A DNA stretch of 64,000 nt, taken from assembly GCF_004136635.1 (NCBI RefSeq), contig NZ_NOIU01000001.1, positions 682,001-746,000 of the forward strand, written 5' to 3'. The translations under genes were made by a program, and so were the position numbers. The notes under the pieces are model-generated. The model made no database searches, was not told the origin of the DNA, and was given only the letters and a program-made list of their open reading frames with translations. Source of the stretch: Rothia halotolerans. Its GTDB lineage: Bacteria; Actinomycetota; Actinomycetes; Actinomycetales; Micrococcaceae. This document shows positions 1 through 64,000 of the stretch, piece by piece. Each line of letters begins with the position of its first letter. Position 1 is the first letter of the stretch.

Positions 1-1568
1 AGCCGGTCCCGGGCCGCGGCCCACGCCTCGGCGGCGCCCGGCATGCCGTGGATCTGCACCGCACGCACGCCGGCGTCCAGTGCCGCCCACAGCATGGCCT
101 GCGAGTGGGTGTAGACCTGGGTCTCGCCGTGCGTCTCCCAGATGCCCTGGTCCTCCTCGCCCACGTGCCCGACCGCCGAGTTCAGCAGCGCCTGCTGGAT
201 GGGCCAGGAGAGGTGGTCCTCGGCGAACCCGAGGCGCCGCAGCCGCTCGAAGGTCGACATGAGCCGGCCCATCGCGTCACCCTGCAGCTGCGAGGCGGGC
301 CCGATGCCGCGCCGCACCGGCCGCGAGCCCTCGTAGCCGGGCAGGAAGCCCACGTGCCGCTCGAAGTCGTCGCTCTCCCCCGCCAGCCCGTAGACGTTGT
401 GCAGGTCGGAGGGGTCGTTGGCGATGGCGCGCAGCAGCCAGTTGCGCAGCTGCGCGGCCTCGCGCTCGTGGCCGTGCTCCACGGCGATCTCCACCGCGTG
501 CGCGACGTCGCGCAGCCAGCAGAACCGGTGGTCCCAGTTCCGCTCCCCGCCGACGACCTCGGGCAGCGACGTCGTCGGCGCCGCCACCAGGCCGCCCGTC
601 TCGCGGTTCATCAGCGCGCGGATGACCAGCAGGGAGCGGGTGCGCGCCTCGCGATATCCGGCCAGGCGCGGGTCCTCGCCCTCGGCGCCGTCCGCCGGAA
701 CCGAGCCGAGCGAGATGGCCCCGGAGTCCGGGCCGGCGGCGTCCACCGCGCTGAAGGCCGAGGTCGACGCCGGGATGGAGCCGGTGCTGGCCGGAGCCGG
801 CAGCGAGGGGTCCTGGTACTGGTCGGACCATTCGCTCCAGTGGGCGACCGTGCGGTTCAGGGCGTCGTGGATGTCCAGCGCCGGCGGCGGGTTGCGGTGG
901 GAGGCGAAGTAGGTGAGCGTGTAGTCGCGCACCTGGCCCGCGGAGATCGGGAACTCCCAGGTGAGCGTGCCCTCGGGGGACTGGGTGGCCTCGGGCAGGG
1001 GGTCGCCGCGGAAGACCAGCGCGTCGGGTCCGGCCAGCGCCACGACCATGCCGTCGGCCGGGTCGGAGTACCCGGTCGCGGGGTCGGGGGCGCCCTCGTA
1101 GCGGGTGGACCAGGGGCGGGTGCGGCCGTAGCTGAAGCGCATCCGCAGGTCCTGGTGCATGGTGACCTCGCCCGCCAGCCCCTCGACGCGCCGGACGATC
1201 TCGGTGCGCCCCATCAGCGGCATGAAGTCGGTGACGCGCACCGAGCCGGCGTGCGTGGTCCACACGGTGTGCAGGACGAAGGAGTTCTCGCCGTAGAAGC
1301 GCTCGACGACGCGCGCGTACGGCTCCTCGCCCTCGGAGATCTCCCCGGTGAGCGAGAAGTCCTCGCCGGCGGGGGCGGCGTCGGCCCCGAGGGAGGCCTT
1401 GGGCGCGAGGAGCCAGCGCCCGTGGTCCTCGTCCCCCAGCAGCGCTGCGAAGGACGCCTCGGAGTCGAAGCGGGGGGCGCAGAACCAGTCCACCGACCCC
1501 TCGCGGGAGACGAGCGCGGCCGTGCTCATGTCGGAGAGCAGGGCGTAGTCCTCGATATGTGAAGCCAT
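1..1568 (-). CDS. Glycoside hydrolase family 15 protein (trehalase/glucoamylase-like), 3' end outside window
   Basis: About 522 N-terminal residues are present; the C-terminus lies beyond base 1. The ATG at 1568 opens MASHIEDYALLSD followed by TAALVSREGSVDWFC, the N-terminal signature of actinobacterial GH15 trehalase-like proteins. A beta-sandwich region fills roughly residues 1-260 and the (alpha/alpha)6 barrel begins near 300, with NWDHRFCWLRD at about residue 340 matching the family's NWDYRYCWLRD block. Family knowledge: these cytosolic inverting enzymes hydrolyse trehalose or short alpha-glucans. The exact substrate cannot be read here, and the C-terminal catalytic residues are missing from the window. 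It is divergent from csoR with about 140 bp between the start codons. I expect a full-length gene of about 600 residues. Confidence 0.85.
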   Translation of the reverse strand, partial: MASHIEDYALLSDMSTAALVSREGSVDWFCAPRFDSEASFAALLGDEDHGRWLLAPKASLGADAAPAGEDFSLTGEISEGEEPYARVVERFYGENSFVLHTVWTTHAGSVRVTDFMPLMGRTEIVRRVEGLAGEVTMHQDLRMRFSYGRTRPWSTRYEGAPDPATGYSDPADGMVVALAGPDALVFRGDPLPEATQSPEGTLTWEFPISAGQVRDYTLTYFASHRNPPPALDIHDALNRTVAHWSEWSDQYQDPSLPAPASTGSIPASTSAFSAVDAAGPDSGAISLGSVPADGAEGEDPRLAGYREARTRSLLVIRALMNRETGGLVAAPTTSLPEVVGGERNWDHRFCWLRDVAHAVEIAVEHGHEREAAQLRNWLLRAIANDPSDLHNVYGLAGESDDFERHVGFLPGYEGSRPVRRGIGPASQLQGDAMGRLMSTFERLRRLGFAEDHLSWPIQQALLNSAVGHVGEEDQGIWETHGETQVYTHSQAMLWAALDAGVRAVQIHGMPGAAEAWAAARDR

Positions 1569-1673
1569 GCTGTTAATCTATCGGGAATCCATCAGCACCC
1601 GTGCCTTTCGACTCGGTGAGGGTGATTTCTCACAGCTTCCGGGCCCCGCCTCGTCCGCTGGGGGCAGAGGAAC

Positions 1674-1702
1674 TTGTAGCATACCCCAGCGGGGTATATT
1701 CT
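1674..1702 (+). promoter_or_regulatory. csoR promoter with CsoR-type operator
   Basis: A perfect inverted repeat ATACCCC-AGC-GGGGTAT (1681-1697) sits between a -35-like TTGTAG (1674-1679) and a -10-like TATTCT (1697-1702, 17-nt spacer). The GC-rich TACCCC/GGGGTA arms match known CsoR operators. The overlap with the core promoter implies copper-relieved autorepression of the adjacent gene. Confidence 0.75.
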
Positions 1703-1708
1703 CGGCAT

Positions 1709-2032
1709 ATGGATGAGACCGCACGCGCCGACGCCAGCACCCCGCCCCACGGCTACACGCATCAGAAGGACGCCTACCTCAAACGGCTGCGCCGCATCGA
1801 GGGCCAGGTCCGCGGGATCGCCCGCATGGTCGAGGAGGACAAGTACTGCATCGACATCCTGACGCAGGTCTCGGCGGTCAACAAGGCGCTGCACGCGGTC
1901 TCGGTGGGGCTGCTCGAGGAGCACCTCGGCCACTGCGTGGCGGCCGCCGCCGCGGAGGACGGCGACGGCGAGGTCCTGCAGGAGAAGATCGCGGAGGCCA
2001 CCGCGGCCATCTCGCGCCTGGTCCGCAGCTAG
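1709..2032 (+). CDS. csoR: Copper-sensing transcriptional repressor CsoR
   Basis: The protein has 107 residues, the usual size for the DUF156/CsoR family. The metal ligands Cys47, His72 and Cys76 are present with the same spacing (25 and 4 residues) as in Mycobacterium tuberculosis CsoR, which separates it from RcnR and FrmR. The helix carrying YLKRLRRIEGQVRGIARM is the conserved DNA-contacting alpha-1/alpha-2 region. The family is a Cu(I)-responsive repressor that dissociates from its operator when copper binds. ATG 1709 was chosen because the palindromic operator ends only a few bases upstream and the family alignment starts here. No copper ATPase or chaperone gene follows, so in this window it appears to regulate only itself. 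Confidence 0.93.
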   Translation: MDETARADASTPPHGYTHQKDAYLKRLRRIEGQVRGIARMVEEDKYCIDILTQVSAVNKALHAVSVGLLEEHLGHCVAAAAAEDGDGEVLQEKIAEATAAISRLVRS

Positions 2033-2113
2033 GACCGGGACCACCATATCGGCTGCGCCGCACCCTCCCCCAACTGCAGCCCCCGTCGAATCATCGAGAT
2101 TCCCCGTAGCACC

Positions 2114-2140
2114 TGTAACGAATCCGACGCCTCAGACATA
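2114..2140 (+). promoter_or_regulatory. ECF-type promoter of the orphan condensation-domain gene
   Basis: TGTAACG (2114-2120), 14 bases, then GACATA (2135-2140). The same two boxes with the same 14-base spacer occur upstream of the bacteriocin gene at 14434-14460, and in both places the -35 box is preceded by CACC. The AAC-containing -35 and GAC-type -10 resemble ECF sigma promoters. The predicted 5' leader is about 75 nt. Confidence 0.6.
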
Positions 2141-2222
2141 TAGAAGATGTCACCGCCGTCAGCAGGGCCGCCGAGGGGCGGGCCGACGGCCCATCATTCT
2201 TCTGAGGACTGGAGGAGGCATC

Positions 2223-3506
2223 GTGCAGCTGCCCAGCGCCCGCGACCATGAGCACCGTAAGGGGCGCCCCGAGGATTCCTCATCGCTCCCGCTGACGATC
2301 GGCCAATTCGATTCGGTGAACGGGACGAACCGCCATCTTCCCCTGGAACGGGACGTCATGGCGGTCGCCGTGACAACCTCCGCGCTGATCGACGACGACG
2401 CCGCCCGGGCCGCCTGCCGAGCGACAGCGCAAGTCCACGCCGCCCTGAGGACCCATCTCGCGGCAGACCCCGGCGCAGGAGGCCGCCAGATCGTGAAGGA
2501 CGACGCCGCGCGCCCGCACCTCCCCACGACGCCGCCCCGCACCTGCTGGTTCACCGCCGTCCCCGTCGAGGAGGCCGACCTGCAGATCGCCATGAACCGT
2601 CATATCGATGAGTTCGTGAGCAGTGCGGACGTGCGAGGCGGCAAGACCTGGTCGGTGTGCCTCTTAAAGACCCGATCCCGACGGCACATCCTGTTCGTTT
2701 TCACGCACTTCACCGCCGACTATTTTTCGCTCTCCCAGTATGTCCGGACCTATATCCGCTCACTGCGGGATCCTGAGGATGCGATCCGGAGCAGACGCTG
2801 CCGATACGCCGAGTACGCTCGGAGCCTCCACGCGCACCGTGCCGCCGCGGCCGAGGTCGAGAGATACCTGGATCTCCTCCATGCCATCGACCCTCTCCCC
2901 CACACGGGATTCGATGCGCCGCTCACCAGCGTCCGCTCGCATCGCAGACGCTGCTCCTCGGGATCGGACCTGGACGAGTTCACGATCGTGAGAGCCCTCC
3001 ACACGGGCCTGCGTGAGTTCACGAACCTGCCGGTCTTCAGAATCGACGCCACGCGCTTGGGGCGCTCCACCTCGGCCGCGCGGTCTGCGGGAGGATGGCT
3101 GGCGCATGCCGTTCCCCAGTTCTTCATGCGTGAGCACTGCACGCGGGAGGCCATGGGACAGCACGATGCGCGGTTCCCGAAGCTCTTCTACCCCGTCCGG
3201 GAAAGACTCGGCGCCGGGAACCCCAGGAACTACGGCAGCCACGCGCTCTTGAATTATTTCGGCAAGCACGATCCGCGAGCGTGGTCGTTCCGAGGGTTCA
3301 GGATGTCCGCGATCCAGCCGCAGGGCGTGACCCGTTCACAACGATCCGACACGCCGATCCACCTCAAGGTCCGACTCATCGATGGAGACTGGCACCTGAC
3401 CTGGAAGGGGAGCCGTCAAGTGACGGAATCCGGGGTGTTCGACGCCCTGGTCGAGCACGTCAGCCGGCAGCTCGAGGCGTGCCCCCAGGACGTGGATTCT
3501 CGCTGA
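2223..3506 (+). CDS. Stand-alone condensation-domain (CoA-dependent acyltransferase fold) protein
   Basis: The protein has 427 residues from a GTG preceded by GGAGGAGG at 2211-2218. The N-terminal part (about residues 23-80: PLTIGQFD, then a helix with AALRTHL) resembles the start of NRPS condensation domains. THFTADYFS contains the catalytic HxxxD as His162-Phe-Thr-Ala-Asp166, and the C-terminal RLIDGDWHLTWKGSR resembles the late strand that precedes the final helix. No adenylation, carrier or thioesterase domain is attached. Known relatives are NRPS C domains, PapA-type acyltransferases and lone amide synthases; the acceptor and donor here are unknown. It is a single-gene unit behind an ECF-like promoter shared with the bacteriocin operon 12 kb away. 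Its AT-richer codons (for example TATTTTTCG) suggest relatively recent acquisition. Confidence 0.65.
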   Translation: MQLPSARDHEHRKGRPEDSSSLPLTIGQFDSVNGTNRHLPLERDVMAVAVTTSALIDDDAARAACRATAQVHAALRTHLAADPGAGGRQIVKDDAARPHLPTTPPRTCWFTAVPVEEADLQIAMNRHIDEFVSSADVRGGKTWSVCLLKTRSRRHILFVFTHFTADYFSLSQYVRTYIRSLRDPEDAIRSRRCRYAEYARSLHAHRAAAAEVERYLDLLHAIDPLPHTGFDAPLTSVRSHRRRCSSGSDLDEFTIVRALHTGLREFTNLPVFRIDATRLGRSTSAARSAGGWLAHAVPQFFMREHCTREAMGQHDARFPKLFYPVRERLGAGNPRNYGSHALLNYFGKHDPRAWSFRGFRMSAIQPQGVTRSQRSDTPIHLKVRLIDGDWHLTWKGSRQVTESGVFDALVEHVSRQLEACPQDVDSR

Positions 3507-3605
3507 GTTCATCGCGGCGCCCCACGCGAGAGCATCCTGCCGACGGGCCCGCCTCCCTCAGAGACGACCGAAGGCCTACGGCTGGGGCCCTTCGCCGGAG
3601 TCGCG

Positions 3606-4061
3606 CTAGTTGTGCTCCTCCGGGTGGGCTCGCTGGCCATATTTCGGATCGTCGCCCTGAGCCCCCGAACCCTTGGGATCAGCGGAAGCGGATCCGCCGG
3701 CGTCGGCCCCGGAGGCGGAGGCGGAGGCCGACCCGGCGCCCTGCTCCTCAGCGCGCTCGCGGGCCTGCCGGCGGGCGCGCGACTGAGCGTAGAGGTCGGC
3801 CGAGCGGCGGTTGACGCCGGTGCCCTGGCCGAGCTCCTCGTCGTTGGGCTTCTCGGCGATGATCAGGGTGGCGCACACCACCAGCGTGACGACGAAGACG
3901 CCGCCGCCGGCGGAGAGGGCCAGGCGCAGGGGCGCCTGGTGGTCGGTGCCGCCGGCGCCGAAGATGGCCACGCCCGCGAAAGCGATCACACCGAGGACGG
4001 CCGCTATGATGAGCGGGCCCTTGATGTCTGCTTTCAGTCCACGCTTGGGGCGGTGTGCCAC
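3606..4061 (-). CDS. Small two-TM membrane protein, unknown function
   Basis: The 151-residue protein starts at a GTG (4061) preceded by AGGAGGAG. A basic N-terminus (AHRPKRGLKADIKG) is followed by two hydrophobic segments at about residues 16-36 and 48-69, then a long cytosolic-looking tail of Arg/Glu and low-complexity Ser-Ala-Gly repeats. I do not recognise a functional domain; similar short proteins are common in actinobacteria as uncharacterised membrane proteins. The N-in topology is inferred from the basic start. It is convergent with the condensation-domain gene and is followed upstream by another membrane gene on the same strand, about 70 bp away. Confidence 0.7.
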   Translation of the reverse strand: MAHRPKRGLKADIKGPLIIAAVLGVIAFAGVAIFGAGGTDHQAPLRLALSAGGGVFVVTLVVCATLIIAEKPNDEELGQGTGVNRRSADLYAQSRARRQARERAEEQGAGSASASASGADAGGSASADPKGSGAQGDDPKYGQRAHPEEHN

Positions 4062-4131
4062 GGGGTCTCCTCCTGAAGGATCGATGCTTCTTCGATTCTA
4101 CGCGGCCCGGGCAAACCGGCCCCGCGGCGGG

Positions 4132-4752
4132 CTAGGCCTCGGAGCGCCGCTCGAGGTCCGCGGCGTCGTGCCGGAAGCTCAGGGCCGCCAGCAGCTGGAA
4201 CACGCCGGTGACGAGCGCGCCGCCGCCCAGCACGCCGAAGATCGCCTTGGGCCCCATATCGCCCACCAGGAACAGCGCGACGGCCGTGAGCAGCGTGACC
4301 CCACCGGCGATCTTCCAGTCCCTGGCCATCGCGGAGCGGCCCGTGCCGCGGAAGCCCATGAGCAGCTCGGTCAGGCCGGCGATGCCGTAGATCAGCCCGG
4401 CCACCAGCACCAGCTGCGCCCCCTCGCGGGCGAAGGAGACCGCGAGGACCCCGCCGAGCAGGTACAGCAGGCCGAAGGACTGGACCGCGGTGCGCTCGGC
4501 GCCCGGGCGGTGGTTGACGTGCTCGTTGAGGCTGCGCTGGAGGTAGATCAGCACGATCCCGTGCAGCATCATGAAGATGCCGCTGACCCAGGTCACGGCC
4601 GTCATGCCGGGGTCTCCCCAGCTCCAGTGGTCCGAGGGCTGCCAGAACACGGTGACCAGCCCGAAGGCCAGGAGCAGGAGGGCCCGGAGCAGCACGGGGC
4701 CCTGCAGGGCACGCAGCTCGACGGCGGTCTCTCGGGGATCGGTGGCGGACAT
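4132..4752 (-). CDS. HdeD-family (DUF308-like) integral membrane protein
   Basis: The 206-residue protein has about six hydrophobic segments spread over residues 20-190. These include LLRALLLLAFGLVTVFW near the start, a paired GIFMMLHGIVLIYL helix, and repeats of the form GLIYGIAGLTELL...GGVTLLTAVALFLVG that are typical of the DUF308/HdeD fold. In enterobacteria HdeD is linked to acid stress; no specific role is established for actinobacterial members. The ATG at 4752 is preceded by GGAAAGG. It may be co-transcribed with the small membrane protein downstream, separated by about 70 bp. Confidence 0.75.
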   Translation of the reverse strand: MSATDPRETAVELRALQGPVLLRALLLLAFGLVTVFWQPSDHWSWGDPGMTAVTWVSGIFMMLHGIVLIYLQRSLNEHVNHRPGAERTAVQSFGLLYLLGGVLAVSFAREGAQLVLVAGLIYGIAGLTELLMGFRGTGRSAMARDWKIAGGVTLLTAVALFLVGDMGPKAIFGVLGGGALVTGVFQLLAALSFRHDAADLERRSEA

Positions 4753-4889
4753 GAGGGCCTTTCCGGAAGGGATGGGGGCGGGCGGTCACCGGGCGTCGCG
4801 GACCGCCACGGGCCACGCATCAGCCTATCGGCACCCGCCCCGCCCCCGAAATGGCGCGGATCTCGCGCGGCGCCCGCCGGAAGGCCGGA

Positions 4890-6416
4890 TCATCCCCGCC
4901 CCGGAGGCCCGAGCACCTCCCGCAGCACCCCGCGGAGCCGCGTCAGCCCCCGCACCAGCCCGGCCTCGCTCAGCCCGCCGAAGCCGACGACGACGCCCGC
5001 CTGCGGCCACCCGTCCCCGGCCTCCCCGGCCGCGCGCCGCCCGCGGCTCCAGTACTCGCCGAGCGCCGCCACCGCGATCCCGGCGCGCCCGAGCGCCTCC
5101 AGCACCCTCGCCTCGTCCGCCGGGCCGGGCATCCGCAGGACCGCGTGCAGGCCGCCGTCCATGGGCAGCACCTCCACGCCGGCGGGCAGCAGGGCGGCGT
5201 CGAGGGTCCGGGCCAGCAGGTCGCGGCGTCGGCGGTAGTCCCGCCGCATCCGGGCGGTGTGGCGGCGGAAGCCCCCGGAGCGCATGTAGTCGGCCACGGC
5301 GTCCTGGACCACCGCGGAGACCGGGGCGCCGGCGTCGCGCCGCAGCCGCAGGACCTCACCCCTCAGCCATCCCGGCAGCAGCACGAACCCCAGCCCCAGG
5401 CCCGGCGTCAGCGTCTTGGCGAAGGAGCCGAGCGTCACCACCCGCCCGTGCGCGGCCGCCTCCCGGGAGTCGAGGGCCGCGAGGGCGGGCAGCGGGTCGC
5501 CGACGTACCTGAGCTCGGAGTCGTAGTCGTCCTCCACCAGCAGCGCGTCGTGCTCCTCGGCCCAGCGGAGCAGCTCCAGGCGGCGGGAGACCGGCATCGA
5601 GGTGCCCAGCGGGTACTGGTGGGAGGGCGTGAGGAGCACGACGTCGGGCCGTCCGGCCCCGCGCGGCAGGCCCGCCGGATCGAGCCCCTGCGCGTCCAGC
5701 GGCACCGGCACCACGGTGTGCCCCAGGGCCTGGGGGACCCGGTGCAGCGAGGGGTATCCGGGGTCCTCGACCGCAACGGTGAGGGGCCCCGAGGAGGGCG
5801 GGCCCAGGACGGTCAGCAGCAGCCGCAGGCCGTCACGGGCGCCCGCGGTGACCACCAGGTCGCCCGGGGAGACGACCACCGAGCGCATGAGCCGCAGGTA
5901 CTCGGCCAGCTCGCGCCGCAGCTCCTCGGAGCCCTCCGCCCCGTAGCCGAGGCCGGGGTGCGCCGCCGCCGAGCGCCAGGCCGAGCGCCACGCGGTGTTG
6001 GCGAGCGAGGAGATGTCCGGGGTGCCCGGGCGCAGGTCCACGAGCGGGACTGCGGAGGCTGGCGGGGCCGGGCGGGAGGCGGAGGCCGCGGGGCCGCCGG
6101 GACCGTCCGGGGACGACGTCGTCCCTCGACGCCCCGAGTCCGTCACCCCCGGCGGCAGGTCGGGGGTGACCCGCGTGCTGCCCAGGTCCGAGACGAGGTA
6201 CCCCTCCCCCGCGAGCTGGTCGTAAGCCGTGGTCACCGTGCCCCGGGAGATGCCCAGGCGCTCCGCGAGCCCCCGCGTCGAGGGGACCGGGTCGCCGGGG
6301 CGCAGCGCGCCCGTGGTGACCAGGCGGCGGATCTGCTCGACGATCTGCCCGGGGATGGGCCCGGCCGAGCGGTCCACGTGGACCGGTATCTCGGCGTCGG
6401 CGGGGTAGCGGGGCAT
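4890..6416 (-). CDS. pdxR: MocR/PdxR-type PLP-responsive regulator (GntR HTH + aminotransferase-like domain)
   Basis: The protein has 508 residues. Residues 15-80 form a GntR-type winged helix ([14 protein letters not shown]...[21 protein letters not shown]). A linker follows, and residues from about 130 form a fold-type I aminotransferase domain. The PLP-binding lysine is in SFAKTLTPG (Lys334), and [11 protein letters not shown] supplies the cofactor-ring aspartate. MocR regulators called PdxR activate pdxST when PLP is low and repress themselves. Divergence from pdxS with about 95 bp between starts strongly supports that role. A TAGACT -10 box at 6424-6429 (minus strand) lies only six bases from the ATG and there is no Shine-Dalgarno sequence, so the transcript is probably leaderless. 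Confidence 0.92.
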
Positions 6417-6423
6417 GGGACGA

Positions 6424-6509
6424 GTCTAGGACGCCATTCATGACTGGACCAAAAATCTATATCGATTCTGGATCTTTGAATAGGCCACCCGTCCGGGCCA
6501 GGATGGACC
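6424..6509. promoter_or_regulatory. pdxR-pdxS divergent control region with TGGAYC repeats
   Basis: Three direct repeats are visible: TGGACC at 6445-6450, TGGATC at 6469-6474 and TGGACC at 6504-6509. The first overlaps the likely -35 of pdxR (TTGGTC on the minus strand, 18 nt from TAGACT). MocR regulators usually bind direct repeats, so these are candidate PdxR boxes for autorepression and pdxST activation. The box assignment is inference; the repeats themselves are visible. Confidence 0.5.
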
Positions 6510-6511
6510 CC

Positions 6512-7429
6512 ATGACTGAAACCCTCACCTCAGACCGGACCCTCACCGGCTCCCCCCTCGTCAAGCGCGGCCTCGCGGACATGCTGAAGGGCGGCGTCAT
6601 CATGGACGTCGTCACGCCCGAGCAGGCGCGCATCGCCGAGGACGCGGGCGCCGTCGCCGTCATGGCGCTGGAGCGCGTGCCCGCCGACATCCGCGCGCAG
6701 GGCGGCGTCGCCCGCATGTCCGACCCGGACCTGATCGACGGGATCGTCGAGGCCGTCTCCATCCCGGTGATGGCCAAGGCCCGCATCGGCCACTTCGTGG
6801 AGGCCCAGGTGCTGCAGGCCCTCAAGGTTGACTACATCGACGAGTCCGAGGTCCTCTCCCCCGCCGACTACGTCAACCACATCGACAAGCAGAAGTTCAC
6901 CGTGCCCTTCGTCTGCGGCGCGACCAACCTGGGCGAGGCCCTGCGCCGCATCGCCGAGGGCGCGGCGATGATCCGCTCCAAGGGCGAGGCCGGGACCGGC
7001 GACGTCTCCGAGGCGACCAAGCACATCCGCACCATCCGCGGCGAGATCGCGCAGATCCAGGCGGCCTACGCCGCCGACCCCGACTCCCTGTACGTGAAGG
7101 CGAAGGAGCTCGCCGCGCCGTACGACATCGTGCTCGAGGTGGCCCGCACCGGGAAGCTGCCGGTGGTGCTGTTCACCGCGGGCGGCGTCGCGACCCCGGC
7201 GGACGCGGCGATGATGATGCAGCTCGGAGCCGACGGCGTCTTCGTCGGCTCCGGCATCTTCAAGTCCGGCAACCCGTCCCAGCGCGCGGCCGCGATCGTC
7301 AAGGCCACCGCCTACTACGACGATCCGGCCGCCGTCGCCGACGCCTCCCGCGGACTGGGCGAGGCCATGGTCGGGATCAACGTGGGCGACCTGCCCGCCC
7401 CGCACCGCCTGTCCGAGCGCGGCTGGTGA
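6512..7429 (+). CDS. pdxS: Pyridoxal 5'-phosphate synthase, synthase subunit PdxS
   Basis: The 305-residue protein belongs to the highly conserved PdxS/Pdx1 family. [21 protein letters not shown] at the N-terminus, MAKARIGHF with a catalytic lysine, [22 protein letters not shown] and the phosphate-binding [14 protein letters not shown] are all present. The enzyme is a (beta/alpha)8 barrel dodecamer that builds PLP from ribose 5-phosphate, glyceraldehyde 3-phosphate and ammonia delivered by PdxT. ATG 6512 matches the family start; an in-frame ATG at 6440 would add 24 residues that run through the promoter repeats. pdxT follows after four bases, so the two subunits are co-translated. Confidence 0.97.
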
Positions 7430-7433
7430 GCGC

Positions 7434-8015
7434 TTGACCCCGCCGACCGTGGGCGTGCTCGGCCTCCAGGGAGGAGTCGCCGAGCACGTCCGGCTGCTGG
7501 AGTCGCTGGGCGCCGGGACGCGCCTGGTCAAGCGGCCGGAAGATCTCACGGGACTCGACGCGCTGGTGCTGCCCGGCGGCGAGTCCTCCACGATCGACCG
7601 GCTGACCCGGCTCTTCGGCCTCCGGGAGCCGCTCCTCGAGGCGATCGGGAGCGGGCTGCCGGTGCTGGGGACCTGCGCGGGGCTCATCCTGCTCGCCGCC
7701 GAGATCGAGGACCCCGCGCCGGGCCAGCGCTCGCTCGGCGTGCTCGACGTCGCCGTGGCCCGCAACGCCTTCGGCTCTCAGGTCGCCTCGGCCGAGGCGA
7801 CCCTGGCCTGGGGCGGGGAGGAGGCCGACGCCGTCCGGGCCGCGTTCATCCGCGCGCCGGCGGTGACCCGCGTGGGTCACGGCGTCGAGGTCCTGGCGCG
7901 CCACGAGGAGCGGGTGGTCGCGGTGCGCTCCGGCTCGACGCTGGGCATCAGCTTCCACCCGGAGCTCACCGGGGAGCCCTCGGTCCACGCGGAGCTGCTC
8001 GGGATGGTCGGGTAG
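7434..8015 (+). CDS. pdxT: PLP synthase glutaminase subunit PdxT
   Basis: The 193-residue class I glutamine amidotransferase supplies ammonia to PdxS. It has the N-terminal VGVLGLQGGVAEH, the PGGESSTI oxyanion segment, nucleophile Cys81 in GTCAGLI and the catalytic His-Glu in SFHPEL near the C-terminus. The length is typical (190-200). The start is a TTG at 7434, because the only earlier in-frame option runs into a stop and the next GTG would remove the first strand. It is coupled to pdxS by a four-base gap, and a strong hairpin follows at 8020-8052. Confidence 0.95.
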   Translation: MTPPTVGVLGLQGGVAEHVRLLESLGAGTRLVKRPEDLTGLDALVLPGGESSTIDRLTRLFGLREPLLEAIGSGLPVLGTCAGLILLAAEIEDPAPGQRSLGVLDVAVARNAFGSQVASAEATLAWGGEEADAVRAAFIRAPAVTRVGHGVEVLARHEERVVAVRSGSTLGISFHPELTGEPSVHAELLGMVG

Positions 8016-8019
8016 TTAA

Positions 8020-8052
8020 CCCTCCCCCTCCGCGTGAGGCGTGCGGGGAGGG
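8020..8052 (+). terminator. Terminator hairpin after pdxST
   Basis: CCCTCCCC (8020-8027) pairs with GGGGAGGG (8045-8052) around a 17-nt loop that can partly pair internally. It lies five bases after the pdxT stop. There is no T-tract, which is common in GC-rich actinobacteria. Confidence 0.55.
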
Positions 8053-8365
8053 CGCCGCCGGGAGGTCTGAGCCGGCCCGCCGGGTGCCCCGCTCCGGGCG
8101 CCGCGGGCTGGATCCCGGCAGCGCCCTCGCTGTCGCCATACGTTTCCCACCAGGGATTTCTTCGTATTCCCTCGAGGGCATTCCCCTTTCTGATCCCCCG
8201 CTTCCCCTTCCCTTTCCGGAATGGCGCCAGAGCCTTTCCGAAATCGTCCGCCTCCTGTCCCAGGGTGATTTCTCGATTCCCCAGGGCCCCTTCTCTAGAC
8301 TGCGCATCAACCCATACAGCACGTATGGAGCTTTCGACAACGCCGTGGAGATGCAGGGGAACATC
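8053..8365 (+). other. Gene-free leader upstream of the PKS operon
   Basis: About 310 bases with clearly lower GC than the flanks and runs such as TTTCTCGATTCCCC. It presumably contains the promoter of the ketosynthase operon. A weak -10-like TAGACT is visible near 8296, but I cannot assign a -35. The frame is open upstream of the ketosynthase, but ATG 8366 with AGGGGA five bases ahead is the only well-supported start. Confidence 0.4.
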
Positions 8366-9739
8366 ATGGGGAAGACGACGGAGATCGCCGTGACGAGCGT
8401 GGCCGCCCGGTGCGCGGGCGCCAGCAGCGCAGACGAGTACTGGAACCTCCTGGAGAGCGCGCAGCCGCAGTTCCGCGGGGTGCCGCCGTCACGATGGCGG
8501 GAACGGCCCGCCGCCTCGCGTCCGGGCCGCGGGAACCTCAGCTACTCGCACGTCATGGCACCTGTCCGGGACCCCTACGCCCTCGACGCCCGACACCGCA
8601 GGATCCCGCGTGCCAGGGCCCTGCGCATGGACCCTCAGCAGCGCATGGCCCTCGGGCTGACGGAGGAGCTGCTGGCAGGCTCTCGCATCGACGTCTCCGC
8701 CGCCACGGAGGGCCGGATCTCCACCGTCATCGGCGTCAGCTCCACCGACTACCGCTCGGTGAGCTCGGCCGCGGTGGTCGCGGACATGCTGACAGATGGG
8801 TCGCTGGGCCGGAGCTCCGCCGGCTTCCGGGAGGCCCTGCGCGGCGTCTCCGAGAGGTCCGTCAGGGATCTCAGCGCGCACACCATGCCGGGCGTGCTGG
8901 CGAACATGGTCGCCGCCGTCGTCCAGTCCTCCTTCGACCTGAGGGGCTCCGCATACACCATGGACGCAGCCTGCGCCTCCGGGCTCATCGCGATCGACAC
9001 GGCATGCGGGCTGCTGACGAGCGGACGCGCCGACGCGTGCATCGCGGGCGGCGTGTACGTGGCGCTGACCCCCGAGGCCCACATCGCGTTCTCGGCGGTG
9101 GGTGCGCTCTCCCCCACGGGGGTGTGCAGGCCTTTCACCTCGATGGCGGACGGCTTCGTCATCGGCGACGGCGGGGCCCTGGTCCTGCTGCGTCGGCTGG
9201 AGGACGCCCGGCGGGACGGCGACCGGATCTGGGCGGTGGTGGAGGCCCGGGGGAGCTCCAGCGACGGCCGCGCCCCCGGCATCATGACGCCCACCGCGGC
9301 GGGGCAGAGAGCCGCCGTCGAAGAGGCGCTCGCCTCGTCTGGCCAGCGCGTCCTCGAGGTGGATGCCGTCGAGGGGCACGGGACGGGCACGGAGGTGGGG
9401 GACCGGACCGAGATCGAGACCCTGCGCCGGGTCGTGGACCCGAGCGCGCAGGTCCTCCTGGGATCCTGCAAGGCCGTCATCGGCCATACGATGGCCGCCT
9501 CCGGCGCCCTGTCCTTCGTCAAGGCGGCGCAGGCGCTGGCCCGGGGGACCTGGCCGCCGCAGCCCGGCGTGCCCGGGGGCCGGTGGAGCCCGCAGCTGGT
9601 CGAGAGCCCTCTCCTCCCCGCCTGCCGGGGGGCCGTGCGGCATCGCCCGATCCGCCGGGCGGCGGTGAACTCCTTCGGGTTCGGGGGCACCAACAGCCAC
9701 CTCGTCCTGAGGGGGCCGGAGGTGGAGCCCCGTGGCTGA
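8366..9739 (+). CDS. Stand-alone type I PKS ketosynthase (KS)
   Basis: The 457-residue protein is a complete modular-type KS ending exactly at the conserved NSFGFGGTNSHLVL. MDPQQRMAL, active-site Cys203 in DAACASG, His338 in EGHGTGT and Lys369/His374 in CKAVIGHTMAASG are all present, so decarboxylative condensation should work. It lacks the post-KS linker, AT and ACP, which are encoded by the next gene; the two overlap by 8 bp (GTGGCTGA). ATG 8366 is preceded by AGGGGA. Family knowledge: such KS enzymes extend an acyl starter with malonyl-ACP. The starter unit and its loading route are not visible. I infer one split PKS module that works once or iteratively. Confidence 0.9.
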   Translation: MGKTTEIAVTSVAARCAGASSADEYWNLLESAQPQFRGVPPSRWRERPAASRPGRGNLSYSHVMAPVRDPYALDARHRRIPRARALRMDPQQRMALGLTEELLAGSRIDVSAATEGRISTVIGVSSTDYRSVSSAAVVADMLTDGSLGRSSAGFREALRGVSERSVRDLSAHTMPGVLANMVAAVVQSSFDLRGSAYTMDAACASGLIAIDTACGLLTSGRADACIAGGVYVALTPEAHIAFSAVGALSPTGVCRPFTSMADGFVIGDGGALVLLRRLEDARRDGDRIWAVVEARGSSSDGRAPGIMTPTAAGQRAAVEEALASSGQRVLEVDAVEGHGTGTEVGDRTEIETLRRVVDPSAQVLLGSCKAVIGHTMAASGALSFVKAAQALARGTWPPQPGVPGGRWSPQLVESPLLPACRGAVRHRPIRRAAVNSFGFGGTNSHLVLRGPEVEPRG

Positions 9740-12700
9740 GCACCTCCCCTTCCTCCTCTCGGCCGGCGGGCCCGAGGAGCTGCGTCGGCTGGCCGCCCGT
9801 CATCTCTCCGCCCTCGAGGATCCGGCCGGGGCCGTCGAGGCAGCGGGCTCTCCGTCAGCGGTCCTCCGGGACCTGGCGACCGCCCTCTCCCTCGCGCCGC
9901 CTCAGGAGTACCGGGCGGCCCTCATCGCCTCGTCCTTCGGCGAGCTCCGGGAGCGGCTCGCGGCGATCCGGGACGCGGAGGGAACGATGCCCCGGACTCT
10001 CGGTCCTTCCGGCATCGGCATGGCCCGAGCCGACCACGACTCCTCCCCGCTCCTCCTCTTCCCGGGCCAGGGCAGCCAGCGGCCGGGGGAGAACGCCTGG
10101 CTCGCCCGGGGATCGGAGGCGTACGCGGAGCACGTGCGGGAGCTCGAGGGCCGCTTCGGCGACGACGCCCTCGGCACGCGCCTCTCGGAGGCCTGGACCG
10201 CATCGGAAGACAATCGCAGAAGTCTGGAGACCGGGTGCCGGGAGACCTCGATCGCGCAGCCCCTCCTGTCCGTCACGGCCCTTGCCATGGTCCGCACCCT
10301 GGAGGAGGCCGGGGTACCGGCCGACGCCGTCCTCGGCCACAGCGTCGGCGAGTTCGGCGCGCTCCGGGCCGCCGGCGTCCTCGGCGAGACGGAGATTCTG
10401 GACCTCGTCAGGCGACGGGTCGAATGCACGCGCTCCCTCGCCCCTGGCTCCTCGATGCTCGCGGTGCGCAACGGGACGGAGGGACTCCCCGCCTCCGCGG
10501 AGCCGCCGGAGGGCCTCTTCCTCGCCTGCGACAACGACCCTTCCCAGACAGTCCTCGGCGGCCCGGCGGCCGCAGTCGGGGAGGCGGCCCGCGAGCTGAC
10601 GCGGCGCGGCGTCGCCTGCACGCCTCTGCGTACCTCCTCCGCCTTCCACACCCCCGTGATGGCGGAGGCGGACAGGGCCTTCGGCGCCGCGCTCGCCTCG
10701 CTCGACGCGGCAGACCTGCCGACGCCGGAGGGCATCCGCCTCTACTCCTCGATCTCCGGGTCCCGGGTGCGCAGCCGGCGGGAGGCGTTGGACCTGCTGA
10801 GCCGCCAGCTCTCGACGACGGTCCGCTTCCGCGAAGCCTGCCTGGCCGCCCAGGAGGCTTCGCCGGACTTCCTCGTGCAGGTCAGCGGAGGAACCTCCCT
10901 GATCGAGATGTATCGCCGCACCAATCCCGGCTTCACGGGTCCACACGCGGGATTCGGCGGCTCGGATCCGCAGGCCGCCGAGCATGCGAGAGCTGTGGCG
11001 ACGCTCTTCCTGTCGGTCAGGAGCTTCCGGCCTCACGTCCTCATCGGCGGTCTGGGAGTCGCCTCCCGGGCACCCCACGCCGCCTCGACGGCGGAGAGCG
11101 TGCTCCTCGCCCGCGCCTCGGCCGACGCCTCTGCGCCGGCACCGGCACACCGTCCGCATCGTCCCGCAGAATCGGAGAGCGAACCCATGACGCACCGACC
11201 GCAGCCGAATCGACCGTCCTCCCGGCAGGCCGCCCCGGCGACCGGCGCCGAGGCCGCGGGGAGAAGCAGCCTCCCCGAGCACGGCGCCCCTCCGGAAGGA
11301 GCAGCTTCCGCCGGATCGACCGCCCTGGCGCTCACCGCGGCGCTCATGCACGACCAGATGAGGACTCTGCGCTGGATCCTCGGCGCAGAGAAGGAGGCCA
11401 CGCCGGCCCTGCCCCACGACGCCAGGCGCCGTGACGACGCGTCACATCCGGCACCTGACGGCGGGAGGAACACCGGGCACGGGGGCCGGGAACGCGAGGA
11501 TGCGGTGAACAGCGACTCGGTGCCCGACGCCGGGGCGATGCGGACTCCGCCCGATGCACCGGTGCCACCCACCCCTGACTCGGCCTCCGCCCCGGGCTCG
11601 GACCCCGAGGACCTCGGGGAGACCATCCGCCGGATCGTCGCGGAAGTCGGCGGATATGCGCCCGAGCAGATCTTCCCCGCCGACGAACTCGGCGCCGACC
11701 TCGGCCTGGACTCCCTCATGCTCACCGGCATCCTGGCAACACTCGCGGAACGCTTCCCCGGCTGGCGCCCCACGAGCCTGGATCCATCCCGCATCACTAC
11801 GGTGCAGGACCTCGTCAAGGTGGTCGGCGAGGGGAAGGACGGTAGCGCGACGACGCCGGATCCACACAGCGCGGCGCCGGAGCCGGCCGCCGGAACGGCG
11901 TCGCCGGACCCCACCGAAGCCCCGGCCGAGGCCGGCGCACCAGGGAAAGACACCGCCGCTTCCCGCGACGACGCTGTCGCGGTCGATCCCCGACCTCTGT
12001 GGCAGACCGAGGAGGTCAGCCGGACCGGGAGGCGACTGGAGCAGGCCGCTCGGGGCACCGCGCCGCTTCCCTACTACCTGGAGCACGAGGGCGTCGCCGA
12101 CGCCACCACCAGCATCGGCGGTGAGGAGTACATCAGCTTCGGCTCGTACAACTACCTCGGGCTGACCGGCCACCCCAGCGTGGTACGGGCCGCTCAGGAA
12201 GCGGTCTCCCGGTATGGGACCTCGTGCTCCGCGGCGCGCATCCTCTCCGGGAACCGTCCGCTGCACACGCAGCTCGAGACGTCGATCTCCCGCCTCGTCG
12301 GCACCGAGGACGCCGCGGTCCTGGTCAGCGGCCACGGGACCAACATGAGCGTGATCCCGCACCTCTACGGCCCCCAGGACATCGTCTTCCACGATGCCCT
12401 GGCGCATGACAGCATCCTCCAGGGGATCAGGGCCTCGGGCGCCGCCCGGCACTCCTTCCCCCACAACCGGACGGATCTCCTCGAGAGGGCCCTGCGGAGC
12501 CGCCGCCGCTCCTTCCGACGGGCCCTGATCGTCACCGAGGGCATCTTCAGCATGGACGGCGATGTCGCCGACCTGCCGGAGCTGGTCCGCCTCGCGAAGG
12601 AGCACGGGGCGCACCTCATGGTCGACGAGGCCCACAGCATCGGCGTGCTGGGGGCCCGCGGAGGCGGGATCTGCGAGGAGCTCGGGGTGGACCCGCACGA

Positions 12701-13289
12701 CGTCGACCTCCTCATGGGCACCCTGTCCAAGAGCCTGGCGAGCTGCGGCGGCTACATCGCGGGCCATTCCGCGCTCGTGCAGCACCTGAGGTTCTCCCTC
12801 TCGGGATTGGTCTTCAGCGCCGCGATCACCCCGCCGAACGCCGCCTCCGCCCTGGCCGCGCTCGAGATGATCGAACAGGAGCCCGGCCGCCTCCGCACCC
12901 TGCGGGAGAACTCCCGGCACTTCCTCGACGGCGCCCGGGCCCGCGGGCTGGAGGTGGGCGATGCGATCGGGGCGGCCGTCGTGCCCGTCATCATCGGCGA
13001 TTCCGGGCGTACGATCGAGGTCTCCCGAGGCCTCCACGACGCCGGCATCAGCGTCAACCCGATCGTCTTCCCCGCCGTGGCGGAGAACCTCTCCCGCCTG
13101 CGGTTCTTCATCACCCAGGACCACACGCGGGAGCAGCTCGACGCCGCGCTCGACGCAACGGCGGATCTCCTGTCCCGTCCCGGGGGCGGGGCCCCCGCCC
13201 CCGGGACGGAGCTTCGGCCGTCCACGGCGAGCCCGACGCCGGGCCTCCCCGAGGGAGAGCACAGCGCAGCCTGCGGAGCCGGACGATGA
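9732..13289 (+). CDS. AT-ACP-alpha-oxoamine synthase fusion (PKS with PLP-dependent release domain)
   Basis: The 1185-residue protein contains: residues 1-100, a KS-AT linker (PFLLSAGGPEELRRLAARHL); about 105-430, an acyltransferase with GQGSQ (112-116), Ser204 in GHSVGE and SAFH (303-306), close to the malonyl-type HAFH; 430-615, disordered Pro/Ala/Ser linker; 620-700, an acyl carrier domain with phosphopantetheine Ser661 in LGLDSLM; 755-1150, a fold-type I alpha-oxoamine synthase with VDEAHSIG and PLP-lysine Lys1000 in TLSKS. AOS enzymes condense acyl thioesters with an amino acid and lose CO2, as in SxtA, PigH, Fum8 and serine palmitoyltransferase. The predicted product is an alpha-amino ketone. 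The start GTG overlaps the KS stop, and the downstream SDR overlaps by 4 bp. The amino acid used is unknown. Confidence 0.88.
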   Translation: MAEHLPFLLSAGGPEELRRLAARHLSALEDPAGAVEAAGSPSAVLRDLATALSLAPPQEYRAALIASSFGELRERLAAIRDAEGTMPRTLGPSGIGMARADHDSSPLLLFPGQGSQRPGENAWLARGSEAYAEHVRELEGRFGDDALGTRLSEAWTASEDNRRSLETGCRETSIAQPLLSVTALAMVRTLEEAGVPADAVLGHSVGEFGALRAAGVLGETEILDLVRRRVECTRSLAPGSSMLAVRNGTEGLPASAEPPEGLFLACDNDPSQTVLGGPAAAVGEAARELTRRGVACTPLRTSSAFHTPVMAEADRAFGAALASLDAADLPTPEGIRLYSSISGSRVRSRREALDLLSRQLSTTVRFREACLAAQEASPDFLVQVSGGTSLIEMYRRTNPGFTGPHAGFGGSDPQAAEHARAVATLFLSVRSFRPHVLIGGLGVASRAPHAASTAESVLLARASADASAPAPAHRPHRPAESESEPMTHRPQPNRPSSRQAAPATGAEAAGRSSLPEHGAPPEGAASAGSTALALTAALMHDQMRTLRWILGAEKEATPALPHDARRRDDASHPAPDGGRNTGHGGREREDAVNSDSVPDAGAMRTPPDAPVPPTPDSASAPGSDPEDLGETIRRIVAEVGGYAPEQIFPADELGADLGLDSLMLTGILATLAERFPGWRPTSLDPSRITTVQDLVKVVGEGKDGSATTPDPHSAAPEPAAGTASPDPTEAPAEAGAPGKDTAASRDDAVAVDPRPLWQTEEVSRTGRRLEQAARGTAPLPYYLEHEGVADATTSIGGEEYISFGSYNYLGLTGHPSVVRAAQEAVSRYGTSCSAARILSGNRPLHTQLETSISRLVGTEDAAVLVSGHGTNMSVIPHLYGPQDIVFHDALAHDSILQGIRASGAARHSFPHNRTDLLERALRSRRRSFRRALIVTEGIFSMDGDVADLPELVRLAKEHGAHLMVDEAHSIGVLGARGGGICEELGVDPHDVDLLMGTLSKSLASCGGYIAGHSALVQHLRFSLSGLVFSAAITPPNAASALAALEMIEQEPGRLRTLRENSRHFLDGARARGLEVGDAIGAAVVPVIIGDSGRTIEVSRGLHDAGISVNPIVFPAVAENLSRLRFFITQDHTREQLDAALDATADLLSRPGGGAPAPGTELRPSTASPTPGLPEGEHSAACGAGR

Positions 13290-14233
13290 AGGCGGGCAGC
13301 GCGGAGATCGCGGTGCTGGGCGTCTCCGGCGCCATCGGCCAGCTGGCGGCTCGGGCCGCCCTGGAGCACGGGCACGCCGTCCGCGCCTGCGCCCGGCATC
13401 CGCGGGACGTCCCGGGCGTCCCGCATCCCCTCGCCGACTACTCCCGCCGAGAGGTGCGCACGGCCATCCGAGGCTGCTCCGCCGTCATCGCGACGGTGGG
13501 CCTGCCCTACCGCTCCCGGCTCTGGCTCGCCGACTGGGCCCCGATGGTCCGCGAGATCCTCGCGGCCTGCGCCGACGAGGGCATTCCCCTGACCCTGCTG
13601 GACAACCTGTACGTCTACGGCGACGCCGGGAACCCGCTCCACGAGGACTCCCCTCTCACGCCGTGCAGCGCCAAGGGCCGGGCCCGGCTCGCCGGCTGGG
13701 AGGCCGTCCGGGAGGCACTGGACCGGGGCCAGGACGTCCTGGTCGCCCGCGCCTCCGACTTCCTCGGACCCCGCGCGGAGGTCTGCCTCCTGCCGTGGAG
13801 CACACTCGCGGCTGCGGCCGAGCACGGTGGGAGGGCGCTCACCTGGATCGGCGACCCCGAAGCGCAGCACTCCTTCTCCTTCACCGAGGAGGTCGCCGCG
13901 GCGCTGGTGGAGCTGGCGACGGGCGAGGCGGTCCGCCGGGAGCCCGGCGTCGTCCACCTGCCGACGCTGCACGCCTTCTCCGCGCGGGAGCTCGCCCGGC
14001 GACTGGGCGAGCGCAGGGGCCGCCCGCTGCCCCTCCGTGTCCTGAGGAGGCCCGCCGTCGCCGCCGCCGCGCTCCTCAGCCGCCGGGCCGCGGAGCAGCG
14101 GGAGATGATGTACCAGGTCGAGCGCGACTTCATCGTCGACGACGAGCGCATCCGGAGCCAGGGGTGGTCAGCGCCGAAGATGACCCTGGAGGACCTCGTG
14201 GAGCGCCTGGCGCACCGGCCGGGCCTCCCATGA
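13286..14233 (+). CDS. Extended SDR (NAD-dependent epimerase/dehydratase family), likely tailoring reductase of the PKS-AOS operon
   Basis: The 315-residue protein overlaps the PKS-AOS gene by ATGA (13286-13289). The Rossmann start IAVLGVSGAIGQLAARAALE gives a GxxGxxG-type nucleotide site; DNLYVYGD and ARASDFLGPRA resemble the extended SDR core, and the C-terminal half is a substrate domain. The canonical YxxxK catalytic pair is not clear: the Tyr is near LYVYGD and a lysine lies in PCSAKGRA. Extended SDRs reduce or epimerise sugars and ketones; the bacterial ceramide pathway also uses an epimerase-like reductase after serine palmitoyltransferase. From context I infer reduction of the alpha-amino ketone to an amino alcohol. 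Confidence 0.75.
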   Translation: MKAGSAEIAVLGVSGAIGQLAARAALEHGHAVRACARHPRDVPGVPHPLADYSRREVRTAIRGCSAVIATVGLPYRSRLWLADWAPMVREILAACADEGIPLTLLDNLYVYGDAGNPLHEDSPLTPCSAKGRARLAGWEAVREALDRGQDVLVARASDFLGPRAEVCLLPWSTLAAAAEHGGRALTWIGDPEAQHSFSFTEEVAAALVELATGEAVRREPGVVHLPTLHAFSARELARRLGERRGRPLPLRVLRRPAVAAAALLSRRAAEQREMMYQVERDFIVDDERIRSQGWSAPKMTLEDLVERLAHRPGLP

Positions 14234-14433
14234 CGCTGCGTGCCCGCGAGGCGGGTGCTGTTCCGCCGCCCGCTCATCCGTCCAGAAGACGAGGGGCAAT
14301 TCACCTCTTCCCCGCGCCGGAGGTCTTCGAGTTCTGACGGGTCTGTCTAGGGGGCGAACAACAATCAGCGGTCGGACCTGCCCCAGGTTCTCTGTGCGGC
14401 GCCTGTCTCGGCACAACCGGGCGTGCAGCCACC

Positions 14434-14460
14434 TGTAACGTATTCGCCTCCCCTGACATA
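14434..14460 (+). promoter_or_regulatory. ECF-type promoter of the bacteriocin operon
   Basis: TGTAACG (14434-14440), 14 bases, then GACATA (14455-14460), preceded by CACC. The boxes are identical in sequence and spacing to those at 2114-2140. The predicted leader is about 85 nt and ends in AGGAG (14543-14547) before the bacteriocin ATG. The operon encodes an ECF sigma factor at its end, the obvious candidate reader. The remaining bases between 14234 and 14552 show nothing else I can name. Confidence 0.6.
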
Positions 14461-14552
14461 GAAGAGGTACGGGCCGGGGATCACTGGCGATCCCCTCAGC
14501 AATGCCGGTGCCTTGATCGCGTTGCGGCCTGATACACCGTCAAGGAGCAATC

Positions 14553-14996
14553 ATGAACATCCCCTCCAACCCTCAGCAGCGACGCTTCGGCGGGAGACTC
14601 GTAACCGCAGTGACGTTGACGCTGGCCGCTATCGCCATCACGCCCACCCTGTCCTATGCCTCACCCACGTCAATCGACGATCCCACCGTCGGCAGCGCTG
14701 AGGAGATCCGCGTAGCAGAGGAAGCTTCTTCCGGAATCCCGGAAACCGAGCCCTTCTGGCTCTCCGCCGGTCGGAAAATCGCATTTCCGCGCGAAGGTGG
14801 TCACTGGGAATACGGCTTCTGGAACGCGAATATCCGCTCGTACTACACGGTGAACCGGTGCCATGGTTCCTCCGTCTCTAAGAACGGACACATCGCGCGC
14901 AGCATGGATACCCCCGCGGGTAAACGCAGTGTCGCCGAGAGATGGGCGCTCCAGAACCCGTGGGACGTTGATCGGTACTACTACCGCGTTTGCTGA
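14553..14996 (+). CDS. Lactococcin 972 family bacteriocin precursor
   Basis: The 147-residue pre-protein has a basic N-terminus, a Sec signal peptide (VTAVTLTLAAIAITPTLSYA, cleavage near residue 36), an acidic pro-region to about residue 80 and then the family core. The core has GGHWEYGFW, spaced aromatic residues, HGSSVSKNGHIARSMDTPAGKRSVAERWA and a C-terminal YYYRVC. The GG.W.YG, SxY, HGSSV and paired C-terminal tyrosines match lactococcin 972, which binds lipid II and blocks septum formation. Unlike the prototype it carries two cysteines, Cys103 and Cys147, able to form a disulfide. Its codons are clearly AT-richer than the neighbours. The downstream membrane protein and ATPase complete the usual cassette. 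Confidence 0.85.
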   Translation: MNIPSNPQQRRFGGRLVTAVTLTLAAIAITPTLSYASPTSIDDPTVGSAEEIRVAEEASSGIPETEPFWLSAGRKIAFPREGGHWEYGFWNANIRSYYTVNRCHGSSVSKNGHIARSMDTPAGKRSVAERWALQNPWDVDRYYYRVC

Positions 14997-15102
14997 CGAT
15001 TCCCAGGGGGGGCTCGGCCGCTCGCATCAGGCGAGCGACCGGAGTCCCCCGCCATGTTCTTCTCCAGTCCGCCGGACCATCGCACAGCTCAGGAGGCATC
15101 GA

Positions 15103-17055
15103 GTGGGCTCCGTTCATCATCGGGTCGTCGCCGGGACCGGCGTCGTCGTCTTCGCGCTCCTGGCCGTCCTGTCCGCGGTCTTCCTCGACCTGCAGGACCG
15201 GGCCGTTCCGCGGACCGCGGGCGCGAGCGCGGCGTTCGACCTCGACTTCGTCGGTTCCGCGCTCGACGAGGCGACGGCTCTCGACGCCCTCAGCCGGGCC
15301 AGCGACGACCTCGGGCTGGGCTTGGTCCGCTTCGCCGGGAACGTGCGGAACAGCGCGGGCTCGGACCAGGTGCTCGTCGAGCTGAGCGCCTCACGCTCGC
15401 TCCCAGACCGACTCCCCCGGTTCGGGGCCGTTCCCGACGCAGAAGTCAGCGGCTCGGAGACCCTGGAGAACTCCTCCCCACAGGGCCGGTACCTCGTCAC
15501 CGGCGAACACCCGGATCTGCCCGCCTTCACCGCATGGCTGGAGGAGAACAGGGTGGGAGCGGCACGCATCCCCTCGGCGGCCGCCTCCGTGCCGGGCCTG
15601 CTCGCGGCCCAGCCCGCCTTCACGGCCTGCCTCGTCGCCGCGCTGCTCCTGCTGGTGTGCCTCGCCCTGTACTGGTGGGCCGTCCGTGCCCGGCGTCGCG
15701 CCCTCCTGGTGCTGGCCGGCATGGCGCCCCGCAGGATCATGGGGCGGGATCTGGCGGGGCTCGCGCTGCCGCTGACGGGGTCCGCGGGGCTCGTGGCCGC
15801 TGCGGCAACCGGTTTCGCCGCCACGCGCGGAGGCGTCTTCGTCCTCCCGATGGTCCTGCTTCTGGGAACCCTCGAGGCGCTGATGGTCGCGGGAGCGGTC
15901 GGGACCTTCGCCCTGCTCTCGGCCGTCGCGTGGCCCTCCTCGGCCGTGCTGTCCCGGTTGCGCCACGCCGCGCAGGGACACCGCGTGACCGCGACGGGGC
16001 TGATGGCGCTGTCGTTCCTCCTGGTGGTCGCGACGGTCCCCCCGACGGCTGCGGTCTGGCGCGACGCGGAGGCCACCGCCCGGGAGCAGGCGCAGTGGCG
16101 GCTGCTCACCGATCAGGTGAGTCTCGCGCTGATGACGGGCGCGACCGAGGAGGAGTTCGACGTCGTCAGCGAGCCCTTGGGGCGGTTGTCCCGGAATGCG
16201 GATCGACGAGGGGCAGCGGCGTTCTCCTACGCGTGGGAAGCGGCCCCGTCCTCCGCGGACGGTGACGGGCCCTCCCCGAACCGTTCGCCCCTGGCCCTCG
16301 TGAGCCGGGCGTGGTTGGAGCGCACCGACGTCGATGATGCCGACCTCGCTCCCGCGACCCGTGAGAGCCTCCCCGTCGAGGCGCATGAATTCCTCGATGA
16401 GCAACTGCCGCTCTGGACACGTAGCGCTCCGGAGAGTCTCGAGCTTTACGTTCACCGCGGGGAAGCCGGACCGCCCCTGATCGAGGGCGGCACCGGCAGA
16501 ATGATCTTCCCCCGGCAGCCCATCCTGGTGGTCGTGCCGGACTTGAACTCTTTCAATGACGATTCCCTGGGAGCGGCCATCTCCTCGTCCAACATCGTCT
16601 TCACCGGCCTGGCCGCGACGGAGCGGGAGGTCCGGGAGGCGGGGCTGGGCGACGCCGTCCGGGTGCAGCTCGTGGCCGAGGACGGTCTCCTCCGAGCCCA
16701 GCTCTCCTCCTACCTCGCCCTGATCACCGCGCTCTCGCTGGTCGCCCTGACCGCGGCGCTGCTCGTCGCGTCCGCGGTGGGGGCCGCCATCGCCGCGATC
16801 GTGTCCCTGCCGCGCGACCGGGTCCTGGGACTGTCCGGCGAGTCCCGGTGGAGGATCGTGGCGCCCCGGCTCGTTCCGCAGTGGGCGGCGGGCACCGTGC
16901 TGACGGGCGTCGTCTACGTCGTCATGGGCCGCAGCGGGGTCGAGGAGCGCGGATGGGTCTGGGCCGGCGCCGCGCTGGGGCTCGTCATCGCGAGCGCCAG
17001 CCACCTCCTGGCGACCCGGTGGGCGTTCCGCCAGGCGGCCGAACGCGCCCTGTGA
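15103..17055 (+). CDS. Bacteriocin-associated integral membrane protein (putative immunity/permease, 7-TM type)
   Basis: The 650-residue protein starts at GTG 15103 with AGGAGG at 15091-15096. One TM helix lies near residues 10-30, then an extracellular domain of about 130 residues, three or four helices (about 165-370), a second extracellular domain (about 385-550) and three C-terminal helices. This is the architecture of the lactococcin-972-associated membrane protein (bact_immun_7tm), which resembles FtsX/MacB-like permeases. It pairs with the ABC ATPase 62 bp downstream. It is thought to give immunity or export, but neither is proven for the family. A longer in-frame start inside the bacteriocin gene was rejected because it has no ribosome site and no signal-like sequence. 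Confidence 0.82.
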   Translation: MGSVHHRVVAGTGVVVFALLAVLSAVFLDLQDRAVPRTAGASAAFDLDFVGSALDEATALDALSRASDDLGLGLVRFAGNVRNSAGSDQVLVELSASRSLPDRLPRFGAVPDAEVSGSETLENSSPQGRYLVTGEHPDLPAFTAWLEENRVGAARIPSAAASVPGLLAAQPAFTACLVAALLLLVCLALYWWAVRARRRALLVLAGMAPRRIMGRDLAGLALPLTGSAGLVAAAATGFAATRGGVFVLPMVLLLGTLEALMVAGAVGTFALLSAVAWPSSAVLSRLRHAAQGHRVTATGLMALSFLLVVATVPPTAAVWRDAEATAREQAQWRLLTDQVSLALMTGATEEEFDVVSEPLGRLSRNADRRGAAAFSYAWEAAPSSADGDGPSPNRSPLALVSRAWLERTDVDDADLAPATRESLPVEAHEFLDEQLPLWTRSAPESLELYVHRGEAGPPLIEGGTGRMIFPRQPILVVVPDLNSFNDDSLGAAISSSNIVFTGLAATEREVREAGLGDAVRVQLVAEDGLLRAQLSSYLALITALSLVALTAALLVASAVGAAIAAIVSLPRDRVLGLSGESRWRIVAPRLVPQWAAGTVLTGVVYVVMGRSGVEERGWVWAGAALGLVIASASHLLATRWAFRQAAERAL

Positions 17056-17117
17056 ACCCTGGAATCGAACGCCGGCCCGGGCCCCGGCGTCGACACCGTA
17101 CCGACTGGAGGAACGAC

Positions 17118-17759
17118 ATGATCGAAGCGCACGATCTCAGCATCCGCATCGGCCGACGACTCGTCGTCGAATCCGCGAGCCTCGCCTGCCTCGCCGGGGA
17201 GCTCACGGCCCTCACCGGGCCGAGCGGCTGCGGGAAGACGACCCTGCTCCACGGCCTGGGGCTGCTCCTGCGACCGGTCGACGGGCGCGTCGCGGTGGAT
17301 GGGGAGGACGCGACGAGGTGGAGCGAGCGACGGCGTCGCGCCTTCTGGCGCGAGCGGGCGGCCTTCATCCAGCAGGACTACGGCGTGATCGACGACGCCA
17401 GCCTCGCTTTCAACGTCGCGCTGCGGACCGACCTGTTCGGCCGGCCCGCGCGCGGCCCCCTCCCCGCGGTCGGGGAGGCGCTGCGCCGCGTGGACCTGCG
17501 ACGGCCGGAGTCGGAGACGGCGGCTCACCTGAGCGGAGGTGAGAAACAGCGTCTGGCCGCGGCCCGGGCGCTATACCGGGAGGCCGACGTCGTCTTCGCC
17601 GACGAGCCCACTGCCTCCCTGGACCAGGGCAACCGGGATCGTGTGACGGAGCTGCTCGAGGAGCTGGCGGAGGAGGGGACCGCGGTGATCATCGCGACCC
17701 ACGACGAGCGGCTGGTGCGCAGATGCTCGCGGGTCCACGAGATGGCGCGACCGATGTGA
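17118..17759 (+). CDS. ABC transporter ATPase of the lactococcin-972-type cassette
   Basis: The 213-residue ATPase has Walker A GPSGCGKTT (about residues 35-43), Q-loop FIQQDYGVI, signature LSGGEKQRLAAARAL, Walker B VVFADEPTASLD and an H-loop ATHDERLV. It belongs to the MacB/LolD-like group that serves FtsX-type permeases, and the family member beside lactococcin 972 is of this kind. ATG 17118 is preceded by GGAGG (17107-17111). It should energise the membrane protein encoded just upstream, in export or immunity. It is shorter than importer ATPases, as expected for this group. Confidence 0.9.
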   Translation: MIEAHDLSIRIGRRLVVESASLACLAGELTALTGPSGCGKTTLLHGLGLLLRPVDGRVAVDGEDATRWSERRRRAFWRERAAFIQQDYGVIDDASLAFNVALRTDLFGRPARGPLPAVGEALRRVDLRRPESETAAHLSGGEKQRLAAARALYREADVVFADEPTASLDQGNRDRVTELLEELAEEGTAVIIATHDERLVRRCSRVHEMARPM

Positions 17760-17857
17760 TGGTCGGGGACCGCTTGAGCGCGGGGAAGAGCAGCTAGGGG
17801 ACTGCTCGGAATGGACCGCATGATCCCGTCGGCGCGGACGGGCAGGGGGAGGGGTTC

Positions 17858-18334
17858 GTGCATCAAGAAAGCTTCGTCGACTTCTACCGACTCCACCATG
17901 GGCGTGTCCGTGCCCTCGTCAGCCGGCGGCTGGGCCGATCGGAGCAGGTCGATGACCTGACCGCCGAGGCCTTCGGCATCGCGTGGGCGCACCATCGTTC
18001 CGGCGGAGACCTCACCACCGCGTGGCTGCATCAGGTGGTGCGCCATCTCATCGGTGCGCAGTATCGTCGCATCCGGCGGCATCGGGATCTGCAGAGAAGG
18101 CTCCTCGCGACGAGCGAGAACCTCGTGGAGGACGACGTCGGGGAATCCATCGCCGAGGCGCTCGATATGCACCGAGCGATGCGGGAGCTGTCCTCCGCCG
18201 ACCGCCGGATCCTGCATCTCGCGTTCTGGGAGGATCTCCCCGCCGCCGAGATCGCCCGCAGATCGGGATGTTCCGCCGAAGCGGCTCGTGTCAGGGTGCT
18301 TCGGGCCAAAAGACGCCTCCGGAGTCTCCTGTGA
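17858..18334 (+). CDS. ECF-family RNA polymerase sigma factor
   Basis: The 158-residue protein has sigma region 2 at about residues 8-75 (FYRLHHGRVRALVSRRLG..., DDLTAEAFGIAW, then a basic YRRIRRHR) and region 4 at about 105-155 (LSSADRRILHLAFWEDLPAAEIARRSGCSAEAARVRVLRAKRRLRSLL). The small size and absence of region 1/3 place it in the ECF group. The start is GTG 17858 behind a GGGGGAGG stretch. No anti-sigma gene is adjacent. As the last gene after the bacteriocin cassette it is the best candidate to read the two TGTAACG-N14-GACATA promoters in this window. That link is inferred, not shown. Confidence 0.87.
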   Translation: MHQESFVDFYRLHHGRVRALVSRRLGRSEQVDDLTAEAFGIAWAHHRSGGDLTTAWLHQVVRHLIGAQYRRIRRHRDLQRRLLATSENLVEDDVGESIAEALDMHRAMRELSSADRRILHLAFWEDLPAAEIARRSGCSAEAARVRVLRAKRRLRSLL

Positions 18335-18378
18335 CGGCGTCGTGCCCCGCCGTTCCCCTGCTGCGTCGGCGTATCGGA

Positions 18379-18400
18379 ATGACGCGAGGTTCCGCGTCAT
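18379..18400 (+). terminator. Terminator hairpin after the ECF sigma gene
   Basis: ATGACGCG (18379-18386) and CGCGTCAT (18393-18400) form a perfect 8-bp stem with a 6-base loop, followed by a short T-containing stretch (CTGTTTATT). Confidence 0.5.
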
Positions 18401-18411
18401 CGACTGTTTAT

Positions 18412-18427
18412 TCCAATATCCATTGGA
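18412..18427. promoter_or_regulatory. Inverted-repeat operator upstream of the SufR-like regulator
   Basis: TCCAAT-ATCC-ATTGGA is a perfect 6-bp inverted repeat in an AT-rich patch 14 bp before the regulator's ATG. It probably overlaps the promoter and is a candidate autoregulatory site for the winged-helix protein encoded next. Confidence 0.5.
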
Positions 18428-18440
18428 TAAAATCGAGGGC

Positions 18441-19073
18441 ATGAAGAGCCACCCGAGCACCGGACGCAGGGAGCGCGTGCTGCAGGCCGTGCGGGCCGCG
18501 GAGGGGGCGGTCGGCGCGGACGAGCTGGCCGCGGACCTCTCGGTCCATCCCAACACGGTGCGGTTTCACCTCGCCGCACTCGAGCGCTCCGGCGACGTCG
18601 AACGCCGGGACGCGCAGTCGATGGGCCGGGGACGCCCGCGAGCGCTGTACCGCCCGAGCGCCGGGGCCCACGAAGGTGAACGCCACTACGAGATGCTGGC
18701 GGGAGTCCTCGCCACCGGTCTGGGACACACCGAGCAGGGACGCACCCGGGCCACCGAGGCCGGCTACGCCTGGGGCCTCACGCATGCGCGGAGCGCCGCC
18801 CCGCGGGAACGGGACGCGGTGGGGGAGCTGTTCCGACTGCTCGGCGAGCTCGGCTTCGCACCGCGGCGTGCCGACGCCGGGACGGTGGAGTTGCTGAACT
18901 GCCCCTTCCGGCAGACGGTCGCGGAGCACGGCGAGCTGATCTGCGCCGTCCACGCCGGGTTGATGCGCGGAGCGCTGGCGGGTTGGGGCGCCGAGGCGGA
19001 GGTGACGTCGCTGGAGCCGTTCGCGACCCCCGGGCTCTGCCGGGCGCGGCTCTCGGAAGGCGCGGGAGCATGA
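18441..19073 (+). CDS. SufR-like winged-helix regulator with C-terminal Cys cluster
   Basis: The 210-residue protein has an N-terminal winged helix (residues 8-70: RERVLQAVRAAEG...VHPNTVRFHLAALERSGDVERR). The C-terminal domain contains NCPFRQTVAEHGELICAVHAGLM and TPGLCRARL. The Cys-Pro-Phe, Cys and late Cys/His pattern resembles the iron-sulfur ligands of SufR-type regulators. Such proteins sense Fe-S or redox status. ATG 18441 fits the family start and leaves the palindrome at 18412-18427 directly upstream. The following membrane gene overlaps by ATGA, and an MhuD-like heme oxygenase comes next, so heme or iron homeostasis is a reasonable inference. Confidence 0.75.
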   Translation: MKSHPSTGRRERVLQAVRAAEGAVGADELAADLSVHPNTVRFHLAALERSGDVERRDAQSMGRGRPRALYRPSAGAHEGERHYEMLAGVLATGLGHTEQGRTRATEAGYAWGLTHARSAAPRERDAVGELFRLLGELGFAPRRADAGTVELLNCPFRQTVAEHGELICAVHAGLMRGALAGWGAEAEVTSLEPFATPGLCRARLSEGAGA

Positions 19074-19498
19074 GCGGCGTCGCGATCGCCGCGGCGGCGG
19101 CCCTGGTCTGGCTCGGCATGGTGGCCGCGATCTCCTTCCTGGAGGCGCCGCTGAAGTTCCGCGCCCCCGGCATCACGACCGAGCTGGGACTCGGCATCGG
19201 GCGGCTCGTCTTCGGGGCCCTGAACGTCGCCGAGGCGGTCCTCGCCGTCGTCGTCGCCCTCGGGCTGCTGCTGGACGGGACCCGGTCCGCCGGGGTGCTC
19301 TGGCTGGCGGCCGCCGTCGTCCTGCTGGCGGTGCAGCTGCTCGCGGTGCGGCCGGCGCTGCGCCGGCGCTCGGCGCGGGTGCTCACCGGGGAGGGCGCCC
19401 GGAGCCGCTCCCGTGCGCACTGGGTCTACGTGGGGTTCGAGGGGGTCAAGGTCGTCTGCCTCGTCGCCGGCGCGCTCCTGCTGCTGGGATCGATATGA
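19070..19498 (+). CDS. Four-TM membrane protein co-transcribed with the SufR-like regulator
   Basis: The 142-residue protein has hydrophobic segments near residues 3-20, 45-66, 70-92 and 118-140. The motif ISFLEAPLKFRAPGIT after the first helix is conserved in an uncharacterised actinobacterial membrane family, as I recall it. ATG 19070 overlaps the regulator's stop by 4 bp, so translation is coupled. Partner and substrate are unknown. The 88 bases after it hold a small hairpin (7-bp stem, 19529-19546) and the ribosome site of the next gene. Confidence 0.75.
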   Translation: MSGVAIAAAAALVWLGMVAAISFLEAPLKFRAPGITTELGLGIGRLVFGALNVAEAVLAVVVALGLLLDGTRSAGVLWLAAAVVLLAVQLLAVRPALRRRSARVLTGEGARSRSRAHWVYVGFEGVKVVCLVAGALLLLGSI

Positions 19499-19586
19499 GA
19501 CCGCGGAACCATCACCACGGATCACCCGCGCCGCGGCTTCGCGGCGAACGCCGGGGTCTCCAGTTCTACGAGAGGAAGGATAGAAG

Positions 19587-19892
19587 ATGACATTCGTCAA
19601 CATCACCGCGCTCACGTTCCCCGAGGGCGCCGAGGCCGAGATCGAGAAGCGCTTCGCCGCCCGCAAGAAGGGGGTCGACGCCGCCGAGGGCTTCCAGGGG
19701 TTCGAGCTCCTGCGCCCCCGGATCGGCGAGAGCCGGTACTTCGTGACGACCCGGTGGGACTCGCGGGAGAGCTACGAGAAGTGGTCCGCGGCCCGGCCCG
19801 CCGGCAACCACGGCGAGGACGAGCGCCGGGGCATGAGCGTGGAGGTCCTCGGCTTCGACGTCGTCCCGCTCGAGGAGACGGATCAGGGCTGA
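19587..19892 (+). CDS. MhuD/HmoA-like heme-degrading monooxygenase (ABM domain)
   Basis: The 101-residue single ABM domain aligns without gaps to the start of mycobacterial MhuD (FPEGAEAEIEKRFAAR..., GFQGFELLRP, YFVTTRWDSRESYEKW). Trp66 and His75 fall at the same numbers as MhuD's ruffling Trp and heme-ligand His. The catalytic Asn of the family at position 7 is Thr here, with an Asn at position 5 instead. Members use bound heme as substrate and cofactor to release iron. ATG 19587 follows GAGAGGAAGG. Its place behind an Fe-S-type regulator supports an iron/heme role; the missing Asn7 leaves activity uncertain. Confidence 0.8.
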   Translation: MTFVNITALTFPEGAEAEIEKRFAARKKGVDAAEGFQGFELLRPRIGESRYFVTTRWDSRESYEKWSAARPAGNHGEDERRGMSVEVLGFDVVPLEETDQG

Positions 19893-19931
19893 TCCCGGCA
19901 TGGCCCGGGCCCCGGCGGCCCGGGCCCGCGC

Positions 19932-21278
19932 TCAGGCCGCGCCGCGCGGGGACCCCGTGAGGTGCTCCCGCAGCGTCGTGCCCCGGTACTCGCGCCGGAA
20001 CCTGCCGCGCCGCTGCAGCTCGGGGACCACCTGCTCCACGAAGTCCTCGATGCCGCCGGGCAGGGTCGGCGGCATCAGGTTGAAGCCGTCGGCGGCGCCG
20101 CCGTCCAGCCACTGCTCGATCCGGTCCGCGATGGACTCGGGCGTGCCCACCATGGTGCAGTGCCCGCCGCCGGCCGCGAGCCGGCCGAGCAGCTGACGCA
20201 CCGTGGGCCGCTCGGAGGCGATGATGCGCAGGATCGTCGCGTACCTCCCCTGGGGCCCGGTGAACTCCTCCAGCGGCGCCAGCTCGGGCACGGGGGCGTC
20301 CAGCTCCCAGTCCGAGCAGTCCCTGCCGGTGAACCTGCCCAGCTGGCGCAGGGAGGCCTCGGCCGGCAGCAGCGCGTCGAGCTCCGCCTGCCGGCGCCGG
20401 GCCTCGGTCTCCGTGCTCGCCACGTAGGCGACCAGTCCGGGCATGACCACGACGTCGTCCGGGTCCCGGCCCGCCTCGCGGACCCTGCGCCGCACGTCCT
20501 GCCGGTAGCGCACGCCCTGCTCGAGGTCGTAGGCCACCGCGTAGACGCCCTCCGCGTAGCGCGCCGCCAGGTCCCTCCCCTGCTCGGAGGCGCCCGCCTG
20601 GAAGAGCACCGGACGGCCCTGCGGCGGCTCGGGGACGTTGAGCGGGCCCGCCACGCTGAAGTGCTCGCCGGCGTGGGCGACGCCGCGGATCCGCTCGGGG
20701 TCGACGTAGCGTCCGCCGCGGTCCGCCTCCAGGGAGGTGCGGGGCCAGGAGGACCACAGCGCCTGGACGGCGTCGATGAACTCGGCGGCCCGGCCGTAGC
20801 GGCGCTCGTGCGGCGGCATGCCGGGCATGCCGTGGTTGCGGGCCTCGGCGTCGGACATGGAGGTCACCACGTTCCAGCCGACCCGGCCCCGACTGATGTG
20901 GTCCAGGCTGCCGAGCAGACGGGCCGCGTGGTACGGGGGGTAGAACGTGCTCGAGACGGTGCTGACCAGGCCGATCCGCTCGGTGGCCCGCGCCATGGCG
21001 GAGAGCGCGGTGAGCGGCTCCAGGAACCATCCCGGGGAGTCGGCCAGGGAGGGCGGGTCGAGCGACTGGCCGTCGGCGAAGAAGACGGCGTCGAGCAGGC
21101 CCCGCTCGGCGGTGCGGGCCAGCTCCTCGTAGTACTCGATCTCCCCGAGGCGCTCGACCGCCGAGCCCGGCGCGCGCCACGCGGCCTTGTGGTGGCCGCA
21201 GCCGTAGGCGAAGAGGTTGAGGTGGGCCTGCTTCCTGGGCGACGCGGCCCGCGACGACTCGTCGCTCTCCCGGCTCAT
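19932..21278 (-). CDS. LLM-class flavin-dependent monooxygenase (NtaA/SnaA/DszA group)
   Basis: The 448-residue bacterial-luciferase-like TIM barrel has LNLFAYGCGHHKAAWRAPGS near the N-terminus, a segment with FFADGQSLDPP, STVSSTFYPPYHAARLLGSLDHISRGRVGWNVVTS and PVLFQAGASEQGRDLAARYAEGVY, all hallmarks of NtaA/SnaA/DszA monooxygenases. These use reduced FMN supplied by a separate reductase to oxidise N- or S-containing substrates. The start ATG 21278 overlaps the upstream SDR stop by 4 bp, and both genes lie behind a TPP riboswitch. I therefore infer a thiamine-related substrate, such as a thiazole, pyrimidine or thiamine breakdown product. No flavin reductase is encoded beside it. Confidence 0.85.
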   Translation of the reverse strand: MSRESDESSRAASPRKQAHLNLFAYGCGHHKAAWRAPGSAVERLGEIEYYEELARTAERGLLDAVFFADGQSLDPPSLADSPGWFLEPLTALSAMARATERIGLVSTVSSTFYPPYHAARLLGSLDHISRGRVGWNVVTSMSDAEARNHGMPGMPPHERRYGRAAEFIDAVQALWSSWPRTSLEADRGGRYVDPERIRGVAHAGEHFSVAGPLNVPEPPQGRPVLFQAGASEQGRDLAARYAEGVYAVAYDLEQGVRYRQDVRRRVREAGRDPDDVVVMPGLVAYVASTETEARRRQAELDALLPAEASLRQLGRFTGRDCSDWELDAPVPELAPLEEFTGPQGRYATILRIIASERPTVRQLLGRLAAGGGHCTMVGTPESIADRIEQWLDGGAADGFNLMPPTLPGGIEDFVEQVVPELQRRGRFRREYRGTTLREHLTGSPRGAA

Positions 21279-22084
21279 CCCTTGACCAGCCCGCCGTCGA
21301 CGATGAGGTTCTGTCCCGTGACCGCCCGAGCCCAGGGGGAGACGAAGAGCAGCACGGCGTCGGCCAGCTGCTCCGGGGTGGTGACCTCCCGCAGCGGGGT
21401 CCCGGAGGCGATCGCGTCGAACACCTCCTCGGGGGTCGCGGCGCTGGCGTCGGTGGTGCGCAGCAGCCCGCCGGAGACCATGTTCACCGTGACGCCGTCC
21501 GGGCCGAGGTCGTGCGCGAAGGTGCGCGTGATGGACAGAAGCGCCGCCTTCGCGGCCGTGTAGTCGTGGTAAGGCACCACCGGGTGCTGGAAGAGGTTGG
21601 TGCCGATGTTGACGACTCGCCCGAATCCCTGCTCGGCCATGCCCGGCAGCACCGCCTGGATCATCCGGACCGGGCCGTGCAGGGAGCCCTCGGTCTGCGA
21701 GCGCAGGTGCTCGTCGGTGAGCTCGTGGGCCTTGGGCCGCTGCTCGCCGTCGAACGAGAAGTCGACGAGCGCGTTGTTCACCAGCGTGGTGACCGGGCCG
21801 CCGAAGCGCTCCCGGGCGGCGTCGACGGCCCGGGCCGCCTGCTCCCGGTCCCGGACGTCCAGCTCGACGGCGAGCACCCGCCCGGGGTGCTTCTCCTCCA
21901 GGGCCCGCGCGGCCTCGCGGCTGCTCCGGTAGCCGACGACGACGCGCGCCCCCTCCCGCAGGAAGGCACGGCTGATGCAGGCGCCCAACCCCCGGGCGCC
22001 GCCGGTCACGAGGACCACCTGCTCGTCCAGGGGCAGGGCGGCGCCGTGGGCGGAGGTCGCGGCGGCTGCGGAGGTCTCGGTCAT
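21275..22084 (-). CDS. Short-chain dehydrogenase/reductase, TPP-riboswitch controlled
   Basis: The 269-residue classical SDR has the NAD(P) site TGGARGLGACISRAF, LVNNALVDF after strand 4, catalytic Tyr in YHDYTAAKAAL (YxxxK) and the C-terminal GQNLIVDGGLVKG. It resembles FabG-type 3-oxoacyl reductases. It is the first gene after a TPP riboswitch at 22141-22221 and overlaps the LLM monooxygenase gene. I recall that SDR genes preceded by THI elements have appeared in comparative studies of thiamine regulons, without a defined reaction. The ATG at 22084 has its Shine-Dalgarno (GAGG) inside a small hairpin, which suggests translational control. Confidence 0.85.
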   Translation of the reverse strand: MTETSAAAATSAHGAALPLDEQVVLVTGGARGLGACISRAFLREGARVVVGYRSSREAARALEEKHPGRVLAVELDVRDREQAARAVDAARERFGGPVTTLVNNALVDFSFDGEQRPKAHELTDEHLRSQTEGSLHGPVRMIQAVLPGMAEQGFGRVVNIGTNLFQHPVVPYHDYTAAKAALLSITRTFAHDLGPDGVTVNMVSGGLLRTTDASAATPEEVFDAIASGTPLREVTTPEQLADAVLLFVSPWARAVTGQNLIVDGGLVKG

Positions 22085-22090
22085 GGTGGT

Positions 22091-22106
22091 GCCTCATCTC
22101 TGAGGC
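22091..22106 (-). promoter_or_regulatory. Shine-Dalgarno-sequestering hairpin (riboswitch expression platform)
   Basis: On the minus strand GCCTCA-GAGA-TGAGGC forms a 6-bp stem with a GAGA loop. The 3' arm contains the only plausible ribosome site (GAGG) seven bases before the SDR ATG. A CCTCC just upstream could offer an alternative pairing. Confidence 0.5.
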
Positions 22107-22140
22107 GAAAGGAGGTGCGGCGCGGACCGCGCCGATCGGA

Positions 22141-22221
22141 CATTCCCTTCGCCAGTGCTAGCTGTGTCAGGTTCGACGGGTCTCATCTCAGCCGCCGGCT
22201 CTGTCCCGGCGGCACCCCGTG
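22141..22221 (-). ncRNA. TPP riboswitch (THI element)
   Basis: Read on the minus strand, the conserved TPP aptamer boxes appear in order. GGGGTGCC comes first, followed by a variable stem rich in GCCGG, then CTGAGATGAGACCC, CGAACCTGA, and the closing GCACTGGCGAAGGGAAT. This matches the thi-box consensus closely. It lies 57 bases before the SDR start. In bacteria TPP binding usually lowers expression of thiamine biosynthesis or uptake genes, so the downstream SDR-LLM pair should be induced when thiamine is scarce. Confidence 0.95.
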
Positions 22222-22348
22222 TCGTACCTCTCACCCTAGCAAGGCAGCCCCGGCAGTCGAGTCCTTCCCGAAGACGGCCGATGCCGTATGTCTAGCGGAT
22301 ATCTCTGCGACCTCACGCGCCCTACCAGCTGAACCAGCCCCGGGCCCC

Positions 22349-23350
22349 TCAGAAGCTCCCGCTCGCGCCCCCGCCCGAGAAGCCGCCGGGCGTCCCGCCG
22401 AAGGAGCTCCCGCTCGCCCCCGGGGACCCCTCGGCCCCGGGCGGCGGGGTGCCGCCCCCGGTGTAGAGGGCGGGTGCGACCATGTAGAGCGGCAGCCACG
22501 CCCCGAAGCTCGACGCGTACTGGGTGTACTGCCGCGGGTCCTCGGCCTCGTCGAGGGGCTCTCCCTCCTCCTCGGCCCGGCGACGCCGCTCCTCGCGCTC
22601 CTCCTGGTCCTCGGGCGGCTTCCGGTGGTGGTACCGGTACTTGCGGAAGGCCCGGCGGGTCTCCTCCGAGACCTCCTTGCCCGGGTTCTCCCGCAGGTAC
22701 TCGTCGATCTGCTCGTCCGCGATGCGCCGCCACTTCCGGACGTCCAGGACGACCCACAGGACCACCCCGGCGACGAACAGGACGACGACGCCGATCACGA
22801 TCCCCGCGATCAGCTTGCCGCTCCCGTCGGACTCCGTCCCGGCGCGCAGCCCCTGCGCCTCGTCGTACAGCGCGTCGGTCGCATCGGTCAGGCCGCGCTC
22901 GTACTCATCGTCGCGGAAGGGCGGCTCCAGGACGTCGGAGACGATCTCCTCGGCGTCGTCGTCGGTGATCGCCTCGCGCGCGTCGTCGCCCACCTCGATC
23001 CGCAGGTTCCGCTCGTCCATGTCCACCGCGAGCAGGACGCCGGTGGAGGCGTCCCCCTCGCCGAGGCCCCAGGAGTTCGCGACGTCGCGGGTCCAGTCCT
23101 CCCAGTCGCCCTCGACGCCGTCCACGGTCAGCACCGCGACCCGCGCCGCGTCGGTCTCCCCGTTGCGCCGGTCGATCAGGTCGCTGAGCCGCTGCTCCTC
23201 CTGGTCGCTGAGGATCCCCGCCTCGTCCAGGACGTTGCCCCGGGCGGGCGGGTCCGGGAGCGAGCTCTGCCCGTCCCCGTCACCGCCGCCGCAGCCGGCC
23301 AGCAGGATCCCCGCGCCGAGGGCCAGCGCCCCCGCGAGCCGTCGCCTCAT
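22349..23350 (-). CDS. TPM-domain (YgcG-type) lipoprotein with one TM helix
   Basis: The 333-residue protein has a lipoprotein signal peptide ending at LLAGC (lipid Cys20). A TPM_phosphatase domain covers about residues 38-165 (VLDEAGILSDQEEQRLSDLIDRR, VAVLTVDGVEG, GVLLAVDMDERNLRIEVG). A TM helix is at 180-203 (IAGIVIGVVVLFVAGVVLWVVL), then a long basic/acidic helical region, and the Gly/Ser-rich C-terminus (FGGTPGGFSGGGASGSF) is typical of YgcG proteins. Family members sit at the envelope; in plants TPM domains assist photosystem repair, but the bacterial role is unclear. It is six bases from the upstream membrane gene, so both are likely one operon. Confidence 0.82.
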   Translation of the reverse strand: MRRRLAGALALGAGILLAGCGGGDGDGQSSLPDPPARGNVLDEAGILSDQEEQRLSDLIDRRNGETDAARVAVLTVDGVEGDWEDWTRDVANSWGLGEGDASTGVLLAVDMDERNLRIEVGDDAREAITDDDAEEIVSDVLEPPFRDDEYERGLTDATDALYDEAQGLRAGTESDGSGKLIAGIVIGVVVLFVAGVVLWVVLDVRKWRRIADEQIDEYLRENPGKEVSEETRRAFRKYRYHHRKPPEDQEEREERRRRAEEEGEPLDEAEDPRQYTQYASSFGAWLPLYMVAPALYTGGGTPPPGAEGSPGASGSSFGGTPGGFSGGGASGSF

Positions 23351-23356
23351 CCGCCG

Positions 23357-24151
23357 CTAGGCCCTTCCCGCGCGCTCGCGGGAGCGGCCCACGAAGAACA
23401 GCACCAACCCGACCACGAGCAGGATGAAGCCGAGCCCGCCGCCAAAGACGCCGATCAGGACGCCGCCGACGCCGGTCATGATGCCGCCCACGGAGACCGG
23501 CGGCCCCACGATCACCTCGCCGCCGGAGCAGGCCATGTCATAGGTCCCGGCCTCGCTGACGGTGAAGGAGGTGTAGGAGGTCCAGGTGGTGCCGTCGCGG
23601 CTGAAGCTGCTCTCCTGGGGCGTGCCCTCCTCGATCGAGGCCCCGGCCGGGCCGGAGATGTTGCACATCGGCGCGCCCGCGCCCTCCCGGATGTAGACCT
23701 GCATGTCCTCGTCCGCCTCGAGCTCCACGGAGCCCATGCCGTCGATGCGGGTCCCGTTCTGCGCCTCGGAGACGGCGCCTCCGATCCCCGAGACCGCCAT
23801 GATCACGGCGGCGACCACGCTGAGCACGAGCACCGCCGCGCCGACGATGCTCAGGATGGCGCCGATGCGCTTCATCTTCGAGCGCTCCCCGCCCGCGGGA
23901 CCCTGGCCCGCCGGGCCGGGATCGTAGCCGTACGGGGCGCGGCCGCCGGGTCCGCCGGGACCTCCGCCGCCCGGTCCCGCGCCGTCTGGGTTCCCTCCGT
24001 CCGGGCTCGGCTCCGCGACGGGCCACTGCGTCGTCGGCGGGAGGCCGGCCTGCGATGATCCGGAGCCGCTCCCCTCGCCCACCGGCCGGGCTCCCCCGGC
24101 GTCGTCCCGGCGGTGGTCCTCCGGCATGTCCTCGGGCTGGCGGGAAGTCAT
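23357..24151 (-). CDS. Secreted-domain membrane protein, two TM helices, unknown function
   Basis: The 264-residue protein has a Pro/Gly-rich cytosolic N-terminus (about residues 1-90), a TM helix at about 95-118 (GAILSIVGAAVLVLSVVAAVIMAV), an extracellular beta-rich domain with two cysteines (MCNISG and MACSGG) at about 140-210, and a C-terminal TM helix followed by Arg-rich residues. It resembles uncharacterised actinobacterial membrane proteins with a C-terminal double-glycine helix. ATG 24151 was chosen over an earlier ATG at 24187 because GAGGTGA lies just before it. A 17-bp palindrome at 24175-24191 precedes it. Confidence 0.75.
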   Translation of the reverse strand: MTSRQPEDMPEDHRRDDAGGARPVGEGSGSGSSQAGLPPTTQWPVAEPSPDGGNPDGAGPGGGGPGGPGGRAPYGYDPGPAGQGPAGGERSKMKRIGAILSIVGAAVLVLSVVAAVIMAVSGIGGAVSEAQNGTRIDGMGSVELEADEDMQVYIREGAGAPMCNISGPAGASIEEGTPQESSFSRDGTTWTSYTSFTVSEAGTYDMACSGGEVIVGPPVSVGGIMTGVGGVLIGVFGGGLGFILLVVGLVLFFVGRSRERAGRA

Positions 24152-24174
24152 ATCGTCACCTCGATCAGCGTGTG

Positions 24175-24191
24175 TAATGTGTTTCACATTA
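24175..24191. promoter_or_regulatory. 17-bp palindromic operator candidate
   Basis: TAATGTG-TTT-CACATTA is a perfect 7-bp inverted repeat with a 3-base spacer, 24 bases upstream of the membrane-protein ATG, in an AT-rich patch. It looks like a dimeric repressor site; the regulator is unknown. Confidence 0.5.
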
Positions 24192-24264
24192 TCGAAGTGG
24201 CGCAGTACTTACTAGTCACAGCCGCGTTTTCTCGATCCCCCGCCAGGACGGGGGCGGACGGGGG

Positions 24265-25668
24265 TCAGGGCCTGATCCACACGTCCCTCCGCGCCCGCAG
24301 GCCCAGCGTCACCCCGCGCAGCCCCATGTAGACGATCGCGTAGGCGATCCACAGCCAGACGAAGCCGGCCGGGTCCATCTCCCCCGGGCCGCCGCCGAGC
24401 GCGTAGACGCCCGCCAGCATCGGGGTGTAGCCGAGCAGGGCGATGAAGGAGGCCACCGCCAGGTAGCGCACGTCCTGCGCGCCGATCAGGACGCCGTCGA
24501 GGATGAACACGTAGGAGGCCAGTGGCTGCCCCACCGCCACCACCAGCAGCGCGAGGGCGAAGAGGTGCTGGACCTGCGGGTCGGAGGTGAAGACCCAGCC
24601 CAGCCCGAACCCGACGAGCGGGCAGAGCAGCCCGGTCACCACGCCGAACCCCAGCGACCAGCGCACCAGCCGGCCCATCAGCCGCCGGACGTGCCGCTTC
24701 CCCTCCTCGGCGCGCACGTCCCGCGCGCCCATCTCCTTGCCCAGCAGCGCCTGGGCGGCGATCGCCAGCGCATCCAGCGCGAAGGCGAGGAAGGAGAAGA
24801 AGGCCATGACGATCTGGTAGGCCGCGAGGTTGGTCGAGCCCTGGCTGGTCACCACGAAGACCGTGGCCAGCAGGGCAACCCGCATCGAGAGCGTGCGCAG
24901 CATGAGCCACGAGCCGACCTTCAGGATCGCGCCCAGCCGGGCCGGCGTCGTCGCGAAGAGCCCGACGCCGTGCCGGCGGCACCCGCGCGCCACCAGCACC
25001 AGGTAGACGGCCGCCATCCCCCACTGCACCAGCGAGGTCCCGATCGCCGAGCCCGCCACCCCTAGGCCCAACGGGTAGACCAGCAGGTAGTTCAGGCCCA
25101 CGTTGACCACGGCCCCCGCCCCGGCCACGTACAGCGGGGTCCGCGTGTCCTGGAGCCCCCGCAGGATCCCGACGGCGGCCAGCACCAGCAGCATCCCGGG
25201 CAGCCCGAGCATGGACCAACTGAGGTAGTCCACGGCGTACCCCAGGGCCTCCCCGCGCGCGCCGAGGGCCCGCAGCAGCGGCTCGGCGAGCGCCCACAGG
25301 GCGACGGCGATGACGACGCCGAGGCCCAGCCCGACCCACAGCCCGTCCCGGCCCTTCTCGTAGGCGGCGGGCAGGTTCCGGGCGCCGAAGAACCGGGCGA
25401 CGGCCGGCGTCGTCGAATAGGAGAGGAAGACCATCAGCCCGATCACGGTCTGCACCACCGTGGAGGCGACCGAGAGGCCCGCCAGCTGGGGCGTGCCGAG
25501 GTGCCCCACGATCGAGGAGTCGGCGAGGATGAACAGCGGCTCGGCGATCAGCGCCCCGAAGGCAGGGACCGCGAGGGCGAGGATCTGGCGGTTCAGCGAG
25601 GTCTCGCGCGCCGGCCGGCCGCCGCGGCGCGGGGATGTCTGGGTAGGCTGATCAGGCTGGGAGTCCAC
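24265..25668 (-). CDS. MATE-family efflux transporter (DinF-like)
   Basis: The 467-residue protein has twelve hydrophobic segments arranged as two homologous halves. NRQILALAVPAFGALIAEPLFILADSSIVGHLG at the N-terminus is the DinF-type MATE signature, and GILRGLQDTRTPLYVAGAGAVVNVGLNYLLVYPLGLGVAGSAIGT marks the middle of the first half. MATE proteins export cationic drugs and other toxic compounds using Na+ or H+ gradients; the substrate cannot be read here. The first 20 residues are polar and may be dispensable. It is transcribed alone on the minus strand, with nothing notable between it and its neighbours. Confidence 0.92.
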   Translation of the reverse strand: MDSQPDQPTQTSPRRGGRPARETSLNRQILALAVPAFGALIAEPLFILADSSIVGHLGTPQLAGLSVASTVVQTVIGLMVFLSYSTTPAVARFFGARNLPAAYEKGRDGLWVGLGLGVVIAVALWALAEPLLRALGARGEALGYAVDYLSWSMLGLPGMLLVLAAVGILRGLQDTRTPLYVAGAGAVVNVGLNYLLVYPLGLGVAGSAIGTSLVQWGMAAVYLVLVARGCRRHGVGLFATTPARLGAILKVGSWLMLRTLSMRVALLATVFVVTSQGSTNLAAYQIVMAFFSFLAFALDALAIAAQALLGKEMGARDVRAEEGKRHVRRLMGRLVRWSLGFGVVTGLLCPLVGFGLGWVFTSDPQVQHLFALALLVVAVGQPLASYVFILDGVLIGAQDVRYLAVASFIALLGYTPMLAGVYALGGGPGEMDPAGFVWLWIAYAIVYMGLRGVTLGLRARRDVWIRP

Positions 25669-25774
25669 CGGACCAGTCTAGGGCCCGCCGCGAGGCGAGG
25701 AGCAGACCAGCGCGATGTCCGTGGGCTGACCCCGGCGGCCCCTCCGCCGGCCCGGCAGGAAGCCCCGCCTCGGC

Positions 25775-26194
25775 CTACCCCTGCCCCCGGAGCCGGTCCA
25801 TCTCCCGGCGCTCCTTCTTGGTCGGGCGGCCCGCCCCGCGCTCGCGGCGCGGCACCGGGGCGGAGAGGGCGCTGGGGCGCGGCGGGGAGTGGTCGACGTA
25901 GCACTGCTGCGCCACGGAGGCCCCCACGCGCTTGACGATCAGGCGGGTGACCTCGAAGACGCGCTCCCAGCCGGGGGTCCGCACCTTGACGACGTCGCCC
26001 GCCCGCAGCGCCTGGGAGGCCTTGACGGGCTGGTCGTTGAGGCGGACGTGGCCGGCGCGGCAGCCGGTGGTCGCGGCGGAGCGGGTCTTGTAGATGCGCA
26101 CCGCCCACAGCCAGGCGTCGATGCGCACGCTCGCGGGCCCGGCCGGCTGGGCCTGGCGGTCCGGGGAGGCGGCGTCGGTGTTCGCTGGGCTCAT
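25775..26194 (-). CDS. S4-domain RNA-binding protein (Hsp15-like)
   Basis: The 139-residue protein has an S4 domain at about residues 22-85 (VRIDAWLWAVRIYKTRSAATTGCRAGHVRLNDQPVKASQALRAGDVV) followed by VKRVGASVAQQCYVDHS and a basic tail with TKKERREMDRLRG. This architecture matches Hsp15/YrfH-type proteins, which bind stalled 50S subunits carrying nascent chains in E. coli; the actinobacterial role is assumed to be similar. The basic C-terminus adds RNA contact. Upstream lies the hairpin plus repeated element at 26236-26337. Confidence 0.85.
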   Translation of the reverse strand: MSPANTDAASPDRQAQPAGPASVRIDAWLWAVRIYKTRSAATTGCRAGHVRLNDQPVKASQALRAGDVVKVRTPGWERVFEVTRLIVKRVGASVAQQCYVDHSPPRPSALSAPVPRRERGAGRPTKKERREMDRLRGQG

Positions 26195-26235
26195 GCTCCC
26201 CCACCTTAGCGGCGCACCCGGCCCCTCGTTAAAGA

Positions 26236-26282
26236 CCGCCGGCCGGAGGCCCGTTCAGAAGGACGGACGCTCCGGCCGGCGG
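26236..26282. terminator. Strong 13-bp hairpin between S4 gene and peptide ABC operon
   Basis: CCGCCGGCCGGAG (26236-26248) pairs perfectly with CTCCGGCCGGCGG (26270-26282) around 21 bases. On the minus strand it is followed by GTCTTTAACG. It lies upstream of both divergent start codons, so it is either a 5'-leader structure or the terminator of a short RNA, rather than an ordinary gene-end terminator. Confidence 0.5.
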
Positions 26283-26309
26283 CTCGGGACGGATTCGCGG
26301 TCCGCCCCT

Positions 26310-26337
26310 CATCAATCACTCGCACCTTTATGAGGTA
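26310..26337 (+). repeat. Copy A of a repeated intergenic element
   Basis: CATCAATCACTCGCACC, two extra T, then TATGAGGTA. The same sequence without the two T occurs on the minus strand at 40415-40440, also next to a long GC hairpin and in an intergenic region. The rest of the 26195-26511 gap is the leader of the peptide-transport operon, and I see nothing else in it. Function unknown. Confidence 0.7.
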
Positions 26338-26511
26338 CTGACGAAGTTACTCGGCGGCCCTGAATCCGGGCCCAGCACCGCCTGGGAGGTGCCTGGCAAT
26401 GCGGAACGGCCCGCAGCCCTCCGCGCAAGCCCCCTTACCTCGCGTGACGCCCCGGGTACGTTTGTGAACGGAGCTTTGACCCCCCGTGCGCGCCGGGGCC
26501 ACGCTGATCCG

Positions 26512-28179
26512 GTGAAGACGTCGGACCGCTTGCTCAATCGCCGCCAGGTCATGGGACTGGGGCTCGGCGCGGGCTCCCTGCTCGCGCTCTCCGCGTGCGC
26601 GGCGGAGGAGACCGACGTCGCCACCGGCGGGCCCCCGCGCACCGGCGGGACGCTCGTCTACTTCGAGCCGCAGACCTTCACCACGCTCTTCCCGCCCCAG
26701 GCGGGCTTCTACCCCAACGGCGGGATCGTCAACAACATCACCGACCGGCTGCTGTACCAGGACGCCGAGACCCTCGAGCTGCACCCGTGGATCGCCGTCG
26801 AGCTGCCCGAGGTCAACGACGACGCCACCCGGTTCACCTTCCGCATCCGCCGCGACGTCACCTACTCGGACGGCTCGCCGCTGACCGCGGCCAACGTGGT
26901 CAAGAACCTCGACCTCTACGGCCTGGGCGACAAGTCCCGCCAGCTGCCGCCCTCGGAGCAGATCAGCAACTACGAGCGCGGCGAGGTGCTCGACGAGGAG
27001 ACCGTGCGCTTCCACTTCTCCGCGCCGGCCCCCGGCTTCGTCCAGGCGGTCTCGACCATGAACGCCGGGCTGCTCTCCGACGCGAGCCTGGACCTCGACT
27101 CCACCGGCTACGGGCCGGGACAGTCCGGCAGGATCGCCGCGAGCGGGCCCTTCGTGATCGACGCCGAGGAGATCGGCACCCGCCTCACCCTGCGCGTCCG
27201 CGAGGACTACGACTGGGCGCCGCCCCACTTCGAGCACCAGGGCCGGGCGTACCTGGACGGCATCGACTACGTGGTCAACAACGAGTACTCCGTGCGCATC
27301 GGCGCGCTGGTCTCCGGCCAGGCCGACGGCGTCCGCGAGATCGAGTCCCCGGACGAGCCGCGCCTGCGCGAGCGCGGCGTCCAGCTGCACGCGGCGGGCA
27401 CCAACGGCGTCAACAACGGCCTGAACCTGCGCTTCCGCCACGAGCTGCTCCAGGACCTCCGGGTGCGCCGGGCGATCATCGCCGCGATCGACCGCGAGTC
27501 GATCATGCGCAAGCTGTTCACCGAGAACTACCCCCTGGCCACCGGCGTGCTGGCCGAGAGCGCCGCCGGGTACAAGGACTTCGGCGACGCCTGGCCGCAC
27601 GATCCGGACCGCTCCGAGCGGCTGCTGGACGAGGCCGGCTGGACCCGCGAGGGCGGGTCCGGCATCCGCTCCAAGGACGGCGAGCGCCTGTCCCTGCGGG
27701 TCAACACCGCGATCCCCCAGCCCCGCTCCCGCGAGGTCATGAGCCTGGTCCAGCAGGACCTGCTGCGGGTCGGCGTCGATCTGCAGATCAACGAGGGCGA
27801 CTACGCGACCCAGAACCTCGACGCGGAGTACCTGGACCGGATCCAGCTGTACCACTCGATGGTCGGCCGCGCGGACTACGACGTCCTGAAGAGCCAGTAC
27901 TCCGGGGAGAACCGCGACGTGCTGCTGAACCTGGACGAGGAGACGCAGGAGTACGGCGACCCCGAGCTGGAGGAGCTGCTCGGCCGGATCGCCGCGGAGC
28001 CCACCGAGGACCGGCGGGAGGCCGCCAGCTGGGCGGCCCAGGACCACCTGGTGGAGAACGCCTACGTGCTGCCCTTCTTCGAGGAGCCGCAGGTCTTCGG
28101 CTTCCGCGAGCGCGTCCGCGGCTTCCGGACCGAGGCCGTGGCGCGTCCCCAGTTCTACGACACGTGGCTGGCCGAGTAG
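26512..28179 (+). CDS. Peptide/opine-type ABC transporter substrate-binding lipoprotein (family 5)
   Basis: The 555-residue protein starts at a GTG. Its signal peptide carries a twin-arginine motif (LNRRQVMGLGLGAGSLLALSAC) and a lipobox, so it is probably a Tat-exported lipoprotein. The mature part follows the family 5 fold (GGIVNNITDRLLYQDAETLELHPWIA, RFTFRIRRDVTYSDGSPLTAANVV, SGPFVIDAEEIGTRLTLRVRED, RIQLYHSMVG). It resembles binding proteins of the KPN_01854-type neighbourhood that also includes an LLM monooxygenase and CMD proteins, all found downstream here. The ligand is unknown. The start was set so that the Tat motif lies near the N-terminus; the upstream Shine-Dalgarno is weak. Confidence 0.88.
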   Translation: MKTSDRLLNRRQVMGLGLGAGSLLALSACAAEETDVATGGPPRTGGTLVYFEPQTFTTLFPPQAGFYPNGGIVNNITDRLLYQDAETLELHPWIAVELPEVNDDATRFTFRIRRDVTYSDGSPLTAANVVKNLDLYGLGDKSRQLPPSEQISNYERGEVLDEETVRFHFSAPAPGFVQAVSTMNAGLLSDASLDLDSTGYGPGQSGRIAASGPFVIDAEEIGTRLTLRVREDYDWAPPHFEHQGRAYLDGIDYVVNNEYSVRIGALVSGQADGVREIESPDEPRLRERGVQLHAAGTNGVNNGLNLRFRHELLQDLRVRRAIIAAIDRESIMRKLFTENYPLATGVLAESAAGYKDFGDAWPHDPDRSERLLDEAGWTREGGSGIRSKDGERLSLRVNTAIPQPRSREVMSLVQQDLLRVGVDLQINEGDYATQNLDAEYLDRIQLYHSMVGRADYDVLKSQYSGENRDVLLNLDEETQEYGDPELEELLGRIAAEPTEDRREAASWAAQDHLVENAYVLPFFEEPQVFGFRERVRGFRTEAVARPQFYDTWLAE

Positions 28180-28200
28180 AGAGGCCCGGGAGAGCACACC

Positions 28201-29205
28201 ATGCGATACATCGCGCTGAGGATCGGCCAGGCGGCCCTGGTCCTGTTCATCGCCTTCACCGTCGCCAGCCTGCTGCTGGCGATCCTGCCGGGGGACGGCG
28301 TCATGGCCCGCTACGCCAACCCCGAGCTGGGGCTGTCCTCCGCGGAGATCGAGGGGATCCGCGCCGACTCCGGCGCGGACGAGCCCTGGTACGTCCAGTA
28401 CTGGATCGCGCTGACCGGCTTCCTGCGCGGGGACTTCGGCTACTCGGTGCAGTCGGGGGCCGCGGTCTCCGACCTCATCGGCACGGCCCTGCCCTCGACG
28501 CTGGCGCTGGCCGCCACGGCCTTCATCGCGGCGGCGTTGGCCGCCGTCGTCATCGCGGTGCTGGCCACCTACGGCCGCGCCCGCTGGCTGCGCCGGGTCT
28601 TCGACTCCGTGCCCTCGGTCTTCATCTCGGTGCCGGTGTTCTGGTTCGGCATCATCCTGGCCCAGGTCTTCTCCTTCCAGCTCGGCTGGGTCTCGGTGGT
28701 GGACCCCGGACCCGTGGAGTCGCTGATCCTCCCGGCCGCGACGCTGGTGCTGCCGATCTCGGCGCCGATCGCCCAGGTGCTGATCCGCTCGATCGACGAG
28801 GTCCGGGCACAGCCCTTCGTCCGCGTCTCGCAGGCCAAGGGGGCCCGGCCCGGCTGGCTGCTGGTCCACTCGGTGACCCGCAACGCCGCGCTGCCGGCGC
28901 TGACCATCGCGGGGCTGGTGTTCGGCGAGCTGGTGGGCGGCGCCGTCGTGACCGAGACCGTGTTCGGCCGCGCCGGGATCGGGCAGCTGACCGCCCAGGC
29001 CGTCTCGAGCCGGGACAACCCCGTGCTACTGGCCGTGGTGGTGCTCGCGACCCTGGGCTACGTGATCATCAACCTCGTGGTGGACCTGCTCTACCCGGTC
29101 ATCGACGTGCGACTGCGCTCCGGCCGCGCCAAGCCCATCCCGGCCTCGCGCCGGATCGGCGACGTCGACGCCGCCCCCCGCAACCGTCAGGAGGTCGCCT
29201 CGTGA
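28201..29205 (+). CDS. ABC transporter permease (DppB-type)
   Basis: The 334-residue permease has an N-terminal TM helix (about residues 9-30), a periplasmic segment (DEPWYVQYWIALTGFLRGDFGYSVQSGAAVSDLI) and five further helices. The cytoplasmic EAA-type loop is near residue 205 (IDEVRAQPFVRVSQAKGARPGWLLVHSVTRNAALPALT). This is the DppB/OppB pattern. It follows the binding protein by 21 bp and overlaps the next permease by GTGA. It forms the heteromeric membrane channel with that gene. Confidence 0.93.
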   Translation: MRYIALRIGQAALVLFIAFTVASLLLAILPGDGVMARYANPELGLSSAEIEGIRADSGADEPWYVQYWIALTGFLRGDFGYSVQSGAAVSDLIGTALPSTLALAATAFIAAALAAVVIAVLATYGRARWLRRVFDSVPSVFISVPVFWFGIILAQVFSFQLGWVSVVDPGPVESLILPAATLVLPISAPIAQVLIRSIDEVRAQPFVRVSQAKGARPGWLLVHSVTRNAALPALTIAGLVFGELVGGAVVTETVFGRAGIGQLTAQAVSSRDNPVLLAVVVLATLGYVIINLVVDLLYPVIDVRLRSGRAKPIPASRRIGDVDAAPRNRQEVAS

Positions 29206-30005
29206 AGAATCTCCGGCTCTCCCCGACGGCGGTGATCGCCGCGCTCATCGCCCTGGTCGCCGTGCTCGCCGCCGTCTTCCCCGGCCTGTTCACCGGCTTC
29301 GACCCCAACGACGGCGGCGAGACCCCGGCGCTGCTCTCCCCGAGCGCGACGCACTGGTTCGGCACCGACCAGATCGGCCGCGACGTCTTCGCCCGGGTCG
29401 TCTACGGCGCCTCCCACTCGCTGCTCGCCGCGCTGGTCGCGGTGGGCGTCGGGCTCGTGGTCGGCACCGTGCTGGGCCTGGTCGCGGGGACGCGTCCCGG
29501 GCCGCTGGACGACGCCCTGATGCGCGTCGTCGACGTCCTGCTCTCCATCCCGGCGCTGCTGCTCTCGCTGACGATCGTGATCCTGCTGGGGTTCGGGACC
29601 ATCAACGCCGCGATCGCGGTGGGGGTCACCTCGATCGCCCTGTTCGCCCGGCTGGCCCGCTCGCAGAGCGTGAGCATCGGCAAGAGCGACTACGTGGCCG
29701 CGGCCTACGGCTCGGGCGGCACCTACTGGAACGTGCTGCGCCGGCACATCCTGCCCAACGCCGTCTCGCCGGTGCTCTCGCTCGCGGTGCTGCAGATCGG
29801 ATCGGCGATCCTGCAGATCTCCACGCTGGGCTTCCTGGGCTACGGGACCCCGCCGCCGACGCCGGAGTGGGGCCTGATCATCTCCGAGGGGCGCGACTAC
29901 GTGGCCACCGCCTGGTGGGTCACGGTGCTGCCGGGCGCGGTCATCATGGCCGTGGTGATGGCCACGCACAAGATCGGATCGACCCTGCGGGAGGCCACTG
30001 CATGA
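29202..30005 (+). CDS. ABC transporter permease (DppC-type)
   Basis: The 267-residue permease has HWFGTDQIGRDVFARVVYGASHSLLAAL, the typical DppC N-terminal periplasmic motif, and the EAA loop KSDYVAAAYGSGGTYWNVLRRHILPNAVSPVL. Five to six TM helices are visible. The GTG at 29202 overlaps the previous stop, with GGAGG seven bases ahead. The ATPase gene overlaps its stop by ATGA, so the subunits are translationally coupled. Confidence 0.93.
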   Translation: MKNLRLSPTAVIAALIALVAVLAAVFPGLFTGFDPNDGGETPALLSPSATHWFGTDQIGRDVFARVVYGASHSLLAALVAVGVGLVVGTVLGLVAGTRPGPLDDALMRVVDVLLSIPALLLSLTIVILLGFGTINAAIAVGVTSIALFARLARSQSVSIGKSDYVAAAYGSGGTYWNVLRRHILPNAVSPVLSLAVLQIGSAILQISTLGFLGYGTPPPTPEWGLIISEGRDYVATAWWVTVLPGAVIMAVVMATHKIGSTLREATA

Positions 30006-31966
30006 GCGCCACGGAACGCACGACGACGTCGGGGCCCGGAGCGAGCGCGGCCCCTCGCCCGGGACGGCACGCGGCCGAGCCTGCGGAGCGCACGACGCCG
30101 TACGAGGACGGTCCCGCGAACCGGCCCGCGGAGGCCGGGGACCCCGGCGCCCGGCCCGTGCTCAGCGTCGAGGACCTCAGCGTCGACTACTCGCTGCGGG
30201 GCTCCCGCGAGTCGCGCCGGGCCCTGCACGGGGTCTCCCTGAGCGTGGCGCACGGCGGGATGACGGCCGTGGTCGGCGAGTCCGGCTCGGGCAAGAGCAC
30301 GACGGCGAGCGCGGTGATCGGCATGCTGGCCGGCAATGCCTCGGTCGCCTCCGGCTCGGTCCTGCTCGGCGAGCGGCAGCTGCTGGGCGCGGGCGAGGCC
30401 GAGCTGCAGCGGGTCCGCGGCGCCCACGTCGGCTACATCCCGCAGGACCCGGGCAACTCGCTGAACCCGCTCAAGACCGTCGGGGCCAACGTGGCCGAGG
30501 CACTGCGGATCCACCGCCGCGTGGGCCGGCCCGAGACCCGGGAGCGGGTGCTCGAGCTGCTCGAGCGGGTGGGTCTGGACCGCCCCCGCCTGCGGGCCGG
30601 GCAGTTCCCCCACGAGCTCTCCGGCGGCATGCGGCAGCGCGTGCTGATCGCCTCCGCGATCGCGCTGAGCCCCGAGCTGATCATCGCCGACGAGCCGACC
30701 TCGGCGCTGGACGTCACCGTCCAGCAGAAGATCCTGGACCTCCTGGACGACCTGCGCCGCGAGGAGGGCACCTCGATCCTGTTCATCACCCACGACCTCG
30801 CGGTCGCGGGCGAGCGGGCCGACCGGGTCGCGGTCATGCAGTCCGGCCGCGTGGTCGAGGACGCCCCCGCCTCCCGGATCTTCTCCGACCCGCAGTGCGA
30901 CTACACCCGCCGGCTGCTGCGGGACGCGCCCTCGCTGCGCGTGGTGACCGAGGAGGAGAGCGGACGCGGGGCGGGCGGCGAGCGGCGGCCCGCCGAGGAC
31001 GACCGTCCCACCGGCGGCGAAGCGGCGACATCGGGGGGACGCACGGGCCTGCCGTGGGGCGGGACCGGCGCGGCCGGCCCTGACGCGGCCCCGCTGCTGT
31101 CGGTTCAGGGACTCTCGAAGGTCTACGCCCGCCACAGCCGGGAAGAGGACGACCGGAGACCGGACGAGGCCTCGACCTCCGCCGAGGCATCGGATACCGC
31201 GGAGCGCCGGGACGACGTCATCGGCGTCGAGGACGTGAGCTTCGACGTCGCGGAGGGGACCACCCACGGCGTCGTCGGCGAGTCCGGCTCCGGGAAGACG
31301 ACGCTGGGCAAGGCCCTGGCCGGGCTGATCGCCCCGGACGCGGGCACCGCGCTCGTGGCCGGGTACGACGTCGCCCGCCTGGGCAGGCACGAGCGGCGCG
31401 ACTTCCGCCGCACCGTGCAGCTGGTGCACCAGAACCCGCACACCGCGATCGACCCGAAGTTCTCGATCGAGGCCGCGATCGCGGAGCCGCTGGCCAACTT
31501 CAAGGTCGGCACGCGGGAGGAGCGCCGGGCGCGCGTCGCCGAGGTCATGGAGCAGGTCGCGCTGCCGCCCGAGCTGGCGGCGCGGCGCCCGCGCGAGCTC
31601 TCCGGCGGGCAGCTGCAGCGGGTCGCGATCGCGCGGGCGCTGGTGATCGAACCGCGTCTGGTGGTCCTCGACGAGGCCGTCTCCGCCCTGGACGTCACCG
31701 TGCAGGCACAGATCCTCCGCCTGCTGGAGCGGCTGCAGCGGGAGCTGGGTCTGACCTACCTGTTCATCTCCCACGACCTGGCGGTGGTCCGCCAGATCGC
31801 CGATACTGTGTCCGTGGTCTCCCGCGGGCACCAGGTGGAGGCGGGGCCCGCCCGGCAGATCTTCGAGGACCCGCGGGACCCCTACACCCGGCGGCTGCTC
31901 GCCGCGATCCCACGGCCGGCGCGGACAGCGTCGGGCGCCTCCTCGTCGAGCGCGATACGCAACTGA
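30002..31966 (+). CDS. Fused double ABC ATPase (DppD-DppF type)
   Basis: The 654-residue protein has two complete nucleotide-binding domains. The first is at about residues 52-310 (GESGSGKSTTASAV, LSGGMRQRVLIASAIA, LIIADEPTSALDVT, FITHDLAVAGERAD). The second is at about 365-640 (GESGSGKTTLGKALAG, LSGGQLQRVAIARALV, VVLDEAVSALDVTVQ, FISHDLAVVRQ). A variable Pro/Gly/Arg-rich linker joins them. The second Walker B reads LDEAVSALD rather than LDEPTSALD, a common variation in DppF. One polypeptide therefore supplies both ATPases of the peptide-type importer. About the first 50 residues are disordered. Confidence 0.93.
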   Translation: MSATERTTTSGPGASAAPRPGRHAAEPAERTTPYEDGPANRPAEAGDPGARPVLSVEDLSVDYSLRGSRESRRALHGVSLSVAHGGMTAVVGESGSGKSTTASAVIGMLAGNASVASGSVLLGERQLLGAGEAELQRVRGAHVGYIPQDPGNSLNPLKTVGANVAEALRIHRRVGRPETRERVLELLERVGLDRPRLRAGQFPHELSGGMRQRVLIASAIALSPELIIADEPTSALDVTVQQKILDLLDDLRREEGTSILFITHDLAVAGERADRVAVMQSGRVVEDAPASRIFSDPQCDYTRRLLRDAPSLRVVTEEESGRGAGGERRPAEDDRPTGGEAATSGGRTGLPWGGTGAAGPDAAPLLSVQGLSKVYARHSREEDDRRPDEASTSAEASDTAERRDDVIGVEDVSFDVAEGTTHGVVGESGSGKTTLGKALAGLIAPDAGTALVAGYDVARLGRHERRDFRRTVQLVHQNPHTAIDPKFSIEAAIAEPLANFKVGTREERRARVAEVMEQVALPPELAARRPRELSGGQLQRVAIARALVIEPRLVVLDEAVSALDVTVQAQILRLLERLQRELGLTYLFISHDLAVVRQIADTVSVVSRGHQVEAGPARQIFEDPRDPYTRRLLAAIPRPARTASGASSSSAIRN

Positions 31967-31976
31967 AAGGCACGTG

Positions 31977-33017
31977 ATGACCGAGAACGCGAAGACCAAG
32001 ACCCTGGGATTCTTCACCCGGCTGCTGGAGGAGGCGAGCGCGGCGGAGCGCTACCGCTACGCGCTCGAGCAGATCGAGGCCGCCGAGCGCCTGGGCTTCG
32101 CCAGCGCCTGGGTGGCCCAGCACCACTTCCATGAGGCGGAGGGCGGGCTGCCCTCGCCCTTCGTGCTGCTCGGCGCGGCGGCGCAGCGCACCCGGCGGAT
32201 CGGGCTCGCGACGGGCGTGATCACGCTGCCCATGGAGGACCCCGTCCGGGTCGCCGAGGACGCCGCCGTGCTGGACGCGGTCTCCGGAGGGCGCGTGCAG
32301 GTCGGCCTGGGCTCCGGCGGGAACCCGAACTCCTTCCCGGCCTTCGGCGCCGACTTCGCCGAGCGCGGTCCCTCCTTCGGCGCCAAGCTGGAGACCCTCG
32401 AGACCCTGTGGCGCGGCGAGGAGACCGCGGGCGGCAACCGCCTCTACCCGGCCGCACCGCAGCTGCCGGGGAAGCTGTGGCAGGCGAGCTTCGGGACCTT
32501 CGGGGCGGGCATCGCCGGCTCCCGCGGGGACGGCCTCATGCTCTCCCGCACCCAGCCGCGCCGGGACTCCCCCGACGCCGCCCTGAGCGAGATCCAGGTG
32601 CCGGTGGTCGAGGCCTACCTCGAGCGGCTCCCGGAGGGCGCGGCGCCGCGCATCATGGCCTCGCGCACCGCGATCGCCGTCGAGGCATCCGAGCGCGCCG
32701 GACTCGTCCGCCGCACGGCGGAGAAGCTGCGGCAGGGCGAGGCGGACCGGCTGGTCGGCCGGGACACCTCGGGGCTGGGCGACGAGGAGCTGCTGGTCGC
32801 CACCGACACGTTCCTGGGCACGCCGGAGGAGATCGTCGAGCGGCTCTCCGAGGACCGGGTCGTCACCGACCACGCGACCCTGGTCGCCTTCCAGGTCCAT
32901 TCGGCGCCGGTGACGCACGAGGAGACCCTGCGCTCACTGGAGCTGCTGGCCACCGAGGTGGCCCCGCGCCTGGGCATCTCGACCGCCGACGACGCACTGG
33001 CCGCCAGCCGCGGATAG
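31977..33017 (+). CDS. LLM-class FMN-dependent monooxygenase (KPN_01858-type)
   Basis: The 346-residue protein starts at ATG 31977 (AAAGG six bases ahead). GFFTRLLEEASAAERYRYALEQIEAAERLGFASAWVAQHHFHEAEGGLPSP and GLATGVITLPMEDPVRVAEDAAVLDAVSGGRVQVGLGSGGNP match the family of putative FMN-dependent luciferase-like enzymes that co-occur with a family 5 binding protein and CMD/peroxidase-like proteins. The reaction is unknown. It lies 10 bp after the ATPase, in the same operon. A GTG three bases upstream is an alternative start. Confidence 0.88.
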   Translation: MTENAKTKTLGFFTRLLEEASAAERYRYALEQIEAAERLGFASAWVAQHHFHEAEGGLPSPFVLLGAAAQRTRRIGLATGVITLPMEDPVRVAEDAAVLDAVSGGRVQVGLGSGGNPNSFPAFGADFAERGPSFGAKLETLETLWRGEETAGGNRLYPAAPQLPGKLWQASFGTFGAGIAGSRGDGLMLSRTQPRRDSPDAALSEIQVPVVEAYLERLPEGAAPRIMASRTAIAVEASERAGLVRRTAEKLRQGEADRLVGRDTSGLGDEELLVATDTFLGTPEEIVERLSEDRVVTDHATLVAFQVHSAPVTHEETLRSLELLATEVAPRLGISTADDALAASRG

Positions 33018-33141
33018 ACCGCCTCGGGTCCGGGCCCTGGGATCGGACCCACTCGCCCGCCCATCGGGGGCCTCCCCCGCCCCGACCACCGACGACAAGC
33101 ACGCAGGGCGAAGACGCCCACGACGCCGAGGAGCACCCGGA

Positions 33142-34668
33142 ATGACCGCACAGGACCGCACCGTCCCCACCGCCGACATCGTCAACCTGCTGGCCGGGAT
33201 CGCCCCCGGTGACCCGTTGGACCGCCTGCGCGACCTGCGCCCGCAGGCCAAGGAGAACGCCCAGCGCAGCTTCGCCGCGCTCCTGGAGCCGGAGGAGCCC
33301 GGCGCCTTCACGATCCCGCAGCGCTACGCCGTCGCGACCTTCGTGGCCGAGGTGACCGGCTCGGACGCGGCACGGCACTTCTACGGGGACGTCCTGGAGG
33401 ACGAGGCGCCCCAGGACGTCGTGGCGGCGGTCGACGCCGCCGGGGCGGCCGCGATCGAGTCGGGGCCGGGGATCGGCGTCGGCGGACCGACGGCCCGCGA
33501 CCGCGTCGTCGGCCCCTACGGCGACTACCCCGTCCCGGAGCTCGCGGCGGAGAACGTGCCCGGCCCCGTGTTCCTGCTCCCGGCTGCGTCCCGCCGCGTG
33601 CTGGGCGAGGAGCTCGCCTCCGCGCTGGAGTACGCCCACCTGCTGGTCCTCCACCCGCGCGACTCCGCGCCCCGGCACCTCAGCGCGCTGCTCGAGGCGG
33701 GCTGGGACGAGGACGGCGTCGTCTCCCTGGCCCAGCTGGTCTCCTTCCTGAGCTTCCAGATCCGCGCGGCGGAGGGGCTGGCGGCGCTCGGGGCCGACGC
33801 CGGGCGCGGGAAGTCGGATGGGCGGTCCGGCGGCGCGTCGGAGGCGGGAGACGGCGCATCGGAGGCGGCCGGCTCGCAGCCGGGCGACGAATCCTCGGAG
33901 GGCGGCCCCTCGGACGACGCCGCGGCGCACGGCGCCGCCGGGCCCGATGCGAGGGGCGGCGACGTGACCGCCGCTTCCCCCGAGACCGACGAGTCGTCGT
34001 CGAACGCGGAAGACGGTCTGCACGAGCGCGTCACCGACTACCCGGCGCTGAAGCGCCCCGAGCGGTTCCGGCGCGGCGGCCTCGGCTGGCTGCCGTGGAT
34101 CAGCCCCGTCCCCGAGGCCGCGCTGACGGACCGGCAGCGCGAGGCCCTCGTCGAGGAGTCGCGGACCAAGAGCCCCTACTTCCGGCTGCTCGTGCGCGAC
34201 CCCGACGCCCTGGAGGCCCGTACCCTCACCGACTTCGACATCTTCTACAACACCGAGGGCGGCCTCTCCCGCGCCGAGCGCGAGGTCGCCGCGACGGTCG
34301 CCTCCCGCCTCAACGGGTGCCTGTTCTGCGCCTCGATCCACTCCCACCGCGCGGTGCAGGAGGACGAGGGCTACCTCGACGCCGTGCAGCGGCTGCTCGA
34401 CGCCGGCGTCGAGGTCGAGCTGCGCCGCGGGCCCGACGAGGCCGGCCTCCCCACCCCCGAGGCCGACGCCCGCTGGGCCGCCATCACGGCGGCCTCGGCC
34501 GCGCTGACCCGCACGCCGCAGGAGTTCTCGGCGCGGGAGGTGGACGCCCTCCACCGGGCGGGCCTCGAGGACGGCGAGATCATCGACATGATCAACGGCG
34601 CGTCCTTCTTCAACTGGGCCAACCGCCTGATGCTCTCCCTCGGGGAGCCGGAGCGCATCGGGGTCTGA
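33142..34668 (+). CDS. Fused CMD-domain / AhpD-like protein (Avi_7170 + Avi_7169 types)
   Basis: The 508-residue protein has two parts. Residues 1-225 resemble the CMD-domain protein of this neighbourhood (IVNLLAGIAPGDPLDRLRDLRPQAKENAQRSF). A disordered acidic linker spans about 226-295, and residues 300-508 resemble its alkylhydroperoxidase-domain partner (LGWLPWISPVPEAALTDRQREALVEE, SPYFRLLVRDPDALEARTLTDFDIFYNTEGGL). AhpD-type catalytic residues are in RLNGCLFCASIHSHR (CxxC plus His). In many genomes the two halves are separate genes, so this is a fusion. It is the last gene of the transporter/LLM operon, 124 bp after the LLM gene, and the family's role is unknown. Confidence 0.85.
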   Translation: MTAQDRTVPTADIVNLLAGIAPGDPLDRLRDLRPQAKENAQRSFAALLEPEEPGAFTIPQRYAVATFVAEVTGSDAARHFYGDVLEDEAPQDVVAAVDAAGAAAIESGPGIGVGGPTARDRVVGPYGDYPVPELAAENVPGPVFLLPAASRRVLGEELASALEYAHLLVLHPRDSAPRHLSALLEAGWDEDGVVSLAQLVSFLSFQIRAAEGLAALGADAGRGKSDGRSGGASEAGDGASEAAGSQPGDESSEGGPSDDAAAHGAAGPDARGGDVTAASPETDESSSNAEDGLHERVTDYPALKRPERFRRGGLGWLPWISPVPEAALTDRQREALVEESRTKSPYFRLLVRDPDALEARTLTDFDIFYNTEGGLSRAEREVAATVASRLNGCLFCASIHSHRAVQEDEGYLDAVQRLLDAGVEVELRRGPDEAGLPTPEADARWAAITAASAALTRTPQEFSAREVDALHRAGLEDGEIIDMINGASFFNWANRLMLSLGEPERIGV

Positions 34669-34736
34669 TCGGCCGGCACGACGGCGCGGGACCGGGACGG
34701 CAGGGCGTGCGGCGGCGGGGCCGCGCGCCCGTCTCC

Positions 34737-36071
<1,335 letters not shown>

Positions 36072-36201
36072 CCCAGCTCCTTCGCCTCGGTGTCCGCCCG
36101 CCCCTGACGCCGGGGCCCTCCCACGATATGCCGCCGGGCGAACCGTGCCGGGTTCATCGGGCCGGCAGGTCCCGGCGTCGGTGCCCTGACCGCCCGCCCT
36201 C

Positions 36202-36226
36202 TACAATGAAAAGTGATCCACATCAC
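36202..36226 (+). promoter_or_regulatory. Promoter with CRP/GlxR-like operator
   Basis: TACAAT (36202-36207), a good -10, is followed by GTGA-TCCACA-TCAC (36213-36226), which fits the GTGA-N6-TCAC core of cAMP-receptor-protein (GlxR-type) sites. Lying over or just after the transcription start, it would act as a repressor site. Confidence 0.5.
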
Positions 36227-36243
36227 CAAACTCGGGGGTCACC

Positions 36244-37515
36244 GTGAAACCTCACACCGTATACCGCGACGGCTTCTACCGCAGCGAGTCCTGGGACTAC
36301 GCCGTCCGCTGCCTGCTCGGCCGGGCGAGCCGGGGCGGGAGCGAGCCCGGGGAGGTGCTGGCCACGGTCGCCCGGGTCGAGGAGGGGGACCACGCCGGCT
36401 GGTTCTCCGCCTGGCACGACCTCGGCTGCCACCTCGCCACGGTCGGCGACGCCGCGACCGCCCGGGGGCATCGCACCAGCGCCGCCCGCGCCTTCCTCCG
36501 CTCCGCCAACTACCTCGCCGCCGCCCTGGAGAGCATCGACCAGCTCCCCTCCGCCGAGGCCCTGGTCCCCACCTTCCGCACGCACCGGCTGGTCTGGGAG
36601 GCCTTCGTCGCCACGAGTCGGTGGAGCATCGAGGAGGTCGAGATCCCCTACGAGGACTCCACGATGCCGGGCTGGCACTTCCACCCCGACGAGGCGCGGC
36701 CGCCCGCCCCGACGCTCGTCGTCGTCAACGGCAGCGACGGCACGCTGAGCGGGCTGTGGTGCGAGATCGCCGAGGCCGCGCTGGAGCGGGGCTACGGCGT
36801 CCTCCTGTTCGACGGCCCCGGCCAGCAGTCGATGCTCTTCGAGCGGGGCGTCCCCTTCCGGCCGGACTGGGAGGCGGTGCTGACGCCGGTGGTCGAGCAC
36901 CTGCAGGGGCGCGACGACGTCGACCCCGAGCGCCTCGCCCTCTACGGCGTCAGCCAGGGCGGTTATTGGGCGACGCGGGCGATGGCCTTCGAGCACCGAT
37001 TCGCGGCCGCCGTCCTGGACGGCGGCGTCGTCGACGTCTCCGCGTCCTGGCGCAAGGAGATCCCGGCCCCGATCCTGCGACTCTACGAGCGCGGCGAGCG
37101 GGCGAAGTTCGAGCGCGCGATGGAGCTGGGCATGCGGCTGCCCGGCGGCAGGCGGACCGAGGCGGTGTGGAACTTCCGGGCCCGGCCCTACGGCGCCGAC
37201 GGGTACGCCGGGACGCTGGACGCGGTCTCGCAACACGACGCCGCCGACGTCGCCGGCCGGGTGCGGACTCCGACCCTGATCCTCTCCCCTGACCGGGAGC
37301 AATTCTTCCCCGGCCAGTCCGAGGAGCTGTCCGGGATGATCGAGGGCTCGGACTTCATGCCCTTCAGCGACGCCGAGGGCGCCTCCTTCCACTGCCAGCC
37401 GATGGCGCGCGAGCTCACCGCCCAGCGCACCCTCGACTGGCTCGACGAGCGGCTGGCACCGCGGCGGGGCCGGACGTCCCGCGCCGGAGGAGGCGCCGCC
37501 GAGGGGCGCGGCTGA
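36244..37515 (+). CDS. Alpha/beta hydrolase (FrsA-like / acyl-peptide hydrolase type)
   Basis: The 423-residue protein has a helical N-terminal cap (about residues 1-135) and a C-terminal alpha/beta hydrolase domain. VVVNGSDGTLSG forms the oxyanion region, LFDGPGQQSMLFERG follows strand 4, GVSQGGYWATR holds the nucleophile Ser (about residue 239), and LILSPDREQFFPGQSEEL and SFHCQPMA near the end should hold the acid and His. The layout resembles 2,6-dihydroxypseudooxynicotine hydrolase and FrsA relatives, which cleave C-C or ester bonds. The start is GTG 36244 after a GGGGG stretch. A CRP-like site lies just upstream, so carbon control is possible. Confidence 0.82.
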   Translation: MKPHTVYRDGFYRSESWDYAVRCLLGRASRGGSEPGEVLATVARVEEGDHAGWFSAWHDLGCHLATVGDAATARGHRTSAARAFLRSANYLAAALESIDQLPSAEALVPTFRTHRLVWEAFVATSRWSIEEVEIPYEDSTMPGWHFHPDEARPPAPTLVVVNGSDGTLSGLWCEIAEAALERGYGVLLFDGPGQQSMLFERGVPFRPDWEAVLTPVVEHLQGRDDVDPERLALYGVSQGGYWATRAMAFEHRFAAAVLDGGVVDVSASWRKEIPAPILRLYERGERAKFERAMELGMRLPGGRRTEAVWNFRARPYGADGYAGTLDAVSQHDAADVAGRVRTPTLILSPDREQFFPGQSEELSGMIEGSDFMPFSDAEGASFHCQPMARELTAQRTLDWLDERLAPRRGRTSRAGGGAAEGRG

Positions 37516-37671
37516 GGGTCAGCGCTGAGCCGGGGAGGGGCCACCGGGAGGGCTGCCGGCGGGACCGATCGCCCGTCCTTCTCATTGACCCGGGTGGGCG
37601 CGGCCCCCTACCCTGGCAGCCCGAACCCCGAGGACGCCCATGCCGCATCCCCGCCGGAAGGAGGCCGCTCC

Positions 37672-37938
37672 TTGCCCGTAGAGCAGTCCTCCTCGCGAAC
37701 GCACCGCCTCATCGCCCGTCTCACGCTGCTGGCCTCAGGCCTGGCCGCCGCGGGCGCCGTCTGGGCACGCTGCGCGACAGATTCCGAGGACGCCGACTGG
37801 ATGGCGCTCAGCGTCCTCTTCGTCTACCTCCTCGCGACGGCCGCCGGCCTCCTCCTGGTGAGCCTCCTCTTCTACGCGATGACCCGCCTCGACCGGAGAG
37901 AGGGCCGCGGTCGCGAGCGGAGAGAAGGCCGCGGTTAA
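37672..37938 (+). CDS. Small two-TM membrane protein, unknown
   Basis: The 88-residue protein starts at a TTG (37672) with GGAAGGAGG at 37656-37664. TM helices lie at about residues 15-35 (IARLTLLASGLAAAGAVWARC) and 45-70 (MALSVLFVYLLATAAGLLLVSLLFYAM), followed by an Arg/Glu/Gly-rich tail. An open frame extends 29 codons upstream, but the Shine-Dalgarno decides for the TTG. No domain is recognised. It may be expressed alone or with the SDR that follows 118 bp later. Confidence 0.55.
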   Translation: MPVEQSSSRTHRLIARLTLLASGLAAAGAVWARCATDSEDADWMALSVLFVYLLATAAGLLLVSLLFYAMTRLDRREGRGRERREGRG

Positions 37939-38055
37939 GCCCCCCCCCCGCCGCGCGTTCACCCACCGCTGAGCCCCTTCCGCCGCGCCCGCGCGCTGGG
38001 AGAATCGACAGGGCATCGACAACGATCCGCAGATCCATCCCCAACAGGAGGACGC

Positions 38056-38814
38056 ATGACGCAGACCCAGCTCAGCGAAGAGACCACCCACGCGCTCGAC
38101 GACGTCGTCGCGGCGATCGAGGGCACCGACCTTCCCGTCGCGGTGCTGACCGGCGCCTCCGGCGGGATGGGCCGCGAGATCGCCGCCGACCTCTCGAAGG
38201 ACCGCCTGGTCGTGGCGGTGGGCCGCAGCCGCGAGCGCCTCGCCGAGGCCGCCGAGCGGGCCGGGGAGGGCGGCGTCGTCGTCCTGCCCTGCGAGCTCGG
38301 GGAGCTGGGGGCCATCGAGGAGGTCTTCTCCCGGCTGCCGCGGGTCGACGCGCTGATCAACGCCGCCGCGATCGCGCCCCGCTCGACGGTCGAGGACGCC
38401 TCGGTCGAGGACTGGCAGGAGATGCTGAGCACCAACGTCGTCGCGCCGGCCGAGCTGACGCGGGTGCTGCTGCCCCGGCTGCGCGAGACCGAGGGGATCG
38501 TGGTGTTCATCGGCTCGGGCGCCTCCCGGGCGGTGACCCCGTACAACGTCACCTACGCCGCGTCCAAGCACGCGCTGCAGGCCGTGGCGGACGGGCTGCG
38601 CAAGCAGGTGGCCGGCGACGGCGTCCGCGTCTCCACCGTCTCCCCCGGCCCGACCGACACCCCGATGGTCCAGTGGGACGACGACTACCCGAAGGCCGCG
38701 CCGGAGCGGCTGATCGAGCCGGGCACGGTCGCCCGCTCGGTGCGCCACGTCGTCGACGCCCCGGCGGACACCCAGCTGGCCGAGGTGTGGGTGCGGCCGC
38801 GCGTGGAGGCGTAG
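38056..38814 (+). CDS. Short-chain dehydrogenase/reductase
   Basis: The 252-residue SDR has AVLTGASGGMGREIAADL (TGxxxGxG) at about residues 29-46, LINAAAIAPR in place of NNAG, catalytic Ser in FIGSGASR, YAASKHALQ (YxxxK) and a VSPGPTDTPM loop. The first 25 residues are an extra helix. It lacks an obvious partner, so the substrate is unknown. The ATG follows AGGAGGACGC. It is convergent with the MFS gene; the 100-bp gap holds short CTAGGC-rich repeats but no clear terminator. Confidence 0.88.
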   Translation: MTQTQLSEETTHALDDVVAAIEGTDLPVAVLTGASGGMGREIAADLSKDRLVVAVGRSRERLAEAAERAGEGGVVVLPCELGELGAIEEVFSRLPRVDALINAAAIAPRSTVEDASVEDWQEMLSTNVVAPAELTRVLLPRLRETEGIVVFIGSGASRAVTPYNVTYAASKHALQAVADGLRKQVAGDGVRVSTVSPGPTDTPMVQWDDDYPKAAPERLIEPGTVARSVRHVVDAPADTQLAEVWVRPRVEA

Positions 38815-38916
38815 GGCGCCGCAGCGACGCCGGGCGGGCCGGCCTGGACCGACTAGGCCTGGCCTGACTAGGATCGGCTTGGCCCGGCCTCCGGGAGCCT
38901 CGCCGGGCCCTCCCGC

Positions 38917-40152
38917 CTAGGCCTCGCCGCCCCGCCCGTGCCCTCCGCCCCGCGGCCGGGCCGTGAGCGAGATCGCGGCGCACGCGGCCGCCAGGACGAT
39001 CCCGAGCAGGAGGGAGACCGGGTACGGGACCCAGGGGGCGAGGGCGCTCAGCAGCGCGGGCGCCAGGAAGCCGACGTAGGTCAGCGAGAAGTACGCCGCG
39101 GTCACGGTGCCCAGGTGCTCGTCCGGGGTGATCCGCTGGACCTCGGTGAGCCCGGTGACCAGCGCGATCCCGTAGCCCGTGCCCAGCACGACGCCGGCTG
39201 CGAGCGCGAGCTCGATCCGCAGGCTCGCGGCGGCCCACGCCGCCGCGGCGAGTCCCACGCAGATGAAGCCCATCGCGAGCCCGATCGGGTTCCGGTAGGC
39301 GGCGACCAGCTGGCGCGCCCACGCCTGGCCGAGCAACCCCGTCGACATCATGATGACGGCCAGCAGCGCGGCGAAGGCGATGGGGAGGCTGCCCACCGCC
39401 GGCGCCATCACCACCGGGATGACCGCCTGGGCTACGGTGCCGGCGACGAAGACCCAGGGGGCGATCGGCAGCACCGACCGCGCGAAGTGCGCCCACAGCC
39501 CCGAGGGGACCCGGGCGGACGCCGCCTTCGGAGCCTTCTCCTGCCGCGGCCTGGTCTCGGGGACCCGCAGCAGCGAGACCCCGGCGAGGACGGCGAGCAG
39601 GATGTGCAGCAGGTAGGGCGCCGTCGTGGGCCAGGGGCTCCACTGGGCCAGGGCGCCCGCCACGGTCGCGCCGGCCAGGAAGCCGCCGGTCAGGGGGTTG
39701 GCCGAGCGCCGCGCCGCGACGCCGGGCCTGCGCTCCCCCGCGGCGTCGCCGAGCTCCTTGACCCAGGTGGAGCCCACCGCCATGACCAGCCCGAGTGCGG
39801 CGCCGCACAGGATCCGCCCCGCGCCCAGGGCGAGCACCGAGCCGGGCAGCAGCGCCATGATCGCCGAGCCGAGGGCGCTGATCGGGGCGGCGGGCAGCAG
39901 CACCGGCTTGCGGCCGATGCGGTCCGAGAGCCTCCCGCCGATCAGCAGCGCCGGGATGATCCCCAGGATGTAGGCGCCCAGGAGGATGTTCACGGTGAGC
40001 GTCGAGAAGTCGCTGATCTCGCGGTACATGATCAGCAGCGGCGTGAACTCGTTGCCGCCCCAGGCCACGGCCAGGATGGTCAGGGCCACGGGGATCCAGG
40101 CGGAGCGGCCGGGGACGGGGATGCGGGAGGAGCGGGGCGGGGTCAGGGGCAT
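38917..40152 (-). CDS. Major facilitator superfamily transporter
   Basis: The 411-residue protein has twelve TM helices. ILGIIPALLIGGRLSDRIGRKPVLL carries the MFS loop 2-3 motif (GGRLSDRIGRK), and a long central loop (RVPETRPRQEKAPKAASARVPSG) separates the halves. The second half has AVIMMSTGLLGQ and GIALVTGLTEVQRITPDEHLGTVTAAYFSLTYVGFLAP. It is probably a drug or metabolite exporter. The ATG at 40152 gives a compact N-terminus before helix 1; the frame stays open upstream to about 40380, but those residues are low-complexity Arg/Pro. The leader reaches back to the repeated element at 40415-40440. Confidence 0.87.
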   Translation of the reverse strand: MPLTPPRSSRIPVPGRSAWIPVALTILAVAWGGNEFTPLLIMYREISDFSTLTVNILLGAYILGIIPALLIGGRLSDRIGRKPVLLPAAPISALGSAIMALLPGSVLALGAGRILCGAALGLVMAVGSTWVKELGDAAGERRPGVAARRSANPLTGGFLAGATVAGALAQWSPWPTTAPYLLHILLAVLAGVSLLRVPETRPRQEKAPKAASARVPSGLWAHFARSVLPIAPWVFVAGTVAQAVIPVVMAPAVGSLPIAFAALLAVIMMSTGLLGQAWARQLVAAYRNPIGLAMGFICVGLAAAAWAAASLRIELALAAGVVLGTGYGIALVTGLTEVQRITPDEHLGTVTAAYFSLTYVGFLAPALLSALAPWVPYPVSLLLGIVLAAACAAISLTARPRGGGHGRGGEA

Positions 40153-40414
40153 GGGCTGGCGGGCGCGACGTCGTGGGCGGACGAGGACGCGGCGTGTCCT
40201 TCCTCGAGGAGAGATGACGGGCGGCAGGGCAGGCCGGAGCCGCCCGCATGGGCCGGGCGGCGCCCCCATCCAGAATGCCCCGGGCGGGTGGGCGCGGCAA
40301 GCCGGACGCGCGGGTCCGGGCGCGACGTCGTTCCCCGATGTCTCCCAGGCTTTTCCGAGGCCGTGCCGGGGCCCACTCAACGTCGCGGACAGGATCGGTT
40401 CCTAGAGTAGGAAC

Positions 40415-40440
40415 TACCTCATAGGTGCGAGTGATTGATG
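40415..40440 (-). repeat. Copy B of a repeated intergenic element
   Basis: On the minus strand this reads CATCAATCACTCGCACC then TATGAGGTA, identical to copy A at 26310-26337 except for two bases missing. It abuts a perfect 7-3-7 inverted repeat (40398-40414) on one side and a GC hairpin on the other. Confidence 0.7.
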
Positions 40441-40445
40441 GAGAG

Positions 40446-40482
40446 CAGCCCCGCACGGATCGTCAGGTCCGTGACGGGGCTG
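40446..40482 (+). terminator. GC hairpin beside repeat copy B
   Basis: CAGCCCCG-CACGGA (40446-40459) pairs with TCCGTG-A-CGGGGCTG (40468-40482) with one bulged A and an 8-base loop. On the plus strand it is followed by TTCTTCG, so it looks like the terminator of a short plus-strand RNA or an attenuator ahead of the gene at 40770. Confidence 0.5.
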
Positions 40483-40769
40483 TTCTTCGTCCGGGGCCCT
40501 TGCCGGGGCCGAGATCCCGCCCCGCCGCGTCAGGCGGGCGACTGCCACCTTCGAGCACCCTGCGGGCGGTTCCCCCTCAACCGCCTCTCCCCGACGGGCG
40601 CCCCCAGCCGCATCCCCGGCGGACGGTCCCATCGGACGCGGCTTGCCCTCGCCGGATCCTCCTGCCGGCAGCCCGCCGGGATATGCTCACCCTTCAGGCC
40701 CGCGATCCCGGTCGCGCCCCGATTCCGATTCGGTTCCGGCCCCGACCCCGACCCCGAGAGGAGGGCACC

Positions 40770-41432
40770 ATGCCCCGCCGCCCCCAGCTCAAGCGCCCCG
40801 CGCTCTCCCCCCTGAACCTGCCCGAGCTGGAGGAGGGCGACCCCGCCTCGCTCGAGGGGGAGGACCGGTGCGAACGGGCGCGCTTCACCGACGTCGACGT
40901 CTCGGGCCGGGACCTCTCCGGCATCGAGTTCTCCGAGTGCGAGCTGCTGCGCCCGACCGCCCACGAGACCCGCCTGCGGGGCGCCCGCTTCTCGGAGACC
41001 CGGATCGAGCGGATGCTCGCCCCCGCCCTCGACGCGCCGGGGTGCACCCTGCGCGACGTCGAGCTGACCGGCTCCCGGCTGGGCGCCGTCGAGCTGCACG
41101 ACGCCGAGGTCCGCCAGCTGGTGGTGGAGGACAGCCGGATCGACTGGCTGAACCTGCGCGGCGGCCGGATGCACGACGTCGTCTTCCGCCGCTGCCGCTT
41201 CGGCGAGCTGGACCTCGTCGGGCTCGCGGCGGAGCGGGTCGCCTTCGAGGAGTGCAGCGCGGACTCCGTGCGGTTCCGCGACGCCGTCCTGCGCCACGTG
41301 GACCTGCGCGGGTTGGAGATGGCCTCGGTCTCCGGGCTGGAGGGCATGAAGGGCACCGTGATCACCCCCGAGCAGTCGATGCGGCTGACGCCGGCCTTCG
41401 CCGAGCACTTCGGCCTGCTGGTCGCCGAGTAG
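40770..41432 (+). CDS. Pentapeptide-repeat-like protein
   Basis: The 220-residue protein has repeated A/L-x-F/L-x-x units from about residue 35 on (RARFTDVDVSGRDLSGIEFSECELLRPTAHETRLRGARFSETRI, then VEDSRIDWLNLRGGRMHDVVFRRCRFGELDLVG), which form a right-handed quadrilateral beta-helix. The C-terminus leaves the repeat with VITPEQSMRLTPAFAEHFGLLV, often seen in actinobacterial members. Some pentapeptide proteins mimic DNA and protect gyrase; no such role can be assigned here. ATG 40770 follows AGAGGAGGG. A PAP2-like gene begins 5 bp after its stop. Confidence 0.82.
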   Translation: MPRRPQLKRPALSPLNLPELEEGDPASLEGEDRCERARFTDVDVSGRDLSGIEFSECELLRPTAHETRLRGARFSETRIERMLAPALDAPGCTLRDVELTGSRLGAVELHDAEVRQLVVEDSRIDWLNLRGGRMHDVVFRRCRFGELDLVGLAAERVAFEECSADSVRFRDAVLRHVDLRGLEMASVSGLEGMKGTVITPEQSMRLTPAFAEHFGLLVAE

Positions 41433-41437
41433 GGCCG

Positions 41438-42088
41438 ATGGAGTCCCAGCGCCCCTCCGCCCCGAGCCGTCCCATCCCTCCCACCCCGGAGAGCCCCGTG
41501 CAGAACCGTCCCAGCCGTCTCGACCGCCTCGCCCGCTTCTGCGGGAAGGAGGTATTCTCCCCCTTCGTCCTCGCCGGGATCCTCCTGCTCGCCGTGCCGC
41601 TGGCGAGCACCGGGCACTGGCTCTGGCAGGCGGCCGTGGGGCTGGTCAGCGTCGTCGGGATCCCGCTGGCGCTCTCGCTGTGGTTCGCGCGCACCGGCCG
41701 CACCACGGACAAGTTCATCTACCACCGGCGGCAGCGGTACGGCTTCTACGGCATCTCGCTGCTCTCGATCGCGGCCGGCGCCGCGGTGCTGCTGCTCACC
41801 CCGAGCGCACCCGAGGTGAAGGCCCTCATCCTGGCGATGCTCGTGGCGATCCTCGCCATCGCGCTGGTCAACTTCCGGCTCAAGGCCAGCGCGCACGCCG
41901 GCATGAGCGCGCTCTTCGCCGTGCTGATCCCCGGCCTGTTCGGGCCGTGGTGGCTGCTCGCCACGATCCCCGTGCACGCGACCGTGTGGTGGTCGCGCTG
42001 GGCCCAGCGGCGGCACACCACGGCGGAGCTCGTCGTCGGGACCCTCATCGGCGGGGCGATCGGGGCCGGTTACCTCACCCTGACCTGA
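41438..42088 (+). CDS. PAP2-superfamily-like membrane phosphatase
   Basis: The 216-residue protein has a Pro/Ser-rich N-terminus and five or six TM helices. KASAHAGMSALF and SRWAQRRHTTAELVVGTLIGG resemble the second (SGH) and third (SRxxxxxHxxxD) PAP2 motifs, with Ala for Gly and Glu for Asp; the first motif (KxxxxxxRP) is not evident. Catalytic activity is therefore uncertain. Family members dephosphorylate lipid phosphates at the membrane. ATG 41438 has AGGG close by; GTG 41498 with GGAGAG six bases ahead is an alternative start. It is probably co-transcribed with the pentapeptide-like gene. Confidence 0.75.
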   Translation: MESQRPSAPSRPIPPTPESPVQNRPSRLDRLARFCGKEVFSPFVLAGILLLAVPLASTGHWLWQAAVGLVSVVGIPLALSLWFARTGRTTDKFIYHRRQRYGFYGISLLSIAAGAAVLLLTPSAPEVKALILAMLVAILAIALVNFRLKASAHAGMSALFAVLIPGLFGPWWLLATIPVHATVWWSRWAQRRHTTAELVVGTLIGGAIGAGYLTLT

Positions 42089-42211
42089 CTCCCCCGAGGA
42101 CGACGCCGGGGCTGCCTCCTCCCGCCGACCAGCGGCTTTTCGGGTTTTCCCGAACCGCCTCCTACGAGTTCCTCCGTTCCGGAGCGGCCCGGAGCCCTCT
42201 AGCTTAGAAGC

Positions 42212-43567
42212 ATGACCTCAGAGAACCCCTCCGCACCGCCACGGGGAGCGGCGGGCCCGGCACCCTCCGGACCGCAGCCGCCCATCCCGGGCCGCCCCTC
42301 CTCGCCGGCCTCCGGCACCCCCGCCGGGGGCCCCGCGCCCCAGCCGCGCCCCCGCATCCTCCTGACCCTCCTGCACCTGGCGGGCCTGGGCGCGATCGGC
42401 CCCGTCGTCTTCGGCGTCGTCAGCGCTCTCGTGGCCGCGGGCCTCGGCCTGATCGTGGTGCTCGGGATCGGGCTGGTGCTGCTGGTCGGCCTGGTCTACG
42501 TGCTCTTCGGCGTCGGGTGGTTCGAGGTGGCCCGCGTCGACTCGCTGTACGCCCTCGAGACCCCGCCCCTGGAGCGGCGCCGACGCGTCCGCCCCGGCTT
42601 CGGCGGCTTCCTGCTGATGCTCTGGCACCAGTTCATCGACGGCAGGATGTGGCGCGCGCTGGTGAACTTCGCGCTCGCCTCCGTCATGGGCATGGCGGTC
42701 ATCTGGTTCTTCCAGCAGCTGGTCGGCGCCGCCGTCATCGCCTTCGCGCCGCTGGGCACCGCCGAGACCGTCCCCGGCCCCTTCGAGATCACGATCCCGG
42801 CCGCACAGGCGCCGTGGATCGGCGCGCTGACCGTGGTCCTCGCGCTGGCGGGGATCCTCGGGCTGACGCTGCTGCACCGCGTCGTCGCGGTCGCCCTGAT
42901 CTTCGCGCCGGTCCGCGAGATCGAGCTGACCGAGCGGGCCAGGGCCTCCGCCGAGCAGCGGGAGGGCGCCGTCCGGGCCGCCGACGTCGAGCGCACCCGG
43001 ATCGAGCGCGACCTGCACGACGGCGTGCAGCCCCGCCTCGTCTCGGTCGGCATGACCCTGGGGCTGGCCCAGCGGAAGATCGAGGAGGACCCTCAGGGCG
43101 CCAAGGAGCTCATCGGCGAGGCGCACACCTCCACCAAGGCCGCGATCACCGAGCTGCGCCAGCTGGCGCGCGGCATCCACGCCTCCGTGCTGGACGACCG
43201 CGGGCTCGACGCCGCCCTCTCCGCCCTGGCAGGCCGCTCCCACATCCCCGTCCACCTGGACGTGCGCATGGACGGCCGCTGCGGGCGCGAGGCCGAGTCG
43301 GCGGTGTACTTCGCGATCGCCGAGTCGCTGACCAACGCGGCCAAGCACTCCCGGGCCGGCTCCTGCCGGGTCACCGTGCGGCTGCGGCCCGACGGGGCCC
43401 TGTGGGCCCGGGTCGAGGACGACGGCGTCGGCGGCGCCCGGGTGCTGCCCGGCGGCGGCCTGGACGGCATCATCCACCGCGTCCGCGGAGCCCGCGGGAT
43501 CGTCCGCCTGGACAGCCCGCAGGGCGGTCCCACCGCGCTGGAGGTGAGCGTGCCGTGCGCATCCTGA
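42212..43567 (+). CDS. Sensor histidine kinase (HisKA_3, NarL-type system)
   Basis: The 451-residue kinase has a Pro-rich N-terminus, TM helices at about residues 55-75 and 77-100, and two more near 150-175 and 200-235. DHp helix RTRIERDLHDGVQPRLVSVGMTLGLAQRKI has phospho-acceptor His in RDLHDG (about residue 268), and the ATPase domain shows ESLTNAAKHS and EDDGVGGA. The sensor part resembles the membrane domain found in many actinobacterial kinases of this type; the signal is unknown. TAGCTT (42200-42205) lies six bases before the ATG with no clear ribosome site, so the mRNA may be leaderless. It overlaps the response regulator by 13 bp. Confidence 0.93.
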   Translation: MTSENPSAPPRGAAGPAPSGPQPPIPGRPSSPASGTPAGGPAPQPRPRILLTLLHLAGLGAIGPVVFGVVSALVAAGLGLIVVLGIGLVLLVGLVYVLFGVGWFEVARVDSLYALETPPLERRRRVRPGFGGFLLMLWHQFIDGRMWRALVNFALASVMGMAVIWFFQQLVGAAVIAFAPLGTAETVPGPFEITIPAAQAPWIGALTVVLALAGILGLTLLHRVVAVALIFAPVREIELTERARASAEQREGAVRAADVERTRIERDLHDGVQPRLVSVGMTLGLAQRKIEEDPQGAKELIGEAHTSTKAAITELRQLARGIHASVLDDRGLDAALSALAGRSHIPVHLDVRMDGRCGREAESAVYFAIAESLTNAAKHSRAGSCRVTVRLRPDGALWARVEDDGVGGARVLPGGGLDGIIHRVRGARGIVRLDSPQGGPTALEVSVPCAS

Positions 43568-44247
43568 TCTGCGAGGACTCGGTCCTGCTGCGCGAGGGGC
43601 TCGTGCGGCTGCTGGAGCAGTCCGGCCACGAGGTGGTCGCGGCGCTGCCGGACGCCTCCGACGTCGTCCGCTCCGTCGCCGAGGCCGCCCCCGAGCTGTG
43701 CGTCCTCGACGTCCGCCTCCCGCCCACCTACACCGACGAGGGCGTCCGGGCGGCACTGGAGCTGCGGTCCCGCCGCCCCGACCTGCCGCTGCTGGTGCTC
43801 TCCCAGTACGTCGAGGAGCGCTACGCGACCGAGCTGATCACCGCCCACGGCGGCTCGCTCGGCTACCTGCTGAAGGACCGGGTCGCGGACGTCTCCGAGT
43901 TCCTCGACGCCGTCGACCGGATCGCCGCGGGGACCACCGTGCTGGATCCGGAGGTCGTGACGCAGCTGCTGACCCGCCGCGACGAGGACGACCTGCTGAA
44001 GCGCCTCACGGAGCGCGAGCGCACCGTGCTGGCCGCGCTGGCCGAGGGCAAGTCCAACCACGCGATCGCCGCGCTGCTCTTCCTCTCCGAGGCGAGCATC
44101 GAGAAGCACATCACCGCCATCTTCCAGAAGCTCGGGCTCGAGCAGGACGAATCCGGCAACCGCCGCGTCCTGGCCGCGCTCGCCCACATCGAAAGCACCA
44201 CCGGCTCGCAGTCCGCCGAGCACGGCCGAGGAGGGACCATCCGATGA
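43555..44247 (+). CDS. LuxR/NarL-family response regulator
   Basis: The 230-residue protein has an N-terminal receiver (ILICEDSVLLREGLVRLLEQSGHEVV, phospho-acceptor Asp in CVLDVRLPPTYTDEG at about residue 54, VLSQYVEERYA, GYLLKDRV). The C-terminal LuxR helix-turn-helix is LLKRLTERERTVLAALAEGKSNHAIAALLFLSEASIEKHITAIFQKLGL. It starts at GTG 43555 within the kinase gene and overlaps the next gene by ATGA. It is the cognate partner of the upstream kinase and probably controls the membrane DUF4097 gene and its own operon. Confidence 0.95.
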   Translation: MRILICEDSVLLREGLVRLLEQSGHEVVAALPDASDVVRSVAEAAPELCVLDVRLPPTYTDEGVRAALELRSRRPDLPLLVLSQYVEERYATELITAHGGSLGYLLKDRVADVSEFLDAVDRIAAGTTVLDPEVVTQLLTRRDEDDLLKRLTERERTVLAALAEGKSNHAIAALLFLSEASIEKHITAIFQKLGLEQDESGNRRVLAALAHIESTTGSQSAEHGRGGTIR

Positions 44248-45380
44248 GCACCCCGGACCACGAGAACCAGCCGGGCCGCCCCGGGCGCCGCGAGGGCGCG
44301 GAGGGGCAGGACGGATACGAGTACCCTGGCGAGACGCAGCGCCCGGACGAGGCGGGGGAGGCCTCCGAGGGCGCGGTCGAGGCCGGCCGCGGAGCCGGGT
44401 ACGTCCCCGGCTCCGGGACGGGGGCCGCTCCCGGAGGCGGAGCCCCCGCCGGCGGTGCCGCGGGCCCGGACGGCGCATCCGGCCCCGCTGACTCCGGCGC
44501 CCCCTCCGGACGCCACCGGGAGGAGGTCCCGTGGGACCAGCCGCAGGCGCGGCGGCCCTCGCCGGAGCCCCGCTCCCCGCTGCTGCCGCGGCGCACCGGG
44601 TACGGCGTCGTGATCGGCGTGCTGACGGCCGTGGTCGGCGGGATCGCGCTGATCGGCTCGGGTGGCTCCGAGGCGTGGGCCGCGTTCGGCGCGGTCAACC
44701 GCGAGGACACCGTGGAGACGGCGGACGCCGGCGGCCTCACCGATCTGGACGTGGACGCCGAGGCCGCCTCCATGACCGTGGCCTTCGGCGACGTCGACCA
44801 TGCGGTCCTGGAGGTCAGGAACGGCGCCCGGAACGGCTGGTGGATGGAGCGCGAGGGCGGCGAGCTGTCGGTGGGCAAGCGCGGCGACTGGTGCATCATG
44901 TGGTGCCACCGCGAGCAGGAGGACGCCGTGCTGACCCTGCCCCGCGAGCTCGACGACGGCTCGCTCAACGCCGAGCTCTCCCTCGACTCCGGCGAGCTGC
45001 GGGCCGACGGCTCCTTCGCCGGTCTCGAGACCTCCGTCGACGCCGGCGTCCTGACCGTCACCGGCTCGGCGCGCACGCTCGATGCCGGGATCGAAGCCGG
45101 GCGGGCGGACCTCGACCTGAGCGGCGTCGAGGAGGGCCGGTTCGACGTCTCCGCGGGGCGCATCGACGCCGAGCTGACCGGGGACGCGCCGTCGAGCGTC
45201 GAGTTCGACGTGAGCGCGGGGGCCCTGGACCTCACCCTGCCGGACGAGCCCTACCGGGTCGCCGTGGGCCGCTCCGCCGGCTCCCTGGACAATCAGCTGG
45301 ACAGCGGCGGCTCGACGGCGGCCGCGACGGTCTCCGGCGAGCTCTCCGCCGGGGACGTGACGCTGCGGCCCGGCAGGTGA
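44244..45380 (+). CDS. DUF4097-family beta-helix membrane protein
   Basis: The 378-residue protein has a disordered Gly/Pro/Glu-rich cytosolic N-terminus (about residues 1-120), one TM helix (YGVVIGVLTAVVGGIALIGSG) and an extracytoplasmic domain of repeating short beta-strands (LDVDAEAASMTV, LDSGELRADGSFAGLETSVDAGVLTVTGSARTLDAGIEAGRADLDLSG). This matches DUF4097, often found with two-component systems that sense envelope stress. Two cysteines sit close together in WCIMWCHRE. It overlaps the response regulator by 4 bp, so it is part of the same operon and may modulate the kinase. Confidence 0.85.
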   Translation: MSTPDHENQPGRPGRREGAEGQDGYEYPGETQRPDEAGEASEGAVEAGRGAGYVPGSGTGAAPGGGAPAGGAAGPDGASGPADSGAPSGRHREEVPWDQPQARRPSPEPRSPLLPRRTGYGVVIGVLTAVVGGIALIGSGGSEAWAAFGAVNREDTVETADAGGLTDLDVDAEAASMTVAFGDVDHAVLEVRNGARNGWWMEREGGELSVGKRGDWCIMWCHREQEDAVLTLPRELDDGSLNAELSLDSGELRADGSFAGLETSVDAGVLTVTGSARTLDAGIEAGRADLDLSGVEEGRFDVSAGRIDAELTGDAPSSVEFDVSAGALDLTLPDEPYRVAVGRSAGSLDNQLDSGGSTAAATVSGELSAGDVTLRPGR

Positions 45381-45437
45381 CCGGCAGACGGCGGCGAGGC
45401 CCCTGCGGGAGGTCTCGACGCCGTCGGCGGCCGTTCG

Positions 45438-45472
45438 GCGCCCGGCGCTCCCCCCTCGGGAGGGCCGGGCGC
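45438..45472. terminator. Bidirectional terminator between DUF4097 and vapC
   Basis: GCGCCCGGC (45438-45446) pairs with GCCGGGCGC (45464-45472), and the loop can pair further (CTCCC with GGGAG). It lies between convergent genes. Confidence 0.5.
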
Positions 45473-45503
45473 TCCCGCGCCGGCACCCCCTGGGCGCGTG
45501 GCC

Positions 45504-45899
45504 TCAGCCCAGCGCCGCGGCGACCCCCGTGTGCCCGAAGTCCTCACCCTTCCACAGAAGCGGCTCACGCCGGTTGACCGCCGTTGCGTAGGAGATGCAG
45601 TCCCCGTAGTTGAGCTGAGCGGGGTGTCCCGTCCCCTTGCCGAAGTCCCGGTACGCCCGGCGCGCCGTCTCCGCATCGGGGAGGGTGAACGGGACGACCT
45701 CGACGCCGAGCGCCTGCAGCAGCTCCTCGAGCCTCCTCTCCGCGACGGGGTCCCCCAGCCGCTGGATCACGATGCAGCATTCCAGGTAGGTCGGCGAGGC
45801 CATCTTGGGGGAAGAGTCGTCCAGGAGGGCCTGCACGTAGGCTTCCCGATCCCCCTCGTCCCTGATGATCGCGATGACGGCCGAAGTGTCCACGATCAT
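45504..45899 (-). CDS. vapC: VapC-type PIN-domain toxin
   Basis: The 131-residue PIN domain starts MIVDTSAVIAI, with acidic residues Asp4, Glu in PTYLECCIV (about residue 40), Asp in LNYGDCISYA (about 99) and a late Asp/Glu in KGEDFGHTG. These form the Mg2+ site of PIN ribonucleases. VapC toxins cleave tRNA or rRNA loops when free of antitoxin. It overlaps the antitoxin gene by 4 bp (45896-45899), the normal VapBC order. The full catalytic set is present, so it should be active. Confidence 0.93.
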   Translation of the reverse strand: MIVDTSAVIAIIRDEGDREAYVQALLDDSSPKMASPTYLECCIVIQRLGDPVAERRLEELLQALGVEVVPFTLPDAETARRAYRDFGKGTGHPAQLNYGDCISYATAVNRREPLLWKGEDFGHTGVAAALG

Positions 45900-46135
45900 G
45901 CGGGGAGCCCGTCCTCGTCGTAGAGCACCTCATCGCTCAGCTCCTCGCCGGCGGGGACGCTCGCGGCGATGGCGGATGCCAAGCGCTCGATGCGCTCCAG
46001 CTGATCGGCGCGATGCTCCCGGCGGTACAGCTCGGCCACCGCCTTCCTCACGATCTCCGCCTGCGAGACGGAGAGCTCGGAGGCCAGCTCCCTGACCTGC
46101 TCGTGGACCCGTTCGTCCTTGATGTTGAGCGCCAT
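45896..46135 (-). CDS. vapB: VapB-type antitoxin
   Basis: The 79-residue protein starts MALNIKDERVHEQVRELASELSVSQAEIVRKAVAELYRRE, which is a ribbon-helix-helix DNA-binding domain of the PSK/VapB type. A C-terminal acidic arm (AGEELSDEVLYDEDGLPA) should wrap the PIN toxin. It is upstream of and overlaps vapC. It very likely autoregulates through the palindrome 46137-46167 at its own promoter. Confidence 0.9.
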   Translation of the reverse strand: MALNIKDERVHEQVRELASELSVSQAEIVRKAVAELYRREHRADQLERIERLASAIAASVPAGEELSDEVLYDEDGLPA

Positions 46136-46136
46136 G

Positions 46137-46171
46137 ATGGTACCTATCTACTCTCTGTAGGTACCATTATA
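46137..46171 (-). promoter_or_regulatory. vapBC promoter and VapB operator
   Basis: ATGGTACCTA (46137-46146) and TAGGTACCAT (46158-46167) form a perfect 10-bp inverted repeat with an 11-base spacer. On the minus strand a consensus -10 TATAAT (46171-46166) overlaps one arm, about 30 bases before the vapB ATG. The operator therefore covers the promoter, as expected for VapBC autorepression. Confidence 0.8.
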
Positions 46172-46233
46172 CCTTTCGAAGAGGCAGAGGCACGGGCCGG
46201 CACCCGCGGGCCCCGAGGGCCCGCATGCAGGAA

Positions 46234-46276
46234 GGACCCGCCCCTCCCGGGCCGAAGCCTCGGGAAGGGCGGGTCC
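46234..46276 (-). terminator. Terminator after the small charged protein gene
   Basis: GGACCCGCCCCTCCCG (46234-46249) pairs with CGGGAAGGGCGGGTCC (46261-46276), 15 of 16 positions, with an 11-base loop. A second GC hairpin (46206-46224) lies just beyond it on the minus strand. Confidence 0.6.
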
Positions 46277-46296
46277 CCTGCGTGCGGACGGCGGGC

Positions 46297-46455
46297 TCAG
46301 TCCCCGGAGGAGCCGGAGCCCTTCCGGCCGGAGGAGCCCTCCTGACCGGAGTCCTTCCCGTCGTCCTTGCGGCTGGCGCCGGCCTCCTGGGTGGTCTCGC
46401 CCTGGCCGGGCTCCTCCTCGGACGCGTTCTTCTCGAGCTTGTCCTGATCTGACAT
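46297..46455 (-). CDS. 52-residue charged, low-complexity small protein
   Basis: ATG 46455 has a perfect GAGGAGG upstream on the minus strand. The product is 52 residues of Glu, Lys, Ser and Gly (it begins MSDQDKLEKNASEEE and ends GSGSSGD), with no hydrophobic core, so it is probably intrinsically disordered. It lies 37 bp after the stress-type SDR gene on the same strand and is followed by a strong terminator, which supports a real second gene of that operon. I recognise no family; it has the look of a hydrophilic stress protein, but that is inference. Confidence 0.6.
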   Translation of the reverse strand: MSDQDKLEKNASEEEPGQGETTQEAGASRKDDGKDSGQEGSSGRKGSGSSGD

Positions 46456-46492
46456 GGCGACCTCCTCGTGGTCGTGGTGGGTCTGCGGGCGG

Positions 46493-47380
46493 CTACGGCG
46501 TCGGGCTGCCGCCGGTCACGCCGAGGGTCTCCCCCGCGACGTAGGAGGCGTCCTCGGAGGCCAGGAACACGTAGGCCCCGGCGAGCTCCGCCGGCTGGCC
46601 GGCGCGGCCCAGCGGGCCGCCCTGGCCGAACTGGGTGAGCTTCTCCTGCGGCTGGCCGTGGCTCGGCTGGAGCGGGGTCCAGATCGGGCCGGGGGCCACC
46701 GCGTTGACCCGGATGCCGCGCGGGGCCAGCGCCTGGGCCAGGCCCTTGCTGAGGTTGTTCAGCGCGGCCTTGGTCATGGCGTAGTCCAGCAACGTCTCGG
46801 AGGGCTCGTAGGCCTGGATCGAGGACGTGAAGATGATCGAGGAGCCCGGCTCCAGGTGGGGCAGGGCCGCCTTGGTCACGCGGAACGAGGAGTAGATGTT
46901 CGACTTCATGGTGGTGTCGAACTGCTCGTCCTCGATGTCCTCGAGCTTCTCGTGCCACACCTGGCGGCTGGCGTTGTTGACCAGCACGTCCAGGCCGCCG
47001 AAGGCCTCCACCGTCTTCGCCACGACGTCCTCGCACTGCGCCAGCTCCTGCAGGTCGCCGGGGAGCTGGAGGGACTTCACGCCCGCGCGCTCGATCTCCT
47101 CGGCGACGCGGTCGGCGTCGGGCTGCTCGGCCGGGAGGTAGGCGATGGCGACGTCGGCCCCCTCCCGGGCGAAGGCGATGGCCACCGCCGCGCCGATCCC
47201 GGAGTCGCCGCCGGTGATCAGGGCCTTCCGGCCGGCCAGCCGGCCGCTGCCGCTGTAGCTGTTGGTCCCGAGGTCGGCCAGCGGCTCGAGGTCCCGGTCC
47301 AGGCCGGGCTCGGACTGGGTCTGCTCGGGCGGCTCGATGCTCTCGTACTTGCTGCGGGGGTCCTTGAGAGTGTCACTCAT
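46493..47380 (-). CDS. Short-chain dehydrogenase (YhdF/general-stress SDR type)
   Basis: The 295-residue protein has an N-terminal extension of about 45 residues (DPRSKYESIEPPEQTQSEPGLDRDLEPLADLGTNSYSGSGRLAGR), typical of the YhdF/YgfF-like general stress SDRs. The Rossmann site ALITGGDSGIGAAVAIAFAREGADVAIAYLP follows, then NNASRQ, catalytic Tyr in LLDYAMTKAAL (YxxxK) and a VAPGPIWTPLQPS loop. ATG 47380 has AGAGGACAG before it and sets the family start. The small charged protein gene follows, so both may be general-stress genes. Confidence 0.9.
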   Translation of the reverse strand: MSDTLKDPRSKYESIEPPEQTQSEPGLDRDLEPLADLGTNSYSGSGRLAGRKALITGGDSGIGAAVAIAFAREGADVAIAYLPAEQPDADRVAEEIERAGVKSLQLPGDLQELAQCEDVVAKTVEAFGGLDVLVNNASRQVWHEKLEDIEDEQFDTTMKSNIYSSFRVTKAALPHLEPGSSIIFTSSIQAYEPSETLLDYAMTKAALNNLSKGLAQALAPRGIRVNAVAPGPIWTPLQPSHGQPQEKLTQFGQGGPLGRAGQPAELAGAYVFLASEDASYVAGETLGVTGGSPTP

Positions 47381-47666
47381 ATCGCTGTCCTCTCCGGTAG
47401 GGGCGGGCGGGGGAGGTCCCCGCCCGATGTACTGCCAGATTAGTGAGGGACCGCCGGCCGATGTCGAGGCTTTCGGCTGTGAGCCCAAAAGCGGGCGCTG
47501 CGCGGCGCGCTCCGGGACCCGCGGCAGCACCCAGTGCCCTTCCCCGACGCTCCTAGTCAGGCCAGTTTTCCGCGGTCCCGAGCGGGCGGCGAAACATCAC
47601 GGTCGGAAGCACGGCGTCACCTACGATGTGATGACTGCACCCAGACCGACGACGCGAAGGACAGCC

Positions 47667-48089
47667 ATGGCCGCCGAGACCCCCACCGCCCTCATCATCG
47701 AGGACGACGACGACATCCGCCGCCTCCTGGAGATCGTCCTCCAGCAGAGCGGCTTCGAGGTCGGCAGCGCGGTCGACGGCGCGACGGGACTGGAGGCGGC
47801 GCGTGAGGCCGGCGCCGGGACCGCGATCATCACCGTGGACGTGGGACTGCCGGACATCGACGGCTACGAGGTGGTCCGGCGGATCCGCCCGGAGTTCGGC
47901 GGCCTGATCGTGATGATCAGCGCCCGCTCCACCGACGCGGACCGGGCCGCGGGCCTGGCCGCGGGAGCGGACGCCTACCTGACCAAGCCGTTCCGGCCCC
48001 GCGAGCTGCGGGCCTCAATCGCCGAGATACTCGGCGCGGATCGCGGCGATGGTGCGCTCCCCGACACCCTCCAGGGCGGGCATGAGTGA
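47667..48089 (+). CDS. Stand-alone receiver-domain response regulator
   Basis: The 140-residue protein is a CheY-like receiver without an output domain: ALIIEDDDDIRRLLEIVLQQSGFEVG, phospho-acceptor Asp in IITVDVGLPDIDGYE (about residue 55), MISARSTDADRA (Ser/Thr switch) and YLTKPFRPRELRASIAEIL with the conserved Lys. ATG 47667 has GAAGGA just ahead. Its last 75 bases overlap the 3' end of the convergent glycosyltransferase gene. It lies beside a glycosyltransferase with an Hpt-like tail and a histidine kinase, so it is probably their signalling partner. Confidence 0.88.
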   Translation: MAAETPTALIIEDDDDIRRLLEIVLQQSGFEVGSAVDGATGLEAAREAGAGTAIITVDVGLPDIDGYEVVRRIRPEFGGLIVMISARSTDADRAAGLAAGADAYLTKPFRPRELRASIAEILGADRGDGALPDTLQGGHE

Positions 48090-49862
48090 GCGCGCGGCGT
48101 CGTAGTCCCCGGCCTGCAGCAGCTCCGTGACCGTCCGGGCCGCGCCCTCCAGCTGAAGGGCGCCGACCATGGTCGAGGAGACGCGGATACTCGCGATCGC
48201 GTCCAGGGCGCGCACCCGGGTCTCCGCCGCCACGGCCTCGCGCAGGTGGGCCAGGCGGGCCGGCCAGCGCAGGACGAAGGCCGCGACCACCTCGCGGGCG
48301 TAGGCCTCGCTCTCCAGGTCCTCGGCGAGCTCCGCCAGGACCCGCGGATCCAGCGCGAGCAGGTGCTCGACCCGCAGGGCCGGCGCCAGCCCGGGGGCCG
48401 GGACCGTCTGCAGGCCGTCGGCGTTCCGCGCGGTCTTGGCCCAGGAGGTGCGCTTGGTGAGCATCCGGCCGATCGCGCGCGGGTAGTACAGGTACGTGAA
48501 GTAGACGTACAGCAGGTATCCCAGGCCGAGCAGGCACGACGCCGCCCAGCCGACCCGCTCGCGGCCCCAGCGCCGGTACAGCGGCCCCCACAGCGCGTAG
48601 GGCAGCACCAGGAAGACCATCCCGGCCGCCGCGACCAGGATCGTGCTCGTCCCGCCCAGGAATCCCGCCTGGCCGCTGGTGACCGCCAGGTAGAGCAGCC
48701 ACGGGACGAAGGCGAGGTTCATGATCATGATCCACGGCAGCGTCATGAAGTAGTGGATCTCCGCGGATCCGGAGGGCCTCAGCGCCCTGCTGCGCCGCAG
48801 CGAGGGCAGCAGGGCGGAGCACTGCATGATCCCCTGGGCCCACCGGGTGCGCTGGGTGATGAGGCGCTTGAAGTAGGGCAGCGCCTCCTGCGAGACGTAG
48901 GCCTCCCGCACGTAGTGGTTGACGTGCCCGAGGGAGAGGATGTTCAGCCCCAGCTCGTAGTCCTCGCTCAGGCTCCTGCCCCAGGGATGCTCGTGCGCCT
49001 CGGCGAGGTCCTCCAGGACGCTGAGCCGGGTGAACTGGCCGTTGCCGCCCATGCCGACGGTGCCGGTCTGCACGCGCAGCAGCTGCATCGCGGAGTTGGA
49101 GGTGCGGAACTCCATGTCCTGCATGCGGACCAGGTACCGGCCCAGGGCGTTGAGGTAGGCCCCGGACTGCGGCCGCGGCCTGCGGTCGTTCCGGTTCTTC
49201 ATCCACACCTCGATCTGCACCGCGCCGATCCCTCCGTCGCCGAAGGCGTCGGGGCCAGAGAGCAGCTCCAGCGTGTTGTCCGAGAGGTAGCCGTCCGCGT
49301 CGAGGACCCCGACGAGGGCGCGGCGTCGTGCCTCGGGGTCGGGCCCGACGTACTCGGCCACGCGCTGGAAGGCGGCGTTCAGCGCGTCGCCCTTGCCGGT
49401 GCGTGCGTCCGGCCGGACCCGGGAGACCAGGTGGATGCGATCGTCGAAGTCCATCAGGTCCCGGACGATCCGGGCGGTGGAGTCCTCGCTGTCATCGTCG
49501 ATGACCCACACGTGGCAGTTCGGGAAGCTGGTACGGGCCGCCGAGACGGTCGCGGCGATGACGCTCTCCTCGTCCCGGCACGGGATCATCAGGTGCCAGC
49601 TGAAGGACTCGGGGTCGCCGCCGCGCGTGGAGGGCCGCAGCGTGTAGACCCGCAGCAGGAGGGTGATGTAGGTCAGCGCGACGGCGGCCGTGATCGTCAC
49701 GAGGATCAGCAGCGCGTCGTGCCACGGGTGCTCGCCGTAGCTGCCGAAGGTGCCCGAGAAGCAGAAGACGAAGGACGCCGCGACGCCGTAGAGCACCGCG
49801 CACGCGAAGGCCGCGGGCCCTACCCGGGGTGGGGGCTGTCGCCTGTGACGAGCCGTTCTCAT
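48015..49862 (-). CDS. Family-2 glycosyltransferase with C-terminal degenerate Hpt-like domain
   Basis: The 615-residue protein has TM helices near residues 14-35 and 50-72, a GT2 domain at about 85-370 and three or four TM helices to about 490. The GT2 motifs are MIPCRDEESVI, VIDDDSEDST, GVLDADG, SEDYELG and the processive QRTRWAQG, as in cellulose or poly-N-acetylglucosamine synthases. The last 105 residues fold like an Hpt four-helix bundle (ELAEDLESEAYAREVVAAFVLRWPARLAHLREAVA...SSTMVGALQLEGAARTVTELLQAGDYDAARSLMPALE). The usual phospho-acceptor His is Ala557, so it cannot take part in phosphorelay. The kinase gene overlaps its start by 4 bp. The sugar polymer is unknown. Confidence 0.87.
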   Translation of the reverse strand: MRTARHRRQPPPRVGPAAFACAVLYGVAASFVFCFSGTFGSYGEHPWHDALLILVTITAAVALTYITLLLRVYTLRPSTRGGDPESFSWHLMIPCRDEESVIAATVSAARTSFPNCHVWVIDDDSEDSTARIVRDLMDFDDRIHLVSRVRPDARTGKGDALNAAFQRVAEYVGPDPEARRRALVGVLDADGYLSDNTLELLSGPDAFGDGGIGAVQIEVWMKNRNDRRPRPQSGAYLNALGRYLVRMQDMEFRTSNSAMQLLRVQTGTVGMGGNGQFTRLSVLEDLAEAHEHPWGRSLSEDYELGLNILSLGHVNHYVREAYVSQEALPYFKRLITQRTRWAQGIMQCSALLPSLRRSRALRPSGSAEIHYFMTLPWIMIMNLAFVPWLLYLAVTSGQAGFLGGTSTILVAAAGMVFLVLPYALWGPLYRRWGRERVGWAASCLLGLGYLLYVYFTYLYYPRAIGRMLTKRTSWAKTARNADGLQTVPAPGLAPALRVEHLLALDPRVLAELAEDLESEAYAREVVAAFVLRWPARLAHLREAVAAETRVRALDAIASIRVSSTMVGALQLEGAARTVTELLQAGDYDAARSLMPALEGVGERTIAAIRAEYLGD

Positions 49863-51556
49863 GGGGTCCCCTCCGCTGCCGGGATCGGAAAGCTGACGCA
49901 GATGCTGGTGCCCTCGCCGGGGGCGGTCCGCACGGAGATGCGCCCCTCGTGGGCCTCGACGATGCTCCGGCTCAGGGCCAGGCCGATGCCCGCCCCGGGG
50001 AGGCCGCCCGCCGTCGCCGCCCGCGTGCGGTAGAACGGCGAGAAGATCCGCTCGCCGTCCTCGGCCTCCATGCCGGGGCCGTCGTCGGTGACCGTGAAGC
50101 CCACCGAGCCGGGGGTGACGGAGGTGGACACCGTGATCCGTCCGCCCTCCTGCGTGTACTTCACGGCGTTGGCGATGAGGTTGATGAGCACCTGCATGAT
50201 CCGGGAGCGCTCGAGCGGGATCGCCGGCGCCGGTCCCTCGATCACCGCGCTGAGCGTCTGCCCCTTCTCCGCGGCCTGCGGCTGCTGGGACTCCACCGCC
50301 CGCTCGACCAGCTCGCTCAGATCCGTGGGCTCCAGGTGCCGCTCGGTGCGGCCGACCCGCGTCTGCTGCTCCAGCAGCAGCTCCTCCACCAGGGTGCGCA
50401 GGTGCCGGGAGTTCCGGAGCACGACGTCGAGGTACTCGGCGAGCAGCGGATCCTCCTCGGCCTCGTCCAGCGCCAGGTCGGTGTAGCCGATGATCGAGGT
50501 GAGCGGGGTCCGCAGCTCGTGGGAGACCGTGGCGACGAACCGGTCCCGCTCGCGGACGGCCTCCTGGAGCTCGGTCACGTCCTGGAAGATCAGCACCGTG
50601 GCCTCGTGCTCTCCCTGGCCGTTGAGCACGTGCCGCGCCGAGACGGACAGCGTCCGCTGCCGGGAGTCGGGCGGCCCCGCCACCACGGTCACGTTCTCGA
50701 AGACCTCCCCCCGGGCGGCCCGGTGCGCGGGACGCTCCTCCACCGGCATCGACGTCCGCCCGTCGGCCCGGTAGACGTAGTGGCCCGCCTCGGTCCTGTC
50801 CGGGTTCGAGGGCGGGGAGACCAGCGAGTGGAAGCTGCGCTGGGCCCGGTTGTAGAGGACGTCGTTGCCCTCGACGTCGAGCACGAGGACCCCCACGTTG
50901 AGGTTCTCCCCCACGCCGGTCAGCAGGCGGGCCTGAGTCCGGGCGATCCGGTGCAGCCGCTCCTTCTGCCGCTGCGCGGTGACCAGCCGGTTCAGGTTCT
51001 GCTCGAGGCGCTGGTACAGCAGCAGCGCGAGCCAGGAGATGAGGAGCACGGCCAGCGGCAGCAGCGAGTTCCGCACGACCCCGCCGAGCGTGAGGTAGGG
51101 CGGGATGTAGAACAGGGAGGGCAGTGAGACCGCCAGCAGCGAGACCACCGCCGCGAGGACCACCCCGCGCCGCTGCAGCAGCAGGACGAGCCAGATGGCC
51201 GGGGCGAAGAGCAGGAGCGAGAGCGAGACGCCGTCGGGCAGCAGCCCGATCCGGAGCAGCGCGATGGAGACCATGTCCGCGACCGGCAGCAGCGCGATCC
51301 AGCCGGGCGCCGCCCGGTCCCACGGCAGCGCGACGGCGAGCGCGGTGATCGCCAGGCAGAGCACGACGCCGCTCCACAGGAACCCGTGCCGGATGTCCAG
51401 CTCCAGGGTCGCGACGTACGCGATGACCGCCATCATGAGCAGCAGCGTGAAGAGGCACTCGGGGACGACGACGCGCAGGCGGGCGTTCTGGGCGATCGTC
51501 TCGGTGCGCCACCAGCGCCGGCCCGCGCCGGTGCTGCGACTCGCCGTCATCGCCAT
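49859..51556 (-). CDS. PAS-containing membrane sensor histidine kinase
   Basis: The 565-residue kinase has six to eight N-terminal TM helices (to about residue 195), a coiled linker, a PAS domain (about 205-320: LLTGVGENLNVGVLVLDVEGNDVLYNRAQRSFHSL) and a DHp with phospho-His in VSHELRTPLTSIIGYTDLALDEAEEDP. The ATPase domain shows INLIANAVKYTQ, TDDGPGM and GAGIGLALS. It is translationally coupled to the glycosyltransferase. The start is set at ATG 51556; another ATG six bases downstream is possible and no strong Shine-Dalgarno is present. The signal is unknown; it probably feeds the receiver protein at 47667. Confidence 0.9.
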   Translation of the reverse strand: MAMTASRSTGAGRRWWRTETIAQNARLRVVVPECLFTLLLMMAVIAYVATLELDIRHGFLWSGVVLCLAITALAVALPWDRAAPGWIALLPVADMVSIALLRIGLLPDGVSLSLLLFAPAIWLVLLLQRRGVVLAAVVSLLAVSLPSLFYIPPYLTLGGVVRNSLLPLAVLLISWLALLLYQRLEQNLNRLVTAQRQKERLHRIARTQARLLTGVGENLNVGVLVLDVEGNDVLYNRAQRSFHSLVSPPSNPDRTEAGHYVYRADGRTSMPVEERPAHRAARGEVFENVTVVAGPPDSRQRTLSVSARHVLNGQGEHEATVLIFQDVTELQEAVRERDRFVATVSHELRTPLTSIIGYTDLALDEAEEDPLLAEYLDVVLRNSRHLRTLVEELLLEQQTRVGRTERHLEPTDLSELVERAVESQQPQAAEKGQTLSAVIEGPAPAIPLERSRIMQVLINLIANAVKYTQEGGRITVSTSVTPGSVGFTVTDDGPGMEAEDGERIFSPFYRTRAATAGGLPGAGIGLALSRSIVEAHEGRISVRTAPGEGTSICVSFPIPAAEGTP

Positions 51557-51752
51557 CGCTGTACCGCCCGCCGTGCTCGGAAACCTCGGATACCGAGCGG
51601 TGTACCGGCCGGTAGGCGATACCGATGATATACGTCTCGGGGCCTCCCAACGCGGGTACGACGCGGACTCTGGCCTGCGGCGCCACGTCGTCCTGCTCCC
51701 GCCGTGGGAGTGGGAGTCCCGGCTCGGGAGGACAGGCGTACCCTGAGAAACG

Positions 51753-53138
51753 ATGGCAAAAAACGCACACCCCCAGCACTCGTCCCGCCGCGGGGCCACC
51801 AACGTGGACCCCCGCCGCATCCACGCGGTCCCGCCGGAGAAGTCCGCGTACCGGCGATGGTTCTCCTCGCTGAACCCCTCCCTGCAGCTGGTGTTCCTCC
51901 AGCTCTGGATGCCGCTGTTCATGGCGGTCATGTTCGTCCTCTGCTACGTGGGCGCGTTCCAGAGCACGGCGCCGCGCGAGGTGCCCATCGGGGTGGTCGG
52001 CCAGGCGAACGCCGTCGAGCAGTACCAGGACGTGGCGGACGAGGCCGCCCCCGGGGCGTGGTCCTTCGTGTCCGTCAAGGACGGGGACGCGGCGCAGGAG
52101 CAGGTGCGCTCCGGGGAGATCGCGGCCGCCTACGACGTCGAGGGCAACGCGCTGATCGTGGCCTCGGCGCACCAGGCGCAGGCCGCGAACCTCATCCCGG
52201 CCGCCCTCGGGCCGCTGCTGAACCCGGACCAGCCGCCGCAGAAGTCCGACGTCGCGCCGCTGCCGACCGGAGACGTCGGCATGACCCCCATGTACCTCAT
52301 GCTGGCGTGGTGCATCTCGGGCTATCTCGCGGCCATGTTCATCGGGCTGATGGGAGGGCCGCTGCGGCGGCGCACCCGGCTCGCGGTGATCGTGGTGGTC
52401 AGCTTCATCCTCTCCTTCATCACCTGCTTCCTGGCCTCCCCCGTCCTGGGCGCGATCGAAGGGCACTTCTGGCAGTTGTGGGGCCTGGGCTGGATGTGGG
52501 CGCTGGCGATCGGGCTGGCCGTGAACGGGCTGAGCTACTTCTGCGGCCGGTTCATCGCCGCACCGGCCATGACGGTCTTCATCTTCCTCTCGATCCCCGC
52601 CTCGGGCGCGGCGTTCCCGGAGTGGTTCATGCCCGAGCCGTTCCGGGCGCTCAACCACGTGGTGGTGGGCTCGGGGATCACGGAGATGCTCAAGCGGCTG
52701 CTGTACGACGTCGGGCCCGGCTACTCGCGCGGGTGGATCATGCTGGCCTGCTACGCCGTCGTCGGGATCCTGCTGACCCTGGTGGGCAAGCGCTACTGGG
52801 AGTGGCAGCGGGTGCGCCGGATGCTGCAGGGCAAGACGACGATGATGCAGGACGCCCAGCGCGCCAGCGGCCGGCAGCACGAGCGGGACCGCGAGGCGAT
52901 CCTGGACGACTTCGGGCTCAAGGCCACCACCGGCGGCATCATCGTCCAGCAGAACCGGGCGCTCTCCGCACCCGAGACCCCGCCCTCGGGCTCGCCCGCC
53001 TCGGGGGACACGGACACGACCAGCATGTGGGCGCTGGGCGGTCCGCTGGAGCAGGAGCTGACCCGGCCCAGCGACGCCCGCCCCGGGGAAGCCCGGTCCG
53101 GCGAGCCCCGGTCCGGGGACGACGCCGCACGCGGCTAG
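51753..53138 (+). CDS. YhgE/Pip-type (DUF3533-like) membrane protein
   Basis: The 461-residue protein has one TM helix near residues 50-72 (LQLWMPLFMAVMFVLCYVGAF), an extracytoplasmic domain of about 110 residues (REVPIGVVGQANAVEQYQDVADE...EIAAAYDVEGNALIVASAHQAQAANLIP) and five C-terminal helices, then a disordered tail. This is the ABC-2-like layout of YhgE/Pip and DUF3533 proteins, which often assist envelope polymer export or phage interaction. It is divergent from the kinase-glycosyltransferase operon, which suggests a shared pathway. An AT-rich patch with GATGATATACG near 51623 may carry its promoter. Confidence 0.78.
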   Translation: MAKNAHPQHSSRRGATNVDPRRIHAVPPEKSAYRRWFSSLNPSLQLVFLQLWMPLFMAVMFVLCYVGAFQSTAPREVPIGVVGQANAVEQYQDVADEAAPGAWSFVSVKDGDAAQEQVRSGEIAAAYDVEGNALIVASAHQAQAANLIPAALGPLLNPDQPPQKSDVAPLPTGDVGMTPMYLMLAWCISGYLAAMFIGLMGGPLRRRTRLAVIVVVSFILSFITCFLASPVLGAIEGHFWQLWGLGWMWALAIGLAVNGLSYFCGRFIAAPAMTVFIFLSIPASGAAFPEWFMPEPFRALNHVVVGSGITEMLKRLLYDVGPGYSRGWIMLACYAVVGILLTLVGKRYWEWQRVRRMLQGKTTMMQDAQRASGRQHERDREAILDDFGLKATTGGIIVQQNRALSAPETPPSGSPASGDTDTTSMWALGGPLEQELTRPSDARPGEARSGEPRSGDDAARG

Positions 53139-53164
53139 GCTGCCCCGCCCCGGGCCCGTCCCAC

Positions 53165-53207
53165 GACGTGCCGCCGCGCGCCCGTGGGGAGCGCGCGGCG
53201 GCACGTC
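53165..53207. terminator. 17-bp stem terminator between convergent genes
   Basis: The arms 53165-53181 and 53191-53207 are perfectly complementary (17 bp) around a 9-base loop. It follows the YhgE-like gene and precedes the 3' end of the convergent secreted-protein gene, so it can serve both. Confidence 0.7.
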
Positions 53208-53268
53208 ATGGTGGGAGTTCGCCGGCACGCCGACGGGCGCTCGGCCCGCCTCGTCCGGCGGCGGTGGA

Positions 53269-53934
53269 TCAGGCCGGCTGGAAGCCGCCGTCCACCCAGA
53301 CGTAGTCGGTGGTCTCGCCCGGGCCGTCCTGCACGCGGATGCGAGGCTCGCCGGTCTCCGGGTCCGCCGTCACGGACTGGGCCGTGGCGAAGGGCGAGGA
53401 GCCGTCCGCGGAGGGCAGGGTGCCTCGCGAGTCGTAGCCGGACTCGGTGGGGGTGAGAACCGTCAGACCGCCCCCGGCGAGGTAGACGTTGCCGTGGATG
53501 TCCACGTTCCCGCCGTCCCCCAGGTCGATCTCGGGCACGGGCAGCAACGGCTCCGGGCCGAAGCCGACGGCCTGGGCCCCCTCGGAGGAGGCGAAGCCCA
53601 CCGCGCGGCCGTCCTGGTAGACGGCGTAGGCGCCGTCACCGGTGGTCGGAGCGGCCCCGGGGGCGCTCGTGACGTGGAAGTACGTGCGGATTTCCAGCGG
53701 GCCGAAGTCCGGGTGGTCGACCTCCAGCGTCCCCGTGCGCTCCCAGACGCCCTGGCCGGTCCAGGTGTCGGGGATGCTCGGCAGCTGGGAGTTCCCCGCC
53801 TCAGGGGCGGCGGGCCCGCAGGCCGACTGCTCCGGCGCGGGGCTCCCGGCCAGCGCCGGGCCTCCCGCGAAGGGGACGATCGCCAGGGCCAGCGCGGCGC
53901 CGGCGACGGACAGCTTCGTGGTCGTGGTTCCCAT
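53269..53934 (-). CDS. Secreted protein of unknown function
   Basis: The 221-residue protein has a Sec signal peptide (KLSVAGAALALAIVPFAGGPALA, cleavage about residue 29) and a mature part rich in Gly, Pro and Asp with one cysteine. Beta-type stretches such as GVWERTGTLEVDHPDFGPLEIRTYFHVTS and GAYAVYQDGRAVGFASSEGAQ are followed by DIHGNVYLAGGGLTVLTPTESGYDSRGTLP. I recognise no family. The ATG is preceded by GGAGGTGACC. It is probably released from the cell or held in the wall; no anchor is visible. Confidence 0.7.
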   Translation of the reverse strand: MGTTTTKLSVAGAALALAIVPFAGGPALAGSPAPEQSACGPAAPEAGNSQLPSIPDTWTGQGVWERTGTLEVDHPDFGPLEIRTYFHVTSAPGAAPTTGDGAYAVYQDGRAVGFASSEGAQAVGFGPEPLLPVPEIDLGDGGNVDIHGNVYLAGGGLTVLTPTESGYDSRGTLPSADGSSPFATAQSVTADPETGEPRIRVQDGPGETTDYVWVDGGFQPA

Positions 53935-54030
53935 GATGGGTCACCTCCCTGGCCGGGGCCGCGCGATCAATCGGATCGCGTGCTCTCGACGTCCGGCTCA
54001 TTGACCTCGATGTGTCCTACGACACTTCCA

Positions 54031-54996
54031 CTATCCCTCCGACGGGTCAACAGCCGGCGTGGAATGTGAAGCGGGGGTCGCGGCGGGAATCGTTCCCTCG
54101 GTTCCGGCACAGCCCTCCCCTGGTGGCTCCGGGACCTCGATCCCCGAGTCGCCGGAGGCCCACACCAGCAGCGCCCCGGCGAGCGCGACCACCGCGATGC
54201 CGGCCAGCACGGTCCAGCTGATCATCTCGCCGAGGAGGAGGAACCCGATGAGCGCCCCCATGGCCGGGTCGATCGCGAACAGCGTCCCGATGACCCGCGC
54301 CGAGGTGATCCGCCCCGCGATGGTGTCCACCGAGTACGGGATGGCCACGCCCACCACGGCGGCCAGCGCCAGCAGCCCCCAGTGCGGGAGGGACACCTGG
54401 GGCGCGTGGACCGCCGCGAACGGCAGGGTCAGGAGACCGCCCGCCGCGACGGACAGCGCCAGCCCGTCCAGCCCCGAGCCGGCCTTGCCGACCTTGGCCG
54501 CGAAGAGGGTGTAGAGCCCGAAGAAGGCCGCGGCGCACAGGGCGGCGACGTAGCCCCACAGGTCGAAGTAGCCGCCCGGCCCGGCGGAGATCAGCGCGAC
54601 GCCGGCCAGCGAGAGCACCGCGCACGCCCCCTCCTTGATCCGCCGCGAGGCCAGGAGCGCGACGGCGCAGGGCCCCAGGAACTCCAGGGTCACGGCGATG
54701 CCCAGCGGCAGGCGCTGGATCGCGTTGTACAGGCTGATGTTCATCGCCGCCATCGCGACGCCGTACACCACGATCCCGCCCCACTCGGAGCGGCTCCGCC
54801 CCCGCAGCGAGGGCCGGACGGCGACCAGCAGGATCGCGGCGGCCAGCGCCATCCGCAGGGCGCTGGTGCCGAGCGCCCCGTACGAGGCGAACAGCGAGGC
54901 CGAGAGCGCCGAGGAGGTCTGGATCCCGGCGGAGCCGACCACGATCAGGCCCGCCGCGAAGAGCACGCTCCTCCGGGCCGGTCCACGAGCTCCCAC
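54031..54996 (-). CDS. EamA/DMT-family transporter (RhtA-like)
   Basis: The 321-residue protein has ten TM helices in two EamA repeats. The first (VGSAGIQTSSALSASLFASYGALGTSALRMALAAAIL...GVAMAAMNISLYNAIQRLPLGIAVTLEFLGPCAVAL) resembles the amino-acid exporter RhtA. The second contains TIAGRITSARVIGTLFAIDPAMGALIGFLLLGEMIS. DMT exporters of this kind release threonine, homoserine or other metabolites; the substrate is unknown. The start is GTG 54996 with GAGGGGAGA upstream. About 140 bases without features separate it from the thiolase gene. Confidence 0.9.
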   Translation of the reverse strand: MGARGPARRSVLFAAGLIVVGSAGIQTSSALSASLFASYGALGTSALRMALAAAILLVAVRPSLRGRSRSEWGGIVVYGVAMAAMNISLYNAIQRLPLGIAVTLEFLGPCAVALLASRRIKEGACAVLSLAGVALISAGPGGYFDLWGYVAALCAAAFFGLYTLFAAKVGKAGSGLDGLALSVAAGGLLTLPFAAVHAPQVSLPHWGLLALAAVVGVAIPYSVDTIAGRITSARVIGTLFAIDPAMGALIGFLLLGEMISWTVLAGIAVVALAGALLVWASGDSGIEVPEPPGEGCAGTEGTIPAATPASHSTPAVDPSEG

Positions 54997-55139
54997 GCCG
55001 CATCTCCCCTCGTCCCGCTTCCTGACGGCCAGGACGATGTTATCCGCGCAGGAGCAGCCCGATCGAAAGGGGCGGCCGACGTGTCCTCCCGTGACGCCCG
55101 CCGGACCCCGCGGGCCCTTCCGCCCGCCACCCGTGAGGC

Positions 55140-56360
55140 CTAGGAGACCCGCTCCAGCAGCAGCGCGGTGCCCTGCCCGACGCCGACGCACATCGTGGCC
55201 AGCCCGCGCTCCGCCCCCTCGCGCTCCATCCGGCCCATCAGGGTGATGGCGATGCGCGAGCCGGAGGAGCCGAGCGGATGCCCCAGCGCGATCGCGCCGC
55301 CGTCGCGGTTCACGATCCCCGGATCCAGCCCCAGCCGCCGGATGCAGGCGAGCGACTGCGTCGCGAAGGCCTCGTTGAGCTCGACGGCGCCGAGGTCGTC
55401 CAACCCCCACCCCGCCTTCTCGAGGGCCCTGCGCGTGGCGGGCACCGGCCCGATGCCCATGATCTCGGGGGCGACGCCAGCCGCGGCGTGCCCCGCGACC
55501 CTCGCCCGCGGCGTGAGCCCCAGCCGCTCGACCGCCGCCCCGGAGGCGACGACCACGGCCGAGGCGCCGTCGTTCAGCGAGGAGGAGTTCCCGGCGGTGA
55601 CGACGCCGCCCGGCCGCACCACGGGCTTGAGCCCGGCGAGCACCTCGGCGGTGGTCCCTGCCCGCGGCCCCTCGTCGGCGTCCACCGTGTGGACCGCGCC
55701 CTTGCGCCCCTTCACCTCGACCGGGACGATCTCCTCGCGGAACGCCCCCGACTCCATCGCGGCCAGGGCCCGCTCATGGGACCGCACGGCGAAGGCGTCG
55801 GCGTCCTCCCGCGCGATGCCGTCCACCGCCGCGAGCTCCTCGGCCGTCTCCGGCATGGAGTACGTCATCCTGCCGTCCCGGGAGAGCTCCCCCGAGACGA
55901 ACTCGGGGTTGGGGAAGCGCCAGCCGATCGAGGTGTCCACCACCTCGCCGGGCTTGGCGAAGGCGCGCGAGGGCTTCTCCATGACCCACGGCGCGCGGGA
56001 CATCGACTCGACGCCGCCGGCCACGACGACGTCGGCGTCCCCGGCCCGGACCATCTGCGAGGCGAGCATGATCGCCGACATGCCCGAGGCGCACAGGCGG
56101 TTGACCGTCAGGCCCGGCACGGAGTCGGGGTAACCGGCCAACAGCCAGGCCATCCGGGCCACGTTGCGGTTCTCCTCCCCCGCCCCGTTGGCGTTGCCGA
56201 GGATCACCTCCTCCACCAGCCCGGGGTCCCCGATCCCGGCCCGCTCCAGGGCGGCGCGGAGGGTCAGCGCCGCAAGATCGTCCGGCCGCACCGAGGAAAG
56301 CGCTCCCCCGTACCGGCCCACGGGCGTCCGCGCCCCTCCCACCAGAAATGCCTGCTCCAT
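55140..56360 (-). CDS. Acetyl-CoA acyltransferase (thiolase)
   Basis: The 406-residue thiolase has nucleophile Cys in NRLCASGMSAI (about residue 87), NEAFA with the second catalytic Asn, GGAIALGHPLGSSGSRI with the active-site His, and the final CVGVGQGTALLLERV with Cys. It may serve fatty-acid or aromatic beta-ketoadipate breakdown; the sequence alone does not separate these. The divergent LysR gene suggests inducible control. The start is ATG 56360 (GGAG seven bases ahead); ATG 56372 would add four residues. Confidence 0.93.
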   Translation of the reverse strand: MEQAFLVGGARTPVGRYGGALSSVRPDDLAALTLRAALERAGIGDPGLVEEVILGNANGAGEENRNVARMAWLLAGYPDSVPGLTVNRLCASGMSAIMLASQMVRAGDADVVVAGGVESMSRAPWVMEKPSRAFAKPGEVVDTSIGWRFPNPEFVSGELSRDGRMTYSMPETAEELAAVDGIAREDADAFAVRSHERALAAMESGAFREEIVPVEVKGRKGAVHTVDADEGPRAGTTAEVLAGLKPVVRPGGVVTAGNSSSLNDGASAVVVASGAAVERLGLTPRARVAGHAAAGVAPEIMGIGPVPATRRALEKAGWGLDDLGAVELNEAFATQSLACIRRLGLDPGIVNRDGGAIALGHPLGSSGSRIAITLMGRMEREGAERGLATMCVGVGQGTALLLERVS

Positions 56361-56581
56361 GTGTTTCTCCATCCCTCGGCCTCTGCATCACAACTTGTCA
56401 CGGGATGCTGATCGCGTCCAATAGTCAATAGCGACCTCTGTCATAAGATCGATGTATCAATGGGCGTTCGCCTCGTCATCCGCCGGCTCTTCCGGGCCTT
56501 TCAATCGTCGCGGAGAGGCCGTTTCCGAGGAGGACGGATGGCGCGTGGGAGCCCTGTCCGCTACTGCGCCGAGGAGGAACC
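56361..56581. promoter_or_regulatory. Thiolase-LysR divergent promoter region
   Basis: About 220 bases, AT-richer between 56390 and 56460 (GTCCAATAGTCAATAGCGACC, ATGTATCAATGG). LysR sites (T-N11-A) are plausible here, but I cannot single one out. Confidence 0.4.
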
Positions 56582-57481
56582 GTGGAGTTGAGGCACCTGG
56601 AGAGCTTCGTGGCGACCGCCGAGGAGCTCCACTTCGGGCGGGCCGCGCGGCGGCTCCACCTGGCCCAGCCCGCGCTCAGCCAGCAGATCAAGCAGCTGGA
56701 GACCGAGCTCGGCACCCGGCTCTTCCACCGCAGCACCCGCTCGGTCTCCCTGAGCGACGCGGGGGCGGCGCTGCTCGAGCCGGCCCGCGGGATACTGCGC
56801 GACGTCGAGCTGCTCAAGCGCTCGGCGAGGCTGGGCCCCTCGGAGATCGTCGGGAGGGTCACGCTCGGCTTCACTGGGGCGAGCAGCCGCGGCGCGCTGC
56901 CCGAGCTGGCCCGGGCCGTGCGCGCCGAGCAGCCGGGGATCGAGTTGGTGCTCGTGGGGCAGACCTACGCCGGGACCGCCGTCGCCGACATCGCGGCGGG
57001 ACGCCTCGACATCGGCTTCGCCCGGCTCCCCCTCGCGGATCCGGGCCTGCAGAGCATCGTCTTCGCCCGCGAGGAGCTGGTGGTCGCGCTGCCCTCCGAC
57101 CATCCCCTGGCGGAGCGGGAGAGGGTCGCGGTCGCCGACCTCGCCGGGGAGCCGTTCGTGACCTTCCCGGGCGTCCAGGGCTCGAGCGTCCGGGAGGCGC
57201 TGCTGCGGGTGGCCGTGGAGGCGGGCTTCACTCCCCAGATCGTCCAGGAGGCGCCGGACTCGTACACGATCCTGAGCCTCGTCGCGGCCGGCGTCGGCGT
57301 CACCCTCACGGTCTCCTCGGTGCAGCACATCGAGCCGCCGGGGCTCGTCTACCGGCCCCTCGAGGACCCGCCCCCGCCCCTGGAGGCGGCCCTCGTCTCC
57401 CGGCGGGAGGACCACTCAGCCGCGGTCCGCGCGGTCTGGGAGATCGCCGGCCGCATCCTCCCGGCGGACGGGAGCGCGTGA
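56582..57481 (+). CDS. LysR-family transcriptional regulator
   Basis: The 299-residue protein starts at a GTG after GAGGAGG. The winged helix is in residues 1-60 (MELRHLESFVATAEELHFGRAARRLHLAQPALSQQIKQLETELGTRLFHR) and an effector domain of two Rossmann-like lobes follows (VTLGFTGASSRGALPELARAVRAEQPGIELVLV; ILSLVAAGVGVTLTVSSVQHI). It resembles LysR regulators of aromatic or fatty-acid catabolism. It is divergent from the thiolase gene, the likely target. Its 3' end faces the siderophore ATPase gene with 25 bp between stops. Confidence 0.93.
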   Translation: MELRHLESFVATAEELHFGRAARRLHLAQPALSQQIKQLETELGTRLFHRSTRSVSLSDAGAALLEPARGILRDVELLKRSARLGPSEIVGRVTLGFTGASSRGALPELARAVRAEQPGIELVLVGQTYAGTAVADIAAGRLDIGFARLPLADPGLQSIVFAREELVVALPSDHPLAERERVAVADLAGEPFVTFPGVQGSSVREALLRVAVEAGFTPQIVQEAPDSYTILSLVAAGVGVTLTVSSVQHIEPPGLVYRPLEDPPPPLEAALVSRREDHSAAVRAVWEIAGRILPADGSA

Positions 57482-57506
57482 GGCGCCCCTCGGGGCGCGA
57501 ACGCCC

Positions 57507-58295
57507 TCAGCGCGGCAGGACCACGGGTTTCCCGGTGTCGGGGTCCTCGATGACGCGGGACTCCAGGCCGTAGATCGCCCGCATGTTCTCCTCGGTAATG
57601 ATCTCCTCCGGGGTCCCCACGGCCACGACCTTCCCGTCCTTCATGGTCACCATGTCGGTCGCGAAGCGCGCCGCCTGGTTCAGCTCGTGCAGCACGGCCA
57701 CCACGGTCCGCCCCGAGGCGCGCAGCCGCTCCAGCAGCTTCAGGATCTCGACCTGGTGCGTGACGTCGAGGTACGTGGTGGGCTCGTCCAGCAGCAGCAG
57801 GCCGGTCTCCTGCGCCAGGACCAGCGAGATCCACACCCGCTGCCGCTGCCCGCCGGAGAGGGTGTCCACCGGGCGGTGCGCGAGGTGGTCCACCGCGGTG
57901 ACCCGCATGGCCTCCGTGATCGCGCCCTCGTCCTCGGGGCTCCACTGGCTCATGAGCGACTGGTGGGGGAAGCGCCCGCGGGCCACCAGGTTCTGGACCG
58001 AGATACCCTCCGGCACGGAGGGGCTCTGCGGCAGCAGGGCGAGGCTCTTGGCGAGCTCGCGGGTCTTCATCCGCGCGATGTCCTGCCCGTCCAGGGTCAC
58101 GACGCCGGCGCGCGGCTTGAGCAGCCGGCCCAGCGTGCGCAGGATCGTCGACTTCCCGCAGGCGTTGGGGCCGAGGATCACGGTGAAGGAGCCCTCGGGC
58201 ACGCTGACCGTGACGTCGTCGAGCACCAGGGACGTGTCCTTGTAGCCGACCTTCAGCCGGTCGCCGACCAGGCGCTCCGACGGGGATTCGATCAT
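57507..58295 (-). CDS. Iron-siderophore ABC transporter ATPase (FepC-type)
   Basis: The 262-residue ATPase has Walker A GPNACGKSTILRTLG, Q-loop LALLPQSP, signature LSGGQRQRVWISLVLAQ, Walker B LLLLDEPTTYLDVTHQ and H-loop AVLHELNQAARFA. The TTYLD variant and the LPQSP Q-loop are typical of FecE/FepC ATPases. ATG 58295 has AAGGAGGACCC directly upstream; an earlier ATG at 58349 overlaps the permease stop and is an alternative that adds 18 residues. It is the last gene of the siderophore operon. Confidence 0.94.
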   Translation of the reverse strand: MIESPSERLVGDRLKVGYKDTSLVLDDVTVSVPEGSFTVILGPNACGKSTILRTLGRLLKPRAGVVTLDGQDIARMKTRELAKSLALLPQSPSVPEGISVQNLVARGRFPHQSLMSQWSPEDEGAITEAMRVTAVDHLAHRPVDTLSGGQRQRVWISLVLAQETGLLLLDEPTTYLDVTHQVEILKLLERLRASGRTVVAVLHELNQAARFATDMVTMKDGKVVAVGTPEEIITEENMRAIYGLESRVIEDPDTGKPVVLPR

Positions 58296-58345
58296 GGGTC
58301 CTCCTTGTGCGTTCCGGCCGGTGAGCGGGGTGGGCGTGGCGTGGC

Positions 58346-59428
58346 TCATGCGCGCCGGCCCTCCCGGATCAGGAGCCAGACGAGGTAGAGGCCGCCGATG
58401 CACACGGTCACCGCGCCCACCGGGACGGAGGCGGCGGGGATCAGGTGCTGGGCGACCAGGTCGGCGCCGGCGAGCAGGATCATCCCCATCAGCGCGGAGC
58501 CGAGCAGGTCCAGCGAGCCGCCGTTGGGGCGGATCCGCTGGGCGATCTGGGGAGCGGCGAGGGCGATGAACGAGATGGGCCCGGTGACCGCCGTGACCAG
58601 CGCCGTCATGATCACGCCGATGACCACCAGCGCGAGCTTGGAGCTCTCCACGCGGACGCCGAGCATGGTGGCGGTGTCGTCGCCCAGCTCCAGACCGCCC
58701 ACGCGCCGGTTCAGCCACGGCAGCAGCAGTGCGACGACGAGCGCCACCCCGCCGGCCCACAGCAGCGGCTCCCAGCGCAGCCCGTTGAGCGTGCCCGCGC
58801 CCCACACCGCGGCGCGCAGGGCGAGGTCGAGGTCCGCCTTGACGATGAACCACGTGTTGGCCGAGGAGAGCATCGCCGAGACCGCGATGCCCACGATGAT
58901 CAGCCGGAAGCCCTGGAGCCCGCGCGAATAGGCGAGCAGGTAGATGATCGCGGCGGTCACCAGGCCCCCTGCGACCGCACCTGCCGCGTAGGCCAGGTAC
59001 CCGGTCCCGCCGAAGGTGATCACCAGCAGCACCCCGGAGTACGCGCCGGTGTTCAGCCCGATGATGTCGGGGCTGCCCAGCGCGTTGCTGGTCAGCGATT
59101 GGAACAGGGCGCCGCTGACGCCCAGGCAGGCCCCGAAGACGAGCGCGGCCAGGGCCCGGGGCGCCCGCCACTCGACCACGACCTTGTGGTCCAGCCGGCT
59201 GGCCTCGGGCATGAAGGCCCCCAGGACGCGGTCCAGCGGCAGGATCGTGTCCCCCAGGGAGAGCGCGGTGAACAGGATGACCACCCCGACGACGCCGAGG
59301 ATGGCGGCGGTGACCAGGTGGGACAGCGCGATCCGGCGGCTGAGGCGGCCCAGGCGCAGGGACAGGTACCGGGGCTCGCGGGAGGTTCCGGCGCTCTCGG
59401 AGCGGCGGTGCACGGCGGGGGCGCTCAC
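58346..59428 (-). CDS. FecCD-family iron-siderophore permease (FepG-type)
   Basis: The 360-residue permease has ten TM helices of the BtuC/FecCD fold. RAPRALAALVFGACLGVSGALFQSLTSNALGSPDIIGLNTGA is the conserved first-half motif, and GPISFIALAAPQIAQRI is the conserved second-half motif. It starts at GTG 59428 with AAGGAGGAG before it and overlaps the upstream permease by 4 bp. It forms the channel with that FepD-type protein. The Arg/Ser-rich N-terminus of about 30 residues is cytoplasmic. Confidence 0.94.
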   Translation of the reverse strand: MSAPAVHRRSESAGTSREPRYLSLRLGRLSRRIALSHLVTAAILGVVGVVILFTALSLGDTILPLDRVLGAFMPEASRLDHKVVVEWRAPRALAALVFGACLGVSGALFQSLTSNALGSPDIIGLNTGAYSGVLLVITFGGTGYLAYAAGAVAGGLVTAAIIYLLAYSRGLQGFRLIIVGIAVSAMLSSANTWFIVKADLDLALRAAVWGAGTLNGLRWEPLLWAGGVALVVALLLPWLNRRVGGLELGDDTATMLGVRVESSKLALVVIGVIMTALVTAVTGPISFIALAAPQIAQRIRPNGGSLDLLGSALMGMILLAGADLVAQHLIPAASVPVGAVTVCIGGLYLVWLLIREGRRA

Positions 59429-60462
59429 AGGCTCCTCCTTCCGGCCCGGCGCACCAGGACGATGAGCACGGGCGCGCCGATGAAGGCGGTCATGACGCCG
59501 GCCTGCAGCTCGGCGGGGATCACGACGACGCGCCCCAGGATGTCGGCGGCGAGCAGCAGCACCGGCGCCAGGATGAGGGAGAAGATCAGGATCCAGCGCT
59601 GGTCGGGCCCGGTCAGGAACCTCACGGCGTGCGGGACCATGAGCCCGATGAAGGAGATGGGCCCGGCGGCGGCGGTCGCGGCGCCGCACAGCACGGTCAC
59701 CACCACCACGACGACGACCCGCAGGGCGCCGACGTGCACGCCCACGGAGCGGGCGATGTCGTCCCCCAGCGCCAACGCGTTCAGCGAGCGGGCGCACAGG
59801 ACGCCGATCACCAGGGCGACGGCGATGAACGGCAGGATCGTGGTGACGGTCCCCGGCGGCCGGTCGGCCAGGCTGCCCGCGCCCCAGAACCGCATCTGGT
59901 CGAAGACGTGCGGGCGCAGCAGGGCCAGCGACTGGCTCGCCCCGAGGAAGACGGCGCTCAGCGCCACCCCCACCAGGGTCAGCCGCACCGGCGTGATCCC
60001 GCCGGGGGCGCGCGCGGCGATGGCGTAGACCATGACCGCCGCGATCAGCGCCCCGAGGAAGCCGATCCAGAGGTACTGGTCGATGCTCGTGATGCCCAGG
60101 ATCGCGACGCCGAGCGCGATGGCCAGCCCGGCGCCGGCGTTGACGCCGAGGATGCCCGGATCGCCCAGGGGGTTGCGGGTCACGGCCTGCGCCAGCGCCC
60201 CGGAGACCCCGAGAGCGGCGCCGACCAGCACCGCCAGCACGGTCCGGGGCATCCGCACGTCGCGGATGGTGGAGTGGTCGATCAGCCGCTCGGGGCTCCA
60301 CAGCGCCTGCCAGACGACGCCGGGGGCGATCTGCCCCGAGCCGACGAACAGGCTCAGCAGGCACACGAGCAGGAGCAGCGCCAGGGAGGCCACCACGCCG
60401 GCCCACAGCAGGGTCCGGGACCGCGTGCGCGGCTGCACGTCCGTCGTCGTGCTCGCGGTCAT
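59425..60462 (-). CDS. FecCD-family iron-siderophore permease (FepD-type)
   Basis: The 345-residue permease has ten TM helices. The first half has VRMPRTVLAVLVGAALGVSGALAQAVTRNPLGDPGILGVNAGAGLA and the second half GPISFIGLMVPHAVRFLTGPDQRW, both hallmarks of FecCD proteins. ATG 60462 overlaps the SIP gene stop, and the gene overlaps the next permease by 4 bp. The pair of permeases, ATPase, binding protein and SIP make a complete ferric-siderophore import and iron-release set. Confidence 0.94.
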   Translation of the reverse strand: MTASTTTDVQPRTRSRTLLWAGVVASLALLLLVCLLSLFVGSGQIAPGVVWQALWSPERLIDHSTIRDVRMPRTVLAVLVGAALGVSGALAQAVTRNPLGDPGILGVNAGAGLAIALGVAILGITSIDQYLWIGFLGALIAAVMVYAIAARAPGGITPVRLTLVGVALSAVFLGASQSLALLRPHVFDQMRFWGAGSLADRPPGTVTTILPFIAVALVIGVLCARSLNALALGDDIARSVGVHVGALRVVVVVVVTVLCGAATAAAGPISFIGLMVPHAVRFLTGPDQRWILIFSLILAPVLLLAADILGRVVVIPAELQAGVMTAFIGAPVLIVLVRRAGRRSL

Positions 60463-62393
60463 CGGGCCGGGGCCCCCGCGCTCCTGGAGAGCCGGCAGGA
60501 GACGAATCCCCAGCCGATGCGGTCGATCTCGACGCCGTCCCAGCCGGCCGCGCGGGCCAGCTCGGCGAGCTGCTCGTCGGTGCGGTGGGCGCGGCCGGTG
60601 ACCGCCAGCGAGACCAGGGCCTTCTCCGCGGCGGAGGGGCTCAGCTCGTCCGGGCGGGGAGAGTCGATGACGATGGCGCGGTCCCCGGAGGCGCCGAGGG
60701 CGCGCAGGTGGGCCAGGGCGGCGTCGTCGTCCAGCAGGTGCAGCCACATGACGGAGACGGGGACGCCGCCGTCGGCCTCGAGCGGGCGGTCGAAGGGCGA
60801 CTCCGCGAGCCGGCAGGCCGCGGGGGCGCCCTCGCGCTCCTCCAGCAGCCGGTGCAGGGCGGGGGCTCCGGGGCCGGTGACCGCGAGGCGCCCGGCCCCG
60901 AGCGCGTCCAGGCTGCCGAAGACCGCGTGCTGCAGGTAGTCGAGCGCCTCGGCGTGCTCGGCGACCTCCTCCAGCAGCTCCGGGTCCTCCTCGGCCGAAC
61001 GGGCGAAGGTGCGCCCGTGGTGCAGGGTCCAGGCGGAGGGGCGGGCCTCCGCGGGAGCGTTCCCGGCGGCAGGCTCCGCAGAGGGGTGCCCCGCGGCCGA
61101 TTCCGAGGAGGGCTGCGCCGCCGGTTCCGAGGGAGCCGACGAGGCGCGCCCCGCGGAGGCGGCATCCGGGGAGGAACCCTCCGCGTTGACCGCCGCGTCT
61201 GCGCCGGAACCGCGCAGGGCCTCGGGCAGGCGGGTCAGCGAGGCGACGTGGGCGAAGGCCGCGGGCTCGAAGTCCTCGCGGAGGTGCTCGTCCTCCATCA
61301 GCTCCCGGCCGAGCTCGGTCAGGCGCCAGTCCGCCCGCCCGGCGGACTGGCGGTGCTCCACGACGCCGTGCTGGCCCAGCACGTGCAGGAGCGCCTCGAG
61401 GCCCTCGGGCTCGACGCCGGCGGCCCCGGCGATCGCGGCCGTGCTCGCGGGAGCCTCGGCCAGGGGCTCCAGGGCGCCGGTCTGGACCGCGGCGGCCAGG
61501 GCGAACCAGGCGACCGGCGAGGCCGGCAGGGAGGGCTCGGCACCGGCGTCGCCGGCCCGTCCCTCGTCCTTGGGCAGGTGCCAGTATCCGGTGATGTTGG
61601 TGCGGCTCTTGGGCAGGCCGAGCTCCCGGGAGCCCCAGCGGCGCAGCGGCAGCAAGGACTTCGCCTCGCCCGCGGCCCACAGGAAGGGGGTCTCGCCGAG
61701 GAGGGGGTCGAGGCCCCTCTCACCGGCCAGCTCGTCCAGGCGGGCGCGCACCCCGGCAAGGATCCCCTCGCCGTCGGCGCCCGTCCCCTCGAGCCAGTGG
61801 ATCGTGTCTCGGGGGCCGAGGTTCAGGTCCTGGCGGCCCCGCGGGTCGTCGAGGGAGACGACGATGTGCGCCGGCGCCGCCGTCGGCCGCTCGTCGAGGA
61901 AGCGGCCGATGGCGGGCAGTGCGGTCTCGTCCCCGAACATGATCACAGTACTCACGCCGTCGGGGAAGACCGTGGACCCCTTGGGGCCCACGAAGGTCAG
62001 CTCGTCGCCCGGGCGGGCCGAGCCCGCCCAGGCGACCGCGGGCCCGTCTCCGTGCATCACGAAGTCGAGCGCGAGCTCTCCGGCCGATGCATCCACCCAC
62101 CGAGGGGTGTAGTCCCGGGTCAGGCGCAGGGGCGCGTCCGTCCACTCGATCCCGTTCTCCAGCTGGCGCGGGAGGACGTCGCTCACCGGGCCGCTCTCGG
62201 CGAAGATGAGCTTGACGTGGTCGTCGAATCCCGGCGCCGCGAAGGCGGGGGCCTCCGCGCCGTCCCGCGAGCCCGCCAGGAGCTGCTCGCCGCCGAGGCG
62301 GACCCGGCGCATGCGCGGGGTCACGTCCTCGACGTCGAGCACCTCGACGGTCCGCAGGATCAGCGGGTGGATGATCAGCTGGTGGTGGCTCAT
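60459..62393 (-). CDS. Siderophore-interacting protein fused to a methyltransferase-like region
   Basis: The 644-residue protein has two parts. Residues 1-290 are a SIP ferric-siderophore reductase: FAD-binding beta-barrel with TRDYTPRWVD, then the NAD(P)-binding C-lobe (FVGPKGSTVF, MFGDETALPAIGRFLD, WAAGEAKSLLPLRRW, GYWHL). From about 305 to 410 a winged-helix dimerisation-like domain follows (PVAWFALAAAVQTGALEPLAEAPASTAAIAGAAGVEPEGLEALLHVLGQHGVVEH...LTELGRELMED), as in O-methyltransferases. A repetitive Ala/Pro/Ser insert follows at about 420-465, then a degenerate methyltransferase-like region without a recognisable SAM-binding GxGxG motif. SIP lobes reduce Fe(III) in imported siderophores. 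The second half may be a pseudoenzyme. Confidence 0.82.
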   Translation of the reverse strand: MSHHQLIIHPLILRTVEVLDVEDVTPRMRRVRLGGEQLLAGSRDGAEAPAFAAPGFDDHVKLIFAESGPVSDVLPRQLENGIEWTDAPLRLTRDYTPRWVDASAGELALDFVMHGDGPAVAWAGSARPGDELTFVGPKGSTVFPDGVSTVIMFGDETALPAIGRFLDERPTAAPAHIVVSLDDPRGRQDLNLGPRDTIHWLEGTGADGEGILAGVRARLDELAGERGLDPLLGETPFLWAAGEAKSLLPLRRWGSRELGLPKSRTNITGYWHLPKDEGRAGDAGAEPSLPASPVAWFALAAAVQTGALEPLAEAPASTAAIAGAAGVEPEGLEALLHVLGQHGVVEHRQSAGRADWRLTELGRELMEDEHLREDFEPAAFAHVASLTRLPEALRGSGADAAVNAEGSSPDAASAGRASSAPSEPAAQPSSESAAGHPSAEPAAGNAPAEARPSAWTLHHGRTFARSAEEDPELLEEVAEHAEALDYLQHAVFGSLDALGAGRLAVTGPGAPALHRLLEEREGAPAACRLAESPFDRPLEADGGVPVSVMWLHLLDDDAALAHLRALGASGDRAIVIDSPRPDELSPSAAEKALVSLAVTGRAHRTDEQLAELARAAGWDGVEIDRIGWGFVSCRLSRSAGAPAR

Positions 62394-63400
62394 TTGCCGA
62401 AGTTCTCCTCCACCTGGTCGAGCAGGGCCATCGCCTCGTCGTAGTCGTGGCGGGAGGCCCAGTACGGCAGGTCGTAGGCGTGGCCGTTCTGGAACGCGGG
62501 CAGGTCCTGCCACACGGGACGATCCTTCAGCTCGTCCACCGAGAGCGTGTCGGCGTTGAACCCGTTGACGAAGACCGTCTCCGAGTCTACGAGCTGACCG
62601 AGCTGCTCGGTGGACAGCTCCGCCATGTCCCCGCCCTGGGTGTAGGGCTCCAGGTTGTTCTCCTCCGTCAGCGGGTTGACCTCGAAGCCGAGGTCGGAGA
62701 AGAGCTCCGGCAGGGCCGAGTTGTCGAAGGCCAGGTACGGGGTGCCGTCGGCCACCACGGAGATGAACGACGTCGGCTGCGGGGGAACCTCGATGTTGCC
62801 GCGCACGTCCTCGATGCGGGCGTCGTAGTCGCTCAGCATCTCGTCGTACTTGTCCTGCTTGCCGAAGGTGTCCACGGCCAGGAACTTCAGCTGGTCCTGC
62901 CAGGTCTCGAAGCCCTTGTCCACCATCACGGTCGGGGCGATGTCCGAGAGGTCGTCGTAGATCTCGTCGGCCTGGAAGTAGGGGAAGCCCCAGCCGCCGG
63001 CGATGATCAGGTCCGGCTCGGCGGCCATGATGGACTCCAGGTCGAAGCCCTCGGTGCTCCAGGGCAGGAACTCCGTGCCGTCCTCCTCGGGCTTGTCGCC
63101 CCACATGTCGGAGAACTCGCCGTCGCCGTCCGCGTCCTCGGGGACCACGTTCGTCACGGGGACGTCCAGGTCGTAGAGGTAGCCGGCCAGGGCGTAATTC
63201 AGCACGACGACCTTCTGCGGGTCGCCCGGCACCGTCACGTCGCCCTTGGGGGTGGAGACCGTGCGGTCGGCCGACTGCTCGGCGGACTGGCTGCTGTCGG
63301 AGCTGGCCTCGTCGGCGCCCTGCGAGCATCCGGCCAGGCCGATCGTCGATGCGACCAGCAGCGACACTGTCAGCTTGGACAGGGTGGAGAATTTAGACAT
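62390..63400 (-). CDS. Iron-siderophore ABC transporter substrate-binding lipoprotein
   Basis: The 336-residue lipoprotein has a signal peptide ending in LAGC (lipid Cys25). The mature class III binding protein shows VTVPGDPQKVVVLNYALAGYLYDLDVPVTNVVP, LESIMAAEPDLIIAGGWGFPYFQAD and a helical backbone, then a second lobe with ALPELFSDLGFEVNP. It binds a ferric siderophore. It is the first gene of the siderophore operon and has an iron box 88 bp upstream. The next gene (SIP) overlaps by ATGA. Confidence 0.94.
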   Translation of the reverse strand: MSKFSTLSKLTVSLLVASTIGLAGCSQGADEASSDSSQSAEQSADRTVSTPKGDVTVPGDPQKVVVLNYALAGYLYDLDVPVTNVVPEDADGDGEFSDMWGDKPEEDGTEFLPWSTEGFDLESIMAAEPDLIIAGGWGFPYFQADEIYDDLSDIAPTVMVDKGFETWQDQLKFLAVDTFGKQDKYDEMLSDYDARIEDVRGNIEVPPQPTSFISVVADGTPYLAFDNSALPELFSDLGFEVNPLTEENNLEPYTQGGDMAELSTEQLGQLVDSETVFVNGFNADTLSVDELKDRPVWQDLPAFQNGHAYDLPYWASRHDYDEAMALLDQVEENFGK

Positions 63401-63488
63401 ATTTCATTCCTCAAAGGTGAACCGGCGGCCGACCCCGCTCTCGCGGGGCCGCCGCTGTGATCTCGGCGCGCGATGACGACGCGCGAAG

Positions 63489-63507
63489 ATAGGTTAGCAT
63501 GCCCTAA
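63489..63507 (-). promoter_or_regulatory. DtxR/IdeR iron box of the siderophore operon
   Basis: On the minus strand this reads TTAGGGCATGCTAACCTAT, a close match to the DtxR/IdeR 19-bp box TTAGGTTAGSCTAACCTAA, with the right half almost perfect. It lies 88 bp upstream of the binding-protein start and should repress the operon when iron is plentiful. Confidence 0.85.
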
Positions 63508-63955
63508 GCTGGCGCTCCCAGGGCGGGCCGTCACGTGACTTCCCGTTGCGGGTTCCGGGACCGCTCGGCGCACACGCAGAGGTTTGACGCAGTCCGCCGC
63601 ATCGAATCCCCCCTTCGGACGGCGGCCGGGGGTTGCGGAACGGACGCAACTGCCCCGGCAGCCCGGGTCTCACCCTCCCCTTGTCTGGGCGCCCGTCTCC
63701 GGCGGCCCTTGCGGACTTAAGTCGCAGCTCTAAAGTCTGTGTTTTTTCGAACCGGTCGATGCCCGGGGAAGCCTGGTCAAGACGTTCGAACCAGGCATCA
63801 GCACTCTCATCAGCGGGTTCTTTCCCAGAATCACGAAAGGCGCCAACCCGCCCTCCCAGAAACCGCGCCCCTGCCATATACAAGAAAGTAAATTCCCCTT
63901 GACTTCCACAGTCGGGGCAGCATGTCATAAACCCATGGGGCAGTGGCATCGTCAC
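63494..63955 (-). CDS. Putative small protein with a CPxC motif near the N-terminus
   Basis: An open frame of 153 codons starts at GTG 63955 (a further Met two codons on). The first 75 residues look protein-like: MTCCPDCGSQGEFTFLY, then DAWFERLDQASPGIDRFEKTQTLELRL. The CPDC resembles half of a zinc knuckle; no clear second pair follows. The C-terminal half is Arg/Pro/Gly-rich and runs into the iron box, so the true end or frame is doubtful. GC is clearly lower than in the neighbours, which suggests foreign DNA. No family is recognised. The bases 63508-64000 hold nothing else I can name. Confidence 0.3.
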   Translation of the reverse strand: MTMPLPHGFMTCCPDCGSQGEFTFLYMAGARFLGGRVGAFRDSGKEPADESADAWFERLDQASPGIDRFEKTQTLELRLKSARAAGDGRPDKGRVRPGLPGQLRPFRNPRPPSEGGIRCGGLRQTSACAPSGPGTRNGKSRDGPPWERQLRAC

Positions 63956-64000
63956 AGTTCAACTGCGGGGAAACCCAGGAAATCGTGACCGGCAGAAGGT

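Follow-up and report, generated by a model that had tools for sequence, protein, structure and literature searches.

A three-gene operon encoding a ketosynthase, an acyltransferase-ACP-α-oxoamine synthase fusion and an atypical SDR, with a possible alkyl-pyrroline or alkylpyrrole product

Among the described systems, the best-characterized enzyme with the same module logic as the locus analyzed here is RedL of undecylprodiginine synthesis in Streptomyces, which supplies the alkyl-pyrrole portion of this red antibiotic. RedL contains matches to an acyl-AMP ligase, a ketosynthase (KS), an acyltransferase (AT), an ACP range, and an α-oxoamine synthase (AOS), and RedH of the same locus scored above its curated cut-off (1647.7 versus 1350 bits). 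RedK, an SDR, is encoded directly downstream of RedL in 7 of the 10 clusters read and is fused to RedL in the other 3, at loci L144, L152, and L153. According to a paper on RedL/RedK chemistry (PMC11188435), the amino-dione product of RedL cyclizes to a 4-keto-pyrroline, a synthase of this type using glycine as the partner of the β-ketoacyl-ACP; the same source describes PigH/RedN, in the MBC branch of the prodigiosins, as an AOS that acts on a β-ketoacyl thioester with serine. A PKS-AOS-SDR route to sphingolipids, SgaA-SgaB-SgaC of Pseudomonas, has also been published; in that paper, SgaB is shown to be a serine palmitoyltransferase (SPT) and SgaC, a KDSR-type SDR, is a proposed ketoreductase (PMC12134224).

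The window, which is the whole 64-kb stretch of DNA that was analyzed, contains the following features around the operon.

4890..6416, minus strand: pdxR, MocR-type regulator of PLP synthesis (NCBIfam NF052282, 435.5 bits, cut-off 320); divergent neighbor, context only
6440..8015, plus strand: pdxS and pdxT, PLP synthase (NCBIfam PdxS and PdxT equivalogs above cut-off); directly upstream of the operon
8366..9739, plus strand: stand-alone type I KS, 457 aa (Pfam ketoacyl-synt N 2.7e-55, C 8.3e-29; Cys203, His338, His374)
9732..13289, plus strand: AT-ACP-AOS fusion, 1185 aa, GTG start (Pfam domains, residues)
10056..10916, plus strand: acyltransferase domain, aa 109-395 (Pfam Acyl_transf_1 4.3e-31; GHSVGE with Ser204, SAFH at 303)
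11619..11819, plus strand: ACP domain, aa 630-696 (Pfam PP-binding 1.1e-7; Ser661)
12069..13169, plus strand: PLP-dependent AOS domain, about aa 780-1146 (Pfam Aminotran_1_2, 799-1142, 5e-45; Lys1000; HDS at 892-894)
13286..14233, plus strand: extended-SDR-like protein, 315 aa, of an atypical KGR-motif group without YxxxK (Pfam Epimerase 5e-9; alignment, tree, and motif count)

By the ORF calls, the KS, AT-ACP-AOS, and SDR genes form one overlapping operon, in which neighboring ORFs share 8 bases (KS/AT-ACP-AOS) and 4 bases (AT-ACP-AOS/SDR). The start of the KS is uncertain and could be ATG 8366, the in-frame ATG 8351, or GTG 8345. In relatives, the KS is fused to AT-ACP-AOS where the window has separate genes. 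The sequence GGAGGTGGAG at 9718-9727, 4 bases upstream of the GTG start of the AT-ACP-AOS gene, resembles a ribosome-binding site; the KS/AT split is therefore read as a true gene split, and a sequencing frameshift is judged unlikely. The stretch N-terminal to the AT resembles a KS-AT linker when compared with the protein P0004. The base composition of the operon gave no foreign signal, its G+C content being like that of the surroundings. A functional link between pdxS/pdxT and the adjacent PLP-using AOS is unproven.

The three-gene architecture and the catalytic residues listed above, including the SAFH motif of the AT, had been proposed in an earlier note, and the ORFs, Pfam domains, and sequence agree with it exactly. 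It had also stated that KR, DH, ER, thioesterase, and NRPS domains are absent, and none was found in the three proteins of the operon with Pfam at E 0.001. None of the window's 55 called genes matched an acyl-AMP ligase, a free ACP, a further PKS gene, or an MMPL protein. The AT motifs were aligned with those of the AT domains of relatives and RedL, and the rule that relates such motifs to AT substrates suggests a malonyl-type domain.

The locus shares with RedL and RedK the order KS-AT-ACP-AOS and an SDR placed directly after, or fused to, the AOS. However, the RedL chain also includes an acyl-AMP ligase, whereas the window operon lacks a loading part and has its KS and AT on separate proteins, and the window has no prodiginine genes. 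The SgaABC cluster likewise brings together a type I PKS, a PLP-dependent AOS, and an SDR, but its PKS is iterative and its serine-preferring AOS is separate, whereas the window AOS lies in cis with AT-ACP and has no reducing domain beside it; SgaA and SgaC are set apart here by their description, and SgaA presumably contains reducing domains, judging from its product. In a further locus (L205), which we take to be RkpA-RkpG-RkpH of Sinorhizobium capsule synthesis, a 7.5-kb gene taken as a PKS, an AOS gene, and an SDR gene stand in a row; the AOS is 48.9% identical to that of the window, but RkpG is a separate AOS gene with capsule genes nearby. The earlier note knew of no described pathway with exactly this gene set in such an organism, but precedents exist in RedL followed by RedK (with its additional loading part), SgaA-SgaB-SgaC, and the SDR-linked Streptomyces-like relatives described below.

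The phylogenetic tree of the AOS domains places the window AOS inside a 50-row PKS-AOS clade (support 100/100) and, within it, in a 36-row actinobacterial clade of non-reducing KS-(AT)-ACP-AOS synthases (96/96), where it groups with an S. anthocyanicus enzyme and L136 (99/88) on a branch of length 1.13. The nine RedL rows form a clade of their own (100/100) that does not include the window AOS, so membership in the RedL clade is ruled out. PigH and RedN, labeled by gene order with no curated model, fall in another, distant clade and are 38-41% identical to the window AOS. A scan of named genomes yielded just one locus, with an AOS gene of Massilia that lies far from the window in this tree. 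L087, where gene calling did not recover the AOS match, was left out of the comparison. Identity to the window AOS was 49.9-57.2% for the actinobacterial family (35 rows compared), 44.8-50.0% for RedL (nine rows), and 50.4% for the SgaB-like AOS of Pseudomonas strain TMW 2.1634, a value about equal to that of the best RedL. The HDS motif occurred, among 73 AOS rows, only in RedL (9/9), the actinobacterial family (34/35), and the window. The SgaB-like (HNS in strain TMW 2.1634), RkpG-like, SPT-like, RedN, and PigH rows carry HNS, HAS, or HMS at this place; KBL, which uses glycine, carries HAS. The HDS motif common to the window AOS and RedL is at most a hint at glycine use. In a column count, which is skewed by how diverse the sets are, the window AOS shares 95 residues with presumed serine users versus 22 with RedL.

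Although the best PDB matches of the AOS are SPTs (1.5e-75), its NCBIfam scores are below every curated cut-off concerned: bioF, 346.5 versus 426.45 bits; SPT, 326.8 versus 640; ALAS, 227.5 versus 338.55; and the two KBL models, 296.4 versus 460 and 241.2 versus 493. With its position in the tree away from the BioF, KBL, and SPT-like rows, this rules out a BioF, KBL, or SPT identity, and the view of the earlier note that the AOS is not BioF stands, the tight clustering with BioF that would have spoken against it being absent from the tree.

Members of the actinobacterial KS-(AT)-ACP-AOS family (compared at loci L010, L066-L085, L124-L143, L157-L160, and L198) were matched in 44 of 150 genomes of a Nocardia-like genus (20 places mapped) and in 30 of 246 genomes of a Streptomyces-like genus (25 places mapped); no match over AT-ACP-AOS was found in the 34 other genomes searched from the genus of the window. 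Our literature search found no paper on this family, which is weak evidence of absence because most subscription papers lie outside its coverage. An acyl-AMP ligase and an ACP are encoded upstream of the synthase in all 20 mapped Nocardia-like loci and correspond to the loading part of RedL, split off into genes of their own. Among the Streptomyces-like relatives, 11 KS-AT-ACP-AOS loci were mapped, 10 in genomes and one on a plasmid; an MMPL gene lies at most two genes away from each of them, and a PPTase gene adjoins 6 of the 11. The window AOS belongs to the same clade, but the family has a fused KS and loading, MMPL, or PPTase neighbors, whereas the window KS is separate and such neighbors are lacking. 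In the KS tree, the window KS, whose branch is long (2.35), joins the KSs of the Streptomyces-like KS-AT-ACP-AOS enzymes with an SH-aLRT of 82, but the family is split, with the Nocardia-like KSs falling with RedL and others, away from the window's group. The KS tree omits three reducing-PKS rows (L088, L012, and L205) that gave no KS match; it agrees only weakly with the AOS tree.

The SDR is less easily placed. YxxxK is absent anywhere in the window SDR, whereas all seven separate RedK proteins read keep it as YNRSK; pairwise, the window SDR and a RedK are 24.8% identical over 286 aa (E 1.7e-7). An SDR of the KGR group adjoins 14 of the 15 mapped AT-less KS-ACP-AOS loci of the Streptomyces-like genus, while a KGR-type SDR occurs in only 3 of the 24 searched genomes of that genus without such a locus. 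In five places, a copy with 70-87% identity to the linked Streptomyces-like SDR occurs on its own. The SDR tree puts the branch of the window SDR beneath a group that unites the linked and the unlinked KGR SDRs with most of the background ones, and RedK is no nearer to it than to other KGR SDRs. Orthology of the window SDR with RedK, or with just the AOS-linked Streptomyces-like SDR, is therefore not supported. A single-sequence structure model of the SDR (mean pLDDT 35.9) was not used.

The operon and the placement of its enzymes are real; its product we infer. The encoded module probably combines an acyl chain with a malonyl unit and an amino acid. By analogy with the second half of RedL, the operon might be a minimal, non-reducing, single-extension PKS with AOS release leading to an alkyl-pyrroline or alkylpyrrole, a reading to which we give an even chance. 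An acyl starter, probably a fatty acyl group from a donor outside the window, would load Cys203 of the KS; the AT would charge Ser661 of the ACP with malonate; and the KS would form a β-ketoacyl-ACP. Because no reducing domain is present, the AOS is expected to receive this β-ketoacyl-ACP and, with PLP on Lys1000, would decarboxylate an amino acid and release R-CO-CH2-CO-CH(R')-NH2, a 1-amino-2,4-dione rather than the sphingoid 2-amino-ketone. Ring closure would give a 2-alkyl-4-keto-pyrroline (3-pyrrolinone), on which the downstream SDR, RedK-like by position, would act to yield an alkylpyrrole or hydroxypyrroline. The fatty starter, the single round, the cyclization, the identity of the amino acid, and the SDR step are what we infer in this scheme. 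In its favor are the non-reducing domain order shared with RedL, the AOS placement and HDS motif, the ligase and ACP genes of the Nocardia-like loci, the RedK-like position of the SDR, and the KGR SDRs beside the AT-less loci. The earlier proposal of one extension and AOS release of an amino-ketone thus keeps its module, a non-reducing one with an AOS by Pfam and the tree, but the expected product changes to an amino-dione.

Against the RedL-type reading stand the absence of a loading ligase from the window, the SDR without YxxxK and its solitary homologs, the AOS position outside the RedL clade, the split of the family in the KS tree, and the column count; moreover, fatty acid synthase reductases acting in trans could reduce the β-keto group. 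The product might then be a sphingoid-like amino alcohol lipid, made from a chain so reduced or from a ready-made acyl-ACP: the AOS would join this chain to serine or alanine, and the resulting 2-amino-ketone would be reduced by the SDR. The resemblance to the SgaB-like AOS, the SPT activity of SgaB and the proposed ketoreductase role of SgaC (PMC12134224), and the SPTs among the PDB matches speak for this. We nevertheless consider it unlikely: sphinganine synthesis requires the acyl group to be reduced, a step that the operon's proteins, without KR, DH, or ER, are not expected to supply, and the AOS lies nearer to the non-reducing actinobacterial enzymes with HDS in place of HNS, HAS, or HMS. 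Reduction of a 2-amino-ketone by the SDR, as formerly proposed, fits poorly with the missing YxxxK.

That missing motif would instead suit an SDR that is an accessory binding or isomerizing protein, with exported open-chain or otherwise cyclized amino-dione lipids as products and no pyrrole. MMPL proteins export lipids, and the MMPL and PPTase neighbors of the Streptomyces-like relatives are in keeping with such products; however, 1-amino-2,4-diones cyclize readily and the window has no MMPL match, so we regard this outcome as quite unlikely. The long KS and AOS branches and the lack of an AT-ACP-AOS match in the 34 other genomes searched from its genus could also indicate an operon that is decaying, non-functional, or retained only for part of its activity, which is improbable given three intact overlapping ORFs, ribosome-binding-site-like sequences, every catalytic residue, and a G+C content like the surroundings. 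A BioF, KBL, or canonical SPT of primary metabolism beside PKS-like genes would share the fold family and the strong profile scores, but it is barely conceivable for a domain that scores below the cut-offs, stands apart in the tree, and is fused to an AT and an ACP, in a genome with a separate AOS gene of ordinary size (G000:C4:525495).

PKSs that end in an AOS connect the metabolism of fatty acids, polyketides, and amino acids, and their products are sphingolipids or pyrroles. The RedL-type reading may extend, as a tentative and rather doubtful proposal, to a widespread, apparently undescribed actinobacterial family of orphan non-reducing KS-(AT)-ACP-AOS synthases whose products would be lipids of the alkyl-pyrroline or alkylpyrrole type with no relation to prodiginines, FAAL-ACP-loaded in the Nocardia-like genus and MMPL-exported in the Streptomyces-like genus; the window would be a trimmed version, with the loading part gone, the KS split off, and an atypical KGR-type SDR in place of RedK. 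With its lipid-loading or MMPL neighbors, this family is a good place to seek amino-dione, pyrroline, and pyrrole lipids, and the window offers a small three-gene version of it, in which the amino acid used and the number of extensions may decide between the sphingolipid and pyrrole outcomes.

The three-gene operon of R. halotolerans is real and encodes a probably working, new variant of PKS terminated by a PLP-dependent alpha-oxoamine synthase (AOS). Its genes and flanking loci in the window are as follows.

4890-8015: pdxR, divergent from pdxS-pdxT; PLP biosynthesis, directly upstream of the operon
8366-9739, + strand: KS (P0001)
9732-13289, + strand: AT-ACP-AOS (P0002), with a GTG start at 9732
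13286-14233, + strand: SDR, short-chain reductase-like protein (P0003)
14553-17759: lactococcin-972-type bacteriocin locus, directly downstream of the operon

The KS, AT-ACP-AOS, and SDR genes claimed by an earlier note were present, with overlaps of 8 bases (KS/AT-ACP-AOS) and 4 bases (AT-ACP-AOS/SDR). Every catalytic residue ascribed to them was found at its position in the sequence, and a Pfam search of the three proteins bore out the reported absence of reducing, thioesterase, and NRPS domains. The KS stops where a fused relative continues into the KS-AT linker, and a ribosome-binding-site-like sequence lies immediately 5' of the GTG at 9732, which argues that the KS/AT split is true. The G+C content per kb was 0.70 to 0.76 across the operon, within the 0.65 to 0.78 of the window, and thus gives no compositional sign of recent import. 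The window's 55 called genes gave no match to an acyl-AMP ligase, a free ACP, an MMPL protein, a PPTase, or a further PKS. PLP supply genes beside a PLP enzyme make an attractive link, which may be due to chance. The bacteriocin locus encodes a lactococcin-972-type precursor over the Pfam cut-off, a 650-aa protein that Pfam assigns to no family, and an ABC ATPase that among NCBIfam models matched L_ocin_972_ABC best, though under the cut-off of that model.

None of the 34 other genomes of the window's genus gave an AT-ACP-AOS-wide match at 1e-30, and six had AOS-only matches (29-35% identity). At the order level (99 genomes searched), six other genomes passed 1e-60; of the three matches read, one was an AOS next to a PKS whose last domains are KR-ACP, one an AOS on its own, and one an AOS joined to a further domain, and the remaining three lay in frames of 396 to 478 aa, too short for AT-ACP-AOS. 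At the phylum level (296 genomes searched), six other genomes passed 1e-80, of which solely G361 held a long frame (1631 aa), the others being in frames of 395 to 828 aa. In the apparently Nocardia-like genus of G361, 44 of 150 genomes passed 1e-95, with open frames of 1100 to 1769 aa. All 20 mapped loci (L066-L085) carried the AT-type GHSxG motif, and in each the KS-AT-ACP-AOS gene was immediately preceded, on the same strand, by genes for an acyl-AMP ligase and an ACP, identified by Pfam and NCBIfam on L067 and elsewhere by blastp identity to L067 (58-87% and 66-87%, respectively).

Of the 246 genomes in the apparently Streptomyces-like genus of G153, 30 had between them 35 places that scored 378 bits or more, above 12 AOS rows of the same search that we took as RedL, the PKS-AOS of undecylprodiginine synthesis. 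Mapping of 25 places yielded 10 KS-AT-ACP-AOS enzymes (1508-1621 aa) and 15 shorter synthases (1112-1189 aa), which we read as AT-less KS-ACP-AOS. Pfam indicated AT absence in the one examined (L124), and GHSxG was found in 1 of the 15, whereas all 11 fused enzymes, including one on a Streptomyces anthocyanicus plasmid, carried it. An MMPL gene lay at most two genes away in all 11 KS-AT-ACP-AOS loci, the plasmid included (upstream on the same strand in nine), and a PPTase adjoined six (Pfam-checked on three). MMPL transporter, KS-AT-ACP-AOS, and PPTase genes are consecutive in L140-L143, L158, and L160.

The best PDB matches of the window AOS were serine palmitoyltransferases (1.5e-75), and its scores were under the curated NCBIfam cut-offs for bioF, KBL, SPT, and ALAS. 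In a carefully built tree of 73 AOS domains, whose designated outgroup did not fall on a single side of one branch and in which several of the outer rows were long, it fell in a 50-row PKS-AOS clade (100/100) with SgaB-like, RkpG-like, RedL, and actinobacterial single-module enzymes. Outside this clade were BioF, KBL, two Bacteroidetes proteins that we take to be SPT-like, RedN, and PigH; the position and scores of the window AOS led us to reject BioF, KBL, or SPT as identities. Within a nested 36-row actinobacterial clade (96/96), L136 and the S. anthocyanicus plasmid enzyme formed the sister group of the window AOS (99/88), whose own branch was long (1.13). Mean AOS identity to the window was 54.9% for KS-AT-ACP-AOS (11 rows), 53.6% for KS-ACP-AOS (13 rows), 51.7% for Nocardia-like enzymes (11 rows), 48.2% for RedL (9 rows), 41.5% for SPT-like proteins (2 rows), and 39.1% for RedN (8 rows); it was 50.4% for SgaB-like TMW 2.1634 (1 row), 33.1% for KBL, and 30.7% for BioF. 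In a KS tree made by a quick method (52 rows), the window KS grouped weakly with Streptomyces-like KS-AT-ACP-AOS rows (SH-aLRT 82, branch 2.35), and Nocardia-like KSs were placed with RedL and others. The differing placements in the two trees indicate that the KS and AOS histories are not in full agreement.

Other AOS systems were also seen. L162 (Streptomyces sp. NBC_00158 plasmid), with L154, L155, and L156 similarly laid out, is annotated with a PKS, a DNA alkylation repair protein, a large SDR plus PLP enzyme, an HDAC-like enzyme, a thioesterase, and an MFS exporter; we would guess at a DNA-alkylating product. L025 (1432-3918) encodes an 828-aa protein with a C-terminal AOS domain and an N-terminal part resembling, by eye, a GNAT-type acyltransferase.

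The window operon is best read through RedL, not sphingolipid synthesis. According to a review (PMC11188435), the RedL ketosynthase makes a beta-ketomyristoyl thioester, which is released when it condenses with glycine in a PLP-mediated step; the product then closes to the ring 4-keto-2-undecylpyrroline, which RedK converts to 2-undecylpyrrole. Eleven of the 12 RedL genomes have another AOS, which we took as RedN, approximately 8-9 kb from RedL and on its contig. The L145 locus contains RedH (1647.7 bits; cut-off, 1350), and along its RedL the matches run from acyl-AMP ligase through PKS to AOS profiles. Among ten mapped clusters, RedK directly followed RedL in seven and was fused to its C-terminus, just past the AOS, in three (L144, L152, and L153). 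The extension and release module of the window is the same as that of RedL, and the window SDR sits where RedK sits. Because the module cannot reduce, its simplest product would be an amino-dione, cyclising to a 4-keto-pyrroline, and this predicted product sets it apart from the Pseudomonas SgaA-SgaB-SgaC sphingoid route (PMC12134224). An HDS motif at the PLP-stacking histidine occurred, among the 73 AOS rows, only in RedL, the KS-(AT)-ACP-AOS family, and the window; other alignment columns do not favour RedL, and HDS is at most a hint at the choice of amino acid, none of the columns being a proven determinant of it.

A P0003-like SDR adjoins 14 of the 15 AT-less loci (exception, L134), and in those 14 genomes the best match of P0003 was the AOS-linked copy (109.8-135.9 bits); the best match beyond its SDR group, the window itself aside, reached 97 bits. 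P0003-type SDRs also occurred in 3 of 24 searched Streptomyces-like genomes without an AT-less locus (G625, G800, and G620). Five stand-alone copies (L193-L197) are 70-87% identical to the AOS-linked L124 copy, and in the SDR tree the window copy branches off below a group that takes in the linked, the unlinked, and most of the background copies; both observations count against a specific SDR-AOS link. NLYxYG followed by KGxxR was present, and YxxxK absent by motif search, in the window SDR, the 14 linked copies, and the five stand-alone copies; all seven separate RedK proteins have YNRSK. A reductase role for the window SDR is therefore plausible by position only.

Our literature searches found no published account of a single-module KS-(AT)-ACP-AOS family. 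The wider surprise is that this family is common in two actinobacterial genera.
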